Assembly: GCF_003696235.1 (NCBI RefSeq)
Contig: NZ_RFFJ01000005.1
Coordinates: 1 to 64,000, forward strand
Source of the DNA: Streptomyces triticirhizae
Lineage (GTDB): Bacteria; Actinomycetota; Actinomycetes; Streptomycetales; Streptomycetaceae
Reading direction: 5' to 3'
DNA length: 64,000 nt
In this document: positions 1 through 64,000 of the stretch, one piece after another
Numbering within the stretch: the first letter of the stretch is position 1
How the letters are laid out: every line of letters begins with the position of its first letter
Made by a program: the position numbers and the translations under genes
Notes under the pieces: model-generated
Database searches by the model: none
What the model saw: the letters and a program-made list of their open reading frames with translations, nothing else
What the model was told of the DNA's origin: nothing

Positions 1-914
1 GGCGCGGGCGGCCAACCGCCCGCGCCCGTGGGCTCGTCGGGTGCGCCAGCGCCCGCACGGGGAACGTTGTCCGGCCGGCCCACACCCGCCGGGTCGTTCC
101 CCGGCCAGCCACCCGCACCGGCACCGGCGGGACCAGGCGCCGGCACGCCGCCAACACCGGCCGTTCCAGGCCCCGGCGCCCCGCCACCGCCGCCCGGCGG
201 CCATCCCGCCGGCTTCTCCATGGCCACCCGGCCCGAGGAGCCGGGCCCGGGCTCAGGGCCCGAGATGCCCTTCCTCGGGTGCGCGGCGAAGGTGTCGGGG
301 ATGTCGGGCGCGGGCAACGGGTCGTAGCCGCAGAGGACTTCCTCCGCCGCGCCGGCCGCCAGGCCGGTCAGCACGGCACGGCCGTCGTCGCAGATCAGCA
401 CCGTGCGCGCGGTGACATTGCGGTGGGTCCAGCCGTGCGCGTGCACGATCCGCAGCGCGGCCAGCAGGTCGGCGGCCACCTCGGCCGCGCGGTAGGGCCC
501 GAGGCGTTCCTCCGCCAGCAGCGCGGCCAGCGGCCTCGCGGGGACTAACTCACTGACGATCCACAGCCCGTCGCCCTGCACGAAGACGTCGAAGACCTGG
601 TCGAGCCTCGGGTGGTCGGGCAGCGCCGCCGCCGCCGTGGCGGCCTCGACGGCCCGCCGGACCACGGGGTCGTCGGGCGTCCTGGTGGCGCGGTCGGCGC
701 CCGCGCCGCGCCCCGCGCCCGCCGCGCCGCCGTGCCGGCCGGGGCCGTCCACCAACTCGGCGTCCACGACCTCGGGCAGCGGCACCTGCCGCACCAGGAC
801 CTCCTGGCCGCTGGCGGTGTCGAAGGCCCGGGACTCCACGAACTCGAACTCGTCCGACGGGGTTTGGGGCAGCCGGTAGCGATCGGCCAGCAGCCGCCCC
901 GCGTACTTGTCCAC
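1..914 (-). CDS. Protein-kinase-like protein (predicted pseudokinase), 3' end outside window
   Basis: The protein kinase fold is recognisable but the catalytic residues are not. The usual beta-3 Lys is Arg (VLVRQV, residue 42), the catalytic-loop HRD is HRN (residues 164-166, followed by VTAR instead of VKPxN), and the DFG site reads TGL (183-185). After about residue 225 the sequence becomes a Gly/Pro/Ala-rich linker that runs off the window edge. I chose the GTG start at 914 because GGGGAGG lies seven bases upstream and MDKYAGRLL leads directly into the fold. The next gene upstream on this strand encodes an active kinase, so a regulatory or scaffold partner role is plausible (inference). 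Residue Leu-123 is encoded by the rare codon TTA. Confidence 0.8.
   Translation of the reverse strand, partial: MDKYAGRLLADRYRLPQTPSDEFEFVESRAFDTASGQEVLVRQVPLPEVVDAELVDGPGRHGGAAGAGRGAGADRATRTPDDPVVRRAVEAATAAAALPDHPRLDQVFDVFVQGDGLWIVSELVPARPLAALLAEERLGPYRAAEVAADLLAALRIVHAHGWTHRNVTARTVLICDDGRAVLTGLAAGAAEEVLCGYDPLPAPDIPDTFAAHPRKGISGPEPGPGSSGRVAMEKPAGWPPGGGGGAPGPGTAGVGGVPAPGPAGAGAGGWPGNDPAGVGRPDNVPRAGAGAPDEPTGAGGWPPA
546..548 (-). promoter_or_regulatory. In-frame TTA leucine codon (potential bldA control)
   Basis: Codon 123 of the pseudokinase gene reads TTA on the minus strand, in the frame set by the GTG start at 914. In Streptomyces the only tRNA reading UUA is encoded by bldA, and TTA-containing genes tend to be expressed late. 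My scan by eye found no other in-frame TTA in the window. Confidence 0.8.
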
Positions 915-1139
915 CTTGCGCCTCCCCACCGCGTGCCCACCCGCCGGACGGCTTCCCACGATACGGCGCGGGGCACCCGCTCGGCTACGGTCCGTCAACT
1001 GACGATTCTTCTCAGTCCCATTCAGCCCTACGCCAACCCCAGTCAGATCCGGTCACTCTCGTCCAGATGCGCTCAAGCAGGAGCGATCGGCCGGGAGCGA
1101 ACCGGCTGCCGGGCGCCGGCGGGCGAACGGGAACGCGCC

Positions 1140-3413
1140 TCACTCCAGCGGTGCGAAGGTCTGGAAGGCCGTCTCGCGCAGCGTGCGGCACGAGCCCTCC
1201 TCCCACGCGTCCACCGGACAGGTGATCATGATCGCGTAGCCCCGGTCATCGTCGACCTTGAAGCCACGGTTGAGCACCCGGACTCTTTCCCCGTCCTCGA
1301 CCCTTTCGAACTGCCAGTCGGCGACCGTCGGATAGTCGCGCCACTCGATGCTCTCGATGCCGATCCGCTCGTAGTCCCGGCTGTTGCTCCGCACGGCCGG
1401 CTCCAGGTCGCGCCAGGCGGCCTCGGCGTCGGCGCCGGGCCGGTCGTTGAAGTCGACCTGAACCTTGACCGGGCTGCCGGGCTCGGCCGCGTAGATGGCG
1501 CCCGAGTTCTGCCCGGCTATGCCCACCCGCTCCCAGCCCTGCGGCAGCGAGATGCTGAAGTGGAAGTCCGCGTCGACGACTTGGGCGTAGCCGGTCGGGC
1601 TGTCCGGCTCGGCGTCCGGGTCGTTCTCCGGGGAGGTGCCGGGCGGGCCATCGTCCCCGCCGCCGGCGTCCTCGCCGCCACCGGACTCGGCGGAGTCACC
1701 CGTCTCCCCCGTCTCTCCTGACTCGCCCGAGGCCTCGCCGCCGCCGTTCTCCGTCTCGCCGGCGCCGCCGTCGGACTCGCCCTCGGGGTCGGGGTCGTTC
1801 CCCTCCTGACCCGCCTGCCCCTCGGTCTCGCCCTGCTCCTGACCGCCGCTGCCGCCCTCGTCGGAGGCGTCGTCGCCGCCGGAGAGCCAGATCACCACGG
1901 CCGTGCCGAGCACGACCAGCGCCACCGCGACCGCGCCGATCGCCAGCATCAGCCGGCGCCGTTCGGCCGCGTCCGCCGCGCCGCCGGACCGCACGGGAGG
2001 GGGCGGCGTGCCGGGAGCGTCCGAGGCAGCGCCGGTGGCCTCGGGGGCGACGTCGGCGGAGACGGCCGCCGTCGCACGCGCCGGCGTGCGCGGGTCGCTC
2101 GCGCCCGGCTTCGGCGAGACCGCCGGCGCGGAGGAACGGGCGGAGGAGCGCGCGGCGGCGGCACCGGCCGAAGTCCCGGCGGTGGAACCGCCCTTGGCCG
2201 CCCCGCCGGCCGCCCCTCCCGCAGCGCCCGCCCCGCCGCGAACGGCCGACGTGGAGCCCGGCTTGGGCGTGGGGCGCCGCCCGACCATCAACGTCTGGTG
2301 GTCCGTGATCGAACCCGAACCCTCCCCGCCGCCCAACACCTCGTTGAGCAGCTCCCGCACCCGGGGCTCCGCCGGCCGCTCCTCCGGCTTCTTCCGCAGC
2401 GACTCCATGATCAGCTCGGTCAGGTCGCCCGCCTGGGTCGGCGGCGGCACCGGGTCGTGCATCACGGCGGCCAGGGTGGCGATGGCGCTGCCCTCGTCGT
2501 AGGGCGGGCGGCCCTCGACGCAGCAGTAGAGGAGCGCGCCCAGCGACCAGATGTCCGCCGGCGGCCCGGGCGAGGCGCCCCTGGCCCGCTCGGGCGAGAT
2601 GTAGGAGGGCGCGCCCACCAGCATCCCGGTGGAGGTGATGGACGGGTCGCCCTCGACCTTGGCGATGCCGAAGTCCGTCAGCACCACCCGGCCCTCGTCG
2701 TCGGCGACGATCACGTTGGACGGCTTGACGTCCCGGTGGAGGATGCCGGCGCCGTGCGCGTCGCGCAGCACGTCGAGGATGGCCAGGCCGATCTCGGCGG
2801 CCCGGCGCGGGGACATCGGGCCGTCCTGCCGGATGATGTCGGCCAGCGAGCGCCCCTCGATCAGCTCCATCACGATCCACGGCCGCGAGCCCTCGTCGAC
2901 CACGTCGTAGATGGTGACGACGCCTCGGCTGCGGATGGTGGCGATGGCCTTGGCCTCCCGCAGAGTGCGGGTGATCATGCGCTTGCGCTCGGCCTCGTCG
3001 ACCCCGGCCGACAGCCGCAGCTCCTTGACCGCGACGGAACGGCCGAGCACCTCGTCGGTGGCCCGCCACACCGTGCCCATGCCGCCGCGCCCGACGACGG
3101 AGCCCAGCCGGTAACGCCCGTTCAGCAGCCGGGTCGCGTCGCTCCGGCGGCCCGGGGCGACCTTGGTGGTCGGCCGGTCCACCCCGTCGGCACCGTCCGC
3201 GCCGCCGTCCTCCGCCGCGCCCTCGGCAACGCCCGCGCCCTCGGCAACGCCCCTGCCCCCGGCCGACGCTGACGCGGCGCCGGGCCCGGCGCCCCCGTCC
3301 GCGCCCCCGCCCTCGCCGTCGGCCTCGGCCGCGACCTCGCCGCCGACCTCGCCCTCGTCCTCGTGCGACTGCCGGCGCAGCCTCGACTCGTTTGCCCCGT
3401 TGTCCTGGCCCAT
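1140..3413 (-). CDS. Membrane-bound Ser/Thr protein kinase (Hanks type)
   Basis: This predicted receptor-like kinase phosphorylates Ser/Thr on cytoplasmic targets. A Gly/Ala/Glu-rich N-terminus of about 95 residues precedes the kinase domain (about 100-360). The domain has the glycine loop GRGGMG (108-113), Lys-130 in VAVK, HRDVKPSN (226-233) and DFG (247-249), so it looks catalytically competent. A long Ala/Gly/Pro linker leads to one membrane helix (about 488-510), an acidic Gly/Glu-rich spacer and a C-terminal extracytoplasmic domain beginning near YAQVVDADFHFS. No PASTA repeats are visible. I chose the ATG at 3413 for its GGAGGGG ribosome site; an in-frame ATG 30 bases upstream is possible. 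The pseudokinase gene lies downstream on the same strand. Confidence 0.9.
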   Translation of the reverse strand: MGQDNGANESRLRRQSHEDEGEVGGEVAAEADGEGGGADGGAGPGAASASAGGRGVAEGAGVAEGAAEDGGADGADGVDRPTTKVAPGRRSDATRLLNGRYRLGSVVGRGGMGTVWRATDEVLGRSVAVKELRLSAGVDEAERKRMITRTLREAKAIATIRSRGVVTIYDVVDEGSRPWIVMELIEGRSLADIIRQDGPMSPRRAAEIGLAILDVLRDAHGAGILHRDVKPSNVIVADDEGRVVLTDFGIAKVEGDPSITSTGMLVGAPSYISPERARGASPGPPADIWSLGALLYCCVEGRPPYDEGSAIATLAAVMHDPVPPPTQAGDLTELIMESLRKKPEERPAEPRVRELLNEVLGGGEGSGSITDHQTLMVGRRPTPKPGSTSAVRGGAGAAGGAAGGAAKGGSTAGTSAGAAAARSSARSSAPAVSPKPGASDPRTPARATAAVSADVAPEATGAASDAPGTPPPPVRSGGAADAAERRRLMLAIGAVAVALVVLGTAVVIWLSGGDDASDEGGSGGQEQGETEGQAGQEGNDPDPEGESDGGAGETENGGGEASGESGETGETGDSAESGGGEDAGGGDDGPPGTSPENDPDAEPDSPTGYAQVVDADFHFSISLPQGWERVGIAGQNSGAIYAAEPGSPVKVQVDFNDRPGADAEAAWRDLEPAVRSNSRDYERIGIESIEWRDYPTVADWQFERVEDGERVRVLNRGFKVDDDRGYAIMITCPVDAWEEGSCRTLRETAFQTFAPLE

Positions 3414-3610
3414 GCGTGCGTCCCCTCCGGCTTCCCCGGCCATTGTCACCCATCCGTATGACATCCGGGGCGCCGGGCGACCCGCCCGCCCGAGTCGATC
3501 AGTAACGAAATCAACAAGGAGACCGGCGACCCAACCGGCAACACGGCCGGGCGGACCGGCAGTTGGGAGACCTCACACGGGGGCCGGGGACCGGGACCAG
3601 GGCCGGGGCT

Positions 3611-5371
3611 TCAGAGCGGAACGGTGTCCGGCGCCCCCAGCCGCGCCGCGTCCGCCGTCTGGTCGTCGGGCTGGAGCTGCGACTCGCGCTCCGCCTCCAC
3701 CCGCTTCAGATAGTGCTCCACCTCACGCGCCACCTGCGCGTCCGACCAGCCCAGCACACCACCCATCAACTCGGCGCACTCCTGGGCACTTCGGGTGCCC
3801 CGGTCGAAGGTCTCGATGGAGATCCGGGTGCGCCGGGTCAGCACGTCCTCCAGGTGCCGGGCGCCCTCGTGCGAACAGGCGTACACGATCTCGGCCTTGA
3901 GGTAGTCGTCGGCGGCCGGCAGCGGCTGGCCGAGGCGCGGGTCGGCGACGATCAGGTCGAGCAGTTCCTGCGTCAGGGAGCCGTAGCGGCGCAGCAGATG
4001 CTCCACTCTGGCCTCGTGCAGCCCGGACCTGGCGGCGATCCGGCCCCGCGCGTTCCACAGCGCAGCGAACCCCTCGGCGCCCGCCAGCCGGATCTCCTCC
4101 GTGCAGCAGGACGCGACCCGCCGGTCCAGCCCGTGCACCGCCGCGTCCACCGCGTCCTTGGCCATCACCCGGTAGGTGGTGTACTTCCCGCCGGCGACCA
4201 CCACCAGGCCCGGCACCGGGTGGGCCACGGTGTGCTCACGCGAGAGCTTGCTGGTGGCGTCCGACTCGCCGGCGAGCAACGGCCGCAGCCCGGCGTAGAC
4301 GCCCTCCACGTCGTCCCGGGTGAGCGGAACGGCCAGCACGGAGTTGACGTGTTCCAGCAGGTAGTCGATGTCGGCGCTGGACGCGGCGGGGTGCGCCTTG
4401 TCCAGGTCCCAGGCGGTGTCGGTGGTGCCGACGATCCAGTGCCGGCCCCAGGGGATCACGAAGAGCACGCTGGTCTCGGTCCGCAGGATGAGCCCGGTCG
4501 AGGAGTGGATGCGGTCCTTGGGCACCACCAGGTGGATGCCCTTGGATGCCTTGACATGGAACTGGCCGCGCTCGGCGATCATCGCCTGGGTGTCGTCGGT
4601 CCACACCCCGGTGGCGTTGACGACCTGCTTCGCGCGGATCTCGTAGGTGCGGAACTCCCCCGAACCGGCGCCGTCCCCGCCGCCGTTCCCGTCCCCGCGC
4701 CCGTTGCCGCTCTCCAGGTCCAGCACCCGCACGCCCACCACGCGCTCCCCCTCGCGGAGGAACTCGGTCACCCGCGCCCGGTTGGCGACCCGGGCGCCGT
4801 AGCTGGCGGCGGTGCGGACCAGGGCGGCGACGAACCGGGCGTCGTCCACCTGCGCGTCGTAGTACTGCAACGCGCCGACCAGCGCGTCCTTCCGCAGGCA
4901 GGGCGCGACCCGCAGCGCGTGGGAACGGGTCAGGTGACGGTGGGTCGGCAGGCCACGCCCGTGGCCCGAGGAGAGCGACATCGCGTCGTAGAGCGCCACG
5001 CCCGAGCCGGCGTAGAAGCGTTCCCAGCCCCGGTGGCGCAGCGGGTAGAGGAACGGCACCGGCCGCACCAGGTGCGGGGCGATCCGGCTGAGCAGCAGGC
5101 CGCGTTCCCGCAGCGCCTCCCTGACCAGGCCGAAGTCCAGCATCTCCAGATAGCGCAGCCCGCCGTGGATCAGCTTGCTCGACCGGCTCGACGTGCCGGC
5201 CGCCCAGTCCCTGGCCTCCACCAGTCCGGTGGACAGGCCCCGGGTGGTGGCGTCCAACGCGGTGCCGGCGCCGACCACGCCGCCGCCGACCACGAGGACG
5301 TCCAACTCCCGTTCCGCCATCCGGGCCAGTGCCTCGGCCCGCTGTTCCGGTCCTAGCGTCGCTGTCCTCAC
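3611..5371 (-). CDS. glpD: Glycerol-3-phosphate dehydrogenase (FAD-dependent)
   Basis: The enzyme oxidises sn-glycerol 3-phosphate to dihydroxyacetone phosphate and passes electrons to the quinone pool at the membrane. The 586-residue product has the N-terminal FAD-binding GGGVVGAG (29-36), the family signature SSKLIHGGLRYLE, and a C-terminal DAO_C-type domain. The GTG start at 5371 has GGGAGG upstream and gives the family-typical N-terminus VRTATLGPEQR. The open frame extends much further upstream, but that part overlaps the divergent neighbour and is not coding. A short Gly/Asp/Asn-rich insert near residues 225-240 (GNGRGDGNGGGDG) looks like a low-complexity expansion. Confidence 0.95.
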   Translation of the reverse strand: MRTATLGPEQRAEALARMAERELDVLVVGGGVVGAGTALDATTRGLSTGLVEARDWAAGTSSRSSKLIHGGLRYLEMLDFGLVREALRERGLLLSRIAPHLVRPVPFLYPLRHRGWERFYAGSGVALYDAMSLSSGHGRGLPTHRHLTRSHALRVAPCLRKDALVGALQYYDAQVDDARFVAALVRTAASYGARVANRARVTEFLREGERVVGVRVLDLESGNGRGDGNGGGDGAGSGEFRTYEIRAKQVVNATGVWTDDTQAMIAERGQFHVKASKGIHLVVPKDRIHSSTGLILRTETSVLFVIPWGRHWIVGTTDTAWDLDKAHPAASSADIDYLLEHVNSVLAVPLTRDDVEGVYAGLRPLLAGESDATSKLSREHTVAHPVPGLVVVAGGKYTTYRVMAKDAVDAAVHGLDRRVASCCTEEIRLAGAEGFAALWNARGRIAARSGLHEARVEHLLRRYGSLTQELLDLIVADPRLGQPLPAADDYLKAEIVYACSHEGARHLEDVLTRRTRISIETFDRGTRSAQECAELMGGVLGWSDAQVAREVEHYLKRVEAERESQLQPDDQTADAARLGAPDTVPL

Positions 5372-5599
5372 CGCTGCCTCCCTGGCATCTCGCGTGCGTG
5401 CCGCCCCTGGCGTTGCCCGCTCCGTCGATCCGTGGCCATCTTCAGACTCCCCCAGCTCCACCGAGTTCGCCGCCCGGGCGCGTCCCCTCGGCCTGTTGAA
5501 CCGGACCAATCCACCGTATCTGTCATATATGCCCGTAACCTGACCGGAGCGCATATGCCCTCCCCGGGGAGCGGCAGAAGGGAAGGGAGCCGCCCGCGT

Positions 5600-6829
5600 A
5601 TGCCCGCTGATCTCGCCGTCCTCGGTCTTGGGCCACTGGGACTGCCCGCCGCCCAGGCGGCCACCGCCGCCGGCATCTGCACGGTCGCCTTCGTACCGGA
5701 TGCCCGGATCGCCGCCGGCTTGAACGCGGGGCGCCCGCCCGGCGACGCCTCGCTCTCCGCGCCGGCGCTGCGCCGGATGCTGGCCGGCGGCTTCCGCGCG
5801 GCCAGCGACCCGGTCGTGCTCGGCCGGGTCCGCACCGCGCTGATCTGCGCGCCCACCCCGCCCGACGACCGGGGCGCCCCCGACCTCAACGCGGTGCGCG
5901 AGGCCGCCGCCACCCTCGCGCCCCGGCTGCGGCCCCGCACCCTGGTGGTGCTGGAGTCCACCGTGCCGCCCGGCACCACCGAGGGCGTGTTGCGCCCCGT
6001 GCTGGAGCGCGGCTCGGGGCTGCGCGCCGGGCGCGACTTCCAACTGGCGCACGCCCCCGGCCGTTTGGACCCCGCCGCGCCCGGCGGCCACGCCGCCCCG
6101 CCGCGCGTGATCGGCGGCCTGACGCCCGACTGCGTCGAGGCGGCCGCCGCGTTCTACGGCCGGCTCACCGACAAGGTGGTGCGCGCCCGTGGCCTGCGCG
6201 AGGCGGAGACGGTGAAGGTCCTGGAGACCAACGTCCAGCACGTCGGCATGGCTCTGATCAACGAGATGGCCATGTTCTGCCACGAGTTGGGCATCGACCT
6301 GTGGGACGTGGTCCGCTGCGCCGAGACCCGCTCCCCCGCCCCCGGCATCTGCCGCCCCGGCCCGGGGCCGGCGGGACCTGACGCCCCGGTCAACCCGGGC
6401 AACCGGCTGCGCCTGGTCGGCCTGGCCCGGGAGGTCAACGAGCGGATGCCCGGCTATGTCACCCAGCGGGCCACCGCGCTGCTCAACGAGCACGGCAAGT
6501 CGGCCAGGGGCGCCCATGTGCTGCTGCTCGGCGTCGCGCACCGCCCCGAGCTGCCCGCCCTGGAACGCGGCCCGGCCCGCGAGATCGCCTCCCGGCTGCT
6601 GACGCTGGGCGCCCAGCTCAGCTTCCACGACCCGTGCGTCAGCGAGTGGCGGGTGGCGGGCCGGCGGGTGCCGCGCGCAGACTCACCGTACGAGTCGGCC
6701 GCCGTCGCCGACCTGACGCTGCTGCTGACCCACCACGGCACCTACGACCTCCAGGGCCTGGCCGCCAAGGCGCAGCTGCTCTTCGACACCAGGGGCGCCA
6801 CACCGGCGGGGGCCGCCCACCGCCTGTGA
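5600..6829 (+). CDS. UDP-glucose/GDP-mannose dehydrogenase family protein lacking the catalytic Cys
   Basis: Homologues oxidise UDP-sugars to uronic acids with NAD. Visible features are the Rossmann loop GLGPLGLP (9-16), the ICAPTPPDD segment (82-90), ESTVPPGTT (119-127) and the conserved Lys-206 in the central helix (KVLETN). The active-site motif of UDP-ManNAc dehydrogenases, PGPGVGGHC, appears here as PGPGPAGPD (253-261), so Asp-261 replaces the nucleophilic Cys needed for the second oxidation. The Cys at 251 is ten residues away and does not align with it. I chose the ATG at 5600 because of the upstream GGGAG and direct entry to the Rossmann strand; an ATG at 5555 is an alternative. The gene diverges from glpD and converges on guaB3. 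Full dehydrogenase activity seems unlikely (inference). Confidence 0.82.
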   Translation: MPADLAVLGLGPLGLPAAQAATAAGICTVAFVPDARIAAGLNAGRPPGDASLSAPALRRMLAGGFRAASDPVVLGRVRTALICAPTPPDDRGAPDLNAVREAAATLAPRLRPRTLVVLESTVPPGTTEGVLRPVLERGSGLRAGRDFQLAHAPGRLDPAAPGGHAAPPRVIGGLTPDCVEAAAAFYGRLTDKVVRARGLREAETVKVLETNVQHVGMALINEMAMFCHELGIDLWDVVRCAETRSPAPGICRPGPGPAGPDAPVNPGNRLRLVGLAREVNERMPGYVTQRATALLNEHGKSARGAHVLLLGVAHRPELPALERGPAREIASRLLTLGAQLSFHDPCVSEWRVAGRRVPRADSPYESAAVADLTLLLTHHGTYDLQGLAAKAQLLFDTRGATPAGAAHRL

Positions 6830-6868
6830 ACGCCCCAGACGGTGAACGGCCCCCGGAAGTCCGCCGGT

Positions 6869-7984
6869 TCAGCGGGAGCGGGCCACCGTGACCTCGACCC
6901 GCTGGAACTCCTTCAGCTCCGAGTACCCCGTGGTGGCCATCGCCCGCCGCAGCGCGCCGAAGAAGTTCATCGAGCCGTCGGGGATGTGCGAGGGGCCGGT
7001 GAGCACCTCCTTGGTGGTGCCGACCGTGCCCAGGTGCACCTTCTTGCCGCGCGGCACGTCCTCGTGGACCGCCTCCATGCCCCAGTGGTGGCCACGCCCC
7101 GGCGCGTCCGTGGCGCGGGCCAGCGGGGAGCCCATCATCACGGCGTCGGCGCCGCAGGCGATCGCCTTCGGCAGGTCGCCGGACCAGCCGACGCCGCCGT
7201 CCGCGATCACATGGACGTAGCGCCCGCCCGACTCGTCCAGGTAGTCCCGCCGGGCGGCGGCGACGTCGGCCACCGCCGTGGCCATCGGCACCTGGATGCC
7301 CAGCACGTTCCGCGTGGTGTGCGCGGCGCCGCCGCCGAAGCCCACCAGCACCCCGGCCGCGCCGGTGCGCATCAGGTGCAGCGCGGCGGTGTAGGTCGCG
7401 CAGCCGCCCACGATCACCGGAACGTCCAGCTCGTAGATGAACTGCTTGAGGTTCAACGGCTCGGCCGCGCCCGAGACATGCTCGGCGGAGACCGTGGTGC
7501 CCCGGATCACGAAGATGTCCACGCCGGCGTCCAGCACGGCCTTGGAGAACTGCGCCGTCCGCTGCGGCGACAGCGCCGCGGCCGTGACCACGCCGGCATC
7601 CCTGACCTCGCGGATGCGCTGGAAGATCAGCTCCTCCTGGATGGGCGCCGCGTAGATCTCCTGGAGCCGCCGGTTGGCCCGGTCCTCCTCAAGCCCGGCG
7701 ATCTCCGCCAGCAGCGGCTCAGGGTCCGGGTAGCGGGTCCACAGACCCTCCAGGTTGAGCACCCCGAGACCGCCCAGCTCCCCGATGCGGATCGCCGTCC
7801 GCGGCGAGACGACCGAGTCCATCGGCGCGGCCAGGAACGGCAGCTCGAAGCGGTAGGCGTCGATCTGCCAGGCGATCGAGACCTCCTTCGGGTCGCGGGT
7901 GCGGCGCGAGGGCACCACGGCGATGTCGTCGAAGGCGTAGGCGCGCCGGCCGCGCTTGCCGCGCCCGATCTCGATCTCAGTCAC
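6869..7984 (-). CDS. guaB3: GuaB3 family IMP dehydrogenase-related protein
   Basis: The 371-residue protein has the IMPDH TIM-barrel without CBS domains, the architecture of the GuaB3 family. It begins MTEIEIGRGKRGRRAYAFDD and has AAPMDSVVSP, the phosphate-binding ADGGVGWSGD and CGADAVMMGSPLA. The loop that carries the catalytic Cys in GuaB (GPGSICTTR) reads GGGAAHTTR here, so His replaces Cys. The gene is 69 bases downstream of guaB on the same strand and is probably cotranscribed, the same order as guaB2-guaB3 in mycobacteria. Its reaction is uncertain: the family is often annotated as IMPDH, but the missing nucleophile argues against simple IMPDH chemistry. Confidence 0.92.
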   Translation of the reverse strand: MTEIEIGRGKRGRRAYAFDDIAVVPSRRTRDPKEVSIAWQIDAYRFELPFLAAPMDSVVSPRTAIRIGELGGLGVLNLEGLWTRYPDPEPLLAEIAGLEEDRANRRLQEIYAAPIQEELIFQRIREVRDAGVVTAAALSPQRTAQFSKAVLDAGVDIFVIRGTTVSAEHVSGAAEPLNLKQFIYELDVPVIVGGCATYTAALHLMRTGAAGVLVGFGGGAAHTTRNVLGIQVPMATAVADVAAARRDYLDESGGRYVHVIADGGVGWSGDLPKAIACGADAVMMGSPLARATDAPGRGHHWGMEAVHEDVPRGKKVHLGTVGTTKEVLTGPSHIPDGSMNFFGALRRAMATTGYSELKEFQRVEVTVARSR

Positions 7985-8053
7985 AGGTAGAGCCCTTCCA
8001 TGCGATGTGCGCCCCCAGTATCACCGATGCCGCCCCGACGGCCCCGACCCCGC

Positions 8054-9631
<1,578 letters not shown>

Positions 9632-9657
9632 TTACGACCCCGCGCCACCCGCTCGGC

Positions 9658-10233
9658 CTATCGGCCGGCGAGCGCCCTGAGCCTGCTGAGGGCGCGGTGC
9701 TGGGCAACGCGCACGGCGCCCGGAGACATTCCCAGCCGGTGCCCGGTCTCCTCGGCGGTCAGCCCGACGGCGACCCGCAGCAGCACCAGCTCCCGCAGGT
9801 GCGCGGGCAGGTTGGCCAGCAGCTTCCTGGCCCACTCGGCGTCGCTGGACAGCAGCGCGCGCTCCTCGGGGCCCAGCGAGTCGTCGGGCCGCTCGGGCAT
9901 CTCGTCCGAGGGCACCGCCATGCTGCCGGGGTGCCGCAGCGCGGCGCGCTGGAGGTCGGCGACCTTGTGCTGGGCGATGGCGACGACGAACGCGTCGAAC
10001 GGGCGCCCGGTGTCGCGGTAGCGCGGCAGCGCGCAGAGCACCGCCAGACAGACCTCCTGCGCCAGGTCGTCCACGAAGTGCCGCGCCTCGCCCGGGAGTC
10101 GGGACAGCCGGACCCGGCAGTAGCGCAGGGCCAGCGGATGCACGTGGGCCAACAGGTCGTGGGTGGCCTGGGCGTCCCCCGTGGCCGCACGATGCGCCAG
10201 GGCGGCGATCGCCGAGGTGTCGTCATCGCGCAT
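9658..10233 (-). CDS. shbA: ECF-type sigma factor (ShbA/SigD-like)
   Basis: The 191-residue product has sigma region 2 (about 30-100, with [21 protein letters not shown] and the [18 protein letters not shown] helix) and a region 4 helix-turn-helix ([29 protein letters not shown]). Its position between bldM and guaB matches Streptomyces ShbA, which drives hrdB transcription in S. griseus, and mycobacterial SigD. The symbol therefore rests on synteny and length. The ATG at 10233 gives [10 protein letters not shown], but no good ribosome site precedes it and a GTG 15 bases upstream is equally possible. No anti-sigma gene is adjacent. Confidence 0.85.
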
Positions 10234-10423
10234 CGGTCCATGGTGCACCCCCGCCGGCCGCTCCGTGGCGGCGGAGGCGGAGTTGTGCACCGAAGCGTTA
10301 TGCGCGGGAGCGCTGAAGGTCACGTTCCTGGCCCTCCCCTTCACACCCGGCTGGCTCGTCCCCAAGGAGCTTCATGCTTCCAGGATGCGACACCGGAGGA
10401 CCGTTCGTGTCCCGCTCCCCGCC

Positions 10424-10459
10424 GGACGGGGTGGAGCGCCGGCGGCGAACACCCCGTCC
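10424..10459 (-). terminator. Hairpin downstream of bldM
   Basis: A perfect 10-bp inverted repeat (GGACGGGGTG with CACCCCGTCC) around a 16-base GC-rich loop starts 21 bases after the bldM stop. There is no U-tract, as is usual in Streptomyces, so it is a probable terminator or mRNA-stabilising hairpin. Confidence 0.6.
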
Positions 10460-10480
10460 CGAGCCGTGCACCGGGTGCGG

Positions 10481-11092
10481 TCAGCGGACCAGACCCCAAC
10501 GAAAACCCAAGGCCACGGCGTGTGCGCGGTCCGAGGCGCCCAACTTCTTGAACAGCCGACGGGCATGGGTCTTGACCGTGTCCTCGGAGAGAAACAACTC
10601 ACGGCCGATCTCCGCGTTGGACCGGCCGTGGCTCATGCCCTCCAGGACCTGGATCTCGCGCGCGGTCAGCGTGGGCGCCGCGCCCATGTCGGAGGACCGC
10701 AGCCGGCGGGGGGCCAGCCGCCAGGTCGGGTCGGCCAGGGCCTGGGTGACCGTGGCGCGCAACTCGGCGCGGGAGGCGTCCTTGTGGAGGTAGCCACGGG
10801 CGCCGGCGGCGACGGCCAGCGCCACGCCGTCGAGGTCCTCGGCCACCGTCAACATGATGATGCGGGCGCCGGGGTCGGCCGAGAGCAGCCGCCGGACCGT
10901 CTCGACGCCGCCGAGTCCCGGCATCCTGACGTCCATCAGGATGAGGTCCGAGCGGTCGGCGCCCCAGCGGCGGAGGACCTCCTCGCCGTTGGCCGCCGTC
11001 GTGACCCGCTCGACGCCGGGCACGGTCGCGACCGCGCGGCGGAGCGCCTCCCGGGCGAGCGGGGAGTCGTCGCAGACAAGGACAGAAGTCAT
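10481..11092 (-). CDS. bldM: Developmental response regulator BldM
   Basis: BldM is an orphan NarL/FixJ-type regulator needed for aerial mycelium and sporulation. It acts as a homodimer or as a heterodimer with WhiI. The 203-residue product has a receiver domain with LVCDDS at the N-terminus, the phospho-acceptor-type LILMDVRMPG, the Lys region GYLHKD, and a C-terminal LuxR helix-turn-helix (LTAREIQVLEGMSHGRSNAEIG). The length equals that known for BldM. I chose the ATG at 11092 with GGAGGG upstream; the upstream in-frame extension crosses the promoter. It diverges from whiD, and a sigma-BldN-type promoter lies about 100 bases upstream. Confidence 0.96.
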   Translation of the reverse strand: MTSVLVCDDSPLAREALRRAVATVPGVERVTTAANGEEVLRRWGADRSDLILMDVRMPGLGGVETVRRLLSADPGARIIMLTVAEDLDGVALAVAAGARGYLHKDASRAELRATVTQALADPTWRLAPRRLRSSDMGAAPTLTAREIQVLEGMSHGRSNAEIGRELFLSEDTVKTHARRLFKKLGASDRAHAVALGFRWGLVR

Positions 11093-11471
11093 GGCCGCCC
11101 TCCGCAGCTGATGCGCGTCACCTTGAGCCTCCAGGGAGTGTGAGTCGTCGTGCCGGCGGTTGACAGCCGAGCCAACCGCCTCCGCCCTCTCAACGATGGT
11201 CACCCGAAAGAGTTACGGCCTCCCACCTCACAGCATCTGCACTGTACGTGACCAGCTCATCACACCGAAGCCCCACTCCGACCAACACGCCACCGTCCCG
11301 GCTTATGACTGTTTGCCCTATTTAGTCCTTCTTTTCCGCTTTGACGTGTCTCAGGCTATATTCGGCGGGTAGTCATATTTACATCTACTTCCACGGTTCT
11401 TCTTGCTCGTGTTGCACGTGCTGGTCGTGAGTGCGGTCGCGGCGACGACCCCGATGACGATGGGACATGTC
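11093..11471. other. bldM-whiD divergent intergenic region
   Basis: These 379 bases hold the bldM promoter described separately. The stretch from about 11220 to 11400 is clearly richer in A/T than the rest of the window and should hold the whiD promoter. I could not assign a convincing -35/-10 pair on the plus strand. The segment GGGTAG at 11367-11372 resembles a sigma-B/F-type -10, but its -35 partner is unclear. Confidence 0.5.
11190..11217 (-). promoter_or_regulatory. Sigma-BldN-type promoter of bldM
   Basis: On the minus strand CGTAAC (-35, 11217-11212) is separated by 16 bases from CGTTGA (-10, 11195-11190). This matches the sigma-BldN consensus known for bldM p1. Transcription would start near 11183, giving a leader of about 90 bases. 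Confidence 0.8.
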
Positions 11472-11786
11472 ATGGCAGATTTCTCCCGCCTTCCCGGCCC
11501 CAACGCCGATCTGTGGGACTGGCAGTTGATGGCCGCCTGTCGGGGCGTGGACAGCTCGCTGTTCTTCCACCCCGAGGGGGAGCGCGGGGCCGCGCGCAGC
11601 GCCCGGGAGGAGGCGGCGAAGGAGGTGTGTATGCGGTGCCCGGTGCGGACCGAGTGCGCCGCGCACGCGCTCTCCGTGCGCGAGCCCTACGGGGTGTGGG
11701 GCGGGTTGACGGAGGACGAGCGCGAGGAGCTGCTCGGGCGGGCCAGGCGCGGGCTCGCCGAGAGCGGCGCCCAGCGCCAGCGCTGA
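11472..11786 (+). CDS. whiD: WhiB-family iron-sulfur regulator WhiD
   Basis: WhiD is a small 4Fe-4S transcription factor required late in sporulation; WhiB-family proteins act by binding the principal sigma factor. The 104-residue product begins MADFSRLPGPNADLWDW and has the four cluster cysteines (AACRG, then CMRCPVRTEC) and the family turn GVWGGL, followed by a basic C-terminus. The ATG at 11472 gives the known WhiD N-terminus; upstream in-frame starts add only unrelated residues. Placement beside bldM, the sigma factor and groESL matches S. coelicolor whiD and mycobacterial whiB3. Confidence 0.95.
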   Translation: MADFSRLPGPNADLWDWQLMAACRGVDSSLFFHPEGERGAARSAREEAAKEVCMRCPVRTECAAHALSVREPYGVWGGLTEDEREELLGRARRGLAESGAQRQR

Positions 11787-11837
11787 CCGGCGCGCGCACG
11801 GTTCCGGCGCGCTCCCCCGAGCGACTACGGTCGCCCC

Positions 11838-12689
11838 ATGACGACAGCGTTGGTGACCGGGGCGACCGCCGGAATCGGTGCGGCCTTCGCCCGCAGACTG
11901 GCCGGCGACGGCCTCGACCTGGTGTTGGTGGCCAGGAACGGCGAGCGACTGGCCGCCCTGGCGGCCGAGTTGACCGAACGGCACGGCGTCGCGGCGACCG
12001 CGCTGCCCGCCGACCTGGCCACCGACGAGGGCCTGGAGGCGGTGGCCGAGCGGCTGGCCGACGCCGAGCGCCCGGTCGACCTGCTGGTCAACAACGCCGG
12101 CTTCGGCCTGAGCGGCGGCTTCACCCGCGCGCCGCTCGCCGACGAGCTGCGGATGCTGCGCGTGCACTGCGAGGCGGTGCTGCGGCTGACCTCGGCGGCG
12201 GTGCCGGGAATGCGGGAGCGCGGGCGCGGCGGGGTGGTGAACGTGGCCTCGGTGGCGGCGTTCGTCCCGCGCGGCACCTATGGCGCGTCCAAGGCGTGGG
12301 TGGTGCGGTTCACCGAGGGCGCGGCGCTGGAGCTGGCGGGCAGCGGGGTGCGGCTGATGGCGCTGTGCCCGGGCTTCGTGCGCACGGAGTTCCACCAGCG
12401 GGCCCAGATGGACGTGACGGCGCTGCCCGGCTGGATGTGGCTGGACGCGGACCGGGTGGTGGCCACGGCGCTGCGCGACCTTGCGCGGCGGCGGGTGGTG
12501 AGCGTTCCGGGCTTCCGGTACAGGGCGCTGCTGGGCGCGGCCAGGCTGCTGCCGGTGGGCGCGCTGGGCCGCGTGTCGGCGCGCGCGGGGCGGGAGTTCG
12601 GGCCGCGCCGTGGGGGCGATGGGCCGGGCCGGATCGCCCGGCGGGAGACGGCACGACCGACCGGTGACCCCGAAAAATCGGGCAAATAA
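11838..12689 (+). CDS. Short-chain dehydrogenase/reductase
   Basis: The 283-residue classical SDR probably uses NAD(P)H to reduce or oxidise a carbonyl substrate that cannot be named from sequence. It has the cofactor loop GATAGIG (8-14), NNAG, the catalytic Ser region NVASVAAF and the YGASK Tyr/Lys pair. After about residue 220 it carries a hydrophobic and basic C-terminal extension ([18 protein letters not shown]) common in membrane-associated DltE-like SDRs. It follows whiD by 51 bases on the same strand. Confidence 0.9.
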
Positions 12690-12746
12690 CACAACTCGCC
12701 TAGAGTGGTTCGCCAGGGGATCAGTCGCGCGAGCCATGGACGGGCC

Positions 12747-13442
12747 ATGATTTTTGTACAGGTAGTCGAACTCACCACCCACCGTGTCAACGAGGTCAAC
12801 GAGCTGCTGGACACCTGGATCGAGGCGACCCGGGGGAAGCGGACGTTGACCCGCGTGGTGCTCGCCAGGGACGAGGGCGACGTCTCGCACCTGATGATGC
12901 TGGCGACGTTCCCCTCCCGCGAGGCGGCCAGGGAGAACTCCCAACTCCCCGAGACCGAACGGATCTTCCGGCATCTGGTGGCGCTCTGCGACGACGTGCC
13001 CCGGTTCACCGACCTGGAGGTGCTGCGCGACGAGGAACTCAACAAGCGGGTGGTGCGGCGCTATCTGACCGAGGTGATCAACGAGGGCACCCTGAGCGTG
13101 GCCGACGAGCTGTGCGTGCCGCACTTCCACGAGCACGACCCGGCCAGCCCCAACGAGCCGCTCGACCTGGCCGACGCCAAGACCTCCGTGGCCCGCTGGC
13201 TTGGCACGCTGCGGCCGACGTTCGTGATCGAGGACCAGGTGGCCGAGGGGAACCTGGTCTCCACCCGGTTCACCGTGACCGGCACCCACAGCGGGGACCT
13301 CATGGGCCTGGGCGCCACCGGCCGGCCGGTGCGGGTGACCGGGCAGGTCACCCACCGCTTCGAGCACGGACTGCTCGCCGAGTCCTGGTGGAACTGGGAC
13401 CAGCTGGGCCTGCTCTCCCAACTCGGCCTGGTGGCACTGTAG
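12747..13442 (+). CDS. Ester cyclase/SnoaL-like protein with N-terminal ABM-like domain
   Basis: The 231-residue product appears to have two parts. Residues 1-90 (MIFVQVVELTTHRVNEVNEL) resemble the ferredoxin-like fold of antibiotic-biosynthesis-monooxygenase or Dabb proteins. Residues 95-231 (RRYLTEVINEGTLSVADELCVPHFHEHDP) show the SnoaL-like polyketide/ester cyclase pattern with the late WNWDQLGLLSQLG signature. The function is unknown; a small-molecule binding or cyclase role is inferred from the family only. The ATG at 12747 has a GGACGG site; an earlier in-frame start at 12705 is less likely. It converges on groEL with a 34-base gap. Confidence 0.78.
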   Translation: MIFVQVVELTTHRVNEVNELLDTWIEATRGKRTLTRVVLARDEGDVSHLMMLATFPSREAARENSQLPETERIFRHLVALCDDVPRFTDLEVLRDEELNKRVVRRYLTEVINEGTLSVADELCVPHFHEHDPASPNEPLDLADAKTSVARWLGTLRPTFVIEDQVAEGNLVSTRFTVTGTHSGDLMGLGATGRPVRVTGQVTHRFEHGLLAESWWNWDQLGLLSQLGLVAL

Positions 13443-13476
13443 GAGAGGCCCGGGGCCCGGCCGTCGTGCGGGGACG

Positions 13477-15138
<1,662 letters not shown>

Positions 15139-15235
15139 TCAGGCCGCAATCAGGCCGCTGGAATCAGACCGCGCCCCGGCCCCGGCAACTGGTACAGCGC
15201 GGGTTCCGAGGCGCGGCGCGACAAGCGTCGGTGCG

Positions 15236-15544
15236 TTACTTCTCGACGATCGCGAGAACGTCGCGGGCCGAGAGGACGAGGTACTCCTCGTTGTTGTACT
15301 TGACCTCGGTGCCGCCGTACTTGCTGTACAGCACGATGTCGCCGACCTTGACGTCGAGCGGCAGACGGTTGCCGTCCTCGAAGCGGCCCGGGCCCACGGC
15401 CAGGACGGTGCCCTCCTGGGGCTTCTCCTTGGCGGTGTCCGGAATGACCAGGCCCGAGGCCGTGGTCTGCTCGGCGTCGAGCGGCTGGACCACGATGCGG
15501 TCCTCAAGCGGCTTGATGGCAACCTTGGAGCTGGCGGTCGTCAC
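15236..15544 (-). CDS. groES: Co-chaperonin GroES
   Basis: This 102-residue GroES forms the heptameric lid of GroEL. It begins [20 protein letters not shown], contains the mobile-loop region [21 protein letters not shown] and ends in the conserved [13 protein letters not shown]. It is the first gene of the groES-groEL operon, preceded by a GGGGGAGG ribosome site and a promoter flanked by two CIRCE operators. Confidence 0.98.
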
Positions 15545-15645
15545 GATCCGACCTCCCCCTTCGGAGATCTCACGGGGTTATCTATGGCTGGATGGCGACC
15601 TGGTGGACCCGTCGTCGCGGGTGCCGAGTCCGCCTGTCGCACGGT

Positions 15646-15672
15646 CTGGCACTCTTTGAGTGAGAGTGCCAG
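15646..15672 (-). promoter_or_regulatory. CIRCE operator (promoter-proximal transcribed copy)
   Basis: CTGGCACTC, a nine-base spacer and GAGTGCCAG form a perfect 9-9-9 inverted repeat, the binding site of the heat-shock repressor HrcA. It starts right at the predicted groES transcription start. Confidence 0.92.
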
Positions 15673-15677
15673 CCACG

Positions 15678-15706
15678 AGACTAGGCCGCGGTTAGCACTC
15701 AGTCAA
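15678..15706 (-). promoter_or_regulatory. Vegetative promoter of groES-groEL
   Basis: On the minus strand TTGACT (15706-15701) and TAGTCT (15683-15678) are spaced by 17 bases, a good HrdB-type promoter. The -35 lies inside the spacer of the upstream CIRCE, so repressor binding would block RNA polymerase. Confidence 0.82.
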
Positions 15707-15718
15707 CTAGAGTGCCAA
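15692..15718 (-). promoter_or_regulatory. CIRCE operator overlapping the -35
   Basis: TTAGCACTC, nine bases, then GAGTGCCAA: 17 of 18 arm positions match the CIRCE consensus TTAGCACTC-N9-GAGTGCTAA. It covers the groES -35 box. Confidence 0.95.
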
Positions 15719-15741
15719 CGCGCCGGCCCCGGCGGGCGTTC

Positions 15742-16893
15742 TCACAGGTAGTCCTCCAACCGCGCGACGGCGAAGCCCTGCTCGGTCGCGGCGTCCAGCA
15801 GCCGGCGGACCATGTCCGTCATCGCCGCGTCCCACTCGGCCTCGCCCCGGAAGTGGGTGAGCACGATGTCCCCGGGGTGGAACCTCCGGTCGGCCCGCCC
15901 GTACTCGATCCGGTCGGGGAACGCCTCGGCCGCCCACAGCGGCACCACCTCGATCCCGCACGCGGCGGCGGCCCGCAGGGTGGCCTCGTCGTAGGCCCCG
16001 TAGGGCGGCCGGAAGAGCTTGGGGCGATGCCCCAACTCCTTTTCCAGGATGTCCTGTTGACCGCAGATCTCGGCGCGCTGCTCGGCCTCGCCGAGCTTGT
16101 CCATCTGGCGGTGGGTGATCGAGTGGTTGTGCATCCCGTAGCCGGCGCGCCGGGCCTCGCGGAAGTAGCCGTAGTCCTCGCGCGCGACCTCGTCGGAGAG
16201 GAAGCCGCTCATCGGAACGTCCAGGCCGCGCAGCATCTCCAGCAGCGCGGGGTCCTTGTCGGCGCCGTCGTCCACGGTCAGGAAGATGACCTTCTCGTCC
16301 GTCGGCACCTGGACGATCACCGGCGGCAGCCCCTCGCCCTTCAGATGCCCGGGCTCGGTGGTCAGCTCGGGCTTCTTCTCGGGGGGCGTTGGCGCGCGCA
16401 GCGGCGCCTTGCGCAGTTTCCACTGCTTGACGGCCGCGCCCCGGCGCACTTCGGCGCGGTGGAGCCGGTCGGCGTACGCCTGGAGCGAGTGCGCGATGTC
16501 GGGCGCCTGCACGCGCTGCGGCACGCCGAGGAACGGGGCGCCCCGGGCGGTGGGTGCCGCGATCTCGGCGGTGAGGGTGCGCCAACGGGGCTCGTCCGGC
16601 GGCGGGTCGGGGCGCAGCGGGGGCGGGATGCCGACGCCGGAGCAGACCACGGCCAGCACGGTGGCGCCGCCGAGCGCGCCGTAGCGGCGCAGCCTGGCGC
16701 GGAGCGGCCGACTCCCGTGGCCCGACCCGCCGTTGCTCGACCCGCCGTGGCCCGTCCGGCCGCTGTCGCGCAGGGCGGTGAGGCGGGCGAGGAGGGCGGC
16801 GGTCGCGCGGGGGCGGGCATGGCGGGGTGCGCGGGCCCGAACCCTGAGCCGATCCTTCCAGTCGTTTTGTACTACTTGTCGGATTAGCTTCAT
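15742..16893 (-). CDS. Polysaccharide deacetylase (NodB-type), membrane-anchored
   Basis: This predicted carbohydrate esterase family 4 enzyme probably acts on peptidoglycan or another N-acetylated cell-surface glycan. The catalytic domain occupies roughly residues 190-383. It shows the metal/base motif TVDDGAD, the HSITH metal histidines, the RPPYGAYD motif and a late LTHF, all in CE4 order. A basic N-terminus followed by one hydrophobic segment ([18 protein letters not shown]) suggests an uncleaved anchor or signal. The ATG at 16893 gives [12 protein letters not shown] but has no clear ribosome site, so the start is uncertain. It diverges from the methyltransferase gene. Confidence 0.88.
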
Positions 16894-16957
16894 GGTTCGG
16901 GATGGTGCCACCGGGAACCGCGACTCCCCCGCAGCCGCCCCCGGCCGCCCGGGCAGA

Positions 16958-18238
16958 ATGACTCGGGTGGCCCCACCCCCCGAACACCCCCCCGAGCGAC
17001 CCCCCGCGCCGGACCCCGAAGCCCCGGACGCGACCGCCGCGTTCGCCGCCCTGCTCACCGAGCCGGGCCAGCGGCTGCTGGAGCGGGTGCGGGAGGTCAC
17101 GCCGGCCGAGGAGCTGGCCGTGGCGACCCGGCTGCGCCGGGAGCACCCGCCCGCGCTGGTCGCCGCCGCGCTCGGGCAGGCCCGGCTGCGGCAGCGGGCC
17201 GAGGCCAAGTTCGGCGCGGACGCGGCCGCGATGTACTTCACCCCCGAGGGGCTGGAACAGGCCACCCGGACCTCCGTCGCCGACCGGCGCGCGAGCCGGC
17301 TGGCCCGCGCCGGCGTGCGCCGGGTCGCCGACCTGTGCTGCGGGATCGGCGGCGACGCCATCGCGCTGGCCCGCGCCGGCCTGCGCGTGCTCGCGGTGGA
17401 CCGTTCGCCGCTGACCTGCGCGGTCGCCGAGGCCAACGCGGCGGCGCTGGGCCTGGCCGACCGGATCGAGGTGCGGTGCGCGCCCGTCGAGACGGTCGCG
17501 GACGCCGAACTCGGCGGGCGGGTCGGCGCCTTGGACGCGGTGTTCGTGGACCCGGCGCGGCGCGGCGGCCGGGGCCGGATCTTCGACCCGGAGTCCTACT
17601 CGCCGCCGCTGTCCTGGGCGTTGGCCACCGCCACCCGGCTGCCGAACGCCGCGCTGAAGATCGCCCCCGGCGTGCCGCACGAGGCGATCCCGCCCGAGGC
17701 CGAGGCCGAGTGGGTCTCCCACCGGGGCGAGGTCAAGGAGGCGGTGCTGTGGTTCGGCGACGTCGCCACGCCGGGGCTGCGCCGGGCCACGCTGCTGCCC
17801 GGCGGCCACTCGCTGGCCGGCGCCCCCGAGCCGGCCCCGGCCGGCGCGCCAGGACGCTACCTGTACGAGCCGGACGGCGCGGTGATCAGGGCCGGCCTGG
17901 TGGGCGCGGTGGCCGAGGCGATCGGAGGCCGGCTGCTGGACCCGAGCATCGCCTACCTGACCGGCGACGCGCCCGCGCCGACCCCCTACGCGACGGCGTA
18001 CGAGATCACCGATGTGCTGCCGTTCCACCTCAAGCGGCTGCGGGCGCTGCTGCGCGAGCGGGACGTCGGCACGCTGACCGTCAAGAAGCGGGGCTCGGCG
18101 ATCACCCCCGAGGAGCTGCTGCGCCGGGTCAGGCCCAGCGGGCGGAACGCGGCCACCGTCTTCCTGACCCGGGTCGCAGGCGCCCCCAGCATGATCCTGG
18201 GCCGGCCGCTGGCGAACGTCAGGACTCCACCGGTGTGA
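16958..18238 (+). CDS. Class I SAM-dependent methyltransferase with THUMP-like C-terminal domain
   Basis: The 426-residue product has a Rossmann methyltransferase core (about 100-260) with the SAM loop ADLCCGIGGDAIALA, an acidic ribose-binding VLAVDRS and the catalytic-region FVDPARR. The C-terminal third (YEITDVLPFHLKRLRALLRER, then TVKKRGSAITPEELLRRV) matches the THUMP-like domain of actinobacterial putative RNA methyltransferases. The substrate is unknown, with RNA likely. The N-terminus is a Pro/Glu-rich tail, and the ATG at 16958 or a GTG nine bases later could be the start. Its last 20 bases overlap the convergent small gene downstream. Confidence 0.85.
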   Translation: MTRVAPPPEHPPERPPAPDPEAPDATAAFAALLTEPGQRLLERVREVTPAEELAVATRLRREHPPALVAAALGQARLRQRAEAKFGADAAAMYFTPEGLEQATRTSVADRRASRLARAGVRRVADLCCGIGGDAIALARAGLRVLAVDRSPLTCAVAEANAAALGLADRIEVRCAPVETVADAELGGRVGALDAVFVDPARRGGRGRIFDPESYSPPLSWALATATRLPNAALKIAPGVPHEAIPPEAEAEWVSHRGEVKEAVLWFGDVATPGLRRATLLPGGHSLAGAPEPAPAGAPGRYLYEPDGAVIRAGLVGAVAEAIGGRLLDPSIAYLTGDAPAPTPYATAYEITDVLPFHLKRLRALLRERDVGTLTVKKRGSAITPEELLRRVRPSGRNAATVFLTRVAGAPSMILGRPLANVRTPPV

Positions 18239-18470
18239 AGCGCCAGCGGTGTGGCGGGCGGGCCAGCAACTCCCCCGGCGGGTCCGGGAGTTCGGGCGGA
18301 ACGGGCACCGCGTCCGGCCACCAGGTGATCACCAGCACCCGGTCCTGGGGCGCGACGAACGTCTCCCTGCGCTCCGGCGCCGGGTCCAGGCGCCGCGCGC
18401 GGGCCCAGGCCAGCAGGTCCTCGCCCCGCCCCGGGGCGGCCTTCGCCTCCCACATCAGCGCCAGCGCCAT
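18219..18470 (-). CDS. Small hypothetical protein, translationally coupled to tsaD
   Basis: This 83-residue product begins [22 protein letters not shown] and contains RVLVITWWPD and a Pro-rich C-terminus (VPPELPDPPGELL). The pattern MWEAKAAPGRG...LAWA resembles short ABM-like ferredoxin folds, but I do not recognise a specific family. Its ATG shares one base with the tsaD stop (TGATG), which implies coupled translation as the last gene of the tsaB-rimI-tsaD operon. The 3' end overlaps the convergent methyltransferase gene by 20 bases. Confidence 0.75.
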   Translation of the reverse strand: MALALMWEAKAAPGRGEDLLAWARARRLDPAPERRETFVAPQDRVLVITWWPDAVPVPPELPDPPGELLARPPHRWRFTPVES

Positions 18471-19525
18471 CAGCCCGGCTCCCCCGCCGGAACCAGCGGC
18501 TCGGTCACCGGCAGCGAGGAGTCGGCCGGCAGGTCCCACGCGGACGGCGGCCGGTTCCTGGCCACCATCTCGGCGCCCAGCGCCGCCACCATCGCGCCGT
18601 TGTCCGTGCACAGCCCGGGCCGGGGCACCCGCAGGGTGATGCCGGCGGCCGCGCAGCGCTCCTCGGCCATCGCGCGCAGCCGGGAGTTGGCGGCCACCCC
18701 GCCGCCGATCATCAGGTGGTCCACGCCCTGTTCGCGGCAGGCGCGGACGGCCTTGCGGGTGAGCACGTCGGTGACCGCCTCCTGGAACGAGGCCGCCACG
18801 TCGGCCACCGGCACGTCCAGGCCGGCCCGCCGCTGGGTCTCGACCCAGCGCGCCACCGCCGTCTTCAGCCCGGAGAAGGAGAAGTCGAACGGCGCGTCCC
18901 TGGGCCCGGTCAGCCCGCGCGGGAAGGCGATCGCGTTCGGGTCGCCGGCCCGCGCCTCCCGGTCGATCGCGGGCCCGCCGGGGAAGCCGAGCCCCAGCAC
19001 CCGGGCGACCTTGTCGAACGCCTCGCCCGCCGCGTCGTCGATGGTGGCGCCCAACGGGCGGACGTCCGTGGTGATGTCGGGCGCCAGCAGCAGCGAGGAG
19101 TGGCCGCCGGAGACCAGCAGCGCCATGGTCGGCTCGGGCAGCCGCCCGTGCTCCAGCTGGTCGACGCAGATGTGCGAGGCGAGGTGGTTCACCCCGTAGA
19201 GCGGCTTGTCCAACGCGTAGGCGTACGCCTTGGCCGCCGAGACGCCCACCAGCAGCGCGCCGGCCAGGCCCGGGCCGGCCGTGACGGCGATGCCGTCCAG
19301 GTCGCCGGCCGCCACGCCCGCCTGGGCCAGGGCCCGTTCGATGGTGGGAACCATCGCCTCCAGGTGCGCGCGGCTGGCGATCTCCGGGACGACGCCGCCG
19401 TAGCGGGCGTGGTCGTCGACGCTGGAGGCGACCGCGTCGGCCAGCAGCGTGGTGCCGCGCACCACGCCCACGCCCGTCTCGTCGCAGGAGGTCTCGATGC
19501 CCAGGACCAGCGGTTCGTCGGCCAT
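18470..19525 (-). CDS. tsaD: tRNA N6-adenosine threonylcarbamoyltransferase
   Basis: TsaD transfers threonylcarbamoyl from its AMP intermediate to A37 of ANN-decoding tRNAs, working with TsaB and TsaE. The 351-residue protein starts [20 protein letters not shown]. It has [15 protein letters not shown], the metal-binding VNHLASH histidines and the nucleotide-binding [11 protein letters not shown]. It is the third gene of the cluster tsaB-rimI-tsaD and follows rimI by three bases; a GAGGA ribosome site lies within the rimI 3' end. Confidence 0.97.
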
Positions 19526-19528
19526 TCC

Positions 19529-20116
19529 TCAGGATTCGCTTTCTTCCATGTCCGGCTCGTTCGTGTCGGGGCCCGGGCTCGCCGGGTCGGGCCGCCCGGC
19601 GGCCAGTTCCCTGCGCATCACCAGCGCGTCGCGGTTCCCCGGCTGGTAGTAGCCGCGCCTGATGCCGACCTGCTCGAAGCCGAAGCGGCGGTAGAGCCGC
19701 TTCGCCGGCTCGTTGTCCACCCGGACCTCCAGCATGACCGCCGTGCTGCCGAACGCCGCCGCGCCCGCCAGCATCCGGGTCAGCAGCCGGCCGCCGAGCC
19801 CGGTGCCCTGGTGGGCGCCGGTGACGCCGATGGTCATCACCTCGGCGACGTCCCCGGCCACGCCGAGCCCGGCATAGCCGGCCAGCCCGACCTCGCCGGG
19901 GGCCTCGGCCACCACGTAGTCGCGGGTCGGCTCCGGCCCGCCGGCGCCGGCCAGTTCGGACCAGAGCATCCCCGCCGACCAGGCGTCCTGCGCGAACAGC
20001 TCGGCCTCCAGGGCCAGCACCGGCTCGATGTCCCACCAGCGCATCGCGCGCAACGTCACGCCGCTGGCCGTCGCGTTCGCGCCGTTCGCCCCGCTGGTCC
20101 GGTCGCTCTGGCTCAT
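19529..20116 (-). CDS. rimI: Ribosomal protein S18-alanine N-acetyltransferase
   Basis: RimI acetylates the N-terminal Ala of ribosomal protein S18 using acetyl-CoA. The GNAT core covers about residues 20-165, with WWDIEPVLALEAELF, the acetyl-CoA loop HQGTGLGGRLL and the late EVRVDNEPAKRLYRRFGFEQVG. The 195-residue length includes a low-complexity N-terminal tail (about 20 residues, Gly/Asn/Ala) and a Pro/Glu-rich C-terminal tail beyond the usual fold. Its ATG overlaps the tsaB stop (ATGA), which places it in the same operon. Confidence 0.93.
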   Translation of the reverse strand: MSQSDRTSGANGANATASGVTLRAMRWWDIEPVLALEAELFAQDAWSAGMLWSELAGAGGPEPTRDYVVAEAPGEVGLAGYAGLGVAGDVAEVMTIGVTGAHQGTGLGGRLLTRMLAGAAAFGSTAVMLEVRVDNEPAKRLYRRFGFEQVGIRRGYYQPGNRDALVMRRELAAGRPDPASPGPDTNEPDMEESES

Positions 20117-20802
20117 CGCCTGGCGCTCGCCTCCGCCGGCGGGGGCGTGACCGCCTTGTAGCCCGCCGGCTCGCGCGCGTCCGGACGGCGCAGATAGAGC
20201 GGCCGGGGCGCGTCCAACGGCGCGCCCACGGCCAGCGCGCTGGCGGCGATCGCCGCCAGCGCGCTGGCGGAGGCGTGCGCCGGCAGATCGGCGCGCGCGC
20301 CGGGGAACGCCTCCGGGTAGAGCGCGGTGCCCGCGCCCACCGCCGGCCGGTCGGCGACCCGTTCGGCGATCTCGCCCGGGCGGTCCACCGCCGGGCCGCC
20401 GACGCGGGTGTCGGCGTCGGCGTACTCGGCCCAGTACACCTCCTTGCGGCGGGCGTCCGTCGCCACCACGAAGGGCTCGCGCAGCCCGCTGGCGTGCGCG
20501 ATGCCGTCGAGGGTGCAGACCCCGTACACCGGAACGCCCCGGGCGGCGCCCAGCGCGGCGGCCGTCACCAGGCCGACGCGCAGCCCCGTGTAGGGACCGG
20601 GCCCGGTGCCGGCGACCAGCGCCCCGACGTCGGCGATCCGCCGCCCGGCCTCGGTCAGCACCGCGTCGACGGACGGCATCAGCAACTCCCCGTGCCGGCG
20701 GGCGTCCACCCGCTCCCGCGCGGCGAGCACCCGGCCCGCCTCGGCGTCGAAGAGGGCAACGGTGACGGCGGGGGTCGCGGTGTCCAGGGCGAGCAGCAGC
20801 AC
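20113..20802 (-). CDS. tsaB: tRNA threonylcarbamoyladenosine biosynthesis protein TsaB
   Basis: TsaB is the non-catalytic partner that dimerises with TsaD. The 229-residue product shows the ASKHA-fold start VLLLALDTATPAVTVALF, then RRHGELLMPSVDAVL and the signature GTGPGPYTGLRVGL. I chose the GTG at 20802 because the fold starts there; the frame extends upstream without family similarity. TACGCT sits six bases before this GTG, so the transcript may be leaderless (inference). It is first in tsaB-rimI-tsaD-small gene. Confidence 0.94.
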   Translation of the reverse strand: MLLLALDTATPAVTVALFDAEAGRVLAARERVDARRHGELLMPSVDAVLTEAGRRIADVGALVAGTGPGPYTGLRVGLVTAAALGAARGVPVYGVCTLDGIAHASGLREPFVVATDARRKEVYWAEYADADTRVGGPAVDRPGEIAERVADRPAVGAGTALYPEAFPGARADLPAHASASALAAIAASALAVGAPLDAPRPLYLRRPDAREPAGYKAVTPPPAEASARR

Positions 20803-20976
20803 GCAGCAAGCGTACGGCGCCGCCGAAGTCCCCCCGACGCCTGGTAGCTTCGATGGGCGGAGCCCGCCCGGGCCTCCGCGTCCGAAATCTTGACAGGTCC
20901 CAGGCAGAGCACGTCGGGAACGCGGCTCTCGTCGCGAACGAACGCGGCTCTCGTCCCGAAAGGCGGCAACGACACC

Positions 20977-21585
20977 GTGGCGCGCCACAGCTCAGGTTCC
21001 GGTTCCGGCGTCTTCGTCGCCGCGTTGACCGCGCTCGCCCTCGCCGTCATCGGGTTCTTCGCCTACCAGGCGTCGGCGGCCGACAACTGGCCCCCGCCGC
21101 CCTCCCGCGCGACCCCCTCGCCCGAGGAGGGCGAGGGTGCCAACGGCGACGGCGACGGCGGAGCCGAGGAGGGCGGGGCCGCCGAGGAGCCGCCGGTACC
21201 GGCCGAGTCGGGCGAGGGCCGCCGGGTGGTCTACGCGCTGGAGCAGCGGCGGGTGTGGCTGGTGGACGTCGAGGCGGACGGCGGCGAGACGCTGCTGTCC
21301 ACCTACGAGGTCTTCCCCAGCGCGCTCAGCCCCGAGCCGGGCACCTACGCGGTCAGCTCGCGCTCCGAGCGCGGCACCGGCTCGGACGGGGTGCCGATGG
21401 AACACGCGGTGGTCTTCCATGTCGCGCCCGACGGAACGGTGTTCGGCTTCTCCGCCGCGCTGGACGGCTCGACGCCCAACCCCGAGGCGACGCGGGGCAC
21501 GGGCGGCATCCGCCAGTCCCGCGAGGACGGCGCGGCGATGTGGGACTTCGCCCGGGACGGCGTGCTGGTGGTCGTCGTCCCCTGA
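20977..21585 (+). CDS. Membrane-anchored or secreted protein, L,D-transpeptidase-like without catalytic Cys
   Basis: The 202-residue product has a short N-terminus, one hydrophobic helix (VFVAALTALALAVIGFFAY, about 12-30), an acidic Gly/Glu-rich linker and a C-terminal domain (about 85-202). That domain (VYALEQRRVWLVDVEADG, then FPSALSPEPGTYAV) resembles the start of YkuD L,D-transpeptidase domains. The HxGxC-type catalytic motif (SHGC) is absent and there is no Cys in the domain. Function is unknown; a cell-wall-binding role is a guess. The GTG at 20977 is preceded by AAAGGCGG. It diverges from tsaB. Confidence 0.78.
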   Translation: MARHSSGSGSGVFVAALTALALAVIGFFAYQASAADNWPPPPSRATPSPEEGEGANGDGDGGAEEGGAAEEPPVPAESGEGRRVVYALEQRRVWLVDVEADGGETLLSTYEVFPSALSPEPGTYAVSSRSERGTGSDGVPMEHAVVFHVAPDGTVFGFSAALDGSTPNPEATRGTGGIRQSREDGAAMWDFARDGVLVVVVP

Positions 21586-21590
21586 CGGGA

Positions 21591-21861
21591 CCCGGCCGCG
21601 CCCAGTCGCCGGTAACGGTCGGCCCAGCGGGCGGCGGTGGTGTGACTGACCTGAAAGCGTTCCGCGGCCCGTCGCAGCGGCCAGCCGTCCTCGACGACCA
21701 CACCGGGCCAGACGCAGCCTGCCGGTCGGGGTCAGCGGGGCGTTACGGTGGGACACGAGAACCTCCTGGCGGTCGGCGGTAGATGTCGCAATCCACACCG
21801 AACCCGGAAGGCCCTCACCCGTTCGAACACCCGGCCCGCGTGTCACCAACGTCCCGGGACA
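21591..21861 (-). pseudogene. IS481-family insertion sequence remnant (5' end of transposase)
   Basis: Minus-strand frames carry the N-terminus of an IS481-type transposase. VSHRNAPLTPTGRLRLARC from a GTG at 21756 (with AGGAGG upstream) continues after a frameshift near 21700 as VVEDGWPLRRAAERFQVSHT, the helix-turn-helix region, and stops abruptly after RYRRLGAAG near 21591. A plausible IS terminus, TGTCCCGGGACGTTGGTGACA, starts at 21861. Everything downstream, including the DDE catalytic domain, is missing. The remnant touches the stop of the plus-strand gene (21585) and lies seven bases beyond the tsaE stop. Confidence 0.75.
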
Positions 21862-21867
21862 GCACAG

Positions 21868-22410
21868 CTAGACCGTCCCGCCGCCAAGGTGGGCCGCCAG
21901 GTCGACCCCGCGCCAGCGCGCGCCGACGCCCCGCAGGGTCACCTCGCGCGCGTCCGTTCCCCCGTCGTCTCCCCCGGCCACGCCCGAGGGGGACGTCAGC
22001 GCCCGGTGGATCACCACGTGGAGCCGGTCGTCGGCCAGTTCCTCGACCCGGTCCTCGCCCCACTCGACGACCACCACCGACTCCGGCAGCGCCACGTCGA
22101 GGTCCAGGTCCTCCATCTCCTCAAGACCGCCGCCCAGGCGGTACGCGTCCACGTGCACCAGCGGCGGGCCCGCGCCCAGCGAGGGGTGGACCCGGGCGAT
22201 CACGAACGTCGGCGAGGTGACCGCGCCGCGCACGCCGAGCCCGGCGCCCAAGCCGCGCGTCAGCGTCGTCTTGCCGGCGCCCAACTCCCCGCTGAGCAGC
22301 ACCAGATCGCCGGCCCTCAGCAGCCCGGCGAGGCGCCGACCCAGCTCCGTCATCCCCTCGGGCGTCTCCACCGTGCGGGTGAGGCGCGGTTCAGTCAGCT
22401 GTTGGCCCAT
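21868..22410 (-). CDS. tsaE: tRNA threonylcarbamoyladenosine biosynthesis ATPase TsaE
   Basis: TsaE is the P-loop ATPase that resets the TsaB-TsaD complex during t6A synthesis. The 180-residue product has the Walker A motif GELGAGKTTLTRG, the conserved TSPTFV and VHVDAYRL, and the Walker B-like VVVVEWGE. It starts MGQQLTEPRL with 20 bases overlapping the end of the upstream hydrolase gene, so the two are coupled. The IS481-type remnant begins just after its stop and separates it from the tsaB-rimI-tsaD operon. Confidence 0.94.
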   Translation of the reverse strand: MGQQLTEPRLTRTVETPEGMTELGRRLAGLLRAGDLVLLSGELGAGKTTLTRGLGAGLGVRGAVTSPTFVIARVHPSLGAGPPLVHVDAYRLGGGLEEMEDLDLDVALPESVVVVEWGEDRVEELADDRLHVVIHRALTSPSGVAGGDDGGTDAREVTLRGVGARWRGVDLAAHLGGGTV

Positions 22411-23497
22411 GGCACCCGATGCTACGGGTGAGCAGTTCCTCCAGGTGCGCGGTCACCGCCTCGGGGCGTTCCAGCGTCACCAGGTGGCCGGCCCCCGACA
22501 GCGTGGTGAACTCGGCCGCCGGCAGCGCCGACGCGATCCGCCGGCTGTGTTCGGGCGGGGTGATCTCGTCCCGGTCGCCGACCAGCACCAGCGCGGGCAG
22601 GTCCTCGGAGAGCGTGTGCAGCGTGGTCAGCGCCTCCCAGGTCGCGTGCTCGGCGAACGCCGGGTAGAACTCGGCGACCACGTCGATCGGCACCGACTCG
22701 ATCAGCCGCTCCGCGAACCTGGCCACCGCCGGGTCGACCGCGTCCGGCTCGCCGAAGGAGTAGCGGCGTATCAGCCCGGCGTACAGGTCGCCGACCGCGC
22801 GCCGGCCGCGTTCCACCAGTTCGGCCTGGGAGCCCAGCAGCCGCAGCACCCCGGGCGCGGCGCGGCGGGCGGCGCGCACCGCCAGCGGCGGGAAGCCGTA
22901 GGTCACCTGCGTCAGGTCGCCCGCCGACGTGGACAGCAGCGCGGCGCCGGCGACCCGGCGGGCCACATAGTCGGCGTGCTGCTCGACCAGCGACATCACC
23001 GTCATGCCGCCCATCGAGTGCCCCACCAGCACCACGGGCCCGGTGGGCGCGGCGGCGTCCAGCACCGCCCGCAGGTCGCGCCCCAACTGCTTGATGTGCA
23101 ACGGCTCCCCGCGCTCCCGTTGCGCGCGCCCCGGCGCGGAACGCCCGTGCCCGCGCTGGTCCCAGTAGACGGCGCGCACCCGGCCGCGCAGCGCGGCGCG
23201 CTGGAAGTGCCAGACGTCCTGGTTGAGGCAGTAGCCGTGGCAGAACACCACGGTGCCCGCCGTCCCGCCGCCCGGGTCCCGCTCCAACTCCTCGACCTCG
23301 TAGTGGAGTTCGGTCCCGTCGTCGGCGACCGCCGTGCCGGGCACGCCCCGCAGGGTGCCGAACGGGCCGGCCGCGTCCAGCGCCTCCCTGGCCTGCCGGC
23401 GCACCGAACGGCTCACCGTCAGCCGTTCCACCGCCACCGTGGTGGCCACCGCCCCCAGCGCGAGCCCCGCTATGCCCGCCCTCGTCGCCCAGTTCAT
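22391..23497 (-). CDS. Alpha/beta hydrolase, membrane-anchored
   Basis: The 368-residue serine hydrolase has an N-terminal hydrophobic segment (AGIAGLALGAVATTVAV), suggesting export or membrane anchoring. The alpha/beta-hydrolase core has the oxyanion region VVFCHGYCLNQ, DQRGHGRS, the nucleophile elbow GHSMGG, the acid VGDRDEITP and the histidine GAGHLVTLE, so the triad is complete. The substrate is unknown. It sits between alr and tsaE on the minus strand with tight spacing (21 bases after alr, 20-base overlap with tsaE), as in other streptomycetes. Confidence 0.9.
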   Translation of the reverse strand: MNWATRAGIAGLALGAVATTVAVERLTVSRSVRRQAREALDAAGPFGTLRGVPGTAVADDGTELHYEVEELERDPGGGTAGTVVFCHGYCLNQDVWHFQRAALRGRVRAVYWDQRGHGRSAPGRAQRERGEPLHIKQLGRDLRAVLDAAAPTGPVVLVGHSMGGMTVMSLVEQHADYVARRVAGAALLSTSAGDLTQVTYGFPPLAVRAARRAAPGVLRLLGSQAELVERGRRAVGDLYAGLIRRYSFGEPDAVDPAVARFAERLIESVPIDVVAEFYPAFAEHATWEALTTLHTLSEDLPALVLVGDRDEITPPEHSRRIASALPAAEFTTLSGAGHLVTLERPEAVTAHLEELLTRSIGCHGPTAD

Positions 23498-23518
23498 CGG
23501 GTCGGTCCGCTCATCGGG

Positions 23519-24709
23519 TCAGTCCGCCGGTTCCCCGGGGCCCGGCTCCGCCCCGTGATAGATCCTGGGCACCCGGGGGCCGATCCGGGTGACGATCTCG
23601 TAGCCGATGGTGCCCACCGCGCGCGCCCAGTCCTCGGCCGTCGGCTCGCCCCGGTCGCCAGGACCGAAGAGCACCGCCTCGTCGCCGACCCCCGCGCTGT
23701 CCCCGCCGAGATCCACCACGAACTGGTCCATCGCCACCCGCCCCGCGACCGTGCGCCACTTCCCGGCGACCAGCACCGGGCCGCAGCCCGAGGCGTGCCG
23801 GGGAACGCCGTCCGCGTAGCCGGCCGGCACCAGCGCCAACGTGGTCGGGCCGGGCGTCGTGTAGTGGTGGCCGTAGGAGACGCCGTGGCCGCCGGGCACC
23901 CGCTTCACCTGCGCCAGCCGCGCGCTCAGCGTCATCACCGGGCGCAGCCCGAAGTCCTCGGGCGTGCCCACCTCGGCCGAGGGCGACAGGCCGTAGACGG
24001 AGACGCCGGTGCGCACCAGGTCGTAGTGCGCCTCCGGCAGGGTCAACGTGCCGGGCGAGTTGGCCAGATGGCGGACCTCCGGTCGCAGCCCGGCCCGTTC
24101 GGCGACGGCCAACGCCTCGGCGAACGCGGCCAGTTGCGGCCGGATCGACGGGTGCCCCGGCTCGTCCGCGCAGGCCAGGTGCGACCAGACGCCGGTCACC
24201 CGCACCGCGCCCGCCTCCTCGGCGGCGCGCGCCGCCGCGACCAGCTCGGGCCAGTCGGCCGACGGCGCGCCGTTGCGGCCCAGCCCGGTGTCGGCCTTCA
24301 GCTGCACCCGGGCCGTCCGGCCGGCCGCCCGCGCGGCGGCCACCGCGAGGTCCAACGCCCAGCGGCCGCTCACCGAGACGTCGATGTCCGCCTCCACCGC
24401 CGCCCGCCAGGGCCCGTCCGGCGTCCACAGCCAGCACAGCAGCGGGCCCGTGTCGCCGGCCGCGCGCAGCGCCAACGCCTCGGCGGGCGTCGCGGTCCCC
24501 AGCCAACGCGCCCCCGCCTGCCGGGCGGCCCGCGCGCAGGGCAGCATCCCGTGGCCGTAGGCGTCGGCCTTGACCACGGCCATCAGCGCCGCGCCGCCGA
24601 CGAGGCGACGGCGCAGCGCCCGCACGTTGGCGCGCAGCGCGGCGAGGTCGATGTCCGCGCGCAGGGGCGGCCCCTCGCCCGGTCCCCCTGTCGTTGCATG
24701 GTCGTTCAT
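23519..24709 (-). CDS. alr: Alanine racemase
   Basis: Alr is a PLP enzyme that interconverts L- and D-alanine for peptidoglycan. The 396-residue product has the N-terminal barrel with the PLP-lysine motif AVVKADAYGHG. The C-terminal domain carries the catalytic Tyr region VSYGHHYTTP, PAGYADGVPR and AGRVAMDQFVVD. I chose the ATG at 24709; the long upstream open frame overlaps the divergent nnr gene and is not coding. It is the first gene of alr-hydrolase-tsaE. Confidence 0.96.
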   Translation of the reverse strand: MNDHATTGGPGEGPPLRADIDLAALRANVRALRRRLVGGAALMAVVKADAYGHGMLPCARAARQAGARWLGTATPAEALALRAAGDTGPLLCWLWTPDGPWRAAVEADIDVSVSGRWALDLAVAAARAAGRTARVQLKADTGLGRNGAPSADWPELVAAARAAEEAGAVRVTGVWSHLACADEPGHPSIRPQLAAFAEALAVAERAGLRPEVRHLANSPGTLTLPEAHYDLVRTGVSVYGLSPSAEVGTPEDFGLRPVMTLSARLAQVKRVPGGHGVSYGHHYTTPGPTTLALVPAGYADGVPRHASGCGPVLVAGKWRTVAGRVAMDQFVVDLGGDSAGVGDEAVLFGPGDRGEPTAEDWARAVGTIGYEIVTRIGPRVPRIYHGAEPGPGEPAD

Positions 24710-24841
24710 CGCCCACCAGTGTCGCAGCAAGCCCGCCGCGCGCCCCAGCGTCCCGCCGGCCCGGGCCACGCCGGCCCCGCCGGGTGGTCCTGACGCGCCG
24801 GGCGCGCCCGGCGGGGCGGAGCGCTGGGCAGACTGGGGCCC

Positions 24842-26305
24842 ATGAGGACTGCTTACCGAGTGGAGACCGTGCGCGCCGCCGAGAGCGCGCTGATGGCCAG
24901 GCTCCCCGAAGGCACGCTGATGAACAGGGCCGCCGCAGGACTGGCCGCCGCCTGCGCCGAGTTGCTGCGGCCCGGCCTCGGCCGGCGCACCGTCGCCCGC
25001 GTGGTGCTGCTCGTCGGCGGCGGGGACAACGGCGGCGACGCGCTGTTCGCCGGCGCCCGGCTGGCGCGGCGCGGCATCGGCGTCAACGCGCTGCTGCTGG
25101 CACCCGACCGCGCGCACCCGGCGGGGCTGGCCGCGCTGCGGGCGGCGGGCGGGCGCTGTCTCGCGGTCGCCGACATCGCGCCCGGCGCCCTGACCACGCT
25201 GCTGGGGCGGGCCTCGATGGTGGTGGACGGCATCACCGGCATCGGCGGCCGGGGCGGACTGCGGCCGGTGGCCGCCGAGTTGGCGGAACGGGTCACGGCG
25301 TCCGGCGCCCCCGTCATCGCCGTCGACCTGCCCAGCGGCATCGACGCCGACACCGGCGAGGTGCACGGGCCGGTGCTGCCGGCCGCGCTCACCGTGACCT
25401 TCGGCACCCTCAAGCCGGGGCTGCTCGTCGACCCGGCGCGGCAACACGCCGGCGAGGTGCGGCTGGTGGACATCGGGCTGCGCCCGCTGCTGCCCGTCGA
25501 GCCCGAGGCCGCGGCGCTCACCCCGGCCGAGGTGGCGGCGCTGCTGCCGAGGCCGACCGGCGAGAGCGACAAGTACCGGCGGGGCGTGCTGGGCGTCGCC
25601 GCCGGCTCCGCCCGCTACCCGGGCGCGGCCGTGCTCACCGTCGGCGGGGCGCTCCACGGCGGGGTCGGCGCGGTCCGCTACGCGGGCCCGGCCCACGGCG
25701 CGGTGATCGCCCGTCACCCGGAGACGCTGGTCAGCCCCGGCACCCCGGCCGAGGCCGGGCGGGTGCAGGCGTGGGTGGCCGGGCCGGGACTCGGCGACCA
25801 CCCGGAGGCGGAACGGGTGGTGCACGAGGTGCTGGCAGCCGACGTTCCGCTGCTCCTCGACGCGGACGCGCTGCGCGGCCTGGACCCGGCGCGGGTCCGC
25901 GCCCGTTCGGCGCCGACGCTGCTCACCCCGCACGCGGGCGAGGCGGCGGCGCTGCTGGGCGTGGCGCGGGAACGGGTGGAGTCGCGGCGGCTGGCCTCCG
26001 TGCGCGAACTGGCCGAACGCTTCGGCGCCACCGTGCTGTTGAAGGGTTCGACGACGCTGGTCGCCGATCCGGCCGGGCCGGTGCTGGTCAACGAGACCGG
26101 CACGCCGTGGCTGGCGACGGCCGGCAGCGGCGACGTGCTCTCCGGGCTGGCGGGCGGACTGCTGGCCGCCGGCCTCGCGGCCCGCGACGCGGGCGCGGTC
26201 GCCGCGCACCTCCACGGCCTGGCGGGCCGCGCGGCCCCGATGCCGGCGACGGCGTCCGGCGTGACGGACGCCCTGCCGACGGCGTGGCGGTCGCTGACGG
26301 GGTGA
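24842..26305 (+). CDS. nnr: Bifunctional NAD(P)H-hydrate epimerase / ADP-dependent dehydratase
   Basis: Nnr repairs hydrated NAD(P)H: the N-terminal YjeF_N domain epimerises R- and S-NAD(P)HX and the C-terminal carbohydrate-kinase-like domain dehydrates the S form. The N-terminal domain (about 1-215) shows GGGDNGGDAL and VIAVDLPSGIDADTG. The C-terminal domain (about 225-487) shows KYRRGVLGVAAGS, AWVAGPGLG, LTPHAGE and TAGSGDVLSGLAGGLLA. The 487-residue length fits the fusion. It diverges from alr. Confidence 0.95.
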   Translation: MRTAYRVETVRAAESALMARLPEGTLMNRAAAGLAAACAELLRPGLGRRTVARVVLLVGGGDNGGDALFAGARLARRGIGVNALLLAPDRAHPAGLAALRAAGGRCLAVADIAPGALTTLLGRASMVVDGITGIGGRGGLRPVAAELAERVTASGAPVIAVDLPSGIDADTGEVHGPVLPAALTVTFGTLKPGLLVDPARQHAGEVRLVDIGLRPLLPVEPEAAALTPAEVAALLPRPTGESDKYRRGVLGVAAGSARYPGAAVLTVGGALHGGVGAVRYAGPAHGAVIARHPETLVSPGTPAEAGRVQAWVAGPGLGDHPEAERVVHEVLAADVPLLLDADALRGLDPARVRARSAPTLLTPHAGEAAALLGVARERVESRRLASVRELAERFGATVLLKGSTTLVADPAGPVLVNETGTPWLATAGSGDVLSGLAGGLLAAGLAARDAGAVAAHLHGLAGRAAPMPATASGVTDALPTAWRSLTG

Positions 26306-26364
26306 CGGCTGGCGGCTTTCGGGGGCTGCCGGCCGGCACCCGGACACGACCTAGGCTGCGGTCC

Positions 26365-26889
26365 ATGCACAGTCCCAGGGCGGGGTCCGACGGTGCCGGT
26401 GGCCGGTCCGACGTCGAGGTGGCGCTGCGCGGCGGCCCGGCGGCGGTGGCCGACCCGTTCGGCGGGGAGGTCTTCGGCACCGACGGAAGGACCGCCTGGG
26501 CCCGGGCCGCCGGGCCGCTCGACCGGGGCGACGCGCCCCTGGCGCCCACCCCGGCCACGCGGCTGGTCAACCTCGACCCGCCGTTCCCGAACGCGCCCGG
26601 CTTCCGGGCCGTGGAACTGCTGGCGCACCCCGGGTTCGTCGAACGGTTCCGGCCGCGCGTCGTGTCCTCCACCCTGGCGCTGGCCTGGGTCGCCGCCGGC
26701 CGGCGCGCGGCGTATGTCACCGACGGCGGCGACCTCGCCGACAGCGTGCACTTCGCGGCGGGCATCGCGCTGTGCCGGGCCGCCGGCTGCGTGGTCACCG
26801 ACATCGACGGCGCCGACGGCCCCGGCCGGGGCCTGGTGGCGGCGGCCGACGCGGACACCCACGCGGAACTGCTCTCGCTGCTGGCCTGA
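26365..26889 (+). CDS. Truncated inositol monophosphatase-like protein, probably inactive
   Basis: The 174-residue product matches only the C-terminal part of the inositol monophosphatase family. VADPFGGEVFGTDGRTAW corresponds to the YDPF/GE-type strand of full-length enzymes, and RVVSSTLALAWVAAGRRAAY and AAGCVVTDIDG to the C-terminal half. The N-terminal half with the Glu and DPIDGT metal sites is absent. The usual WDxAAG motif is VHFAAG, with His-129 in place of the metal-binding Asp. TAGGCT lies seven bases before the ATG, so a leaderless transcript is possible. It follows nnr by 59 bases. Codon use is normal, so it may still be translated. Confidence 0.72.
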   Translation: MHSPRAGSDGAGGRSDVEVALRGGPAAVADPFGGEVFGTDGRTAWARAAGPLDRGDAPLAPTPATRLVNLDPPFPNAPGFRAVELLAHPGFVERFRPRVVSSTLALAWVAAGRRAAYVTDGGDLADSVHFAAGIALCRAAGCVVTDIDGADGPGRGLVAAADADTHAELLSLLA

Positions 26890-26989
26890 GGGCCGCCGCA
26901 GACCCCGGGCAAAGCGCCCCCGACGGCCACCGTCACGGAACGGGCACTTCGGCCACATCTCTCCCCAACTCCGGCGCCACGCTCTCCAC

Positions 26990-27127
26990 ATGACCCGCAC
27001 CCGCACGCTGCTGATCGCAGCCGCCACCGCGACCGTTCTCGCCTTGACAGGCTGTGGAGGCGACGACACCGACGACACCGACGACACGAGTCTGGACGCG
27101 CCCACCTGGGGCGCCACGATCCCGTAG
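26990..27127 (+). CDS. Small lipoprotein, 45 residues
   Basis: The ATG at 26990 gives MTRTRTLLIAAATATVLALTGCGG, a textbook lipoprotein signal with lipobox LTGC at residues 19-22. Only about 23 residues follow, with an acidic Asp/Thr repeat (DDTDDTDD). The mature peptide would be a tiny lipid-anchored tail. I recognise no homologue. GC-rich third positions continue up to the TAG stop. No strong ribosome site precedes the start, so the call rests mainly on the signal peptide. Confidence 0.6.
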   Translation: MTRTRTLLIAAATATVLALTGCGGDDTDDTDDTSLDAPTWGATIP

Positions 27128-27263
27128 ACAGTTCCGGAGACACAGCCCCGGAGACACAGTCCCGGAGGTGGCCGCGACGCCCCCCGGCTTCCCCCGCCCG
27201 GTCACCTCCGAGGAACGCGCCGGCCCGGCCCGTCAGGGGCCGGGAGGCTCCGCCTCCGGCCGG

Positions 27264-27638
27264 TCAGGCCCCCGCCTCCGCGATGACCACCGCCGACGCC
27301 ACCCCCGCGTCGTGGCTCAGGGAGACGTGCCAGCACGTCACTCCCAGCGCCGCCGCGCGGGCGGCGACCGTGCCGCGTACCTCCAGGCGCGGCTGGCCGG
27401 ACTCGGTCTGGATCACCTCCGCGTCCGTCCAGCGCAGGCCGCCGGGCGCGCCCAGCGCCTTCGCCAGGGCCTCCTTCGCCGCGAACCGCGCGGCCAGGGA
27501 CGCGACGCCGCGTCGTTCCCCGCTCGGCAGCACCAGTTCCGCCTCGACGAAGAGCCGCCGCGCCAGCTCGGGGGTGCGTTCCAGGGACCGCGCGAACCGG
27601 TCGATCTCCGCCACGTCGATACCCACGCCCACGATCAT
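27264..27638 (-). CDS. acpS: Holo-[acyl-carrier-protein] synthase
   Basis: AcpS transfers 4'-phosphopantetheine from CoA to a conserved Ser of acyl carrier proteins. The 124-residue product has the Mg/CoA-binding N-terminus [15 protein letters not shown], the signature [13 protein letters not shown] and the C-terminal [13 protein letters not shown]. Its ATG overlaps the stop of the upstream GlmS-like gene (ATGA), so the two are cotranscribed. It lies near coaA, which catalyses the first step of CoA synthesis. Confidence 0.96.
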
Positions 27639-28354
27639 GCGCGCAGCACGCCCCCCTCGGCGTCGGTGATCTCGCACCGCACCTCGTCCCATTCGCGGCG
27701 CAGCAGCACCACCTGTTCGCCGGGGGTCGTGTCCAGCGAGACGACCTCCTGCGGTCGCTGCGCCTCCAGCGCCGCCGCGTCGGAGGCGAGCAGCGCCTCG
27801 CCGGCGCCCAGCCCCACCGTCAGCGGCAGGCCGCGCCGCGCCGCGACCACGGTGTCGGGGGCGTCCGCGTGCAGCGCGAGCAGCGCGAAGTCGCCGTCGA
27901 GCGCGCGGCACAGCTGGCGCGCGGCCTCGGCCGGCTCGTACGCGGAGGAGAACGCCTCGGCCAGCAGCCGGGCCACCGCCTCGCCCACGGTTCCGGTGCG
28001 CAGCGGGTGGCCGCGTTCGGTCAACTCCTCGGCCAGCGCGGGCCCGTTGGTCGGCTCCCCGATCAGCGCGACGGCCACCCGCCCGGCCTCGTCCAGCTGG
28101 GGGCCGGCGTTCTCGGGGGCGTCCCGGGCGTCGCGGCTGAGCCCGATGCCGCTGCCGCCGGTGGGCAGCGGGTGGGTGCGCAGCGCCTCGGTCAGCGCCG
28201 GGAGGGAGTCGGCCGGCGGGGAGCAGGCCAGGCCGCCGTCGGCCAGCACCGCGACGCCGCAGGCATCGTGCTCGAGCCGGCGCACCCGGCCGAGCTGGGC
28301 CAGCACCACGTCGAGGGCGGACTGGACACCCGTGTACCCCACGATCCCGCACAT
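27635..28354 (-). CDS. Stand-alone, degenerate GlmS-type glutaminase domain
   Basis: The 239-residue product begins [21 protein letters not shown], the N-terminus of glucosamine-6-phosphate synthase, and ends like its glutaminase domain ([28 protein letters not shown]). It stops there: the two SIS isomerase domains (about 350 residues) are absent. The nucleophile Cys-2 is kept, but the glutamine-binding motifs are lost. The HTRWATHG loop is replaced by [11 protein letters not shown], the HNG(II) oxyanion motif by ALIGEPTN, and the SETDTE stretch by GTVGEAV. Aminotransferase activity is impossible and glutaminase activity unlikely. The tight ATGA overlap with acpS shows a stable arrangement. 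Function unknown. Confidence 0.8.
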
Positions 28355-28417
28355 GCGGGCAGCGTATCGGGGTCGCCGCACGGGGTGCCAAGCCGGACGC
28401 GACAACCGGACGGAACA

Positions 28418-29512
28418 ATGAGGCGCGTGGCAACCTCACCCTCCGAGCAGCCGAACCCTCCCGAGCCGTCGAACCGACCCGAAGACCCGAACCGACCCGA
28501 AGACCCGAGCCGCCCCGAAGACCCGAGCCGGCGCGCGCGTTCGGGTCGCGCGCCGGCGCGCGGAACGCGCCCGCAGCGCGCCACGCGCGCCACGCGCCCC
28601 ACCCCCTACGTGGACCTCTCCCGCGCCGACTGGGGCCGCCCCAGGGACCGGGCCGCATCGCCGCTGACCGCCGAGCAGGTGGAACGGCTGCGCGGCCTCG
28701 GCGACGTGATCGACGTGGCCGAGGTGCGGGACGTCTACCTGCCGCTCTGCGACCTGCTGCGGCTGCACATCGACGCGGCCCGCCAGCTGCGTGCCCGGGT
28801 CGGCGGCTTCCTGGGCGGGCCGCAGCCGGCGACACCGTTCGTCGTGGGCATCGCGGGCAGCGTGGCCGTCGGCAAGTCGACGGTGGCGAGGCTGCTGCGC
28901 GCGCTGCTGGCGCAGGGCCCGGAGGGCTACCGGGTGGCGCTGGTGCCGACCGACGGATTCCTGCTGCCCAACGCCGAGTTGGAGCGGCGCGGCCTGATGC
29001 GCCGCAAGGGCTTCCCGGAGTCCTACGACCGGCGGGCGCTGACCCGTTTCGTGGCGGAGGTGAAGTCGGGCCGGGCGGAGGTGAGCGCGCCGGTCTACTC
29101 GCATCTGGTGTACGACATCGTGCCCGGTGAGCGGGAGACCGTGGTGCGCCCGGACATCCTCGTTCTCGAAGGGCTGAACGTGCTCCAGCCGGCGCCGCCC
29201 GGACGGATCGGGGTGGCGGACTACTTCGATTTCTCGGTGTATGTGGACGCCCGCGTCGCCGACATCGAACGCTGGTATCTGGAACGATTCCTGGCGCTGC
29301 GGGCCACCGCGTTCCAGGACCCGCGCTCCTTCTTCCGAAGGTATGCGGAGATTCCCGAGGAAAAGGCGTTGGACTTCGCCAGGAAGACCTGGCGCGAGGT
29401 GAACGAGCCGAATCTCGTGGACAATATCGCCCCGACCAGGGGTCGGGCCTCGCTGGTGCTGCGCAAGGGCCCCGACCACGCGGTCGCCGGGCTGCGGCTG
29501 CGCAAGCTCTGA
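28418..29512 (+). CDS. coaA: Pantothenate kinase (CoaA type I)
   Basis: CoaA phosphorylates pantothenate with ATP, the first and feedback-controlled step of CoA synthesis. The kinase core starts near residue 65 ([13 protein letters not shown]). It has the P-loop [15 protein letters not shown], the [10 protein letters not shown] motif, [10 protein letters not shown], the SHLVYD and ILEGLN-type segments, and a full C-terminus. Residues 1-60 are a Pro/Glu/Arg-rich tail that includes three copies of RPEDP(N/S) from an 18-bp tandem repeat. The ATG at 28418 precedes this tail; a later GTG (MRRV) is possible. It is divergent from the GlmS-like gene and convergent with glmM. Confidence 0.94.
28472..28525 (+). 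repeat. Three tandem 18-bp repeats in the 5' end of coaA
   Basis: The unit AACCGACCCGAAGACCCG occurs twice exactly (28472-28507) and once with two changes (28508-28525). It encodes three in-frame RPEDP-containing hexapeptides, so copy-number changes would keep the frame. Confidence 0.9.
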
Positions 29513-29529
29513 CCGGAGAGGGCCGGCGC

Positions 29530-29549
29530 GCCCCGGCGTCGGCCGGGGC
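29530..29549. terminator. Hairpin between convergent coaA and glmM
   Basis: GCCCCGGC, a four-base loop and GCCGGGGC form a perfect 8-bp stem centred in the 63-base gap between the two convergent genes. It probably serves as a bidirectional terminator despite lacking a U-tract. Confidence 0.6.
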
Positions 29550-29575
29550 ACGCGTCCCGGATTCTCCGAACGGCC

Positions 29576-30943
29576 TCAGCCCAGCGCGGACTTGACCACG
29601 TCGGCCAGTCCGCTGGCCACGGCCCGCGCCTGCGCCGCGTCCGCCGCCTCCACCATCACCCGCACCAGCGGCTCCGTCCCCGAGGGCCGCAGCAGCACCC
29701 GGCCGGTCTCGCCGAGCTGCCGCTCGGCCTCGGCCACCGCCTCGGCCAGCTCCCTGCTGTCGGCGACCCGGGCCCGGTCCACGTCCCGCACGTTGATCAA
29801 CACCTGCGGCAGCCGCACCATCACCCCCGCCAGCTCCGCCAGCGGGCGGCGGGTCGCCGCCACCCGGGCGGCCAGCAGCAGCCCGGTGAGGGTGCCGTCC
29901 CCGGTGGTCGCGTGGTCGAGAACGATCACATGGCCGGACTGCTCGCCGCCCAACGAGAAGCCGCCGTTCCACATCTCCTCCAGCACATAGCGGTCGCCGA
30001 CGGCGGTCTGCCGCACCCGCAGGCCCTCGCGCTCCATGGCGAGCGTGAAGCCCAGGTTGGACATCACGGTGGAGACCACCGTGTCCTCACGGAGCGTGCC
30101 GGCCTCCTTCATCGCGACGCCCAGCACGGCCAGGATCTGGTCGCCGTCCACCTCGGCGCCGGTCCGGTCGGCGGCCAGGCAGCGGTCCGCGTCGCCGTCC
30201 ACCGCGATGCCCAGGTCGGCCTCGTGGGCGAGCACCGCGTCGCGCAGCGCGTCCAGGTGGGTCGAGCCGCAGCCGTCGTTGATGTTGAGCCCGTCCGGGT
30301 CGTCGCCGATGCTGATCACATCGGCGCCGGCCCGGGCGAACGCCTCGGGCGCGACCCGCGAGGCCGCGCCGTGCGCGGTGTCCACGACGATCCGCAGGCC
30401 GTCGATCCGGTTGGGCAACACCCCGACCAGGTGCGCCACATAGGCGTCGAAGCCCTCGGTGTGCTCGGTGACCCGGCCGACGCCGGCGCCCACCGGGCGG
30501 TCCCAGGGCTCGCCGGCGGCGTGCTCGCGGTAGACCGCCTCGATCCGGTCCTCCAGCTCGTCGGCCAGCTTGTGGCCGCCGCGCGCGAAGAACTTGATCC
30601 CGTTGTCCGGCATCGGGTTGTGGCTGGCGGAGAGCATCACGCCGAAGCTGGCGCCCAGCGAGCCCGTCAGATACGCCACCGCCGGGGTCGGCAGCACGCC
30701 CACCCGCAGCACGTCCACGCCCGCGCTGGCCAGCCCGGCGACCACGGCCGCCTCAAGGAACTCGCCCGAGGCCCTCGGGTCGCGGCCCACCACGGCGGTG
30801 GGCCGGCGACCGCACGTACTGTCCCGACTCTCCGTCCCGGCCAGCACCCGCGCCGCCGCGACGGACAGGCCGAGCGCCAGCTCCGCCGTGAGATCCGCAT
30901 TGGCGACACCGCGTACCCCGTCCGTACCGAAGAGTCGTCCCAC
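29576..30943 (-). CDS. glmM: Phosphoglucosamine mutase
   Basis: GlmM converts glucosamine 6-phosphate to glucosamine 1-phosphate for UDP-GlcNAc and peptidoglycan synthesis. The 455-residue product starts [15 protein letters not shown] and has the phosphoserine loop [15 protein letters not shown], the metal site DGDADRC, the sugar-binding GGEQSGH and the phosphate-binding [13 protein letters not shown] chose the GTG at 30943 with an ideal GGAGGA site; the frame upstream contains the rpsI terminator and is not coding. It lies downstream of rplM-rpsI, as in other streptomycetes. Confidence 0.97.
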
Positions 30944-31013
30944 TGTCTTTCCTCCGAGTTCACCCACGCGGCCCGTGACCGATATTCCCTGTCGATTCCC
31001 CGTTGACCCTATA

Positions 31014-31054
31014 AAAGGGGACGCCCCGGCAGCACGGAAGTGCTGCCGGGGCGT
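31014..31054 (-). terminator. Rho-independent terminator of rplM-rpsI
   Basis: A perfect 15-bp stem (31021-31035 with 31040-31054) closes a four-base loop and, on the minus strand, is followed by CCCCTTTTAT. It starts about 20 bases after the rpsI stop and separates it from glmM. Confidence 0.92.
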
Positions 31055-31074
31055 GAGCAAAATCCTGCCGGCGA

Positions 31075-31587
31075 TTACCGCTTGCTGTACTGCGTGCCCT
31101 TACGAGCCTTCTTCAGACCGGCCTTCTTCCGCTCCACCGCGCGGGCGTCACGGGTCAGGAAGCCGGCCTTCTTCAGCGGGCCGCGGTTGTTCTCCACGTC
31201 CGCCTCGTTCAGCGCGCGGGCCACGCCGAGGCGCAGCGCGCCGGCCTGGCCGGAGATGCCGCCGCCGGCGATGCGCGCGACAACGTCATAGCGCTCGTCC
31301 AGCTCCAGCACCTTGAACGGCTCGTTCACGGACTGCTGGTGCACCTTGTTGGGGAAGTACCCCTCCAGGGTGCGGCCGTTGATCCGCCACTTGCCGGTGC
31401 CCGGAACGATCCGGACCCGGGCGATGGCGTTCTTCCGACGGCCGGTCCCGGCGCCGGGGAGCGGGTCACCGAAGCGCGCGTTCAGCTGCTCGCCGGAGGC
31501 GGCGAAGTCCTCGCTGGCGCTCTCGGTGGTGTACTCCTCGACCTCGGGGACCTCGGCGTCCAGGTTCTCGGGGGTGGTCTCGGCCAC
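31075..31587 (-). CDS. rpsI: 30S ribosomal protein S9
   Basis: S9 lies at the head of the 30S subunit, and its C-terminal tail reaches the P-site tRNA. The 170-residue product has a 40-residue acidic N-terminal extension typical of actinobacteria. The S9 core follows ([36 protein letters not shown]) and ends in the invariant tail [12 protein letters not shown]. It follows rplM by 42 bases in a two-gene operon ended by a strong terminator. Confidence 0.98.
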
Positions 31588-31629
31588 GATTCTCCTTGAG
31601 ATGTCTCTACGTCTTAGGGTGTGGCCGGA

Positions 31630-32073
31630 CTACTGCGCGACCTGGGTGATCTCGAACGGCACGGGCCGCTGGGCCGCGTGCGGGTGGTCGGGGCCGGCAT
31701 AGACCTTCAGCTTGGAGAGCATCTGGCGGCCGAGGGTGTTCTTCGGGAGCATCCCGCGCACGGCCTTCTCGACGGCGCGCTCGGGGTTCTTCTCCAGAAG
31801 GTCTCCATAGCGCACCGAGCGGAGACCGCCCGGGTAGCCGGAGTGCCGGTAGGCGAGCTTCTGGGTCCGCTTGTTGCCGGACAGGTGCACCTTGTCGGCG
31901 TTGACGATGATGACGAAGTCACCGGTGTCAACGTGCGGTGCGTACACGGGCTTGTGCTTGCCCCGCAGAAGGGTGGCGGCCTGGGAGGCCAGGCGGCCCA
32001 GCACGACATCGGCGGCGTCGATGACGTGCCACTGACGCTGGACGTCGCCGGGCTTGGGGCTGTACGTACGCAC
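31630..32073 (-). CDS. rplM: 50S ribosomal protein L13
   Basis: L13 is an early-assembling 50S protein. The 147-residue product matches the usual length. It starts [20 protein letters not shown] and contains [32 protein letters not shown] and [14 protein letters not shown] chose the GTG at 32073 with GAAGG upstream; longer in-frame starts add residues unlike L13. A strong vegetative promoter lies about 180 bases upstream. Confidence 0.97.
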
Positions 32074-32249
32074 GGGTCGTAGCCTTCGCTTTTCAGTGAG
32101 TGGTTCCTGACAAGGCCACCCGGCGATCAGCAGAACCGTCGGCATCCGGTGACGCAAACCGGGGTGCCGTCCGCTGGCGACCGTCCTGGTGGACCGGCGC
32201 TGGGCCCCTCACGTGAGATCGAGCAAGCCAAACGCATTATCGACCAGGC

Positions 32250-32279
32250 AGAATACCGCGCCCCTCCCGAAGGGGTCAA
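32250..32279 (-). promoter_or_regulatory. Vegetative promoter of rplM-rpsI
   Basis: On the minus strand TTGACC (32279-32274) and TATTCT (32255-32250) are separated by 18 bases, close to the HrdB consensus. The start would be near 32243, leaving a leader of about 170 bases before rplM. Confidence 0.75.
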
Positions 32280-32312
32280 AACGAGCCCGCCCCCCCGCCG
32301 GGACCTGCGCCC

Positions 32313-32589
32313 CTACCGGGACCTGCGCACCCGCCGCTCGTCCCAGACCGCCTCGGGCGTCTCCCGCACCAGCCCGTCCTCGCCGAAGACCAGGAACCGG
32401 TCGAAGGAACGGGCGAACCAGCGGTCGTGCGTCACCGCGCGCAGCCCGGTCCTGCCGCCGCGCAGCCGCATCCTGATGTCCCGCCGACGCGGCGGCTCCT
32501 GCGGCGGGCCGGCCTCCTCGAACTTCCGCCAACAGCGGCCGCCCGTCCGGGAGGTGGTACTCGAGGTGCGCCGCCTCGATGTGCCGCAT
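32313..32589 (-). pseudogene. Relic of an ABC-F ATPase gene
   Basis: The minus-strand ATG at 32589 starts MRHIEAAHLEYHLPDGRPLL, the N-terminus of an ABC-F (antibiotic-resistance/ribosome-protection type) ATPase. After about 25 codons the frame changes and, beyond an internal deletion, the C-terminal end appears: LRAVTHDRWFARSFDRFLVF, then GEDGLVRETPEAVWDERRV and a stop at 32313. Both nucleotide-binding domains are gone. About 280 bases remain of a gene normally near 1.6 kb. It lies between rplM and a plus-strand membrane protein gene. Confidence 0.72.
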
Positions 32590-32700
32590 CCGCCGCAGTG
32601 TGCCGAGCGGACCGACCGTTGCCAATCCGTTTTCGCACGGGGACCGGAACGGCACGAACCGGCGCACTGACCGGGGCCGCGCCGCATTAAACTGCCGCCC

Positions 32701-33570
32701 ATGAGCCAAGGGCAGGGGGGACCCCAGTGGGTTCCCGGGGGAGACGCGCGTCCGGACTGGAACCGGCTGGCGGCCGACGCCGACAAGCAACGGGCCAGGA
32801 AGCGCTGGACGATCATCGGCTCCTGTGTGGGCGCCGCCGTCGTCATCGGCGTGGTCGTCGCGCTCGCCATCGTCAGCCAGGGTGACGACGAGGGCGGACC
32901 GACCGCCAGCACCGCCACCACCCTGCCCGAGAGCACCGCCGAGTCCGACGACGCCGAGCCGACGTTCGGCGAGACGACGCTGCCCCCCGTGCCCTCGGCC
33001 CGCGAGTTCATCAGCGACGCCGAGAAGGACGTCGCGCCCTTCGACGTGAACGGCTTCTACGGCGAGGACCCGATGGAGGTCGACGACCGCTCCTACGCCC
33101 TGGCCGCGAGCGACGGCAGCGAGGACTGCGCCTCCCTCACCACCGGTGGCCTGGCCTCGCTCCTGGAGGAACAGGGCTGCGCCGGCCTGCTCCGCGCGAC
33201 CTATGTCGGCGGCGGGGTGGCCGTCACCGTGGGCGTGGCCCAGCTGCCATCCGAGGAGGCCGCGGCGGCGGTCCACGGCGCGGACGAGCTGAGCGGGACG
33301 CTCCAGGCCCTGCCCGGCGGCGACGCCGGCGCCCTCTGCGAGCGCGGCGGCTGCCGGACCACCCGTAACCAGGTGGGCCGCTACGTCTACCTGACCATCG
33401 CGGGCAACGCGGACGGCAGCCCCGACAGCGGCGACGGCACCGCCGCGCAGCAGGCCGCGCGGGACGGCAACGACCACGCGTTCTCGCAGATCATCCGGCG
33501 CGGAGAGACGCAGGCGTCCGCCTCGGCCAGCGCGATCGTCGAAGAACGCCGCCGCAGCCAGGAAGGTTAG
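32701..33570 (+). CDS. Hypothetical single-pass membrane protein
   Basis: The 289-residue product has a Gly/Pro-rich cytoplasmic N-terminus (MSQGQGGPQWVPGGDARPDW), one membrane helix (IIGSCVGAAVVIGVVVALAIV, about 38-58), a Thr/Ser/Glu-rich linker and an extracytoplasmic domain of about 190 residues. That domain holds four cysteines (EDCASL, EQGCAGL, LCERGGC) that could form two disulfides. I do not recognise the family. It follows the ABC-F relic, on the opposite strand, by 111 bases. Confidence 0.82.
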   Translation: MSQGQGGPQWVPGGDARPDWNRLAADADKQRARKRWTIIGSCVGAAVVIGVVVALAIVSQGDDEGGPTASTATTLPESTAESDDAEPTFGETTLPPVPSAREFISDAEKDVAPFDVNGFYGEDPMEVDDRSYALAASDGSEDCASLTTGGLASLLEEQGCAGLLRATYVGGGVAVTVGVAQLPSEEAAAAVHGADELSGTLQALPGGDAGALCERGGCRTTRNQVGRYVYLTIAGNADGSPDSGDGTAAQQAARDGNDHAFSQIIRRGETQASASASAIVEERRRSQEG

Positions 33571-33599
33571 TTTCTTCCGGGGAGCGCCCACCGGGGTGA

Positions 33600-33721
33600 G
33601 GGGCGCGGGGAACTGCGCGAGCAACCCACCAAGCAGCCGCAGACGACCACCCAACAAGCCCCAGCAGACGCACCGTCGAGCGCGGCCCGCCAACAATCAC
33701 CCGCGCGGTTCCCCGCGCCCC
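33600..33721. repeat. Long inverted repeat of a dispersed Streptomyces type
   Basis: The left arm GGGGCGCGGGGAACTGCGCG (33600-33619) and right arm CGCGCGGTTCCCCGCGCCCC (33702-33721) pair over 20 bases with one mismatch around an 82-base loop. Sequences with the GCGGGGAACTGCGCGA core are widespread between genes in streptomycetes. Here the element fills the gap between convergent genes and may also act as a terminator. Confidence 0.72.
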
Positions 33722-33765
33722 CAGATCCGTGGGCGCCCCCGCAGTCGCCACAGTTCCCACACCCG

Positions 33766-34611
33766 TCAGCCACGGTGCGCGCTCCCGAGAGTCCGCAACG
33801 TGCGGGACTCCCGGTTCCGCTCCGCCAGCAACTCGTCGGGCGGGTACGCCACTTCCTCCAGCGTCAGCCCGTGCGGCCGCACCACATGCACCGCCGAGTC
33901 CCGCACCCCGCCCGCCAGCACCCGCGCCGGCCAGTCGGGCGGCCGGTGCCCGTCACCGACGAAGAGCAACGCCCCCACCAGCGCCCGCACCATGTTGTGG
34001 CAGAACGCGTCCGCCCGCACCGTTCCCTCGACCACCCCGTCCGGCTCCCGCCGCCACCGCAGCGTCAACAGCCGACGGATCGTCGTGGCGCCCTCCCGCC
34101 GCCGGCAGTACGCCGCGAAGTCGTGCTCGCCCAGCAGCAGTTCGGACGCCTCGTTCATCGCGTCCACGTCCAACGGCCAGTTGTGCCACAGCACATGCCC
34201 GCGCCGCAGCGGATCGACCCCGCCCGGGTGGTCGCTGACCCGGTACGCGTAGCGCCGCCACAACGCCGAGAACCGCGCGTCGAAGTGCGGCGGCGCCTCG
34301 GACACCCGCCACACCCGCACGTCCTGCGGCAGCCGCCCCGCCAGCCGCCGCAGCAGCGCGTCCCGCTGTTCCGCCCACACCCCGGCCGGCAGGTCCACAT
34401 GCGCCACCTGCCCCCGCGCGTGCACCCCCGCGTCGGTCCGCCCCGCCACGGTCAGCTCCCAGGGCCGCTCGGCCCGCGTCACCACCCGCAGCGCGTCCTC
34501 CAACTCCCCCTGCACGGTGCGCTTGCCGCGCTGCCGCGCCCAGCCGGAGAACTCCCGCCCGTCATACGCCAGATCGAGCCGCACCCGCACCGGCCCGGGC
34601 TCCTCGCCCAC
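33766..34611 (-). CDS. truA: tRNA pseudouridine(38-40) synthase
   Basis: TruA isomerises uridines 38-40 in the anticodon arm of many tRNAs. The 281-residue product shows the N-terminal [17 protein letters not shown], the catalytic Asp in [27 protein letters not shown] and the C-terminal [14 protein letters not shown]. It is 77 bases downstream of rplQ, separated by a GC-rich hairpin, the usual place for truA after the alpha operon. Confidence 0.97.
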
Positions 34612-34629
34612 AGCGCCTCCTCATCACGG

Positions 34630-34659
34630 CGGGCCCGCACCCTGGCAGGTGCGGGCCCG
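34630..34659 (-). terminator. Hairpin between rplQ and truA
   Basis: CGGGCCCGCACC and GGTGCGGGCCCG form a perfect 12-bp stem with a six-base loop about 30 bases after the rplQ stop. It lacks a U-tract, so it is either a Streptomyces-type terminator or an mRNA-stability element. Confidence 0.65.
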
Positions 34660-34688
34660 TCGGTGGAACCGAAAACGGAAGAAAGGAC

Positions 34689-35213
34689 TCAGTCGTCCTT
34701 CTTCTCCTCGGCCTTCTCCTCGGCCTGCTCGTCCTTGGCCTCGGTGGCCTCGGTGGCCTCCGTCGCCTCGGCCGGCCGCTCGGCGGCGGTCTCCCGCTCC
34801 TTGGCCGCGCGCCGGGTGGCACCCTCGGCCTCGCCCACCGCCTTCTGCTGCACGGTCAGCGCCTCGACCAGCTCGATCACGGCCATCGGCGCGTTGTCGC
34901 CACGGCGCGGGCCGATCTTGGTGATCCGGGTGTAGCCGCCGGGGCGGTTCTCGTACCGGGGGCCGATCTCCGTGAACAGCGTGTGCACCACGCTCTTGTC
35001 GCGGATGGTCTGCATCACCTGGCGACGGTTGTGCAGGTCGCCCTTCTTCGCCTTGGTGATCAGCCGCTCGGCAACGGGCCGCAGCCGCCGGGCCTTGGCC
35101 ACGGTGGTGGTGATGCGGCCGTGCTCGAAGAGCGAGGTGGCGAGGTTCGCCAGCATGAGGCGCTCGTGGGCGGGGCTGCCGCCCAGCCTGCGGCCCTTGG
35201 TGGGCGTAGGCAT
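34689..35213 (-). CDS. rplQ: 50S ribosomal protein L17
   Basis: The 174-residue L17 starts [20 protein letters not shown] and contains [19 protein letters not shown] and [23 protein letters not shown]. The C-terminal extension of about 55 residues is rich in Ala/Glu/Lys and includes the short repeat [11 protein letters not shown]. This acidic tail is longer than in Gram-negative L17 and common in actinobacteria. It follows rpoA by 119 bases that contain a hairpin. Confidence 0.97.
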
Positions 35214-35300
35214 GACTCTCTCCTGTCATCTCTGCACCGGCCGTGTCAGGTACCGGTGTCAGGTCGCCCGGGGCGGACGCCCCGGAAGTGCGGTGGCGGG

Positions 35301-35326
35301 GCCGGGGCGAACGAGGCCGCCCCGGC
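35301..35326 (-). terminator. Hairpin between rpoA and rplQ (attenuator-like)
   Basis: GCCGGGGC and GCCCCGGC form an 8-bp stem around a ten-base loop just after rpoA. Because rplQ belongs to the same operon, partial attenuation or transcript stabilisation is more likely than full termination. Confidence 0.45.
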
Positions 35327-35332
35327 GTCCGC

Positions 35333-36355
35333 TCAGTACTGCTCGGTCTCGGCGAAGCCGGTGTCGCCCTCGTCCTCCGCGCCGAACGCGTCGGCGGCGG
35401 TGGTCGGGTCGAATCCGGGCGGGCTGTCCTTGAGGGCCAGGCCCATGCCGGCCAGCTTGGCCTTGACCTCGTCGATCGACTTGGCGCCGAAGTTCCTGAT
35501 GTCCAGCAGGTCGGCCTCGGAGCGGGCGACCAGCTCGCCGACGGAGTGGATGCCCTCGCGCTTGAGGCAGTTGTAGGACCGGACGGTCAGCTCCAACTCC
35601 TCGATGGGCAGCGCCAGATCGGCGGCCAGCGCGGCGTCCGTCGGGGACGGGCCCATGTCGATGCCCTCGGCGTCCACGTTCAGCTCGCGGGCCAGGCCGA
35701 ACAGCTCGACCAGGGTCTTGCCGGCCGAGGCCATGGCGTCCCTGGGCCGCATGGCCTCCTTGGTCTCGACGTCGACGATCAGCTTGTCGAAGTCGGTGCG
35801 CTGCTCGACACGGGTCGCCTCCACCTTGTAGGTGACCTTGAGCACCGGGCTGTAGATGGAGTCCACCGGGATGCGGCCGATCTCCTGGCCGACCTGCTTG
35901 TTCTGGACGGCGGAGACATAGCCGCGACCGCGCTCGACGGTCAGCTCCATCTCCAGCTTGCCCTTGTTGTTCAGGGTGGCCAGCACCAGGTCGGGGTTGT
36001 GCACCTCGACCCCGGCCGGCGGCGCGATGTCGGCGGCGGTCACCAGCCCGGGCCCCTGCTTGCGCAGGTACATCACCACGGGCTCGTCGTGCTCCGATGA
36101 GACGACCAGCTGCTTGATGTTGAGGATCAGGTCGGTGACGTCCTCCTTGACCCCGGGCACGGTGGTGAACTCGTGCAGCACCCCGTCGATCCGGATGCTG
36201 GTGACGGCCGCACCGGGGATCGAGGAGAGCAGCGTGCGCCGCAGGGAGTTGCCGAGGGTGTAGCCGAAGCCCGGCTCCAGCGGCTCGATGACGAACCGGG
36301 AACGGAACTCGTCCACGACCTCTTCGGTCAGGGAAGGACGCTGAGCGATCAGCAT
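35333..36355 (-). CDS. rpoA: DNA-directed RNA polymerase alpha subunit
   Basis: The alpha dimer nucleates RNA polymerase assembly and its C-terminal domain contacts promoters and activators. The 340-residue product has the N-terminal [38 protein letters not shown] and KPV-type dimer regions. The C-terminal domain (about 245-310) has [21 protein letters not shown] chose the ATG at 36355, which gives the standard Streptomyces N-terminus; an in-frame ATG 24 bases upstream is not needed. Confidence 0.98.
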
Positions 36356-36462
36356 GAGGTGAACTCCAGTCTTCGGCACCCGCTATTTGATGCCGAGCCA
36401 GACGGTGTGTGCGGTGTGGGGGGCGCCCCCGCTGCGGGGCACGCCCCCCAGGGTACGGAAGC

Positions 36463-36488
36463 CGCCGGGTGAGCTGGCTCACCCGGCG
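36463..36488 (-). terminator. Hairpin between rpsD and rpoA
   Basis: CGCCGGGTGAG, a four-base loop and CTCACCCGGCG form a perfect 11-bp stem. A second GC hairpin lies at about 36418-36450. Both fall in the rpsD-rpoA gap of one operon, so they may attenuate read-through or protect the mRNA. Confidence 0.5.
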
Positions 36489-36519
36489 ACGTCCGGTCGT
36501 GCGGGTCCTCCTGGGAGGA

Positions 36520-37146
36520 CTACTTCGAGTACAGCTCGACGATCAGCTGCTCCTGCACCTGGGTGTCGATCACCTGGCGCTCGGGCATCGCGTGGACCAG
36601 GATGCGGAGCCGCGAGGGCACCACCTCCAGCCACGCCGGAACGGTCCGCTCCCCCGCCTCGGCCTGTGCCACCTGGAACGGGGTCATGTTCCTGGAGGAC
36701 TCCCGCACCTCGACGATGTCGTTGGGCGAGACCCGAGCGGACGGGATGTCCGTCTTCCTGCCGTTGAGCAGGATGTGACCGTGCCGGACCAACTGGCGGG
36801 CGTGGTCACGGGACTTGGCGAAGCCCGCCCGGTAGACCACGTTGTCGAGACGGGTCTCCAGGATGCGGAGGAGGTTCTCGCCCGTCTTGCCCGACTGCCG
36901 GTTGGCCTCGTTGTAGTACCCCCGGAACTGCTTCTCCAGGACGCCGTAGATGCGCGCGCACTTCTGCTTCTCGCGCTTCTGCAGCAGGTACTCGCTGTCC
37001 TTGGTGCGCCCGCGTCCGTGCTCACCCGGGGGGTAAGGACGGATCTCGATCGGGCACTTCGCGCTCTCGCACTTAGCTCCCTTGAGGAAGAGCTTCTGCT
37101 TCTCCCGACGGCAACGCTTGCAGTCGGCCCCGGTGTAACGCGCCAT
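36520..37146 (-). CDS. rpsD: 30S ribosomal protein S4 (zinc-binding form)
   Basis: S4 is a primary 16S rRNA-binding protein and often a translational repressor of its operon. The 208-residue product keeps an N-terminal zinc ribbon (CKRC near residue 9, then CESAKC near 26). The S4 domain follows, with LDNVVYRAGFAKSRDHARQL and GHILLNGRKTDIPSARV. It lies between rpsK and rpoA on the minus strand. Confidence 0.98.
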   Translation of the reverse strand: MARYTGADCKRCRREKQKLFLKGAKCESAKCPIEIRPYPPGEHGRGRTKDSEYLLQKREKQKCARIYGVLEKQFRGYYNEANRQSGKTGENLLRILETRLDNVVYRAGFAKSRDHARQLVRHGHILLNGRKTDIPSARVSPNDIVEVRESSRNMTPFQVAQAEAGERTVPAWLEVVPSRLRILVHAMPERQVIDTQVQEQLIVELYSK

Positions 37147-37187
37147 AGTTCTGTTGTTCTCCTACTTCGACTGGAGATCCGGCTGGA

Positions 37188-37592
37188 TCAGACGCGGCGA
37201 CGCTTCGGCGGGCGGCAGCCGTTGTGCGGGGTGGGGGTGACGTCCTGGATCGAACCGACCTCCAGGCCGGTGGCCTGGAGCGAGCGAATCGCGGTCTCCC
37301 GGCCGGAGCCGGGGCCCTTCACGAAGACGTCCACCTTGCGCATCCCGTGCTCCTGCGCGCGGCGGGCGGCGTTCTCGGCGGCCATCTGCGCCGCGAACGG
37401 CGTGGACTTACGCGAGCCCTTGAAGCCGACGTGCCCGGCCGAGGCCCAGGAGATCACGTTGCCGGTGGGGTCGGTGATCGAGACGATCGTGTTGTTGAAC
37501 GTGCTCTTGATGTGAGCGTGCCCGTGGGCGACGTTCTTCTTTTCCTTCCGGCGCACCTTCTTGGCGCCGGCCGTACGGCCCTTTGGAGGCAT
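37188..37592 (-). CDS. rpsK: 30S ribosomal protein S11
   Basis: S11 forms the platform of the 30S subunit near the mRNA exit. The 134-residue product has a basic start [59 protein letters not shown] and the invariant end [16 protein letters not shown]. It lies 70 bases downstream of rpsM and 41 bases upstream of rpsD. Confidence 0.98.
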
Positions 37593-37662
37593 AGAGGTGT
37601 CTCACTCCCGTGGAGGTGGTCGGTCCTGCCAGTGACGGACCGGTGGTCTGCGTCCTGGCGGA

Positions 37663-38043
37663 CTACTTCTTGCCCGGCTTCTTCTTGCCGGCGATCGCGC
37701 GACGCGGTCCCTTGCGGGTGCGGGCGTTGGTCCTGGTCCGCTGGCCGTGCACGGGGAGGCCACGGCGGTGGCGCAGTCCCTCGTAGCACTGGATCTCGAC
37801 CTTGCGGCGGATGTCGGCCTGGATCTCCCGGCGGAGGTCACCCTCGGTCTTGATGTTGTTGTCCACGTACTCGCGGATCTTGACGAGGTCCTCCTCGGCA
37901 AGGTCACGCACGCGGGTGTCCGGGTTCACCCCGGTGTTGGCCAGGGTCTCCTTGGCAAGGGTGCGCCCGATGCCGAAGACGTAGGTGAGGGCGACCTCGA
38001 CGCGCTTCTCACGCGGGAGGTCAACGCCTGCGAGGCGTGCCAT
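37663..38043 (-). CDS. rpsM: 30S ribosomal protein S13
   Basis: S13 sits at the 30S head, contacting the P-site tRNA and bridging to the 50S subunit. The 126-residue product starts [20 protein letters not shown]. It has [36 protein letters not shown]-type core motifs and a Lys-rich end. It is separated from rpmJ by 193 bases, unusually long inside this block; a 7-bp direct repeat (TGTAACG twice, 38183-38196) lies there. Confidence 0.98.
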
Positions 38044-38236
38044 GTATGTGGCTCCTGTTGGATAGCTCGGAGGTCTTCCGCAGCACCGTTCCCGTAAGAC
38101 TCGAAGGGCTTACGAGCCGGGTCCCCGGCCTCCGACCGGGGGTGTCGTCCCCGCGCTGAGCGAGGGGTCGGGTGTCTGCGTCTGTAACGTGTAACGTCGC
38201 TCGCGTCGCGGCGAAGCTGCGGGGTCGTGCGGTGCG

Positions 38237-38350
38237 TCAGCCCTGGCGCTGCTTGTGGCGCAGGTTCTCGCAGATGACCATGACGCGCCCGTGGCGGCGG
38301 ATCACCTTGCACTTGTCGCAGATCTTCTTGACGCTCGGCCTGACCTTCAT
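38237..38350 (-). CDS. rpmJ: 50S ribosomal protein L36 (zinc form)
   Basis: The minus-strand ATG at 38350 starts [20 protein letters not shown] and ends [10 protein letters not shown], 37 residues, the exact size of L36. The zinc ligands CDKC, a later Cys (VICEN) and His are present. It lies 45 bases downstream of infA. Confidence 0.97.
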
Positions 38351-38395
38351 GGACTGAGGCTCTCCGGGTCTCGATCTGTCTTCTTCTGTGAGGTT

Positions 38396-38617
38396 CTACT
38401 TGTAGCGGTAGACGATCCGCCCGCGTGTCAGGTCGTAGGGAGACAGCTCCACCACGACCCGGTCGTCGGGAAGAATACGGATGTAGTGCATCCGCATCTT
38501 GCCGCTGATGTGCGCGAGGACCTGGTGCCCGTTCTGAAGCTCCACCTTGAACATCGCGTTCGGGAGAGATTCGACGACGGTGCCCTCGATCTCGATGGCC
38601 CCTTGTTTTTTGGCCAT
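38396..38617 (-). CDS. infA: Translation initiation factor IF-1
   Basis: IF-1 blocks the A site during initiation. The 73-residue OB-fold product starts [20 protein letters not shown], contains [20 protein letters not shown] and [20 protein letters not shown], and ends RGRIVYRYK. This is the full family length. A 135-base gap separates it from map and may hold its own promoter, but I could assign only a possible -10 (TAGACT). Confidence 0.98.
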
Positions 38618-38752
38618 GCTTGAGCGCTTCACCTTCCGGGATCGGCTACCTGGATGGCCCTGGGCAGACGGGTGCACCAGGACCGACGAATCAGTCTACG
38701 ACACCCCACCCGAAAAGACGAATCAATGATCCATTCCCCAGGGAAGAGATCA

Positions 38753-39601
38753 TTATGCCAAGGGATCGGGCGCCGTCGTCACGCCCAGCTCCGCCAGCCG
38801 GGCCTTCCCGCCGTCCACGGCGGTCAGCACCAGCGGGCCCTCCTCGGTCAGCGCCACCGAGTGCTCCCAGTGCGAGGCCCAGGTGCCGTCGTTGGACTTG
38901 ACCGTCCAGTCGTCCGACAGCACATGTGTCTTCGGGGTGCCCAGGGTCAACATCGGCTCGATCGCCAGGCAGAAGCCGGGGACCAGCTTGGGACCGCGCC
39001 CGCGCCTGCGGTCCACGTAGTTCAGCAGGTGCGGGTCCATGTGCATCTCGCTGCCGATGCCGTGGCCGCCGTAGCCCTCGACGATGCCGTACCTGCCCGA
39101 AGGCGGCAGCGGCTGGCGGCGGATGTAGCTCTCGATCGCACGGGAGACGTCGACGAGGCGGTTGCCCCTGCGCATCGCGGCGATGCCGGCCCAGAGCGAG
39201 TCCTCGGTCACCTTGTTCAACGCGGCCAGCTCGGCCGGCCGTTCGGTGTCCGGGCCGCCCCCGACGAAGACCGTGATCGCCGCGTCGGCGTGCCAGCCGT
39301 CCACGATGGCGCCGGCGTCGATGGAGAGCAGGTCGCCGTCCTTGAGCACGGTCTTCTCGTCGGGGATGCCGTGCACCACCACGTCGTTCACCGAGGTGCA
39401 GATGTTGCCGGGGAAGCCGCCGTAGCCGAGGAAGTTGGGCTTGGCGCCGTGGTTGGCGAGGGTCCGCGCGGCGACCCGGTCCAGATCGGCGGTGGTGGCC
39501 CCGGGCACGGCGGCCTCGGCACACCTGCGGTGTATCTCGGCCACCACCAGACCCGCGGCCCGCATCCGGGCGATCTGCTCCGGGGTCTTGATCTCCACCA
39601 T
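38753..39601 (-). CDS. map: Methionine aminopeptidase (type I)
   Basis: Map removes the initiator Met from nascent proteins. The 282-residue product has the pita-bread fold metal residues in order: Asp in LSIDAGAIVDGWHADAA, His in YGGHGIGSEMHMDP, Glu in AIEPML and Glu in the late HSVAL region (SHWEHSVALTEEG). The N-terminal SH3-ligand zinc motif seen in some actinobacterial paralogues is absent. It follows adk by 80 bases. Confidence 0.97.
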   Translation of the reverse strand: MVEIKTPEQIARMRAAGLVVAEIHRRCAEAAVPGATTADLDRVAARTLANHGAKPNFLGYGGFPGNICTSVNDVVVHGIPDEKTVLKDGDLLSIDAGAIVDGWHADAAITVFVGGGPDTERPAELAALNKVTEDSLWAGIAAMRRGNRLVDVSRAIESYIRRQPLPPSGRYGIVEGYGGHGIGSEMHMDPHLLNYVDRRRGRGPKLVPGFCLAIEPMLTLGTPKTHVLSDDWTVKSNDGTWASHWEHSVALTEEGPLVLTAVDGGKARLAELGVTTAPDPLA

Positions 39602-39681
39602 CGGAAACGTTCCTTTCCCACACCGGCCAGGGGCCGGCCCTCAGCCGGCGCGGGGGCCGGCGTTCACCAGCGAGCGTCGAC

Positions 39682-40335
39682 TCAGCCGAGGCCCGGCAGG
39701 GCCGCCAGGGCCCGCCGCGTCACCTCGGGCACCGGGGCGAGGGCCGAGATCGTGGAGACCAGGCCCTGCTCGCGGTAGTAGTCGATGATCGGCTCGGTCT
39801 CCTCGTGGTAGACCGCCAGCCGCTTGCGAACGGTCTCAGCCCGGTCGTCGTCCCGCTGGTACAGCTCCCCGCCGCAGACGTCGCAGACGCCCTCCTGGCG
39901 CGGCGGGTTGTACTCCACATGGAAGACGTGCGCGCTGTCCGCGCGGCACATGCGGCGGCCGGCGATCCGCTTGACCACCTCGTCCTCGGGGACCTCCAGG
40001 TCCAGCACCGCGTCGAGCTTCTGGTCCGCCTCGGCCAGGGAGGCGTCCAGCGCCTTGGCCTGGCCGATGTTCCTCGGGAAGCCGTCGAGCAGGAACCCCT
40101 CCCTGGCGTCCGGCTGGGCCATCCGCTCGGCGGCCATCGCGATGGTCAGCTCGTCCGGAACCAGGCCGCCCTCGCGCAGGATCGACTCGACCTGGCGCCC
40201 CAGCTCCGTCCCCTCGCTGATGTTGGCCCTGAAGAGGTTGCCGGTGGAGATGTGCGGGATGGACAGCTGCTCGGCCAGCAGAGCGGCCTGTGTGCCCTTG
40301 CCCGCACCCGGCGGTCCGACGAGGACGATGCGCAT
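39682..40335 (-). CDS. adk: Adenylate kinase
   Basis: Adk interconverts ATP+AMP and 2 ADP. The 217-residue long-type enzyme shows the P-loop MRIVLVGPPGAGKGTQA, FLLDGFPRNIGQA and a LID domain with the zinc-type cysteines (CRADSAHVFH, CDVCGG), followed by RADDRAETVRKRL-like residues. Its ATG overlaps the secY stop by one base (TGATG), indicating coupled translation. Confidence 0.98.
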   Translation of the reverse strand: MRIVLVGPPGAGKGTQAALLAEQLSIPHISTGNLFRANISEGTELGRQVESILREGGLVPDELTIAMAAERMAQPDAREGFLLDGFPRNIGQAKALDASLAEADQKLDAVLDLEVPEDEVVKRIAGRRMCRADSAHVFHVEYNPPRQEGVCDVCGGELYQRDDDRAETVRKRLAVYHEETEPIIDYYREQGLVSTISALAPVPEVTRRALAALPGLG

Positions 40336-41657
40336 CAGCGGAGGAACCCTTCGTAATTTCGCTGGTGGAGCTGGCTCTCGATCTGCCGGACGGTCTCCAG
40401 GCCGACGCCCACGATGATCAGGATCGACGTGCCGCCGAACGGGAAGTCCTGCTGCGCGTCGAACATGATCAGAGCCAACGTGGGCACCAGGGCGATCAGA
40501 CCGAGATAGAGCGAACCAGGCCAGGTGATCCGGTTCAGCACATAGCTCAGGTACTCGACCGTGGGCCTGCCTGCCCGGATACCCGGGATGAAACCACCAT
40601 ACTTCTTCATGTTCTCGGCCACGTCCTCAGGGTTGAACGTGATGGCCACATAGAAGAAGGCGAAGAAGACGATCAGCACGAAGTACGTGACGATGTAGTA
40701 CGGGTGGTCACCGCCGGTGAAGTACCGGTTGACCCAGTCCGTCCAGCCGCCGGAGTCGTTGCCGGCGAACTGCACCAGCAGCTGCGGGATGTAGAGCAGC
40801 GAGGACGCGAAGATCACGGGGATCACGCCGGCCTGGTTGACCTTGAGCGGGATGTAGGTCGAGGTCCCGCCGTAGGAGCGGCGGCCGATCATGCGCTTCG
40901 CGTACTGCACCGGGATGCGGCGCTGGGCCAGCTCGACGAAGACCACCAGGCCGACCATCGCCAGGCCGCAGGCCACCACGGTGCCGAACTCGATCCAGCC
41001 GTCGGCCAGGGTGCCCTGCTGCTTGATCCGCCAGAGCGCGCCGGGGAAGCCGGCCGCGATGGAGACGAACATCAGCATGGACATGCCGTTGCCGATGCCC
41101 CGGTCGGTGATCAGCTCACCCAGCCACATGATCAGCGCGGTGGCGGAGGTCAGGGCGACGACCATCACCAGCGTGGTGAAGATCGAGTCGTCCGGGATGA
41201 TGTCGTTGGCCACCGTGCACTGCGGGAAGAGGGTGCCGCTGCGGGCGGTCGCGACCAGGCCGGTGGCCTGGAGCACCGCGAGGGCGATCGTCAGGTAGCG
41301 GGTGTACTGCGTGATCTTCGCCTGCCCGGACTGGCCCTCCTTCTTCAGGGCCTCCAGGCGCGGGATCACCACCACCAGCAGCTGGAGGATGATGCTCGCC
41401 GTGATGTACGGCATGATCCCCAGGGCGAAGATGGTGAGTTGCAGCAGCGCGCCACCGCTGAACATGTTGACCAGACCGAAGAGGCTGGAGCCGGCGCCCG
41501 CTTCGGCCTCTTTCACACACTGATCGACGTTCTGGAAGCTGACGCCAGGCACGGGTACGTGCTGGCCCAGGCGGAACACCACGACGATGCCCAGGGTGAA
41601 GAGCAGCTTTTTACGCAGATCAGGCGTCTGGAACGCCCGGGCGAACGCGGTGAGCAC
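40335..41657 (-). CDS. secY: Preprotein translocase subunit SecY
   Basis: SecY is the channel of the Sec translocon in the cytoplasmic membrane. The 440-residue product has ten expected membrane segments. It starts with the cytoplasmic MLTAFARAFQTPDLRKKLLF and includes the SecY signatures GIMPYITASIILQLL and the late RPTVEYLSYVLNRITWPGSL. The start is GTG at 41657 with GGAGGAG upstream. The gene follows rplO after about 200 bases, so a promoter for secY-adk-map may lie there. Confidence 0.98.
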   Translation of the reverse strand: MLTAFARAFQTPDLRKKLLFTLGIVVVFRLGQHVPVPGVSFQNVDQCVKEAEAGAGSSLFGLVNMFSGGALLQLTIFALGIMPYITASIILQLLVVVIPRLEALKKEGQSGQAKITQYTRYLTIALAVLQATGLVATARSGTLFPQCTVANDIIPDDSIFTTLVMVVALTSATALIMWLGELITDRGIGNGMSMLMFVSIAAGFPGALWRIKQQGTLADGWIEFGTVVACGLAMVGLVVFVELAQRRIPVQYAKRMIGRRSYGGTSTYIPLKVNQAGVIPVIFASSLLYIPQLLVQFAGNDSGGWTDWVNRYFTGGDHPYYIVTYFVLIVFFAFFYVAITFNPEDVAENMKKYGGFIPGIRAGRPTVEYLSYVLNRITWPGSLYLGLIALVPTLALIMFDAQQDFPFGGTSILIIVGVGLETVRQIESQLHQRNYEGFLR

Positions 41658-41852
41658 GGCTCCTCCTGCACCCCCCGCGCCACGCGAGAGGCTAGGGTCT
41701 TGAAGTCCAACGAATATGACAGTTCAGGTCTGGCGGCGGCACAACGTCCGCCACCTTACCGGCGGATGGGCCCCGCCGGAACGACTGACCGGGGATGCCT
41801 GCGCTCAGGCACCCCCGGTCACTCGGTAAACCGGCCGAAGATCCTTCGGCTT

Positions 41853-42332
41853 TCAGGACAACTCGGTCACGGAGCCACCGGCGGCGGTGATCTTCTCCTT
41901 GGCGGAGGCGGAGACGGCATCGACCGTCACCGTCAGCGCCACCGAGATCTCGCCGCTGCCCAGCACCTTCACGAGTTCGTTCTTGCGCACGGCGCCCTTG
42001 GCCACCAGGTCGGCCTTCGTCACCTCGCCACCCCCCGGGTAGAGGGCGGCCAGCTTCTCGACGTTCACCACCTGGTAGTTCTTGTGCGCCGGGTTCCTGA
42101 AGCCCTTGAGCTTGGGCAGCCGCTGGATCAGCGGGAGTTGCCCACCCTCGAAGCCGGCGCGCACCTGGTAGCGGGCCTTGGTGCCCTTGGTGCCGCGACC
42201 CGCGGTCTTGCCCTTGGACGCCTCACCACGGCCCACGCGGACCTTGGACTTCTTGGCGCCGGGGGCCGGCCTGAGGTCGTGCAGCTTCAGCGGGCCGTCC
42301 GACGACGTGTTCTCCTTGGCGAGGTCCGCCAT
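41853..42332 (-). CDS. rplO: 50S ribosomal protein L15
   Basis: The 159-residue L15 starts [20 protein letters not shown] and has the Gly/Lys-rich rRNA-binding stretch [20 protein letters not shown]. It also has [18 protein letters not shown] and the C-terminal [12 protein letters not shown]. It begins one base after the rpmD stop and is the last ribosomal gene before secY. Confidence 0.98.
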
Positions 42333-42333
42333 C

Positions 42334-42516
42334 TCAGTCCACCTCCTCGACCGTCACCAGATGCCGCACGGTGTTGGCCATGCCACGGATCTCCGGCCGG
42401 TCTTCCTTGACCACCACGTCGTTGATCCGGCGCAGCCCGAGGGAGCGCAGCGTCTCGCGGTGGTTCTGCTTGGTCCCGATGCGGGACCTGACCTGGGTGA
42501 TCTTCAGCTGTGCCAT
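42334..42516 (-). CDS. rpmD: 50S ribosomal protein L30
   Basis: The minus-strand ATG at 42516 starts [20 protein letters not shown] and ends HLVTVEEVD, 60 residues, the usual L30 size. The motif [13 protein letters not shown] is present. Its start overlaps the rpsE stop (TGATG). Confidence 0.98.
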
Positions 42517-43115
42517 CACGCACCCACTCCGGCGCGAGCCCTCAACAGGGCGGCGGGCGCCACGTCTTCGAGCGGCAGACCACGGCGGGCCGCGATCTCC
42601 TCGGGACGCTGGAGGCCCTTGAGCGCGGCCACCGTGGCGTGCACGATGTTGATCGGGTTCGACGAGCCAAGCGACTTGCTGAGCACGTCGTGGATGCCCG
42701 CGCACTCCAGCACGGCGCGCACCGGGCCACCGGCGATCACACCGGTACCGGGCGAAGCCGGCTTGAGCAGCACCATCCCGGCCGCCTCCTCACCCTTGAT
42801 CGGGTGCGGAATCGTGCCCTGGATGCGGGGGACCTTGAAGAAGTGCTTCTTCGCGGCCTCCACGCCCTTGGCGATGGCGGCCGGCACCTCCTTGGCCTTG
42901 CCGTAACCGACACCGACGGTGCCGTCGCCGTCGCCCACCACGACCAGCGCGGTGAAGCTGAAGCGACGGCCACCCTGAACTACCTTGGCGACGCGGTTGA
43001 TCGCGACGACGCGCTCGACGTACGCGGTCTTCTCGGCGGCCGAGCCACCGTCCCGACCCTTACGATCCCGCCGCTCGCCACCGGCGCCGCCACCGCGACG
43101 CTGGGGTCCAGCCAT
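42516..43115 (-). CDS. rpsE: 30S ribosomal protein S5
   Basis: S5 contributes to decoding accuracy and mRNA unwinding at the 30S entry channel. The 199-residue product has an Arg/Gly-rich N-terminus ([19 protein letters not shown]). The S5 core has [31 protein letters not shown] and [19 protein letters not shown] chose the ATG at 43115; the upstream frame overlaps rplR. Confidence 0.98.
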
Positions 43116-43152
43116 GAAAAATACCTCTCTCGAATCTACGGACGGGACCGGC

Positions 43153-43536
43153 TCAGAACTTGAGCCCGGCCTCGCGGGCGGCATCGGCCAACGCCGCCAC
43201 CCGGCCGGCGTACTTGTTGCCGCCACGGTCGAACACGACGGTCTCCACGCCGGCGGCCTTGGCCCGCTCGGCGACCAGGGCGCCGACCTGCTTGGCCTTG
43301 TCGCTCTTGGCGCCGTCGGCGCCACGGATGGAGACGTCGAGCGACGAGGCCGAGGCGACCGTGTGCCCGATGGTGTCGTCCACGACCTGCGCCACCATGT
43401 GGCGGTTCGACCGGGTCACCACCAGACGCGGGCGCTCGGACGTGCCCGAGATCTTCTTGCGGATGCGGATGTGCCGCCGCTTGGAGGCGGCCCGCTTGCG
43501 GGCGTCGCCCTTGGCGATCTTGACACCGTATGCCAT
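43153..43536 (-). CDS. rplR: 50S ribosomal protein L18
   Basis: L18 binds 5S rRNA. The 127-residue product starts [20 protein letters not shown] and contains [20 protein letters not shown]. It ends in the conserved [20 protein letters not shown]. It lies two bases after rplF and 37 before rpsE. Confidence 0.98.
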
Positions 43537-43538
43537 GG

Positions 43539-44078
43539 CTACTTACCAGCCTTTCCGACCTTGCGGCGGATGACTTCGCCCTCGTACTTCACGCCCTTGG
43601 CCTTGTACGGGTCGGGCTTCCGCAGCTTGCGGATCTTCGCCGCGACCTCGCCGACCTTCTGCTTGTCGATGCCCTCGACGCTGAACCGCGTCGGGGTCTC
43701 GACCTTGAAGGCGATTCCGTCCGGGGGCTCCACCAGGATCGGGTGGCTGTAGCCCAGGGAGAACTCCAGGTTGGAGCCCTTCGCCTGGACGCGGTAGCCA
43801 ACGCCGCTGATTTCGAGCTTCTTGACGTACCCCTGCGTCACACCGGTGATCATGTTGGCCACCAGGGTGCGCGACAGGCCGTGCAACGCACGGTTGCGGT
43901 TCTCGTCGTTGGGCCGGGAGACGACGATCTGACCGTCCTCGCCCTTGGCCACCTCGATGGGCGCGGCGATGGTCTGCGACAGGGTCCCCTTGGGGCCCTT
44001 CACCGCGACCACGGCGCCATCGATGGTGACGTCCACGCCGGCGGGAACCTGGATGGGCTGCTTGCCAATACGCGACAT
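43539..44078 (-). CDS. rplF: 50S ribosomal protein L6
   Basis: L6 sits near the GTPase-associated region of the 50S subunit. The 179-residue product starts [20 protein letters not shown], has KGPKGTLSQ and the C-terminal L6 signature [20 protein letters not shown] followed by [13 protein letters not shown]. This is the normal family length. It lies between rpsH and rplR. Confidence 0.98.
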
Positions 44079-44100
44079 GGCTGTCCTCCGTTCCCTTCCG

Positions 44101-44499
44101 TCACCAGACGTAGGCGAGGACTTCCCCGCCCACGTTCTTCTTCTGAGCCTGCTTGTCGGTCAACAGGCCGTGCGACGTGGAGATGATCGCCACGCCCAGG
44201 CCACCGAGCACCCTGGGGAGCGCGGTGGACTTCGCATAGACCCGAAGGCCCGGCTTGGAGATGCGCTTGATGCCAGCGATCGAACGCTCGCGGTTGGGGC
44301 CGTACTTCAGCTCCAGGACGAGGCTCTTGCCCACCTGGGCTTCCTCGGTCTTCCAGCCGGTGATGTAGCCCTCCTGCTGGAGGATCTCCGCGATGTGCGA
44401 CTTGATCTTGCTGTGCGGCATCACCACGGTGTCGTGGTAAGCCGAGTTCGCGTTACGCAGACGGGTCAACATGTCTGCGATGGGGTCGGTCATGGTCAT
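44101..44499 (-). CDS. rpsH: 30S ribosomal protein S8
   Basis: S8 is a primary 16S rRNA binder, and in E. coli it represses the spc operon. The 132-residue product starts [20 protein letters not shown] and ends [20 protein letters not shown], then VLAYVW. I chose the ATG at 44499, which gives 132 residues as in other streptomycetes; the ATG two codons later is also possible. Confidence 0.97.
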
Positions 44500-44584
44500 A
44501 AAACGGCCTTGGGCCTCTCTCACCGGGGTTTCCCCGGGGCTCCCCAGGAGTTGGGGAGCCCACCGGACCTACGGCGTAGTCGTC

Positions 44585-44770
44585 TTACCAGGAACTCTTG
44601 GTGACGCCCGGCAGTTCGCCGCGGTGCGCCATCTCACGCAGGCACACCCGGCACAGGCCGAACTTGCGGTACACGGAGTGCGGCCGGCCGCAGCGCTGGC
44701 AGCGGGTGTACCCACGCACCGAGAACTTGGGCTTGCGGGCGGCCTTGGCGATCAGAGCCTTCTTCGCCAC
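44585..44770 (-). CDS. rpsN: 30S ribosomal protein S14 type Z (zinc form)
   Basis: The 61-residue product starts [20 protein letters not shown] and has the two CxxC pairs CQRC and CRVC that bind zinc, ending [11 protein letters not shown]. It is the short zinc form encoded in the main ribosomal cluster. Streptomycetes usually also carry a zinc-free paralogue elsewhere, controlled by Zur (established for the genus, not seen here). Confidence 0.98.
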
Positions 44771-44813
44771 GCTTACGCCTCCTTGTTTCGATACTCAGCC
44801 ATCGCGCGACGCC

Positions 44814-45377
44814 TCAGGCTTCCTTGAACGGGAATCCGAGGTGACGCAGCAGGCTGCGGCCCTCGTCATCGGTGGTGGCCGTGGTGACCACGGTGATGTC
44901 CATGCCGCGAACCCGGTCGATGCGGTCGGGGTCGATCTCGTGGAACATGACCTGCTCGGTCAGGCCGAACGTGTAGTTGCCACGCCCGTCGAACTGCTTG
45001 GGCGACAGGCCACGGAAGTCACGAATCCGGGGCAGCGCCAGCGACAGCAGGCGGTCCAGGAACTCCCACATCCGGTCGCCGCGCAGCGTCACGTGCGCGC
45101 CGATCGGCTGGCCCTCGCGCAGCTTGAACTGCGCGATGGACTTGCGGGCCTTGGTCACGGTCGGCTTCTGGCCGGTGATCGTGGCGAGGTCACGCACGGC
45201 GCCCTCGATCAGCTTGGAGTCGCGGGCGGCGTCGCCCACACCCATGTTGACCACGATCTTGGTCAGGCCCGGCACCTGCATGATGTTGCCGTAGGCGAAC
45301 TCGTCACGCAGCTTGCCGATGATCTCTTCGCGGTACCGCGTCTTCAGGCGCGGTGCGGTGCTGGTGGCAGTGGTCAT
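44814..45377 (-). CDS. rplE: 50S ribosomal protein L5
   Basis: L5 binds 5S rRNA and contacts the P-site tRNA. The 187-residue product starts [20 protein letters not shown]. It has [40 protein letters not shown] and the late [20 protein letters not shown]. Its ATG overlaps the rplX stop by one base. Confidence 0.98.
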
Positions 45378-45700
45378 CAGATGTCCTCACCGGTCCGGCG
45401 CGCGACGCGGATCTTGGTGCCGTCCTCGTCGAAGCGGTAGCCGATCCGGGTGGTGACCTTCTTGCCGTCCTTCTCCACGACCAGCGCGACGTTGCTGACG
45501 TGAATGGGGGCCTCGGTGGTGATGATGCCACCGGTCTTCGAACCACGCTGGGTCGTGCCGGCCTTCGTGTGCTTCTTGACCCGGTTGACACCCTCGACCA
45601 GGACGCGGTCCTCGCGGGGGTAGGCCACGATGACCTTGCCCTGCTTGCCCTTGTCCTTGCCGGTGATGACCTGAACCAGGTCGCCCTTCTTGATCTTCAT
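45377..45700 (-). CDS. rplX: 50S ribosomal protein L24
   Basis: L24 is an assembly-initiating 50S protein. The 107-residue product starts [20 protein letters not shown], a KOW motif, followed by [20 protein letters not shown]. It lies three bases after the rplN stop and overlaps rplE. Confidence 0.98.
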
Positions 45701-45703
45701 CGG

Positions 45704-46072
45704 TTACAGCACCTCGGGGGCGAGTGAGATGATCTTCATGAACTTCTTCTCGCGCAGCTCACGCCCGACCGGGCCGAAGATGCGGGTGCCCCGGGGGTCG
45801 CCGTCGTTCCGGAGAATGACGGCGGCGTTCTCGTCGAAGCGGATGTACGAACCGTCCGGCCGACGGCGCTCCTTGACGGCACGCACGACGACCGCCTTGA
45901 CGACGTCACCCTTCTTCACGTTGCCACCGGGGATCGCGTCCTTGACCGTGGCGACGATGACGTCACCGATGCCCGCGTAGCGGCGCCCGGACCCGCCGAG
46001 GACGCGGATGCAGAGGATCTCCTTCGCACCCGTGTTGTCGGCGACGCGCAGTCGCGACTCCTGCTGGATCAT
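45704..46072 (-). CDS. rplN: 50S ribosomal protein L14
   Basis: The 122-residue product has the exact L14 length and starts [20 protein letters not shown]. It contains the signature [16 protein letters not shown] and ends [16 protein letters not shown]. It is three bases after rpsQ, so the S10 and spc blocks look like one transcription unit here. Confidence 0.98.
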
Positions 46073-46075
46073 TGG

Positions 46076-46360
46076 TTACTTCGCCTTCTCCAGAATCTCC
46101 ACGACGCGCCAGCGCTTGGTCGCGGACAGCGGACGGGTCTCCATCAGAAGAACGCGGTCGCCAACGCCCGCGGCATTCTGCTCGTCGTGCGCCTTCAGCC
46201 GGCTCGTACGGCGGATGATCTTGCCGTAGAGGGCGTGCTTGACCCGGTCCTCGACAGCGACGACGACGGTCTTGTCCATCTTGTCGCTGACCACCAGGCC
46301 CTCGCGGGTCTTCCGCCGGCCGCGCTCGGTCGTCGTCTCAGTCACAGTCTTCTCACTCAT
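46076..46360 (-). CDS. rpsQ: 30S ribosomal protein S17
   Basis: The 94-residue product starts [20 protein letters not shown], about ten residues longer than E. coli S17. It has the core [20 protein letters not shown] and the [20 protein letters not shown] signature. Its ATG overlaps the rpmC stop by one base (TGATG). Confidence 0.98.
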
Positions 46361-46608
46361 CAGGCGTTCTCCACCGCCTCGGCTTCGGCCGGCTCAACCG
46401 TCTCGATGCCCAGCTCACGCTCGCGCATCAGGGTGTAGATCCGGGCGATGTCCTTGCGGACGGCCTTCAGCCGGCTGTTGTTCTCCAACTGTCCGGTGGC
46501 CGCCTGGAAGCGGAGCCTGAACAGCTCCTCCTTCGCCTCGCGCAGCTTCTCAACCAGCTCCTGGTTGTTCAGCTCGCGCAGCTCGGAGACCTTGGTACCG
46601 GCTGCCAT
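46360..46608 (-). CDS. rpmC: 50S ribosomal protein L29
   Basis: L29 lies near the peptide exit tunnel. The 82-residue product starts [20 protein letters not shown] and has the two-helix core [20 protein letters not shown]. It ends in an acidic tail ([11 protein letters not shown]). I chose the ATG at 46608, which overlaps the rplP stop; a GTG one codon earlier is also possible. Confidence 0.97.
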
Positions 46609-47027
46609 CACGCCTCACCTGCCTCGCGCCGGACGATCCGGCACTTCATCGGAAGCTTGTGCGCGGCGCGGGTGAGCGCCTCACGGGCAATCTTCTCGTT
46701 CGGGAACGACAGCTCGAACATCACGCGTCCGGGCTTGACGTTGGCCACCCACCACTCGGGCGAGCCCTTGCCGGAACCCATCCGGGTCTCGGCCGGCTTC
46801 TTGGTCAGCGGGCGGTCGGGGTAGATGTTGATCCACACCTTGCCGCCACGCTTGATGTGCCGGGTCATCGAGATACGGGCGGCCTCGATCTGCCGGTTGG
46901 TGACATACGCACCGGTGACGGCCTGGATGCCGTACTCCCCGAACGAGACCTCGGTGCCGCCCTTGGCGGCGCCACGGCGCTTGGGGTGGTGCTGCTTACG
47001 GTACTTGACCTTGCGAGGGATCAGCAT
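46608..47027 (-). CDS. rplP: 50S ribosomal protein L16
   Basis: L16 helps shape the A site of the 50S subunit. The 139-residue product starts [20 protein letters not shown] and has [20 protein letters not shown] and [20 protein letters not shown]. This is the normal length. It lies three bases after rpsC and overlaps rpmC. Confidence 0.98.
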
Positions 47028-47030
47028 GGG

Positions 47031-47894
47031 TCAGCTCTCCCCTCCGGCAGAGCCGGTGGACTGGTTGGAGCCGCTGGCGCCCTCGGAGGCCGGAGCGGCC
47101 GTGGCTGCTTCGGACTTGGTGGCCTCGGCCGAGGGAGCGCTCTGCTGCTGCGGCCTGCGGCCACGGCCCCCGCGCTCGCCACGGCCACCACGGGCCGGAC
47201 GGTCGGCGCCACCGCGCGCGGGGCGGTTGCCCGCCCGGGCGGCGGCGTTCTCGGCGCGCACCTCGGCGATGTTCTTCACGTCGCCCTTGTAGATCCACAC
47301 CTTGACGCCGATGCGGCCGAAGGTGGTGCGGGCCTCGAAGAAGCCGTAGTCCACGTTGGCGCGCAGCGTGTGCAGCGGGACGCGACCCTCGCGGTAGAAC
47401 TCGGAACGGGACATCTCAGCCCCGCCGAGCCGGCCACCGCACTGGATCTTGATGCCCTTGGCGCCCGCCTTCATCGTGCTCTGCATCGACTTGCGCATCG
47501 CACGGCGGAAGGAGACGCGGGAGGACAGCTGCTCGGCGACGGCCTGGGCCACCAACTGGGCGTCCAGCTCCGGGTTCTTCACCTCAAGGATGTTGAACTG
47601 GATCTGCTTGCCGGTCAGCTTCTCCAGGTTGCCCCGGAGGCGGTCGGCCTCGGCGCCCCGGCGGCCGATGACGATGCCCGGCCGGGCGGTGTGGACGTCG
47701 ACGCGGACCCGGTCCCGGGTGCGCTCGATCTCCACCTTGGAGATGCCGGCCCGCTCCATGCCCTGGGTGAGCATCCTGCGGATCGCGACGTCTTCCTTGA
47801 CGTAGTCCTTGTACAGCTTGTCGGCGTACCACCGCGACTTGAAGTCGGTTGTGACGCCGAGCCGGAACCCGTGCGGGTTTACCTTCTGGCCCAT
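47031..47894 (-). CDS. rpsC: 30S ribosomal protein S3 with long Arg/Gly/Ser tail
   Basis: S3 forms part of the mRNA entry channel. The S3 core (1-210) starts [20 protein letters not shown] and has the KH-type [20 protein letters not shown]. Residues 215-287 form a low-complexity tail, first Arg/Gly-rich ([20 protein letters not shown]) and then Ala/Ser/Gly-rich. At 287 residues it is longer than E. coli S3 (about 233), as usual in actinobacteria. The start overlaps the rplV stop (TAATG). Confidence 0.97.
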
Positions 47895-48241
47895 TACCGG
47901 GTTCCTTCCTTGCTGCCGAGGACCACGGTGATGTGGCTGGTCCGCTTGCGAATCCGGTACGCGCGACCCTGCGCGCGCGGCCGGAACCGCTTCAGCGTCG
48001 GGCCCTCGTCCACGTACGCCTCTTTGACGTACAGGGTGTCCGCGTCCGGGTGGTTGTGGTTGTGCACGGCGTTGGCGATGGCGCTGTCGAGCACCTTGCC
48101 CACCGGCACGCTGGCGGCCTGCGGGGCGAACCGCAGGACCGCCTGAGCCTCCGTGGCGTCGAGGCCACGGATCAGGTCCACCACACGGCGGGCCTTCATG
48201 GGCGTGACACGGATGTACCGCGCCTGGGCCCTGGCTTCCAT
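47894..48241 (-). CDS. rplV: 50S ribosomal protein L22
   Basis: L22 lines the peptide exit tunnel. I chose the ATG at 48241, giving 115 residues starting [20 protein letters not shown], the standard Streptomyces form. The in-frame ATG at 48277 would add 12 residues. The core contains [20 protein letters not shown] and ends [16 protein letters not shown]. Confidence 0.96.
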
Positions 48242-48293
48242 GGTCGTCCCTTCGGTCTTGGTAGGGGAGTTCGTCATGATCTACAAACCCCGC

Positions 48294-48575
48294 TCAGCGC
48301 CGACGCGACTTGCGGTCGTCCTTCACGTGCCCACGGAAGGTGCGGGTCGGCGCGAACTCGCCGAGCTTGTGGCCCACCATCGACTCGGAGACGAACACCG
48401 GCACGTGCTTGCGGCCGTCGTGCACGGCGATCGTGTGGCCCAGCATCGCCGGGACGATCATCGAGCGGCGAGACCAGGTCTTGATGACGTTCTTGGTACC
48501 GGCTTCGTTCTGCGCGTCCACCTTCTTGATCAGGTGGTCGTCGACGAAGGGCCCCTTCTTGAGACTGCGCGGCAT
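48294..48575 (-). CDS. rpsS: 30S ribosomal protein S19
   Basis: S19 binds 16S rRNA at the 30S head. The 93-residue product starts [20 protein letters not shown], has the signature [20 protein letters not shown] and ends [13 protein letters not shown]. It lies 11 bases after rplB. The longer overlapping open frame on this strand is a shadow of rplB. Confidence 0.98.
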
Positions 48576-48586
48576 CGACCTGCTCC

Positions 48587-49423
<837 letters not shown>

Positions 49424-49461
49424 TTCTTAGTCCTCGTCCGGTCTCGGACGGCCGGTCCCCG

Positions 49462-49794
49462 TCAGGAGACCGGGCCGCCGAAGATGTCGATGCTGTCGCC
49501 CTCAGCAAGGGTCACGATCGCGCGCTTGGTGCTGGCGCGGCGGCCGTAACCGGTGCGGGTGCGCTTGCGCTTGCCCTGGCGGTTGATCGTGTTGACCCCG
49601 ACCACCTTGACCGCGAAGACCGCCTGGACGGCCTGCTTGATCTGGGTCTTGTTGGCCCGGGGGTCGACGATGAACGTGTACTTGTTCTCGTCGAGCAGCG
49701 CGTAGCTCTTCTCCGACACGACGGGCTTGATCAGGATGTCGTGCGGGGCGGAGAACTCCTTGCTGGAGAACTCGGCGACGGTGACCTCGCTCAT
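49462..49794 (-). CDS. rplW: 50S ribosomal protein L23
   Basis: L23 sits at the tunnel exit and docks trigger factor and SRP. The 110-residue product starts [20 protein letters not shown]. It has [19 protein letters not shown] and [20 protein letters not shown]. Its ATG overlaps the rplD stop (TGATG). Confidence 0.97.
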
Positions 49795-50471
49795 CAGGCG
49801 TCGCTCCCTTCGGGCTTCTTGTCGAGCGCCACGGCGCCGGCGGCCCGGCCAGCCACGAAGCGGTCGAAGGCGGCCTTGGTGAACACCACGTCGTCGGAGT
49901 CGACGACGTCGTAGGTGTTCAGCTGGCCCGGGTCGATGATGTGGACCTGCGGCAGGTTGCGGGCGGACAGCCACGAGGTGTTGTCCGAGCGCTCGGCGAC
50001 CAGCAGCAGCTTCTTGCGGTCGCTGATCTTGCCCAGCAGGGTCCTGGCGGCCTTGGTGGAGACCTCGCCGTCGACGACGCCGGTCACCACGTGCACGCGG
50101 TCGTGCCGGGCCCGGTCGGTGAGGGCGCCACGGAGCGCGGCGGCCTTCATCTTCTTCGGGGTGCGCTGGCTGTAGTCGCGCGGCACGGGGCCGTGGACGG
50201 TGCCACCGCCGGCGAACTGCGGCGCGCGGACGGAGCCCTGGCGGGCGCGGCCCGTGCCCTTCTGGCGGTACGGCTTCTTGCCGCCACCGCGGACCTCGCC
50301 ACGGGTCTTGGTCTTGTGCGTGCCCTGGCGGGCGGCGGCCAGCTGGGCGACGACGACCTGGTGGATCAGCGGCACGCTGACCTTGGCGTCGAAGATCTCC
50401 GCCGGAAGCTCGACGGTGCCGGCCTCCTCACCCGAGGGCGAGAGGATGACGATGCTCTTTGGGGTACTCAT
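49794..50471 (-). CDS. rplD: 50S ribosomal protein L4
   Basis: L4 lines the exit tunnel. The 225-residue product starts [20 protein letters not shown]. It has the basic loop [20 protein letters not shown] and [20 protein letters not shown], then [12 protein letters not shown]. It lies eight bases after rplC. Confidence 0.98.
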
Positions 50472-50479
50472 GATTAACC

Positions 50480-51124
50480 TCAGGCCCCCTTGGCCGCGGA
50501 ACGGACCAGGACGAGGCCGCCGTTGGGACCGGGCACCGCGCCCTTGATGAGGAGCAGGCCCTTCTCCGCGTCCACGGCGTGGACGGTCAGGTTCTGGGTG
50601 GTGACGCGCTCGTTGCCCATCCGGCCGGCCATCCGCAAGCCCTTGAAGACCCGGCCCGGGGTGGCGCAGCCGCCGATGGAGCCAGGCGAGCGGTGCTTGC
50701 GCTGGGTGCCGTGCGAGGCGCCGAGGCCGCCGAAGCCGTGACGCTTCATCACGCCGGCGGTGCCCTTGCCCTTGGTGGTGCCGGTCACGTCGACGCGGAC
50801 GCCGGACTCGAACACCTCGGCCGTGACCTCCTGGCCGAGGGTGTACTCGCTGGCGTCGGCGGTCCGCAGCTCGACCAGGTGGCGGCGCGGGGTGACGTCG
50901 GCCTTGGCGAAGTGGCCCTTCAGGGGGCGGTTCACCTTGCGCGGGTCGATCTCGCCGAAGGCGATCTGGACGGCCTCGTAGCCGTCCTTGTCGTTGGTGC
51001 GGACCTGGGTGACAACGCAGGGCCCGGCCTTGACCACGGTCACGGGGACGACACGGTTGTTCTCGTCCCAGACCTGGGTCATGCCGAGCTTCTCGCCCAG
51101 GACGCCCTTGATCTGCTTGGTCAT
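50480..51124 (-). CDS. rplC: 50S ribosomal protein L3
   Basis: L3 initiates 50S assembly and reaches the peptidyl-transferase centre. The 214-residue product starts [20 protein letters not shown]. It has the signature [20 protein letters not shown] and [20 protein letters not shown]. It lies 17 bases after rpsJ. Confidence 0.98.
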
Positions 51125-51141
51125 CTCTTCTACCGGACCTC

Positions 51142-51450
51142 TCAGAGCTTGATCTCGATGTCGACGCCGGCCGGGAGGTCCAGGCGCATCAGCGAGTCAA
51201 CGGTCTTGGGGGTCGGGTCGAGGATGTCGATCAGCCGCTTGTGGGTGCGCATCTCGAAGTGCTCGCGCGAGTCCTTGTACTTGTGCGGCGACTTGATGAC
51301 GCAGTACACGTTCTTCTCAGTGGGCAGCGGCACCGGGCCCGCGACCGACGCACCCGTGCGGGTCACCGTCTCGACGATCTTCTTCGCCGAGTTGTCGATG
51401 ACCTCGTGGTCGTAGGCCTTGAGCCGAATGCGGATCTTCTGTCCCGCCAT
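51142..51450 (-). CDS. rpsJ: 30S ribosomal protein S10
   Basis: S10 lies at the 30S head and, as NusE, takes part in transcription antitermination. The 102-residue product starts [20 protein letters not shown], has [20 protein letters not shown] and ends [13 protein letters not shown]. It is the first gene of the S10-spc-alpha block. About 400 non-coding bases lie upstream. Confidence 0.99.
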
Positions 51451-51858
51451 GGCTACTTCGTAGTCCTGTCTCTCGTCAACGCTCTGGAACCCGGCTCACC
51501 CCCCGAGGCGACCCGACCCACGCGGTCGGGCGTGTCGTACTCGTTCCCATATTTCACCGCAGGGGTTTCCTCTGGGAGGAGTGGGGGGAGTAATCCACCG
51601 GGTGCCTGGTTGAAAGCCCCGCCCACGCTTCCCGGAAGATCTCGGTACTTCCATCCCTGCCCCGTTGACCAGGGCATCCATGGGATGACGAATACAGTGA
51701 GACTCGCTTCCGGTCCTCCCGGCGGGAGGCGCGCAGCATCGGCCGTCAACCGAGCAACCTGGTCAGTGTGCCATAGCAGACCGCGCCCCCGCCAATCGGG
51801 CGGTATCCCCCACCTGCGGCGCAGCGTCTCCGCGCCCGCGCGTGGCCGGGGCCGCCGG
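51451..51858. other. rpsJ upstream region and leader (non-coding)
   Basis: These 408 bases separate rpsJ from the symporter stop. They must hold the S10-operon promoter, but I see no convincing -35/-10 pair. A small hairpin (CCCGACC with GGTCGGG, 51512-51530) lies in the leader about 60-80 bases before the start codon. A 98-codon minus-strand open frame (51453-51749) lacks coding features and was not called. Confidence 0.6.
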
Positions 51859-53319
51859 TCAGCCCGGCAGATGCAGCCGGAGGACGGCCCGCTCCGCCCA
51901 CTCGGGCACCGAGCCGCGCAGCGAGACCCCGATCATCACGGCGAACGCCAACGGCACGGTCCAGGCGGCCGGTTGGGCCAGCAGCACCACCAGCCAGCCG
52001 GGCCCGCCGTCGGTCAGCACCGAGGCGAACGCGGCGCCCGTGGCGGCGCTCACCCCGGTCGCGAGGCCGGCGGCCGCCCCGGCCGTGGTCAGCCCGCGCC
52101 ACCAGATGCCCAGCACCAGCAGCGGGCAGAAGGTGGAGGCGGCGACGGCGAAGGCCCAGCCGACGGCGACGTTGATGTCCACGCTGCGCGCCGGCAGCGA
52201 CAGCCCGACGGCCACGGTCGCGCCGGCGGCCACCGCCCAGCGCAGCCGGGGCACGGTCGCCCGGGACAGGTCGTGCGAGAGCCCGCCGGCCAGCGCCATC
52301 AGCAGCCCCGACGAGGTGGACAGGAACGCGGCGAACGCGCCGGCCGCGACCACGGCGGTCAGGATCGAGCCCCAGGTGCCGGGGACGATCGCGCCGGGCA
52401 GCACCACGGTCACCATGTCGGTGTCGCCGCCGTGCACCAGCTCCGGGGTGAAGACCCGGCCGAGCAGCCCGTAGACGGCGGGGAAGAGGTAGAAGACGCC
52501 GAGCAGCACGATCACGCCGACCGCGACCCGGCGGGCGGCCTTCGCGGTGGGGCTGGTGTGGAACCGCATGATCACGTGCGGCAGCCCGACGGCGCCCAGC
52601 GTGGTGGCCAACAGCACCGACCAGGTCGCCAGCAGCGGGGCGCCCGAACTCTCCAGGTCGAGCAGCGGCCGGCTCCAGTCGTCGGAGACGTCGAAGCGCA
52701 GCGCCTCGGCGCGCGCCCCCGAACCGGCGTGCGCCACGAGGAAGATGGCCGGCACCGCGATGAACAGCAGCTTCACGCCGTAGTGGAACGCCTGCACATA
52801 GGTCGCCGAGCGCATCCCGCCGGCCGCGATGGAGACGCTCACCACGAGACCGGCCAGCACGACGCCGACCCAGTAGGGGGTGCCGCTGACCGCGTGCAGC
52901 ACCATGCCGGCGCCCTTGAACTGGGGCACCAGATAGAGCCACATGATCACCAGCACGATCACCGCGCAGAGCTTCCTGATCCGCTCCGAGCCCAGCCGGT
53001 AGTCGGCGAAGTCCGGCACGGTGTACGCGCCGGAGCGCCGCATCGGCCCGGCGACCAGCGCGGCGACCGCGACATAGCCGGCGGTGAAGCCGACCGCGTA
53101 CCAGAGGGTGCCCACGCCGTTCTTGAGCATCAGCCCGGCCAGGCCGAGCACCGAGGCGGCCGAGACGTACTCGCCGGCGATGGCCATCGCGTTCCAGCCG
53201 GGCGCGACGCGCTGCGAGGCCACCAGGAAGTCGGGCGTGGTGCGCGCGGCCCGCACCCCGTAGGCGCCGATCACCACGCTGACGACGAAGAGCAGCCCGA
53301 TGGCCAGCAGCCCGATCAC
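51859..53319 (-). CDS. Sodium:solute symporter family permease
   Basis: This 486-residue integral membrane protein has about 13 hydrophobic segments and belongs to the SSS family, nearest by eye to cation/monocarboxylate (acetate-type) permeases. It starts MIGLLAIGLLFVVSVVIGAY and has FLVASQRVAPGWNAMAIAGE (TM1-2 region), ATTLGAVGLPHVIMRFHT and FAAFLSTSSGLLMALAGGLS. The substrate is inferred to be a small organic acid. The start is GTG overlapping the stop of the small membrane gene upstream (GTGA). It is last in a kinase-regulator-small protein-symporter operon. Confidence 0.9.
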   Translation of the reverse strand: MIGLLAIGLLFVVSVVIGAYGVRAARTTPDFLVASQRVAPGWNAMAIAGEYVSAASVLGLAGLMLKNGVGTLWYAVGFTAGYVAVAALVAGPMRRSGAYTVPDFADYRLGSERIRKLCAVIVLVIMWLYLVPQFKGAGMVLHAVSGTPYWVGVVLAGLVVSVSIAAGGMRSATYVQAFHYGVKLLFIAVPAIFLVAHAGSGARAEALRFDVSDDWSRPLLDLESSGAPLLATWSVLLATTLGAVGLPHVIMRFHTSPTAKAARRVAVGVIVLLGVFYLFPAVYGLLGRVFTPELVHGGDTDMVTVVLPGAIVPGTWGSILTAVVAAGAFAAFLSTSSGLLMALAGGLSHDLSRATVPRLRWAVAAGATVAVGLSLPARSVDINVAVGWAFAVAASTFCPLLVLGIWWRGLTTAGAAAGLATGVSAATGAAFASVLTDGGPGWLVVLLAQPAAWTVPLAFAVMIGVSLRGSVPEWAERAVLRLHLPG

Positions 53320-53723
53320 GGCGCGGCCCGGTCCGTTCCCGGGCCACGCTCCGGCCGCGCGCCGTCGCGCTCCAGGCGTTCGGCGCGGCGGACGTGGCGG
53401 ACCGCGATCAGCAGCAGCACGGGGTAGCTGCCGCCCATCAACAGCAGCCAGGAGAGCGGGACTCCCAGCAGCGTGACATGGCTGAGCGCGGGCGCGGCGG
53501 CCAGCAGCCCGCTGAGCCCGAAGAGCACGGCGCCGAGCAGCGCGAGGGTGCGGGCGGCCTGCCGGCGCTGGCGGGCGAAGAGCGCGCGGACCGCCTCGGT
53601 GGAGTCCCGGTCGTCGGCGCCGGGGATGGTCGGGGGCAGCAGGTGTTGGGCGGGCCGGTGGCGGCGGGCCAGCGCGATGCGGGTCTGCGGGCTGGTGATC
53701 CGCACCCGCCGGGTGCCGCTCAC
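53316..53723 (-). CDS. Small two-helix membrane protein, symporter partner
   Basis: The 135-residue product has a basic N-terminus (VSGTRRVRITSPQTRIALAR), a central cytoplasmic stretch and two hydrophobic helices (ALLGAVLFGLSGLLAAA and LSWLLLMGGSYPVLLLIAV). A charged Arg/Glu tail follows. Its position before an SSS permease and its layout resemble the DUF485 partner of ActP, but the sequence is not clearly DUF485. The GTG start overlaps the regulator stop (GTGA) and its own stop overlaps the permease start, so translation is coupled throughout. Confidence 0.82.
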   Translation of the reverse strand: MSGTRRVRITSPQTRIALARRHRPAQHLLPPTIPGADDRDSTEAVRALFARQRRQAARTLALLGAVLFGLSGLLAAAPALSHVTLLGVPLSWLLLMGGSYPVLLLIAVRHVRRAERLERDGARPERGPGTDRAAP

Positions 53724-54511
53724 GCGCGGGTTCCGGGCGGCGGCACGGCGTTCACTCCCTCGTCCCTGACGGCGGCCAGCAGCCGTTCCTTCAGCGCGCG
53801 GGCGTGGCGGCGGCTGACCGGGACGTCGCCGGCGGGGGTGCGGGCCACCAGCCCCGAGGAGCTGGAGACCCACAGGTCGCGGACCCAGCCGATGGCCACC
53901 AGATAGCCCCGGTGCGCGCGGACGAAGCCGGCCGGCGCCCAGACCTCCTCCAGATAGCTCAGCGGCATCCGGATCAGGTGGCTGCCCTCGCCGGTGTGCA
54001 GCCGGACGTAGTCGCCGTGGGCCTCGGCGTACTGGATGTCGTCACGGTGCACGAAGGTGGTGTGCCGGCCGTTCTCGACCTGGACGACGGCCAGTTCGTC
54101 GACCTGGGACGGGCGGGGCGTGGCCGGCGGCGGGCGGCGCGGGGCGCCGGCGCGGGAGACGGCCTCGGCCAGCCGCTCGGGCCGGACGGGCTTGAGCAGG
54201 TAGTCGATGGCGCCAATGCCGAAGGCGTCGACGGCGTGCTGCTCGGAGGCGGTGACGAAGACGATCGCCGGCGGCTCGGAGAGGCGGCCGACGACCCGGG
54301 CCACGGCCATCCCGTCCAGGCCCGGCATGGAGATGTCGAGGAAGACCGCGTCGAAGGCGGTCTCGCCCAGCTGCCGCACCGCGCTCTCCCCGCCGTCCGC
54401 CTCGCTGACCCGGCCGATCTCGGGGAGGGCGGTCAGCATGGCGGCCAGCTCGCGGCGGGTGAACGTCTCGTCCTCCACCACCAGCGCGCGCAGTCGGGTC
54501 TCGGCGGTCAA
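53720..54511 (-). CDS. LytTR-family response regulator
   Basis: The 263-residue product has an N-terminal receiver (about 1-125) with RALVVEDETFTRRELA, the phospho-acceptor region AVFLDISMPGLDG and the Lys region YLLKPVRPE. A C-terminal LytTR DNA-binding domain (about 165-255) has VHRDDIQYAEAHGDYVRLHT and FVRAHRGYLV. The probable start is TTG at 54511, overlapping the kinase stop (TTGA) exactly as the other junctions in this operon overlap (GTGA). It probably controls the downstream permease genes. Confidence 0.88.
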   Translation of the reverse strand: MTAETRLRALVVEDETFTRRELAAMLTALPEIGRVSEADGGESAVRQLGETAFDAVFLDISMPGLDGMAVARVVGRLSEPPAIVFVTASEQHAVDAFGIGAIDYLLKPVRPERLAEAVSRAGAPRRPPPATPRPSQVDELAVVQVENGRHTTFVHRDDIQYAEAHGDYVRLHTGEGSHLIRMPLSYLEEVWAPAGFVRAHRGYLVAIGWVRDLWVSSSSGLVARTPAGDVPVSRRHARALKERLLAAVRDEGVNAVPPPGTRA

Positions 54512-55605
54512 TGCGCGACCACTCCTCGTCTGAATCGGGGCACCCGGATCACGACCTTGGTGCCGCTGCCCGGCGCGGTCTCGATGACCAGCCCGTACTC
54601 GGGCCCGTAGACCGTGCGCAGCCGCTGGTCGACGTTGGCCAGCCCGACCCGGCGGCGCTCCCCCAGCGGGTGGCCCCGGTCGGCCGGCCGCTCCCCGGCG
54701 AGCACCGCCTGGGCGAACTCGGGCGTCATCCCCACCCCGTCGTCCTCGACCTCGATCACGCACAGCGGGCCCTCGCCGAAGCCGGAGACCTGGATCGAGC
54801 CGGGGCCCGGCTTGGGCTCCAGCCCGTGTCGCACGGCATTCTCCACGATCGGCTGGATCACGAGGAAGGGGATGGCGACGGGCAGGATCTCGGGCGCCAT
54901 CCGGACGGTCAGCTCCATCCGGTCGTCGAAGCGGGCGCGTTGCAGCTCCAGATAGGTCTGGATGGCCTGGAGTTCCTCGGCGACGGTGGCGTAGTCGCCC
55001 TGTGGGGAGAAGCTGTAGCGCAGGTAGTCGGCGAAGTCGCTGAGCAGCGCGCGGGCGCGGTCGGGGTCGGTGCGGATGCGGGCGCCGATCACGGCCAGGG
55101 CGTTGTGCAGGAAGTGCGGCGATATCTGGGCGCGCAGGGTGCGGAGTTCGGCCTGGGCGATGCGTTCCCTGGCGCGGCGCAGCGCGGCGTGGTCCAGGGA
55201 ACGGGCCACCTGCGCGGCGGCGGCCGTGACCTCGGGCTCGCTGCCGCCGCGCACCAGCAGCCCGCCGGTCAGCTCGCCGGCGACGAGCAGCGGGACGGCC
55301 GACCAGGGCGGCCGGTGGACGGGGCTGCCGTGCTCGTACGCCTGGGCGAGCAGGGTGTCGGGCTCGGGCTCCTCGGGGTGCGGTCCCGCGACGGCGACCG
55401 GTCCCGCGAGGTCGGCGAGCAGCACGGTGTCGGCGCCGAGAAGGCGGCGCAGCCGGCGGGCGGCCTGGGCCGGGCCGCGCCCGGTGAGCCCGTCGCGCAG
55501 GTCGTCGTCCAGTTCCCGCACGGCGGTCAGCAGCCGCGCCAGGCCCGGCCGGTTGCGCGCGTCCTCGCCCGCCTCGGCCCTGCGCCGACGTCTGCCTTCC
55601 AGCAT
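54508..55605 (-). CDS. LytS/YehU-type sensor histidine kinase, soluble
   Basis: The 365-residue product has a basic N-terminus and a GAF-like region (about 35-150, with GADTVLLADLAGPVAVAG). The His_kinase domain follows, with its phospho-acceptor in RAQISPHFLHNALAV, and an HATPase domain with QPIVENAVRHGLEP, VEDDGVGM and GLANVDQRL. No membrane segments are visible, so the signal should be cytoplasmic. It is the first gene of the symporter operon and partner of the LytTR regulator. Confidence 0.9.
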   Translation of the reverse strand: MLEGRRRRRAEAGEDARNRPGLARLLTAVRELDDDLRDGLTGRGPAQAARRLRRLLGADTVLLADLAGPVAVAGPHPEEPEPDTLLAQAYEHGSPVHRPPWSAVPLLVAGELTGGLLVRGGSEPEVTAAAAQVARSLDHAALRRARERIAQAELRTLRAQISPHFLHNALAVIGARIRTDPDRARALLSDFADYLRYSFSPQGDYATVAEELQAIQTYLELQRARFDDRMELTVRMAPEILPVAIPFLVIQPIVENAVRHGLEPKPGPGSIQVSGFGEGPLCVIEVEDDGVGMTPEFAQAVLAGERPADRGHPLGERRRVGLANVDQRLRTVYGPEYGLVIETAPGSGTKVVIRVPRFRRGVVAH

Positions 55606-55728
55606 GGGCCGAACCTAGCCCAGTCGACGGCGTGGGTGTAGGGAGTCGCGGGGACTCGCAGGGGGGCGAACGGGCCGATCAGCCTTCGGACGACGGGCGG
55701 GGCACGCGGGCGTGGGCGGGGCGCGCGG

Positions 55729-56733
55729 TCACTCCGTCAGCGAAGGGTGGATCTGGCAGGGGCCGTAGGGGTCGAGGTCGCTGGGCCTGGGCGTCTCGGG
55801 GCCGTCGGGCCCGATCCGCAGCAGCCGCTCGACGCGGATGATCCGGAACCTGCGCCCGAGCACGGTGACCTCGTCGCGGCGCGGGTGGGCGCGGAAGTCC
55901 TCGGCCGCCTCGGCATAGCGGCTGGCGTCCTCGGCGGGGATCTCGGGGGCCAGCTTCGGCAGGAACTCGGCGAGGTAGTCGTAGAGGGTGGCGCGGGCCT
56001 CGTTCGGGGTGGCCGAGAGGCTGGCCATCGGCTCCCAGGAGGCGCGTTTTCGCTCGGCGAAGGTGAAGGTGGCCGGGAGCAACACGACTCCGGGGTGCGT
56101 TTCGATCGCCCGGGCGGAGTCGGCGCGCACGTCGGCGGGGATGCGGGACGCCTCGTAGCGGAGCCCGAGCAGCTCCATCCGCTGGATGGACTCCATGATC
56201 CCGGTCGGGCGGGCGTGGTCGACGAGCAGGCCCCTGGTGCGGCTCGGGGTGGGGCGGCGCTCGCCCCAGGCGAGGTCGGCGTTGGGCTCGTCGGGGTCGG
56301 TCGGGCGCGGGCCCTCGATGCCGTCGGGGCCGAGCCGGGCGAACTCGTCGCCGCGCACGACCCGGTACCTGGTGCCGTCCACCGTCAGCTCGTTGACCGG
56401 CTCGGTTTCCAACCTGCTGATGGCGGCGATGAGTTCGGCGCGGAGCGGGTCGCCGGGCTTCGTCTCGTCGTTGGCGCGCGTCCACAGGTGGGAGTTGAGG
56501 CCCTCCCTGGCGTGCTGGGGGAACGCCGCCGACACGTCGTCGAGGAGCCGCCAGGCCGGGCCGTACGCGGGACGCTGCTCGGCGAAGCCGAAGACGGGGC
56601 CCCTGATCGCGACGTGGGGGTACTGCTCGGCCGCCCTGAGCATGTCCAGCTCGGTGACCTCGGAGACGGGGTCGTCCCTGCGGGTCACCCGGAACGTGAG
56701 GTGGCGCGGCGGGTTCCTCCGGTAGTCCTCCAT
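55729..56733 (-). CDS. DUF5954-like family protein with internal duplication
   Basis: The 334-residue soluble protein starts MEDYRRNPPRHLTFRVTRRD. It consists of two related halves. GTRYRVVRGDEFARLGPDGI in the first half pairs with GRRFRIIRVERLLRIGPDGP in the second, each followed by a Pro/Asp-rich PRPTDPDEP or PRPSDLDPY motif. FGFAEQRPA and FTFAERKRA also match. The pattern fits the actinobacterial DUF5954 family; no function is known. I chose the ATG at 56733 just before the conserved N-terminus. Confidence 0.82.
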   Translation of the reverse strand: MEDYRRNPPRHLTFRVTRRDDPVSEVTELDMLRAAEQYPHVAIRGPVFGFAEQRPAYGPAWRLLDDVSAAFPQHAREGLNSHLWTRANDETKPGDPLRAELIAAISRLETEPVNELTVDGTRYRVVRGDEFARLGPDGIEGPRPTDPDEPNADLAWGERRPTPSRTRGLLVDHARPTGIMESIQRMELLGLRYEASRIPADVRADSARAIETHPGVVLLPATFTFAERKRASWEPMASLSATPNEARATLYDYLAEFLPKLAPEIPAEDASRYAEAAEDFRAHPRRDEVTVLGRRFRIIRVERLLRIGPDGPETPRPSDLDPYGPCQIHPSLTE

Positions 56734-56904
56734 GAGCCCAGTGTGACGCCAACGGGCCTGCCGCGTCCCGGGATTGCCCAAAGCCCCCACCTTCGGGGGG
56801 CTACCTTGCCCCCATGTTCACGCCTCGGTTCACGATGTTCACGGTTTCCGCTCCTTCGCGCGGCCCGACCGTGACCCCACGCGCGCCGGGTCGCCGCCCG
56901 GGCC

Positions 56905-57558
56905 TCAGTAGCCGACGGTGAACCGGCGGCCGATGTGGGCGGGGCGTTCGATCTCGTCGACCAGGGCCGTGGCGTAGTCCTCGGTGCTGATCACGCTGTT
57001 CCCCTCCTCGTCCACCACCAGGTCGTCCAGCGCCGTGCGGTAACGGCCGGTGCGCCGGCCCGACTCGACGCGGGCCGCGGGGCTGAGGCTGGTCCAGCGC
57101 ACCTCGCTGGCGATGGACCGCAGATAGGCGAGCGCGTCGCCGTGCGAGCGCATGATCTCCACCACCGCCTTGGGCAGCCCCGGGGTGTCCCACAGCAGCC
57201 GCCCGTCCGGGGTGCGCAGCGAGCCGGCGCCGCCGACCATGATCAACCGGGGCGCCTCGGCGCCCAGCGCGTGCAGCCCGGCGACCAGCGAGCGCGCCGA
57301 TGGCTCGATCAACGCCAGGTGCCCCGGCCCGTCGTCCCCGCCCACCGCGCTGACCACCACGTCCTGGCCGCGCCCCACCGCAGCGACGCTCGCCGGGTCC
57401 AGCACGTCGCCGCGCTCCACGGCGAGGTGGGGGTGCGACCTGGTGATCCTCGCCGGGTCGCGGACCACGGCGGTCACCTCGTGGCCCCGGTCCAGCGCCT
57501 CGCTCACCACGCGGTGGCCGATGGAGCCTCCCGCGCCGAAGACCGCGATCCTCGCCAT
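56905..57558 (-). CDS. NAD(P)-binding protein (NmrA/atypical SDR type)
   Basis: The 217-residue product starts MARIAVFGAGGSIGHRVVSE with the atypical SDR cofactor loop GAGGSIG. It also has VTAVVRDP, VERGDVLDPASV and RLIMVGGAGSL, the pattern of YwnB/BlvRB-like NAD(P)H-binding proteins. The classic YxxxK pair is absent, as usual in this subgroup. A regulatory or flavin-reductase-like role is possible, but the substrate is unknown. Confidence 0.88.
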   Translation of the reverse strand: MARIAVFGAGGSIGHRVVSEALDRGHEVTAVVRDPARITRSHPHLAVERGDVLDPASVAAVGRGQDVVVSAVGGDDGPGHLALIEPSARSLVAGLHALGAEAPRLIMVGGAGSLRTPDGRLLWDTPGLPKAVVEIMRSHGDALAYLRSIASEVRWTSLSPAARVESGRRTGRYRTALDDLVVDEEGNSVISTEDYATALVDEIERPAHIGRRFTVGY

Positions 57559-57795
57559 TGCCGTCCTCCCTACGCCGCCCGGCGCCCGCCCGCACGGGCG
57601 CCCCCGGTCAGCGTGCCACCCGACCCCGGGGCGGGGGCCCGGCTCCGACGCGTGTCGCGCGTCCGGCCCGTTCCGGGAACGCGGAACGGGCCGGCCACGC
57701 GCGGGTGGGCCACCCGGCGTTCAGCTCGGTCCCCTATCGTGCGCGCTCAACCGGGAGAAGCACGTCGAACGGTCACGGCCGACAGGAGACACACA

Positions 57796-59070
57796 GTGAG
57801 CAGCACGCCCTCGCCGACCCCCGGGATGCCGGACGAACTCCGTCGGCGCCTGGGCGTGCCGGACGCGGTGCTGATCGGGCTGGGGTCGATGATCGGCGCC
57901 GGGATCTTCGCCGCCCTGGCCCCCGCCGCCCGCGCGGCCGGCTCCGGCCTGCTGCTCGGCCTCGCCCTGGCCTCCGTCGTCGCCTACTGCAACGCCACCT
58001 CCTCCGCCCGGCTCGCCGCCCGCTATCCCACCTCGGGCGGCAGCTACGTCTACGGGCGGGAGCGGCTGGGCGAGTTCTGGGGCTACCTGGCCGGGTGGGC
58101 GTTCGTGGTCGGCAAGACCGCCTCCTGCGCGGCGATGGCCCTGACCGTCGGCACCTATGTCTGGCCGGGCCAGGCCCACGCGGTCGCGGTGGCCGCCGTG
58201 GTGGCCCTCACCGCCGTCAACTACGCCGGTGTCCAGAGGTCCGCCCTGCTCACCCGCGTCATCGTGGCCCTCGTCCTCGCGGTGCTCGCCGCCCTCGTGG
58301 TCGCCTCCCTCGCCTCCGGCGCCGTGGACGCGGACCGCCTGGACATCGGCGCGGACACGACCGGCGGCGGGGTGCTCCAGGCGGCCGGGCTGCTGTTCTT
58401 CGCGTTCGCCGGCTACGCCCGGATCGCCACCCTCGGTGAGGAGGTCACCGACCCGGCCCGCACCATCCCGCGCGCCATCCCGACCGCGCTCGGCATCACC
58501 CTCGTCGTCTACGCCCTCGTCGCCGTCTCCGTCCTCCTGGTCCTCGGCCCAGGCGGCCTCGCCGCCGCCGAAGCGCCGCTGGCCGAGGCCGCTCGGGCGG
58601 CCGGCGCGGGCTGGCTCGTGCCCGTCGTGCGCGTCGGCGCCGCCGTCGCCGCCCTCGGCTCCCTGCTCGCCCTCGTCCTCGGCGTCTCCCGCACCACCCT
58701 GGCCATGGCCCGTGACCACCACCTGCCCCACGCCCTGACCGCCGTCCACCCGCGCTTCGGGGTCCCCCACCGGGCCGAACTCGTCGTCGGCGCCGTCGTC
58801 GCGGCAGCCGCCGCCACCGCCGACGTCCGCGGCGCGATCGGCTTCTCCTCCTTCGGCGTCCTGGCCTACTACGCGATCGCCAACGCCTCCGCGTGGACCC
58901 TCGCCCCCGCCGAAGGCCGCCCGGCCAGGATCGTCCCCGCCGTCGGCCTCGCCGGCTGCCTCGTTCTGGCCCTCGCCCTCCCGCTGCCCTCCGTGCTCGC
59001 CGGAGCCGCCGTCCTCCTCGTCGGCGCCGCCGCCTACGGCGTCCGCCGCGCCGGCCTCCGCCGGCGGTAG
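57796..59070 (+). CDS. APC-family amino acid permease
   Basis: This 424-residue protein has about 11-12 membrane helices and starts VSSTPSPTPGMPDELRRRLG. It has the APC TM1 signature IGLGSMIGAGIFAALAPAA, YPTSGGSYVYGRERLGEFWG and the TM6 region FFAFAGYARIATLGEE. The final helices are shorter than in full 14-TM members. The GTG at 57796 has AGGAG at the right spacing; the long upstream open frame is the shadow of the divergent NAD(P)-binding gene. Substrate not assignable. Confidence 0.9.
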   Translation: MSSTPSPTPGMPDELRRRLGVPDAVLIGLGSMIGAGIFAALAPAARAAGSGLLLGLALASVVAYCNATSSARLAARYPTSGGSYVYGRERLGEFWGYLAGWAFVVGKTASCAAMALTVGTYVWPGQAHAVAVAAVVALTAVNYAGVQRSALLTRVIVALVLAVLAALVVASLASGAVDADRLDIGADTTGGGVLQAAGLLFFAFAGYARIATLGEEVTDPARTIPRAIPTALGITLVVYALVAVSVLLVLGPGGLAAAEAPLAEAARAAGAGWLVPVVRVGAAVAALGSLLALVLGVSRTTLAMARDHHLPHALTAVHPRFGVPHRAELVVGAVVAAAAATADVRGAIGFSSFGVLAYYAIANASAWTLAPAEGRPARIVPAVGLAGCLVLALALPLPSVLAGAAVLLVGAAAYGVRRAGLRRR

Positions 59071-59106
59071 GCGCCGCCGCGCGGGGCCGCGCCCGACGGC
59101 GAAGAA

Positions 59107-59194
59107 CCCGCCCGCGCGCGTACGGGCGCGCGCCGGCGGGAGAACGGCGCCCGGGGCCCCGCCTGGGGAAGGGCGGGTGCGGGACCCCGGGCGC
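59107..59194. terminator. Two GC-rich hairpins between convergent permease genes
   Basis: The first hairpin (59107-59120 with 59127-59140) pairs 13 of 14 bases; the second (59147-59156 with 59185-59194) has a perfect 10-bp stem GCGCCCGGGG/CCCCGGGCGC. They fill the 161-base gap between the APC permease and actP genes, so they probably terminate both transcripts. Confidence 0.7.
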
Positions 59195-59231
59195 GGGGGC
59201 GGATGAGGCCCCCTCCTTCGAGTGCGAACCG

Positions 59232-60932
59232 TCAGTGCTTGGTCGCGCGTTCCGCCCCGGCGCCGGTGAGGGCCCGCACCTGGAGCTTCGCGAACCGCTC
59301 GGGTTCGGACTCGTTGGACATGAGGGTGCCGATCACGGCACAGAGCAGACCCAGCGGGATGGAGACCAGGCCGGGGTTCTCCAGCGGGAACCAGGAGATG
59401 TCGATGCTCTTCGGCAGCAGCGCCAGGTTGTTCCCCTCGGCGTCCACCTTGCCCGAGACCACCGGGGAGAAGATCACCAGGCCGACCGAGCTGATCAGGC
59501 CGCCGTAGATGCCGGCCACCGCTCCCCTGGTGTTGAACCGCTTCCAGAAGAGGCTCAGCAGGATCACCGGCAGGTTGGCCGAGGCGGCGATCGCGAAGGC
59601 CAGCGCGACCAGGAAGGCCACGTTGAGGTCCTGTGCGAAGACCGCCAGCACGATGGAGACCGCGCCCACGCCGATCGCGGCGAACCTGGCGACCCTGACC
59701 TCCTCCTGCTCGCTGGCCTTCCCGCCGCGCAGCACGGCGTTGTAGAAGTCGTGCGCCAACGAGGAGGACGAGGCGATCGTCAGCCCGGCCACCGTGGAGA
59801 GGATCGTCGCGAACGCCACCGCCGCGATCAGCGCCAGCATCACCGCGCCGAGGAAGTCGCCGCCGAAGTGCTGGCCGACCTCCTCGGCCAGCTGGGGCGC
59901 CGCCGTGTTGCCCGCCGAGTTCTGCGCCACGATCGCGTCGCGGCCGACCAGCGCCGCGGCGCCGAAGCCCAGGATCAGGGTCAGCAGGTAGAAGGTGCCG
60001 ATGAGGCCGATGGCCCAGTTGACCGACTTCCGGGCGGTCTTGGAGTCCGGCACCGTGTAGAAGCGGATCAGGATGTGCGGCAGGCCCGCCGTGCCCAGCA
60101 CCAGCGCCAGGCCCAGGCTGATCAGGTCCAGCTTGTTGACCATGGTCTGCCACGCGTCGCCGGCGACCTCGACGCCGTAGCGTTGCCCCGGTTCGAGGAA
60201 CGCGTTCCCCGCGCCGCTCGCCTCGGCCGCGTCGTTCATCAGCGAGCCGAAGTTGAAGTCGTAGATCGACAGGACCAGCAGCGCGACCAGCAGCGCGCCG
60301 CCCATCAGCATCACGGCCTTGACGATCTGCACCCAGGTGGTGCCGGTCATCCCGCCGAACGACACATAGGTGATCATCAGCAGGCCGACGACCACGATGC
60401 CGACGATCTTGGCGGTGTCGGCGCTCATCCCGAGGTAGGTCTCACCCTCCTCGATGCCCAACAGCAGCGCCACCAGGGCGCCGGCGCCCACCATCTGCGC
60501 CAGCAGGTAGAAGATCGACACGGTCAGCGTCGAGACCGAGCCCGCCGTCCGCACCGGCCGCTGCTTCATCCGGTAGGACACGACGTCGGTCATCGTGAAC
60601 CGGCCGGAGTTCCGCAGGAGTTCGGCGACCAGCAGCAGCGCCACCAGCCAGGCGACCAGGAAGCCGATCGAGTAGAGGAAGCCGTCGTAGCCGAAGAGCG
60701 CGATCATGCCAGCGATGCCCAGGAACGACGCGGCCGACATGTAGTCGCCGCCGATCGCGAAGCCGTTCTGGATGCCGCTGAAGCCCCGGCCCCCGGAGTG
60801 GAAGTCGGTGGCGGACTTCGTCTGCCGGCTCGCCCAGACGGTGATGCCGAGCGTCACCGCGATCAGCACGCCGAAGAGGATGACGGTGATCAGCCGCTCG
60901 TCCGAGGTGGTCTCCGCCGCGATGGAGATCAT
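59232..60932 (-). CDS. actP: Cation/acetate symporter ActP
   Basis: ActP is an SSS-family permease that couples acetate (and glycolate in E. coli) uptake to cations. The 566-residue product has about 13 membrane segments. It has the motifs TDFHSGGRGFSGIQNGFAIG, GTAGLPHILIRFYTVPDSKT and FATILSTVAGLTIASSSSLA, plus a large extracytoplasmic loop (EASGAGNAFLEPGQRYGVEV). Its ATG overlaps the DUF485 gene stop (ATGA), the usual yjcH-actP order. Confidence 0.93.
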   Translation of the reverse strand: MISIAAETTSDERLITVILFGVLIAVTLGITVWASRQTKSATDFHSGGRGFSGIQNGFAIGGDYMSAASFLGIAGMIALFGYDGFLYSIGFLVAWLVALLLVAELLRNSGRFTMTDVVSYRMKQRPVRTAGSVSTLTVSIFYLLAQMVGAGALVALLLGIEEGETYLGMSADTAKIVGIVVVGLLMITYVSFGGMTGTTWVQIVKAVMLMGGALLVALLVLSIYDFNFGSLMNDAAEASGAGNAFLEPGQRYGVEVAGDAWQTMVNKLDLISLGLALVLGTAGLPHILIRFYTVPDSKTARKSVNWAIGLIGTFYLLTLILGFGAAALVGRDAIVAQNSAGNTAAPQLAEEVGQHFGGDFLGAVMLALIAAVAFATILSTVAGLTIASSSSLAHDFYNAVLRGGKASEQEEVRVARFAAIGVGAVSIVLAVFAQDLNVAFLVALAFAIAASANLPVILLSLFWKRFNTRGAVAGIYGGLISSVGLVIFSPVVSGKVDAEGNNLALLPKSIDISWFPLENPGLVSIPLGLLCAVIGTLMSNESEPERFAKLQVRALTGAGAERATKH

Positions 60933-61360
60933 GCGTCGTCTCCCTTCCTGGCGCCGGGCACCGCCGGCTGGCCCTCCAACTCGTCGCGCAGCTCGTCGGC
61001 GAGGGGGTCGTAACGGCGGTTGGCGTAACGGGAGTAGAGGATCGCGATGCCGAAGGTCGTGACGAACTGCAACAGACCGAAGAACAGCGCGATGTTGGCG
61101 CTGCCGACCACCTCGGTCGACATCACCCCTCGGGCGTACGCCGACATCAGGACGTAGAGCAGGTACCAGGCGAAGAAGGCGATGCTCGCCGGGACGACGA
61201 AGCGCAGCAGCCGGCGGCGCAGTTCGTCGAACCGGGGATCGGCGTGCATCGCGGCCGAGCGTGCCTCCAGGTCGGCCTCGGCGGCGACGGCCGGCGGCGG
61301 GTCACCCCGTTCGGCGGGCTGGGGAGGCTCGCTGGAGTCGGGGGCGGAGTGTGTCGTCAT
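60929..61360 (-). CDS. DUF485 membrane protein, ActP partner
   Basis: The 143-residue product has a Pro/Glu/Ala-rich N-terminus and then the DUF485 core. The core has DELRRRLLRFVVPASIAFFA (TM1), a short loop with an SSS-partner-type STEVVGSANIALFFGLLQFV, and TM2 ending at YSRYANRRYDPLADELR. Proteins of this type (E. coli YjcH) are encoded directly before ActP. I chose the ATG at 61360 with GGAGCCG upstream; the longer frame starting at 61459 has no family similarity at its N-terminus. Confidence 0.92.
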   Translation of the reverse strand: MTTHSAPDSSEPPQPAERGDPPPAVAAEADLEARSAAMHADPRFDELRRRLLRFVVPASIAFFAWYLLYVLMSAYARGVMSTEVVGSANIALFFGLLQFVTTFGIAILYSRYANRRYDPLADELRDELEGQPAVPGARKGDDA

Positions 61361-61535
61361 CGACGGCTCCTTAGGAAAGCGGCCCGGGTGGTGACAAGGA
61401 AACTGCCCCCAGAATGTAAGGAGCGTCACACCCCCGGGGCAGGCCGAGGAGCCCGCCACTCGACGAACGGTCGAAATCAGCGCCGAGCGGGCGACGGGCA
61501 GATCACCCCGGGGAGAGCCGCCGGGAAACGCGCCC

Positions 61536-61576
61536 GGGCCCCGGGCCCACCGCGCGAGGCGGCGGGCCCGGGGCCC
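61536..61576 (-). terminator. Long hairpin downstream of tuf
   Basis: GGGCCCCGGGCCC (61536-61548) pairs perfectly over 13 bases with 61564-61576. A second perfect palindrome (TCGCGGCC/GGCCGCGA, 61591-61608) sits directly after the tuf stop. Together they probably end the fusA-tuf transcript despite the lack of a U-tract. Confidence 0.75.
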
Positions 61577-61617
61577 AGGTGAACGATGGCTCGCGGCCGG
61601 GGCCGCGAACGGTCAAC

Positions 61618-62811
61618 TCACTTGATGATCTTGGTGACCTGACCGGCGCCGACGGTCCGACCACCCTCACGGATGGCGAACTTCAGGCCCTCCTCCATGG
61701 CGACGGGCTGGATCAGCTCGACGCGCATGTCGGTGTTGTCGCCCGGCATGACCATCTCGGTGCCCTCGGGGAGGTTCACCACACCGGTCACGTCGGTGGT
61801 GCGGAAGTAGAACTGCGGCCGGTAGTTGTTGAAGAAGGGGGTGTGACGGCCACCCTCGTCCTTCGACAGGATGTACGCGGTCGCCTCGAACTCGGTGTGC
61901 GGCGTGACCGAACCGGGCTTGATGACGACCTGGCCGCGCTCGACGTCCTCGCGCTTGATGCCACGGAGGAGCAGACCGACGTTCTCACCGGCCCGGCCCT
62001 CGTCCAGCAGCTTCCGGAACATCTCGATTCCGGTCACCGTGGTGGTGGCCTTCTCCTCCTTGATGCCGATGATGTCGACGGTCTCGTTGACCTTGAGGAT
62101 GCCGCGCTCGATACGGCCGGTCACCACGGTGCCGCGACCGGTGATGGTGAACACGTCCTCGATCGGCATCAGGAACGGCTTGTCGACGTCCCGCTCGGGC
62201 TGCGGGATGGCGCTGTCCACGGCCTCCATCAGCTCAAGGACGGTCTTGGCCCACTCCGGGTCGCCCTCCAGCGCCTTCAGCGCGGAGACCTTGACCACGG
62301 GGACGTCGTCGCCCGGGAACTCGTACTCCGTGAGCAGCTCACGGACCTCAAGCTCCACCAGCTCCATGATCTCCTCGTCGTCCACCATGTCCGCCTTGTT
62401 GAGGGCGACCACGATGTACGGCACACCGACCTGGCGGGCCAGGAGCACGTGCTCCTTGGTCTGCGGCATCGGGCCGTCGGTGGCGGCGACCACCAGGATC
62501 GCGCCGTCCATCTGGGCGGCACCGGTGATCATGTTCTTGATGTAGTCCGCGTGACCCGGGCAGTCAACGTGCGCGTAGTGGCGGTTCTCCGTCTGATACT
62601 CGACGTGCGCGATGGAGATGGTGATACCGCGCTGACGCTCCTCGGGCGCCTTGTCGATGTTCTCGAACGCGAACGTCTCGTTGAGGTCCGGGTATGCGTC
62701 GTGCAGCACCTTGGTGATCGCCGCGGTAAGCGTCGTCTTGCCGTGGTCGATGTGACCGATGGTGCCAATGTTGACGTGCGGCTTAGTCCGCTCGAACTTC
62801 GCCTTCGCCAC
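61618..62811 (-). CDS. tuf: Elongation factor Tu (EF-Tu1)
   Basis: EF-Tu delivers aminoacyl-tRNA to the ribosome with GTP. The 397-residue product starts with GTG ([20 protein letters not shown]). It has the G1 loop [33 protein letters not shown] and the C-terminal domains ending [16 protein letters not shown] precedes the start. It lies 168 bases downstream of fusA; a hairpin (GGGGGC/GCCCCC, 62937-62953) falls in the gap, which in some streptomycetes holds a separate tuf promoter. I could not place one. Confidence 0.98.
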
Positions 62812-62979
62812 TGGGGTCCTCCTGTGGACTGGTGCTGTACGCCCCCCGCACCTTGCGGAAGGTTTTCAGGAATCGACCGAACCGGTCAGGACCCCGAGGG
62901 GATGCCCTTGACCGCTTCGCTAAAGGGCCGGGCACCGGGGGCGGAATGCCCCCGAATGCCCCTTGCTCCAGCTTAAGGG

Positions 62980-64000
62980 CTACTCGCCCTTGGCCTTCGC
63001 GATGATCTCCTCGGAGACGTTCTTGGGAACCTCACCATAGGAATCGAACTGCATGGAGTAGCTCGCACGACCGGAGGTCTTGCTGCGCAGGTCGCCGACG
63101 TAGCCGAACATCTCCGACAGCGGCACCAGGGCCTTGACGACCTTGTTGCCACCCCGGTCCTCCATGGCCTGGATCTGGCCACGGCGGGAGTTGATGTCGC
63201 CGATCACGTCGCCCATGTACTCCTCGGGCGTGGTGACCTCGACCGCCATCAGCGGCTCCAGGATGGCCGGGCTCGCCCTGCGGGCGGCCTCCTTGAAGAC
63301 CATCGAGCCGGCGATCTTGAACGCCATCTCGGAGGAGTCCACGTCGTGGTACGCGCCGTCGAGCAGGGTCACCTTCACGCCGGTCAGCGGGTAGCCGGCG
63401 AGCACGCCGAACTCCATCGCCTCCTGGCAACCGGCGTCCACCGAGGGGATGTACTCCTTGGGGATGCGGCCACCGGTGACCTTGTTCTCGAACTCGTACC
63501 CGTCGCCCTCCAGCGGCTCCAGGCTGATCTGCACCTTGGCGAACTGACCGGAGCCACCGGTCTGCTTCTTGTGGGTGTAGTCAACCTTCTCCACCGCGCG
63601 ACGCAGGGTCTCGCGGTAGGCCACCTGCGGCTTGCCGACGTTGGCCTCGACCTTGAACTCGCGCTTCATGCGGTCGACCAGCACATCGAGGTGCAGCTCG
63701 CCCATGCCGGCGATGATCGTCTGGCCGGTCTCCTCGTTGGTCTTGACCTGGAAGGACGGGTCCTCCTCGGCCAGCCGCTGGATCGCCACGCCCAGCTTCT
63801 CCTGGTCGCCCTTGGACTTGGGCTCGATGGCGACCTCGATCACCGGAGCCGGGAACTCCATGGACTCCAGGATGATCTGGTGGGTGGCGTCCGACAGCGT
63901 CTCACCCGTGGTGGTCTGCTTGAGCCCCATCACGGCGACGATGTCACCGGCGCCAACGCGGTCGATCTCCTCCCGCTTGTTGGCGTGCATCCGGTAGATC
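62980..64000 (-). CDS. fusA: Elongation factor G, 5' end outside window
   Basis: EF-G is the translocase of the ribosome. The window holds about the last 340 residues: the end of domain 2 ([20 protein letters not shown]), domain III ([20 protein letters not shown]), domain IV ([20 protein letters not shown]) and domain V ([20 protein letters not shown]), ending [11 protein letters not shown]. The GTPase domain lies beyond 64000. The order fusA-tuf follows the str operon. Confidence 0.98.

Follow-up and report, generated by a model that had tools for sequence, protein, structure and literature searches.

The window analysed here, the whole 64,000-nt stretch of Streptomyces triticirhizae DNA, carries on its minus strand, between coaA and acpS, a gene that corresponds to the front half of glmS (Table 1). 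Its reading frame opens with an ATG at 28354 and closes with a stop codon at 27635–27637, and the encoded protein begins with MCGIVGYTG, Cys-2 included. The protein aligns with residues 1–197 of E. coli GlmS. GlmS family models are matched over their first 209–210 positions, at 118.3 and 104.5 bits against cut-offs of 381 and 418, and the lower score places the protein outside TIGR01135, of which it covers positions 1–209 of 607. The isomerase half, with its two SIS domains, is missing: the frame stops at residue 239, and acpS follows. The protein passes Pfam GATase_7 (class II glutamine amidotransferase), with 29.3 bits against a gathering score of 25, and Cys-2 stands in the place of the N-terminal nucleophile of that class. 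The first-pass annotation had described a 239-residue GlmS N-terminus with Cys-2, devoid of the isomerase half and joined to acpS by an ATGA overlap; its coordinates proved exact and the overlap is real. A G-rich stretch within the C-terminal tail may be the ribosome-binding site of acpS. Between nnrD and acpS lies a 175-aa frame (26362–26889, plus strand) that matches only positions 122–264 of the 271 in the Pfam inositol monophosphatase model (45.8 bits) and is a half-length member of that family or a remnant of one. A short plus-strand frame at 26990–27127 (MTRTRTLLIAAATATVLALTGCGG...) encodes a lipobox-like LTGC and several DDT repeats in a row, and its product is possibly a small lipoprotein.

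Table 1. Features around the standalone pseudo-glutaminase gene; positions are those of the window.
Feature	Position	Strand	Remarks
nnrD-type NAD(P)H-hydrate dehydratase/epimerase	24842..26305	+	convergent with acpS in all six carriers
acpS, 4'-phosphopantetheinyl transferase	27264..27638	-	Pfam ACPS
Stop/start ATGA overlap of pseudo-glutaminase gene with acpS	27635..27638	-	4 bases
Standalone pseudo-glutaminase gene (GlmS1 glutaminase half)	27635..28354	-	239 aa plus stop
C-terminal tail, residues 223-239	27638..27688	-	common to the six standalone genes; differs from aligned full-length copies
Site of TDTE, residues 122-125	27980..27991	-	Asp replaced by Val
Site of HNG, residues 97-99	28058..28066	-	Asn replaced by Ile, Gly kept
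Site of lost HTRWATHG motif, residues 72-79	28118..28141	-	Arg and middle Ala survive
TACGCT, candidate -10 box (TANNNT), 6 nt before ATG	28361..28366	-	leaderless-type, common with full-length glmS1 genes
coaA, pantothenate kinase-like	28427..29512	+	Pfam PRK; divergent from pseudo-glutaminase gene
glmM, phosphoglucosamine mutase-like	29576..31060	-	start codon uncertain

Typical genomes of the genus have a 615-residue GlmS1 at this same position, with uncut full-length copies ranging from 613 to 617 aa. A match was found in 60 of 61 genomes surveyed, and for the 36 relatives of the same genus the frame with the best match is at least 544 aa long, the shortest (in G008) being cut by a contig end. 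The surroundings are also shared. Downstream of glmS, acpS is present in all seven full-length loci that were laid out (about 3 kb further on in G013). The coaA gene is divergent before glmS in five of the six full-length loci uncut by a contig end (it was not found in G005), and glmM and rpsI were found on the coaA side in four. Because position and neighbours are those of full-length glmS1 in relatives, the gene in the window is glmS1 minus its isomerase half. The acpS, coaA and glmM neighbourhood, taken by the first-pass annotation as a hint of a new role, is thus inherited from ordinary glmS1 and constitutes weak evidence for a new acpS-related role. The same holds for the overlap. All six standalone genes (see below) overlap acpS by four bases, compared with 5 of the 15 full-length copies with measurable spacing (of 27). 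Since full-length glmS also precedes acpS, and in part overlaps it, the linkage is not special to the short gene; being ancestral, it was rejected as telling in itself. Outside the surveyed set, none of the best 80 of 530 matches in named genomes is more than 54% identical to the protein. The best of them, from Streptomyces sp. CB01580 (54%), belongs to a glmS frame of 615 aa, and DNA of that glmS region is up to 86% identical over 2282 bases to same-genus loci. Among 20 matches listed of 295 in plasmid records, none exceeds 38% identity; 18 are annotated as glmS and two lie in records without a gene there.

The standalone form occurs in 6 of 392 genus genomes, the window's included, so that the orthologues of like architecture and acpS linkage envisaged at first pass exist in five other genomes. 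A strict protein search of the 392 genomes (E up to 1e-58) returned four, counting the window's own; a profile search of 362 genomes added G210, and G145 emerged when acpS was inspected in genomes that had given no good match. The six are thus the window's genome (G000), G061, G180, G144, G210 and G145. The 392 genomes were then scanned for a pattern that combined the common tail with the start of acpS and tolerated up to 3 mismatches, and these six genomes and no others were hit; since the members themselves supplied the pattern and the genomes are draws from a larger group, other tails or genomes may hold further members. Applied to 121 genomes drawn from 17 genera of the family, the pattern found the window's genome only. 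Identity to the window protein ranges from 87% down to about 51–52%. Of three other members scanned for GATase_7, G210 and G144 pass, and G145 gives no match. The six are monophyletic with a local support of 0.95 in a FastTree tree of five neighbouring proteins, which is a neighbourhood tree and not a whole-genome one. Given this grouping and the one C-terminal junction that they have in common, a single truncation event in their ancestor is likely. The convergent arrangement of nnrD and acpS occurs elsewhere, where nnrD was placed, only in G035, G071 and G129.

How much of the glutamine site remains? The six proteins were aligned with six intact GlmS1 copies. The residues compared, which we take to be the catalytic set of GlmS, are conserved in the intact copies. 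Trp-75 of HTRW, Thr-77 of ATHG and the Asn of HNG are gone from all six members, the Asn through five different replacements. Other residues have persisted: the Gly of HNG in all six, the Arg of HTRW in four, and Cys-2 in five, the window included. The Asp of TDTE, lost in the window, is kept in two members, one of which (G145) has it beside a deletion where the alignment is uncertain. In G144 Cys-2 is Arg, a change that a single base could account for and that, the genome being a draft, might be an error. The early claim that HTRWATHG, HNG and TDTE have been lost is therefore right for the motifs as such and too sweeping for their residues, as the HTRWATHG Arg and middle Ala and the HNG Gly are still there. 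The motif region has been altered differently by lineage, through substitutions, deletions and an insertion, and through every indel among the six members the frame stays open, with no frameshift or stop. The most degraded member is that of G145 (L194, 815–1504), where a deletion has removed about 19 residues from what was the glutamine site and no Pfam model is matched; both the frame and the acpS overlap are nonetheless intact. A conserved protein under selection whose catalytic residues have been lost is a pseudoenzyme, here one formed by domain loss from GlmS; the loss of glutaminase activity itself is predicted from the residues. No description of it was found in the literature searched (SCO4740, truncated or pseudo-glutaminases, glmS with acpS), a search that left subscription journals mostly uncovered.

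Selection was measured in three close genomes only (G000, G180 and G061), deeper pairs being saturated at synonymous sites. In a codon model, dN/dS of the pseudo-glutaminase gene is 0.086–0.105, and a value of 1 is rejected (2dlnL 44.8–102.2). The neighbours give 0.124–0.127 for nnrD, 0.038–0.064 for acpS, 0.014–0.034 for coaA and 0.017–0.032 for glmM. Because third-position GC is high (94–97% in the six members) and can inflate dS in such a model, the estimate was repeated by simple counting. This gave 0.26–0.32 for the pseudo-glutaminase gene, 0.28–0.33 for nnrD, 0.13–0.16 for acpS, 0.05–0.11 for coaA and 0.07–0.11 for glmM; neutral simulations had means of 1.25 and 1.56, with 1% quantiles of 0.73 and 0.91. 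Codons 25–222 by themselves have a dN/dS of 0.25–0.30, reached by 0 of 300 neutral simulations in each of the three pairs. Within them, constraint is weakest at the former active site (codons 66–125) in two of the three pairs, with values there of 0.40, 0.44 and 0.10 (0, 2 and 0 of 300 simulations). Codons 25–65 give 0.17, 0.22 and 0.16 (0, 0 and 8 of 300) and codons 126–222 give 0.22, 0.27 and 0.50 (0, 0 and 15 of 300), the 8 and the 15 being weak values from the closest pair. Codon-position composition is kept in all six members. Together these results strongly support the view that the protein sequence is held by purifying selection, in line with the first-pass argument against random decay. 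That annotation would have given up its reading if close relatives had a full-length glmS here and this copy evolved neutrally: the relatives do have one, and the gene is not evolving neutrally. Judged by its sequence, the pseudo-glutaminase is nevertheless less constrained than the same domain in intact GlmS1, with a deep-pair identity of 60% versus 86%. The corresponding controls, members versus intact GlmS1 genomes, are 84 versus 82% for acpS, 73 versus 71% for nnrD and 73 versus 87% for coaA.

AlphaFold2, with 37 GlmS relatives in the alignment, predicts an Ntn glutaminase fold with a pLDDT of 94.3. Prediction from the single sequence fails (pLDDT 35.5), so the predicted fold rests on homology. 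The model superposes on the E. coli glutaminase domain with Z 32 and an rmsd of 1.9 over 227 residues. In the fold ranking, GlmS glutaminase domains (Z ~32) are followed by human GFAT-1, PurF, EgtC, asparagine synthetase, glutamate synthase and beta-lactam synthetases. The gene has the position and promoter box of GlmS/GFAT (TIGR01135, NF001484; Streptomyces GlmS1), and its product has the same N-terminal domain and predicted fold; the product differs in that it has no isomerase half, has a destroyed glutamine site and scores far below the family cut-offs. The isolated glutaminase domain of E. coli GlmS (1xff, 240 aa) has nearly the same boundaries and illustrates that the domain can exist alone; it is, however, a domain of a working enzyme, in complex with glutamate, whereas the window has a natural gene for the domain alone, without the site. 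EgtC (4zfj), a class II Ntn hydrolase of ergothioneine synthesis, is likewise a natural single-domain protein of the class II fold (Z 21), but it is described as a hydrolase and is only 15–16% identical to the pseudo-glutaminase. Beta-lactam (1jgt) and carbapenam (1q15) synthetases have the fold in common as well (Z 15 and 11), and their glutaminase-like domain is described as non-functional. In these synthetases the dead domain is fused to a synthetase, whereas the pseudo-glutaminase is a dead domain alone.

The upstream region retains the promoter-like box of glmS1. A TANNNT box ending 6 or 7 nt before the ATG was present at all 57 distinct same-genus glmS1-type starts caught by the start pattern, among them those of the window, G180, G061, G210 and G145, versus none of six same-genus GlmS2-type starts. 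Over all starts caught, the box was found at 65 of 97, compared with 13 of 1940 control offsets. The start of G144 (ATGCGC) was missed by the pattern and has the same box. Passages of PMC4895711, and likewise of PMC3160421, describe TANNNT as the -10 motif of Streptomyces and report that leaderless mRNAs arise from 21% of the primary start sites in S. coelicolor. With a box so near its ATG, the pseudo-glutaminase gene is probably transcribed without a leader, as the first cistron of a pair in which acpS is coupled to it. No TANNNT was found 4–9 nt before acpS in any of the six members, in 16 of 17 full-length loci or in 7 of 8 loci without glmS1; since the latter two groups are alike in this respect, its absence in the members is no proof that their acpS has no promoter of its own. 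Matches to a DasR-like operator before glmS genes, sought with a 12-base core, were at chance level, and RNA structure across the junction with acpS was unremarkable (z -1.58). The DNA of the first 24 codons (28283–28354, minus strand) is identical in G000, G180 and G061. Across the gene as a whole, the window differs from either close relative by a synonymous change in about one codon in five, and by our reckoning from this average about five synonymous changes would be expected in the 24 codons. This segment may be under constraint at the DNA level, perhaps from the divergent coaA promoter, or at the RNA level. Given the invariant start and the G-rich tail, both ends of the gene may be constrained as DNA.

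Other GlmS genes in these genomes bear on what the short gene might do. The window's genome does have another full glmS, a question raised at first pass: it lies elsewhere, on C387 (734 bits), keeps all three motifs and is of the second type, being 85% identical to locus 2 of G036 and 47% to locus 1. In the literature, a passage of PMC13170358 uses the name GlmS2 for SCO2789, and one of PMC4398421 names both glmS1 and glmS2. In each of the other five members a single match exceeds the GlmS cut-off. A standalone SIS protein at G000:C101:10655–11662 (L002) scores 207.6 bits to the GlmS isomerase half, and similar SIS matches occur in many genus genomes with one or two full GlmS. Sixteen genomes were picked for their apparent lack of glmS1. 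G145 turned out to be a member and G198 to have a full copy beside acpS; G159 and G192 lie outside the count of acpS loci without glmS1. In the remaining 12 of the 16, acpS stands without any trace of glmS1 in its flanks (up to 1.5 kb a side), and a profile search for remnants in the coaA–acpS gaps or acpS flanks of ten of these twelve gave a best E of 0.41. All 12 genomes have a single match above the GlmS cut-off. Because they are scattered over several places of the neighbourhood tree, glmS1 seems dispensable and acpS does not in general need the frame. G147 (L195), a genome with no glmS1 next to acpS, has a glmS1-like TAGGCT box 7 nt ahead of its acpS start at 1498, an arrangement that looks as though the promoter of glmS1 had been joined to acpS by a deletion.

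What, then, is the short gene kept for? The evidence strongly supports a course of events in which, in the ancestor of a small Streptomyces clade, glmS1 lost its isomerase half in frame, leaving a complete glutaminase domain. The glutamine site then eroded while a GlmS2-type enzyme stayed as the full glucosamine-6-phosphate synthase; the shortened gene has kept the promoter-like box of glmS1, and it overlaps acpS by four bases. As a leaderless first cistron it would be translated in step with acpS, and its product would fold as an Ntn glutaminase domain, hydrolyse no glutamine and act by binding. We give this reading, a retained pseudo-glutaminase that acts non-catalytically, a probability of roughly 0.55. 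The likeliest partner would be the co-translated AcpS, served as by a chaperone or regulator, with GlmS2 as a second candidate. Its place ahead of GlmS2 rests on the four-base overlap, since PMC10666635 describes overlaps of this kind as coupling translation and as enriched among subunits of complexes. Counted against the reading as a whole are the ancestral adjacency of acpS, the presence of the overlap in full genes, the faster evolution of the pseudo-glutaminase than of the GlmS1 domain and the 12 genomes that keep acpS without glmS1, together with the dependence of the confident fold on intact homologues, the restriction of the selection estimates to three close genomes and the weak closest-pair values for parts of the gene. 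A stronger version is offered tentatively and is on balance doubtful: the dead domain would be a dedicated, co-translated partner of holo-ACP synthase that sets AcpS folding or activity, perhaps senses a glutamine- or amino-sugar-like ligand, and ties carrier-protein activation to cell-wall precursor or nitrogen status.

The main rival, possible and still rather unlikely, is that the frame has been kept for its promoter and the coupled acpS start, and that the protein is constrained no further than is needed for it to fold and be harmless. The leaderless-type box at the same 6–7 nt spacing as in glmS1 fits this idea, as do the invariant first 24 codons in the trio and a tail that overlaps the G-rich stretch before acpS; the missing TANNNT before acpS also fits, yet it is equally missing in non-members. 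Against such an expression relic stands the protein-level constraint that codons 25–222 show by themselves. Moreover, in two E. coli pairs treated in part of PMC10666635, 15 nt of the upstream gene were enough for coupling, which speaks against a whole protein being kept for coupling alone, the twelve genomes without a glmS1 remnant near acpS get by without the frame, and in G147 acpS itself lies behind a TAGGCT box. The first-pass annotation also entertained an Ntn-type hydrolase acting on a new substrate; such a hydrolase or amidase, in which Cys-2 would work within a remodelled pocket, is improbable. The residues that persist (Cys-2, the HNG Gly and the HTRW Arg) and the resemblance to the standalone hydrolase EgtC would suit it. 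It is disfavoured because Cys-2 is Arg in G144 and the HNG Asn is lost in all six, with five different replacements; the weak constraint on the former site in two of three pairs and the deletion in G145 point the same way. A split GlmS, in which the glutaminase half would work in trans with a separate isomerase-type protein such as the 376-aa SIS frame at G000:C101, draws on a SIS match of 196–209 bits in all six members. However, SIS matches of the same kind are found in G182, where two full GlmS are encoded, and in many genomes that have no half gene, and the window's half lacks residues of the usual glutamine site; this very improbable reading was rejected on the distribution of the SIS match. 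Neutral decay, with the gene a pseudogene not yet broken, would account for the many active-site residues lost and for evolution faster than that of intact GlmS1. It was likewise rejected, and is the least probable reading, contradicted by the selection tests: dN/dS far below 1, a value that no simulation of the gene body reached, codon-position composition kept in six members, and no frameshift or stop across a deep clade.

The retained pseudo-glutaminase is a clean natural case in which a domain has been released from its enzyme, has lost its active site and has been kept nonetheless, probably through one event and in a defined clade. An intact sister enzyme is present, and the genus genomes that lack the gene serve as natural controls. 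The case offers a way to test whether, in general, pseudoenzymes are retained for what they bind or as leaders for expression. Should AcpS prove to be the partner, the pseudo-glutaminase would be an added regulator at the step where fatty-acid and polyketide carrier proteins are activated in antibiotic producers.
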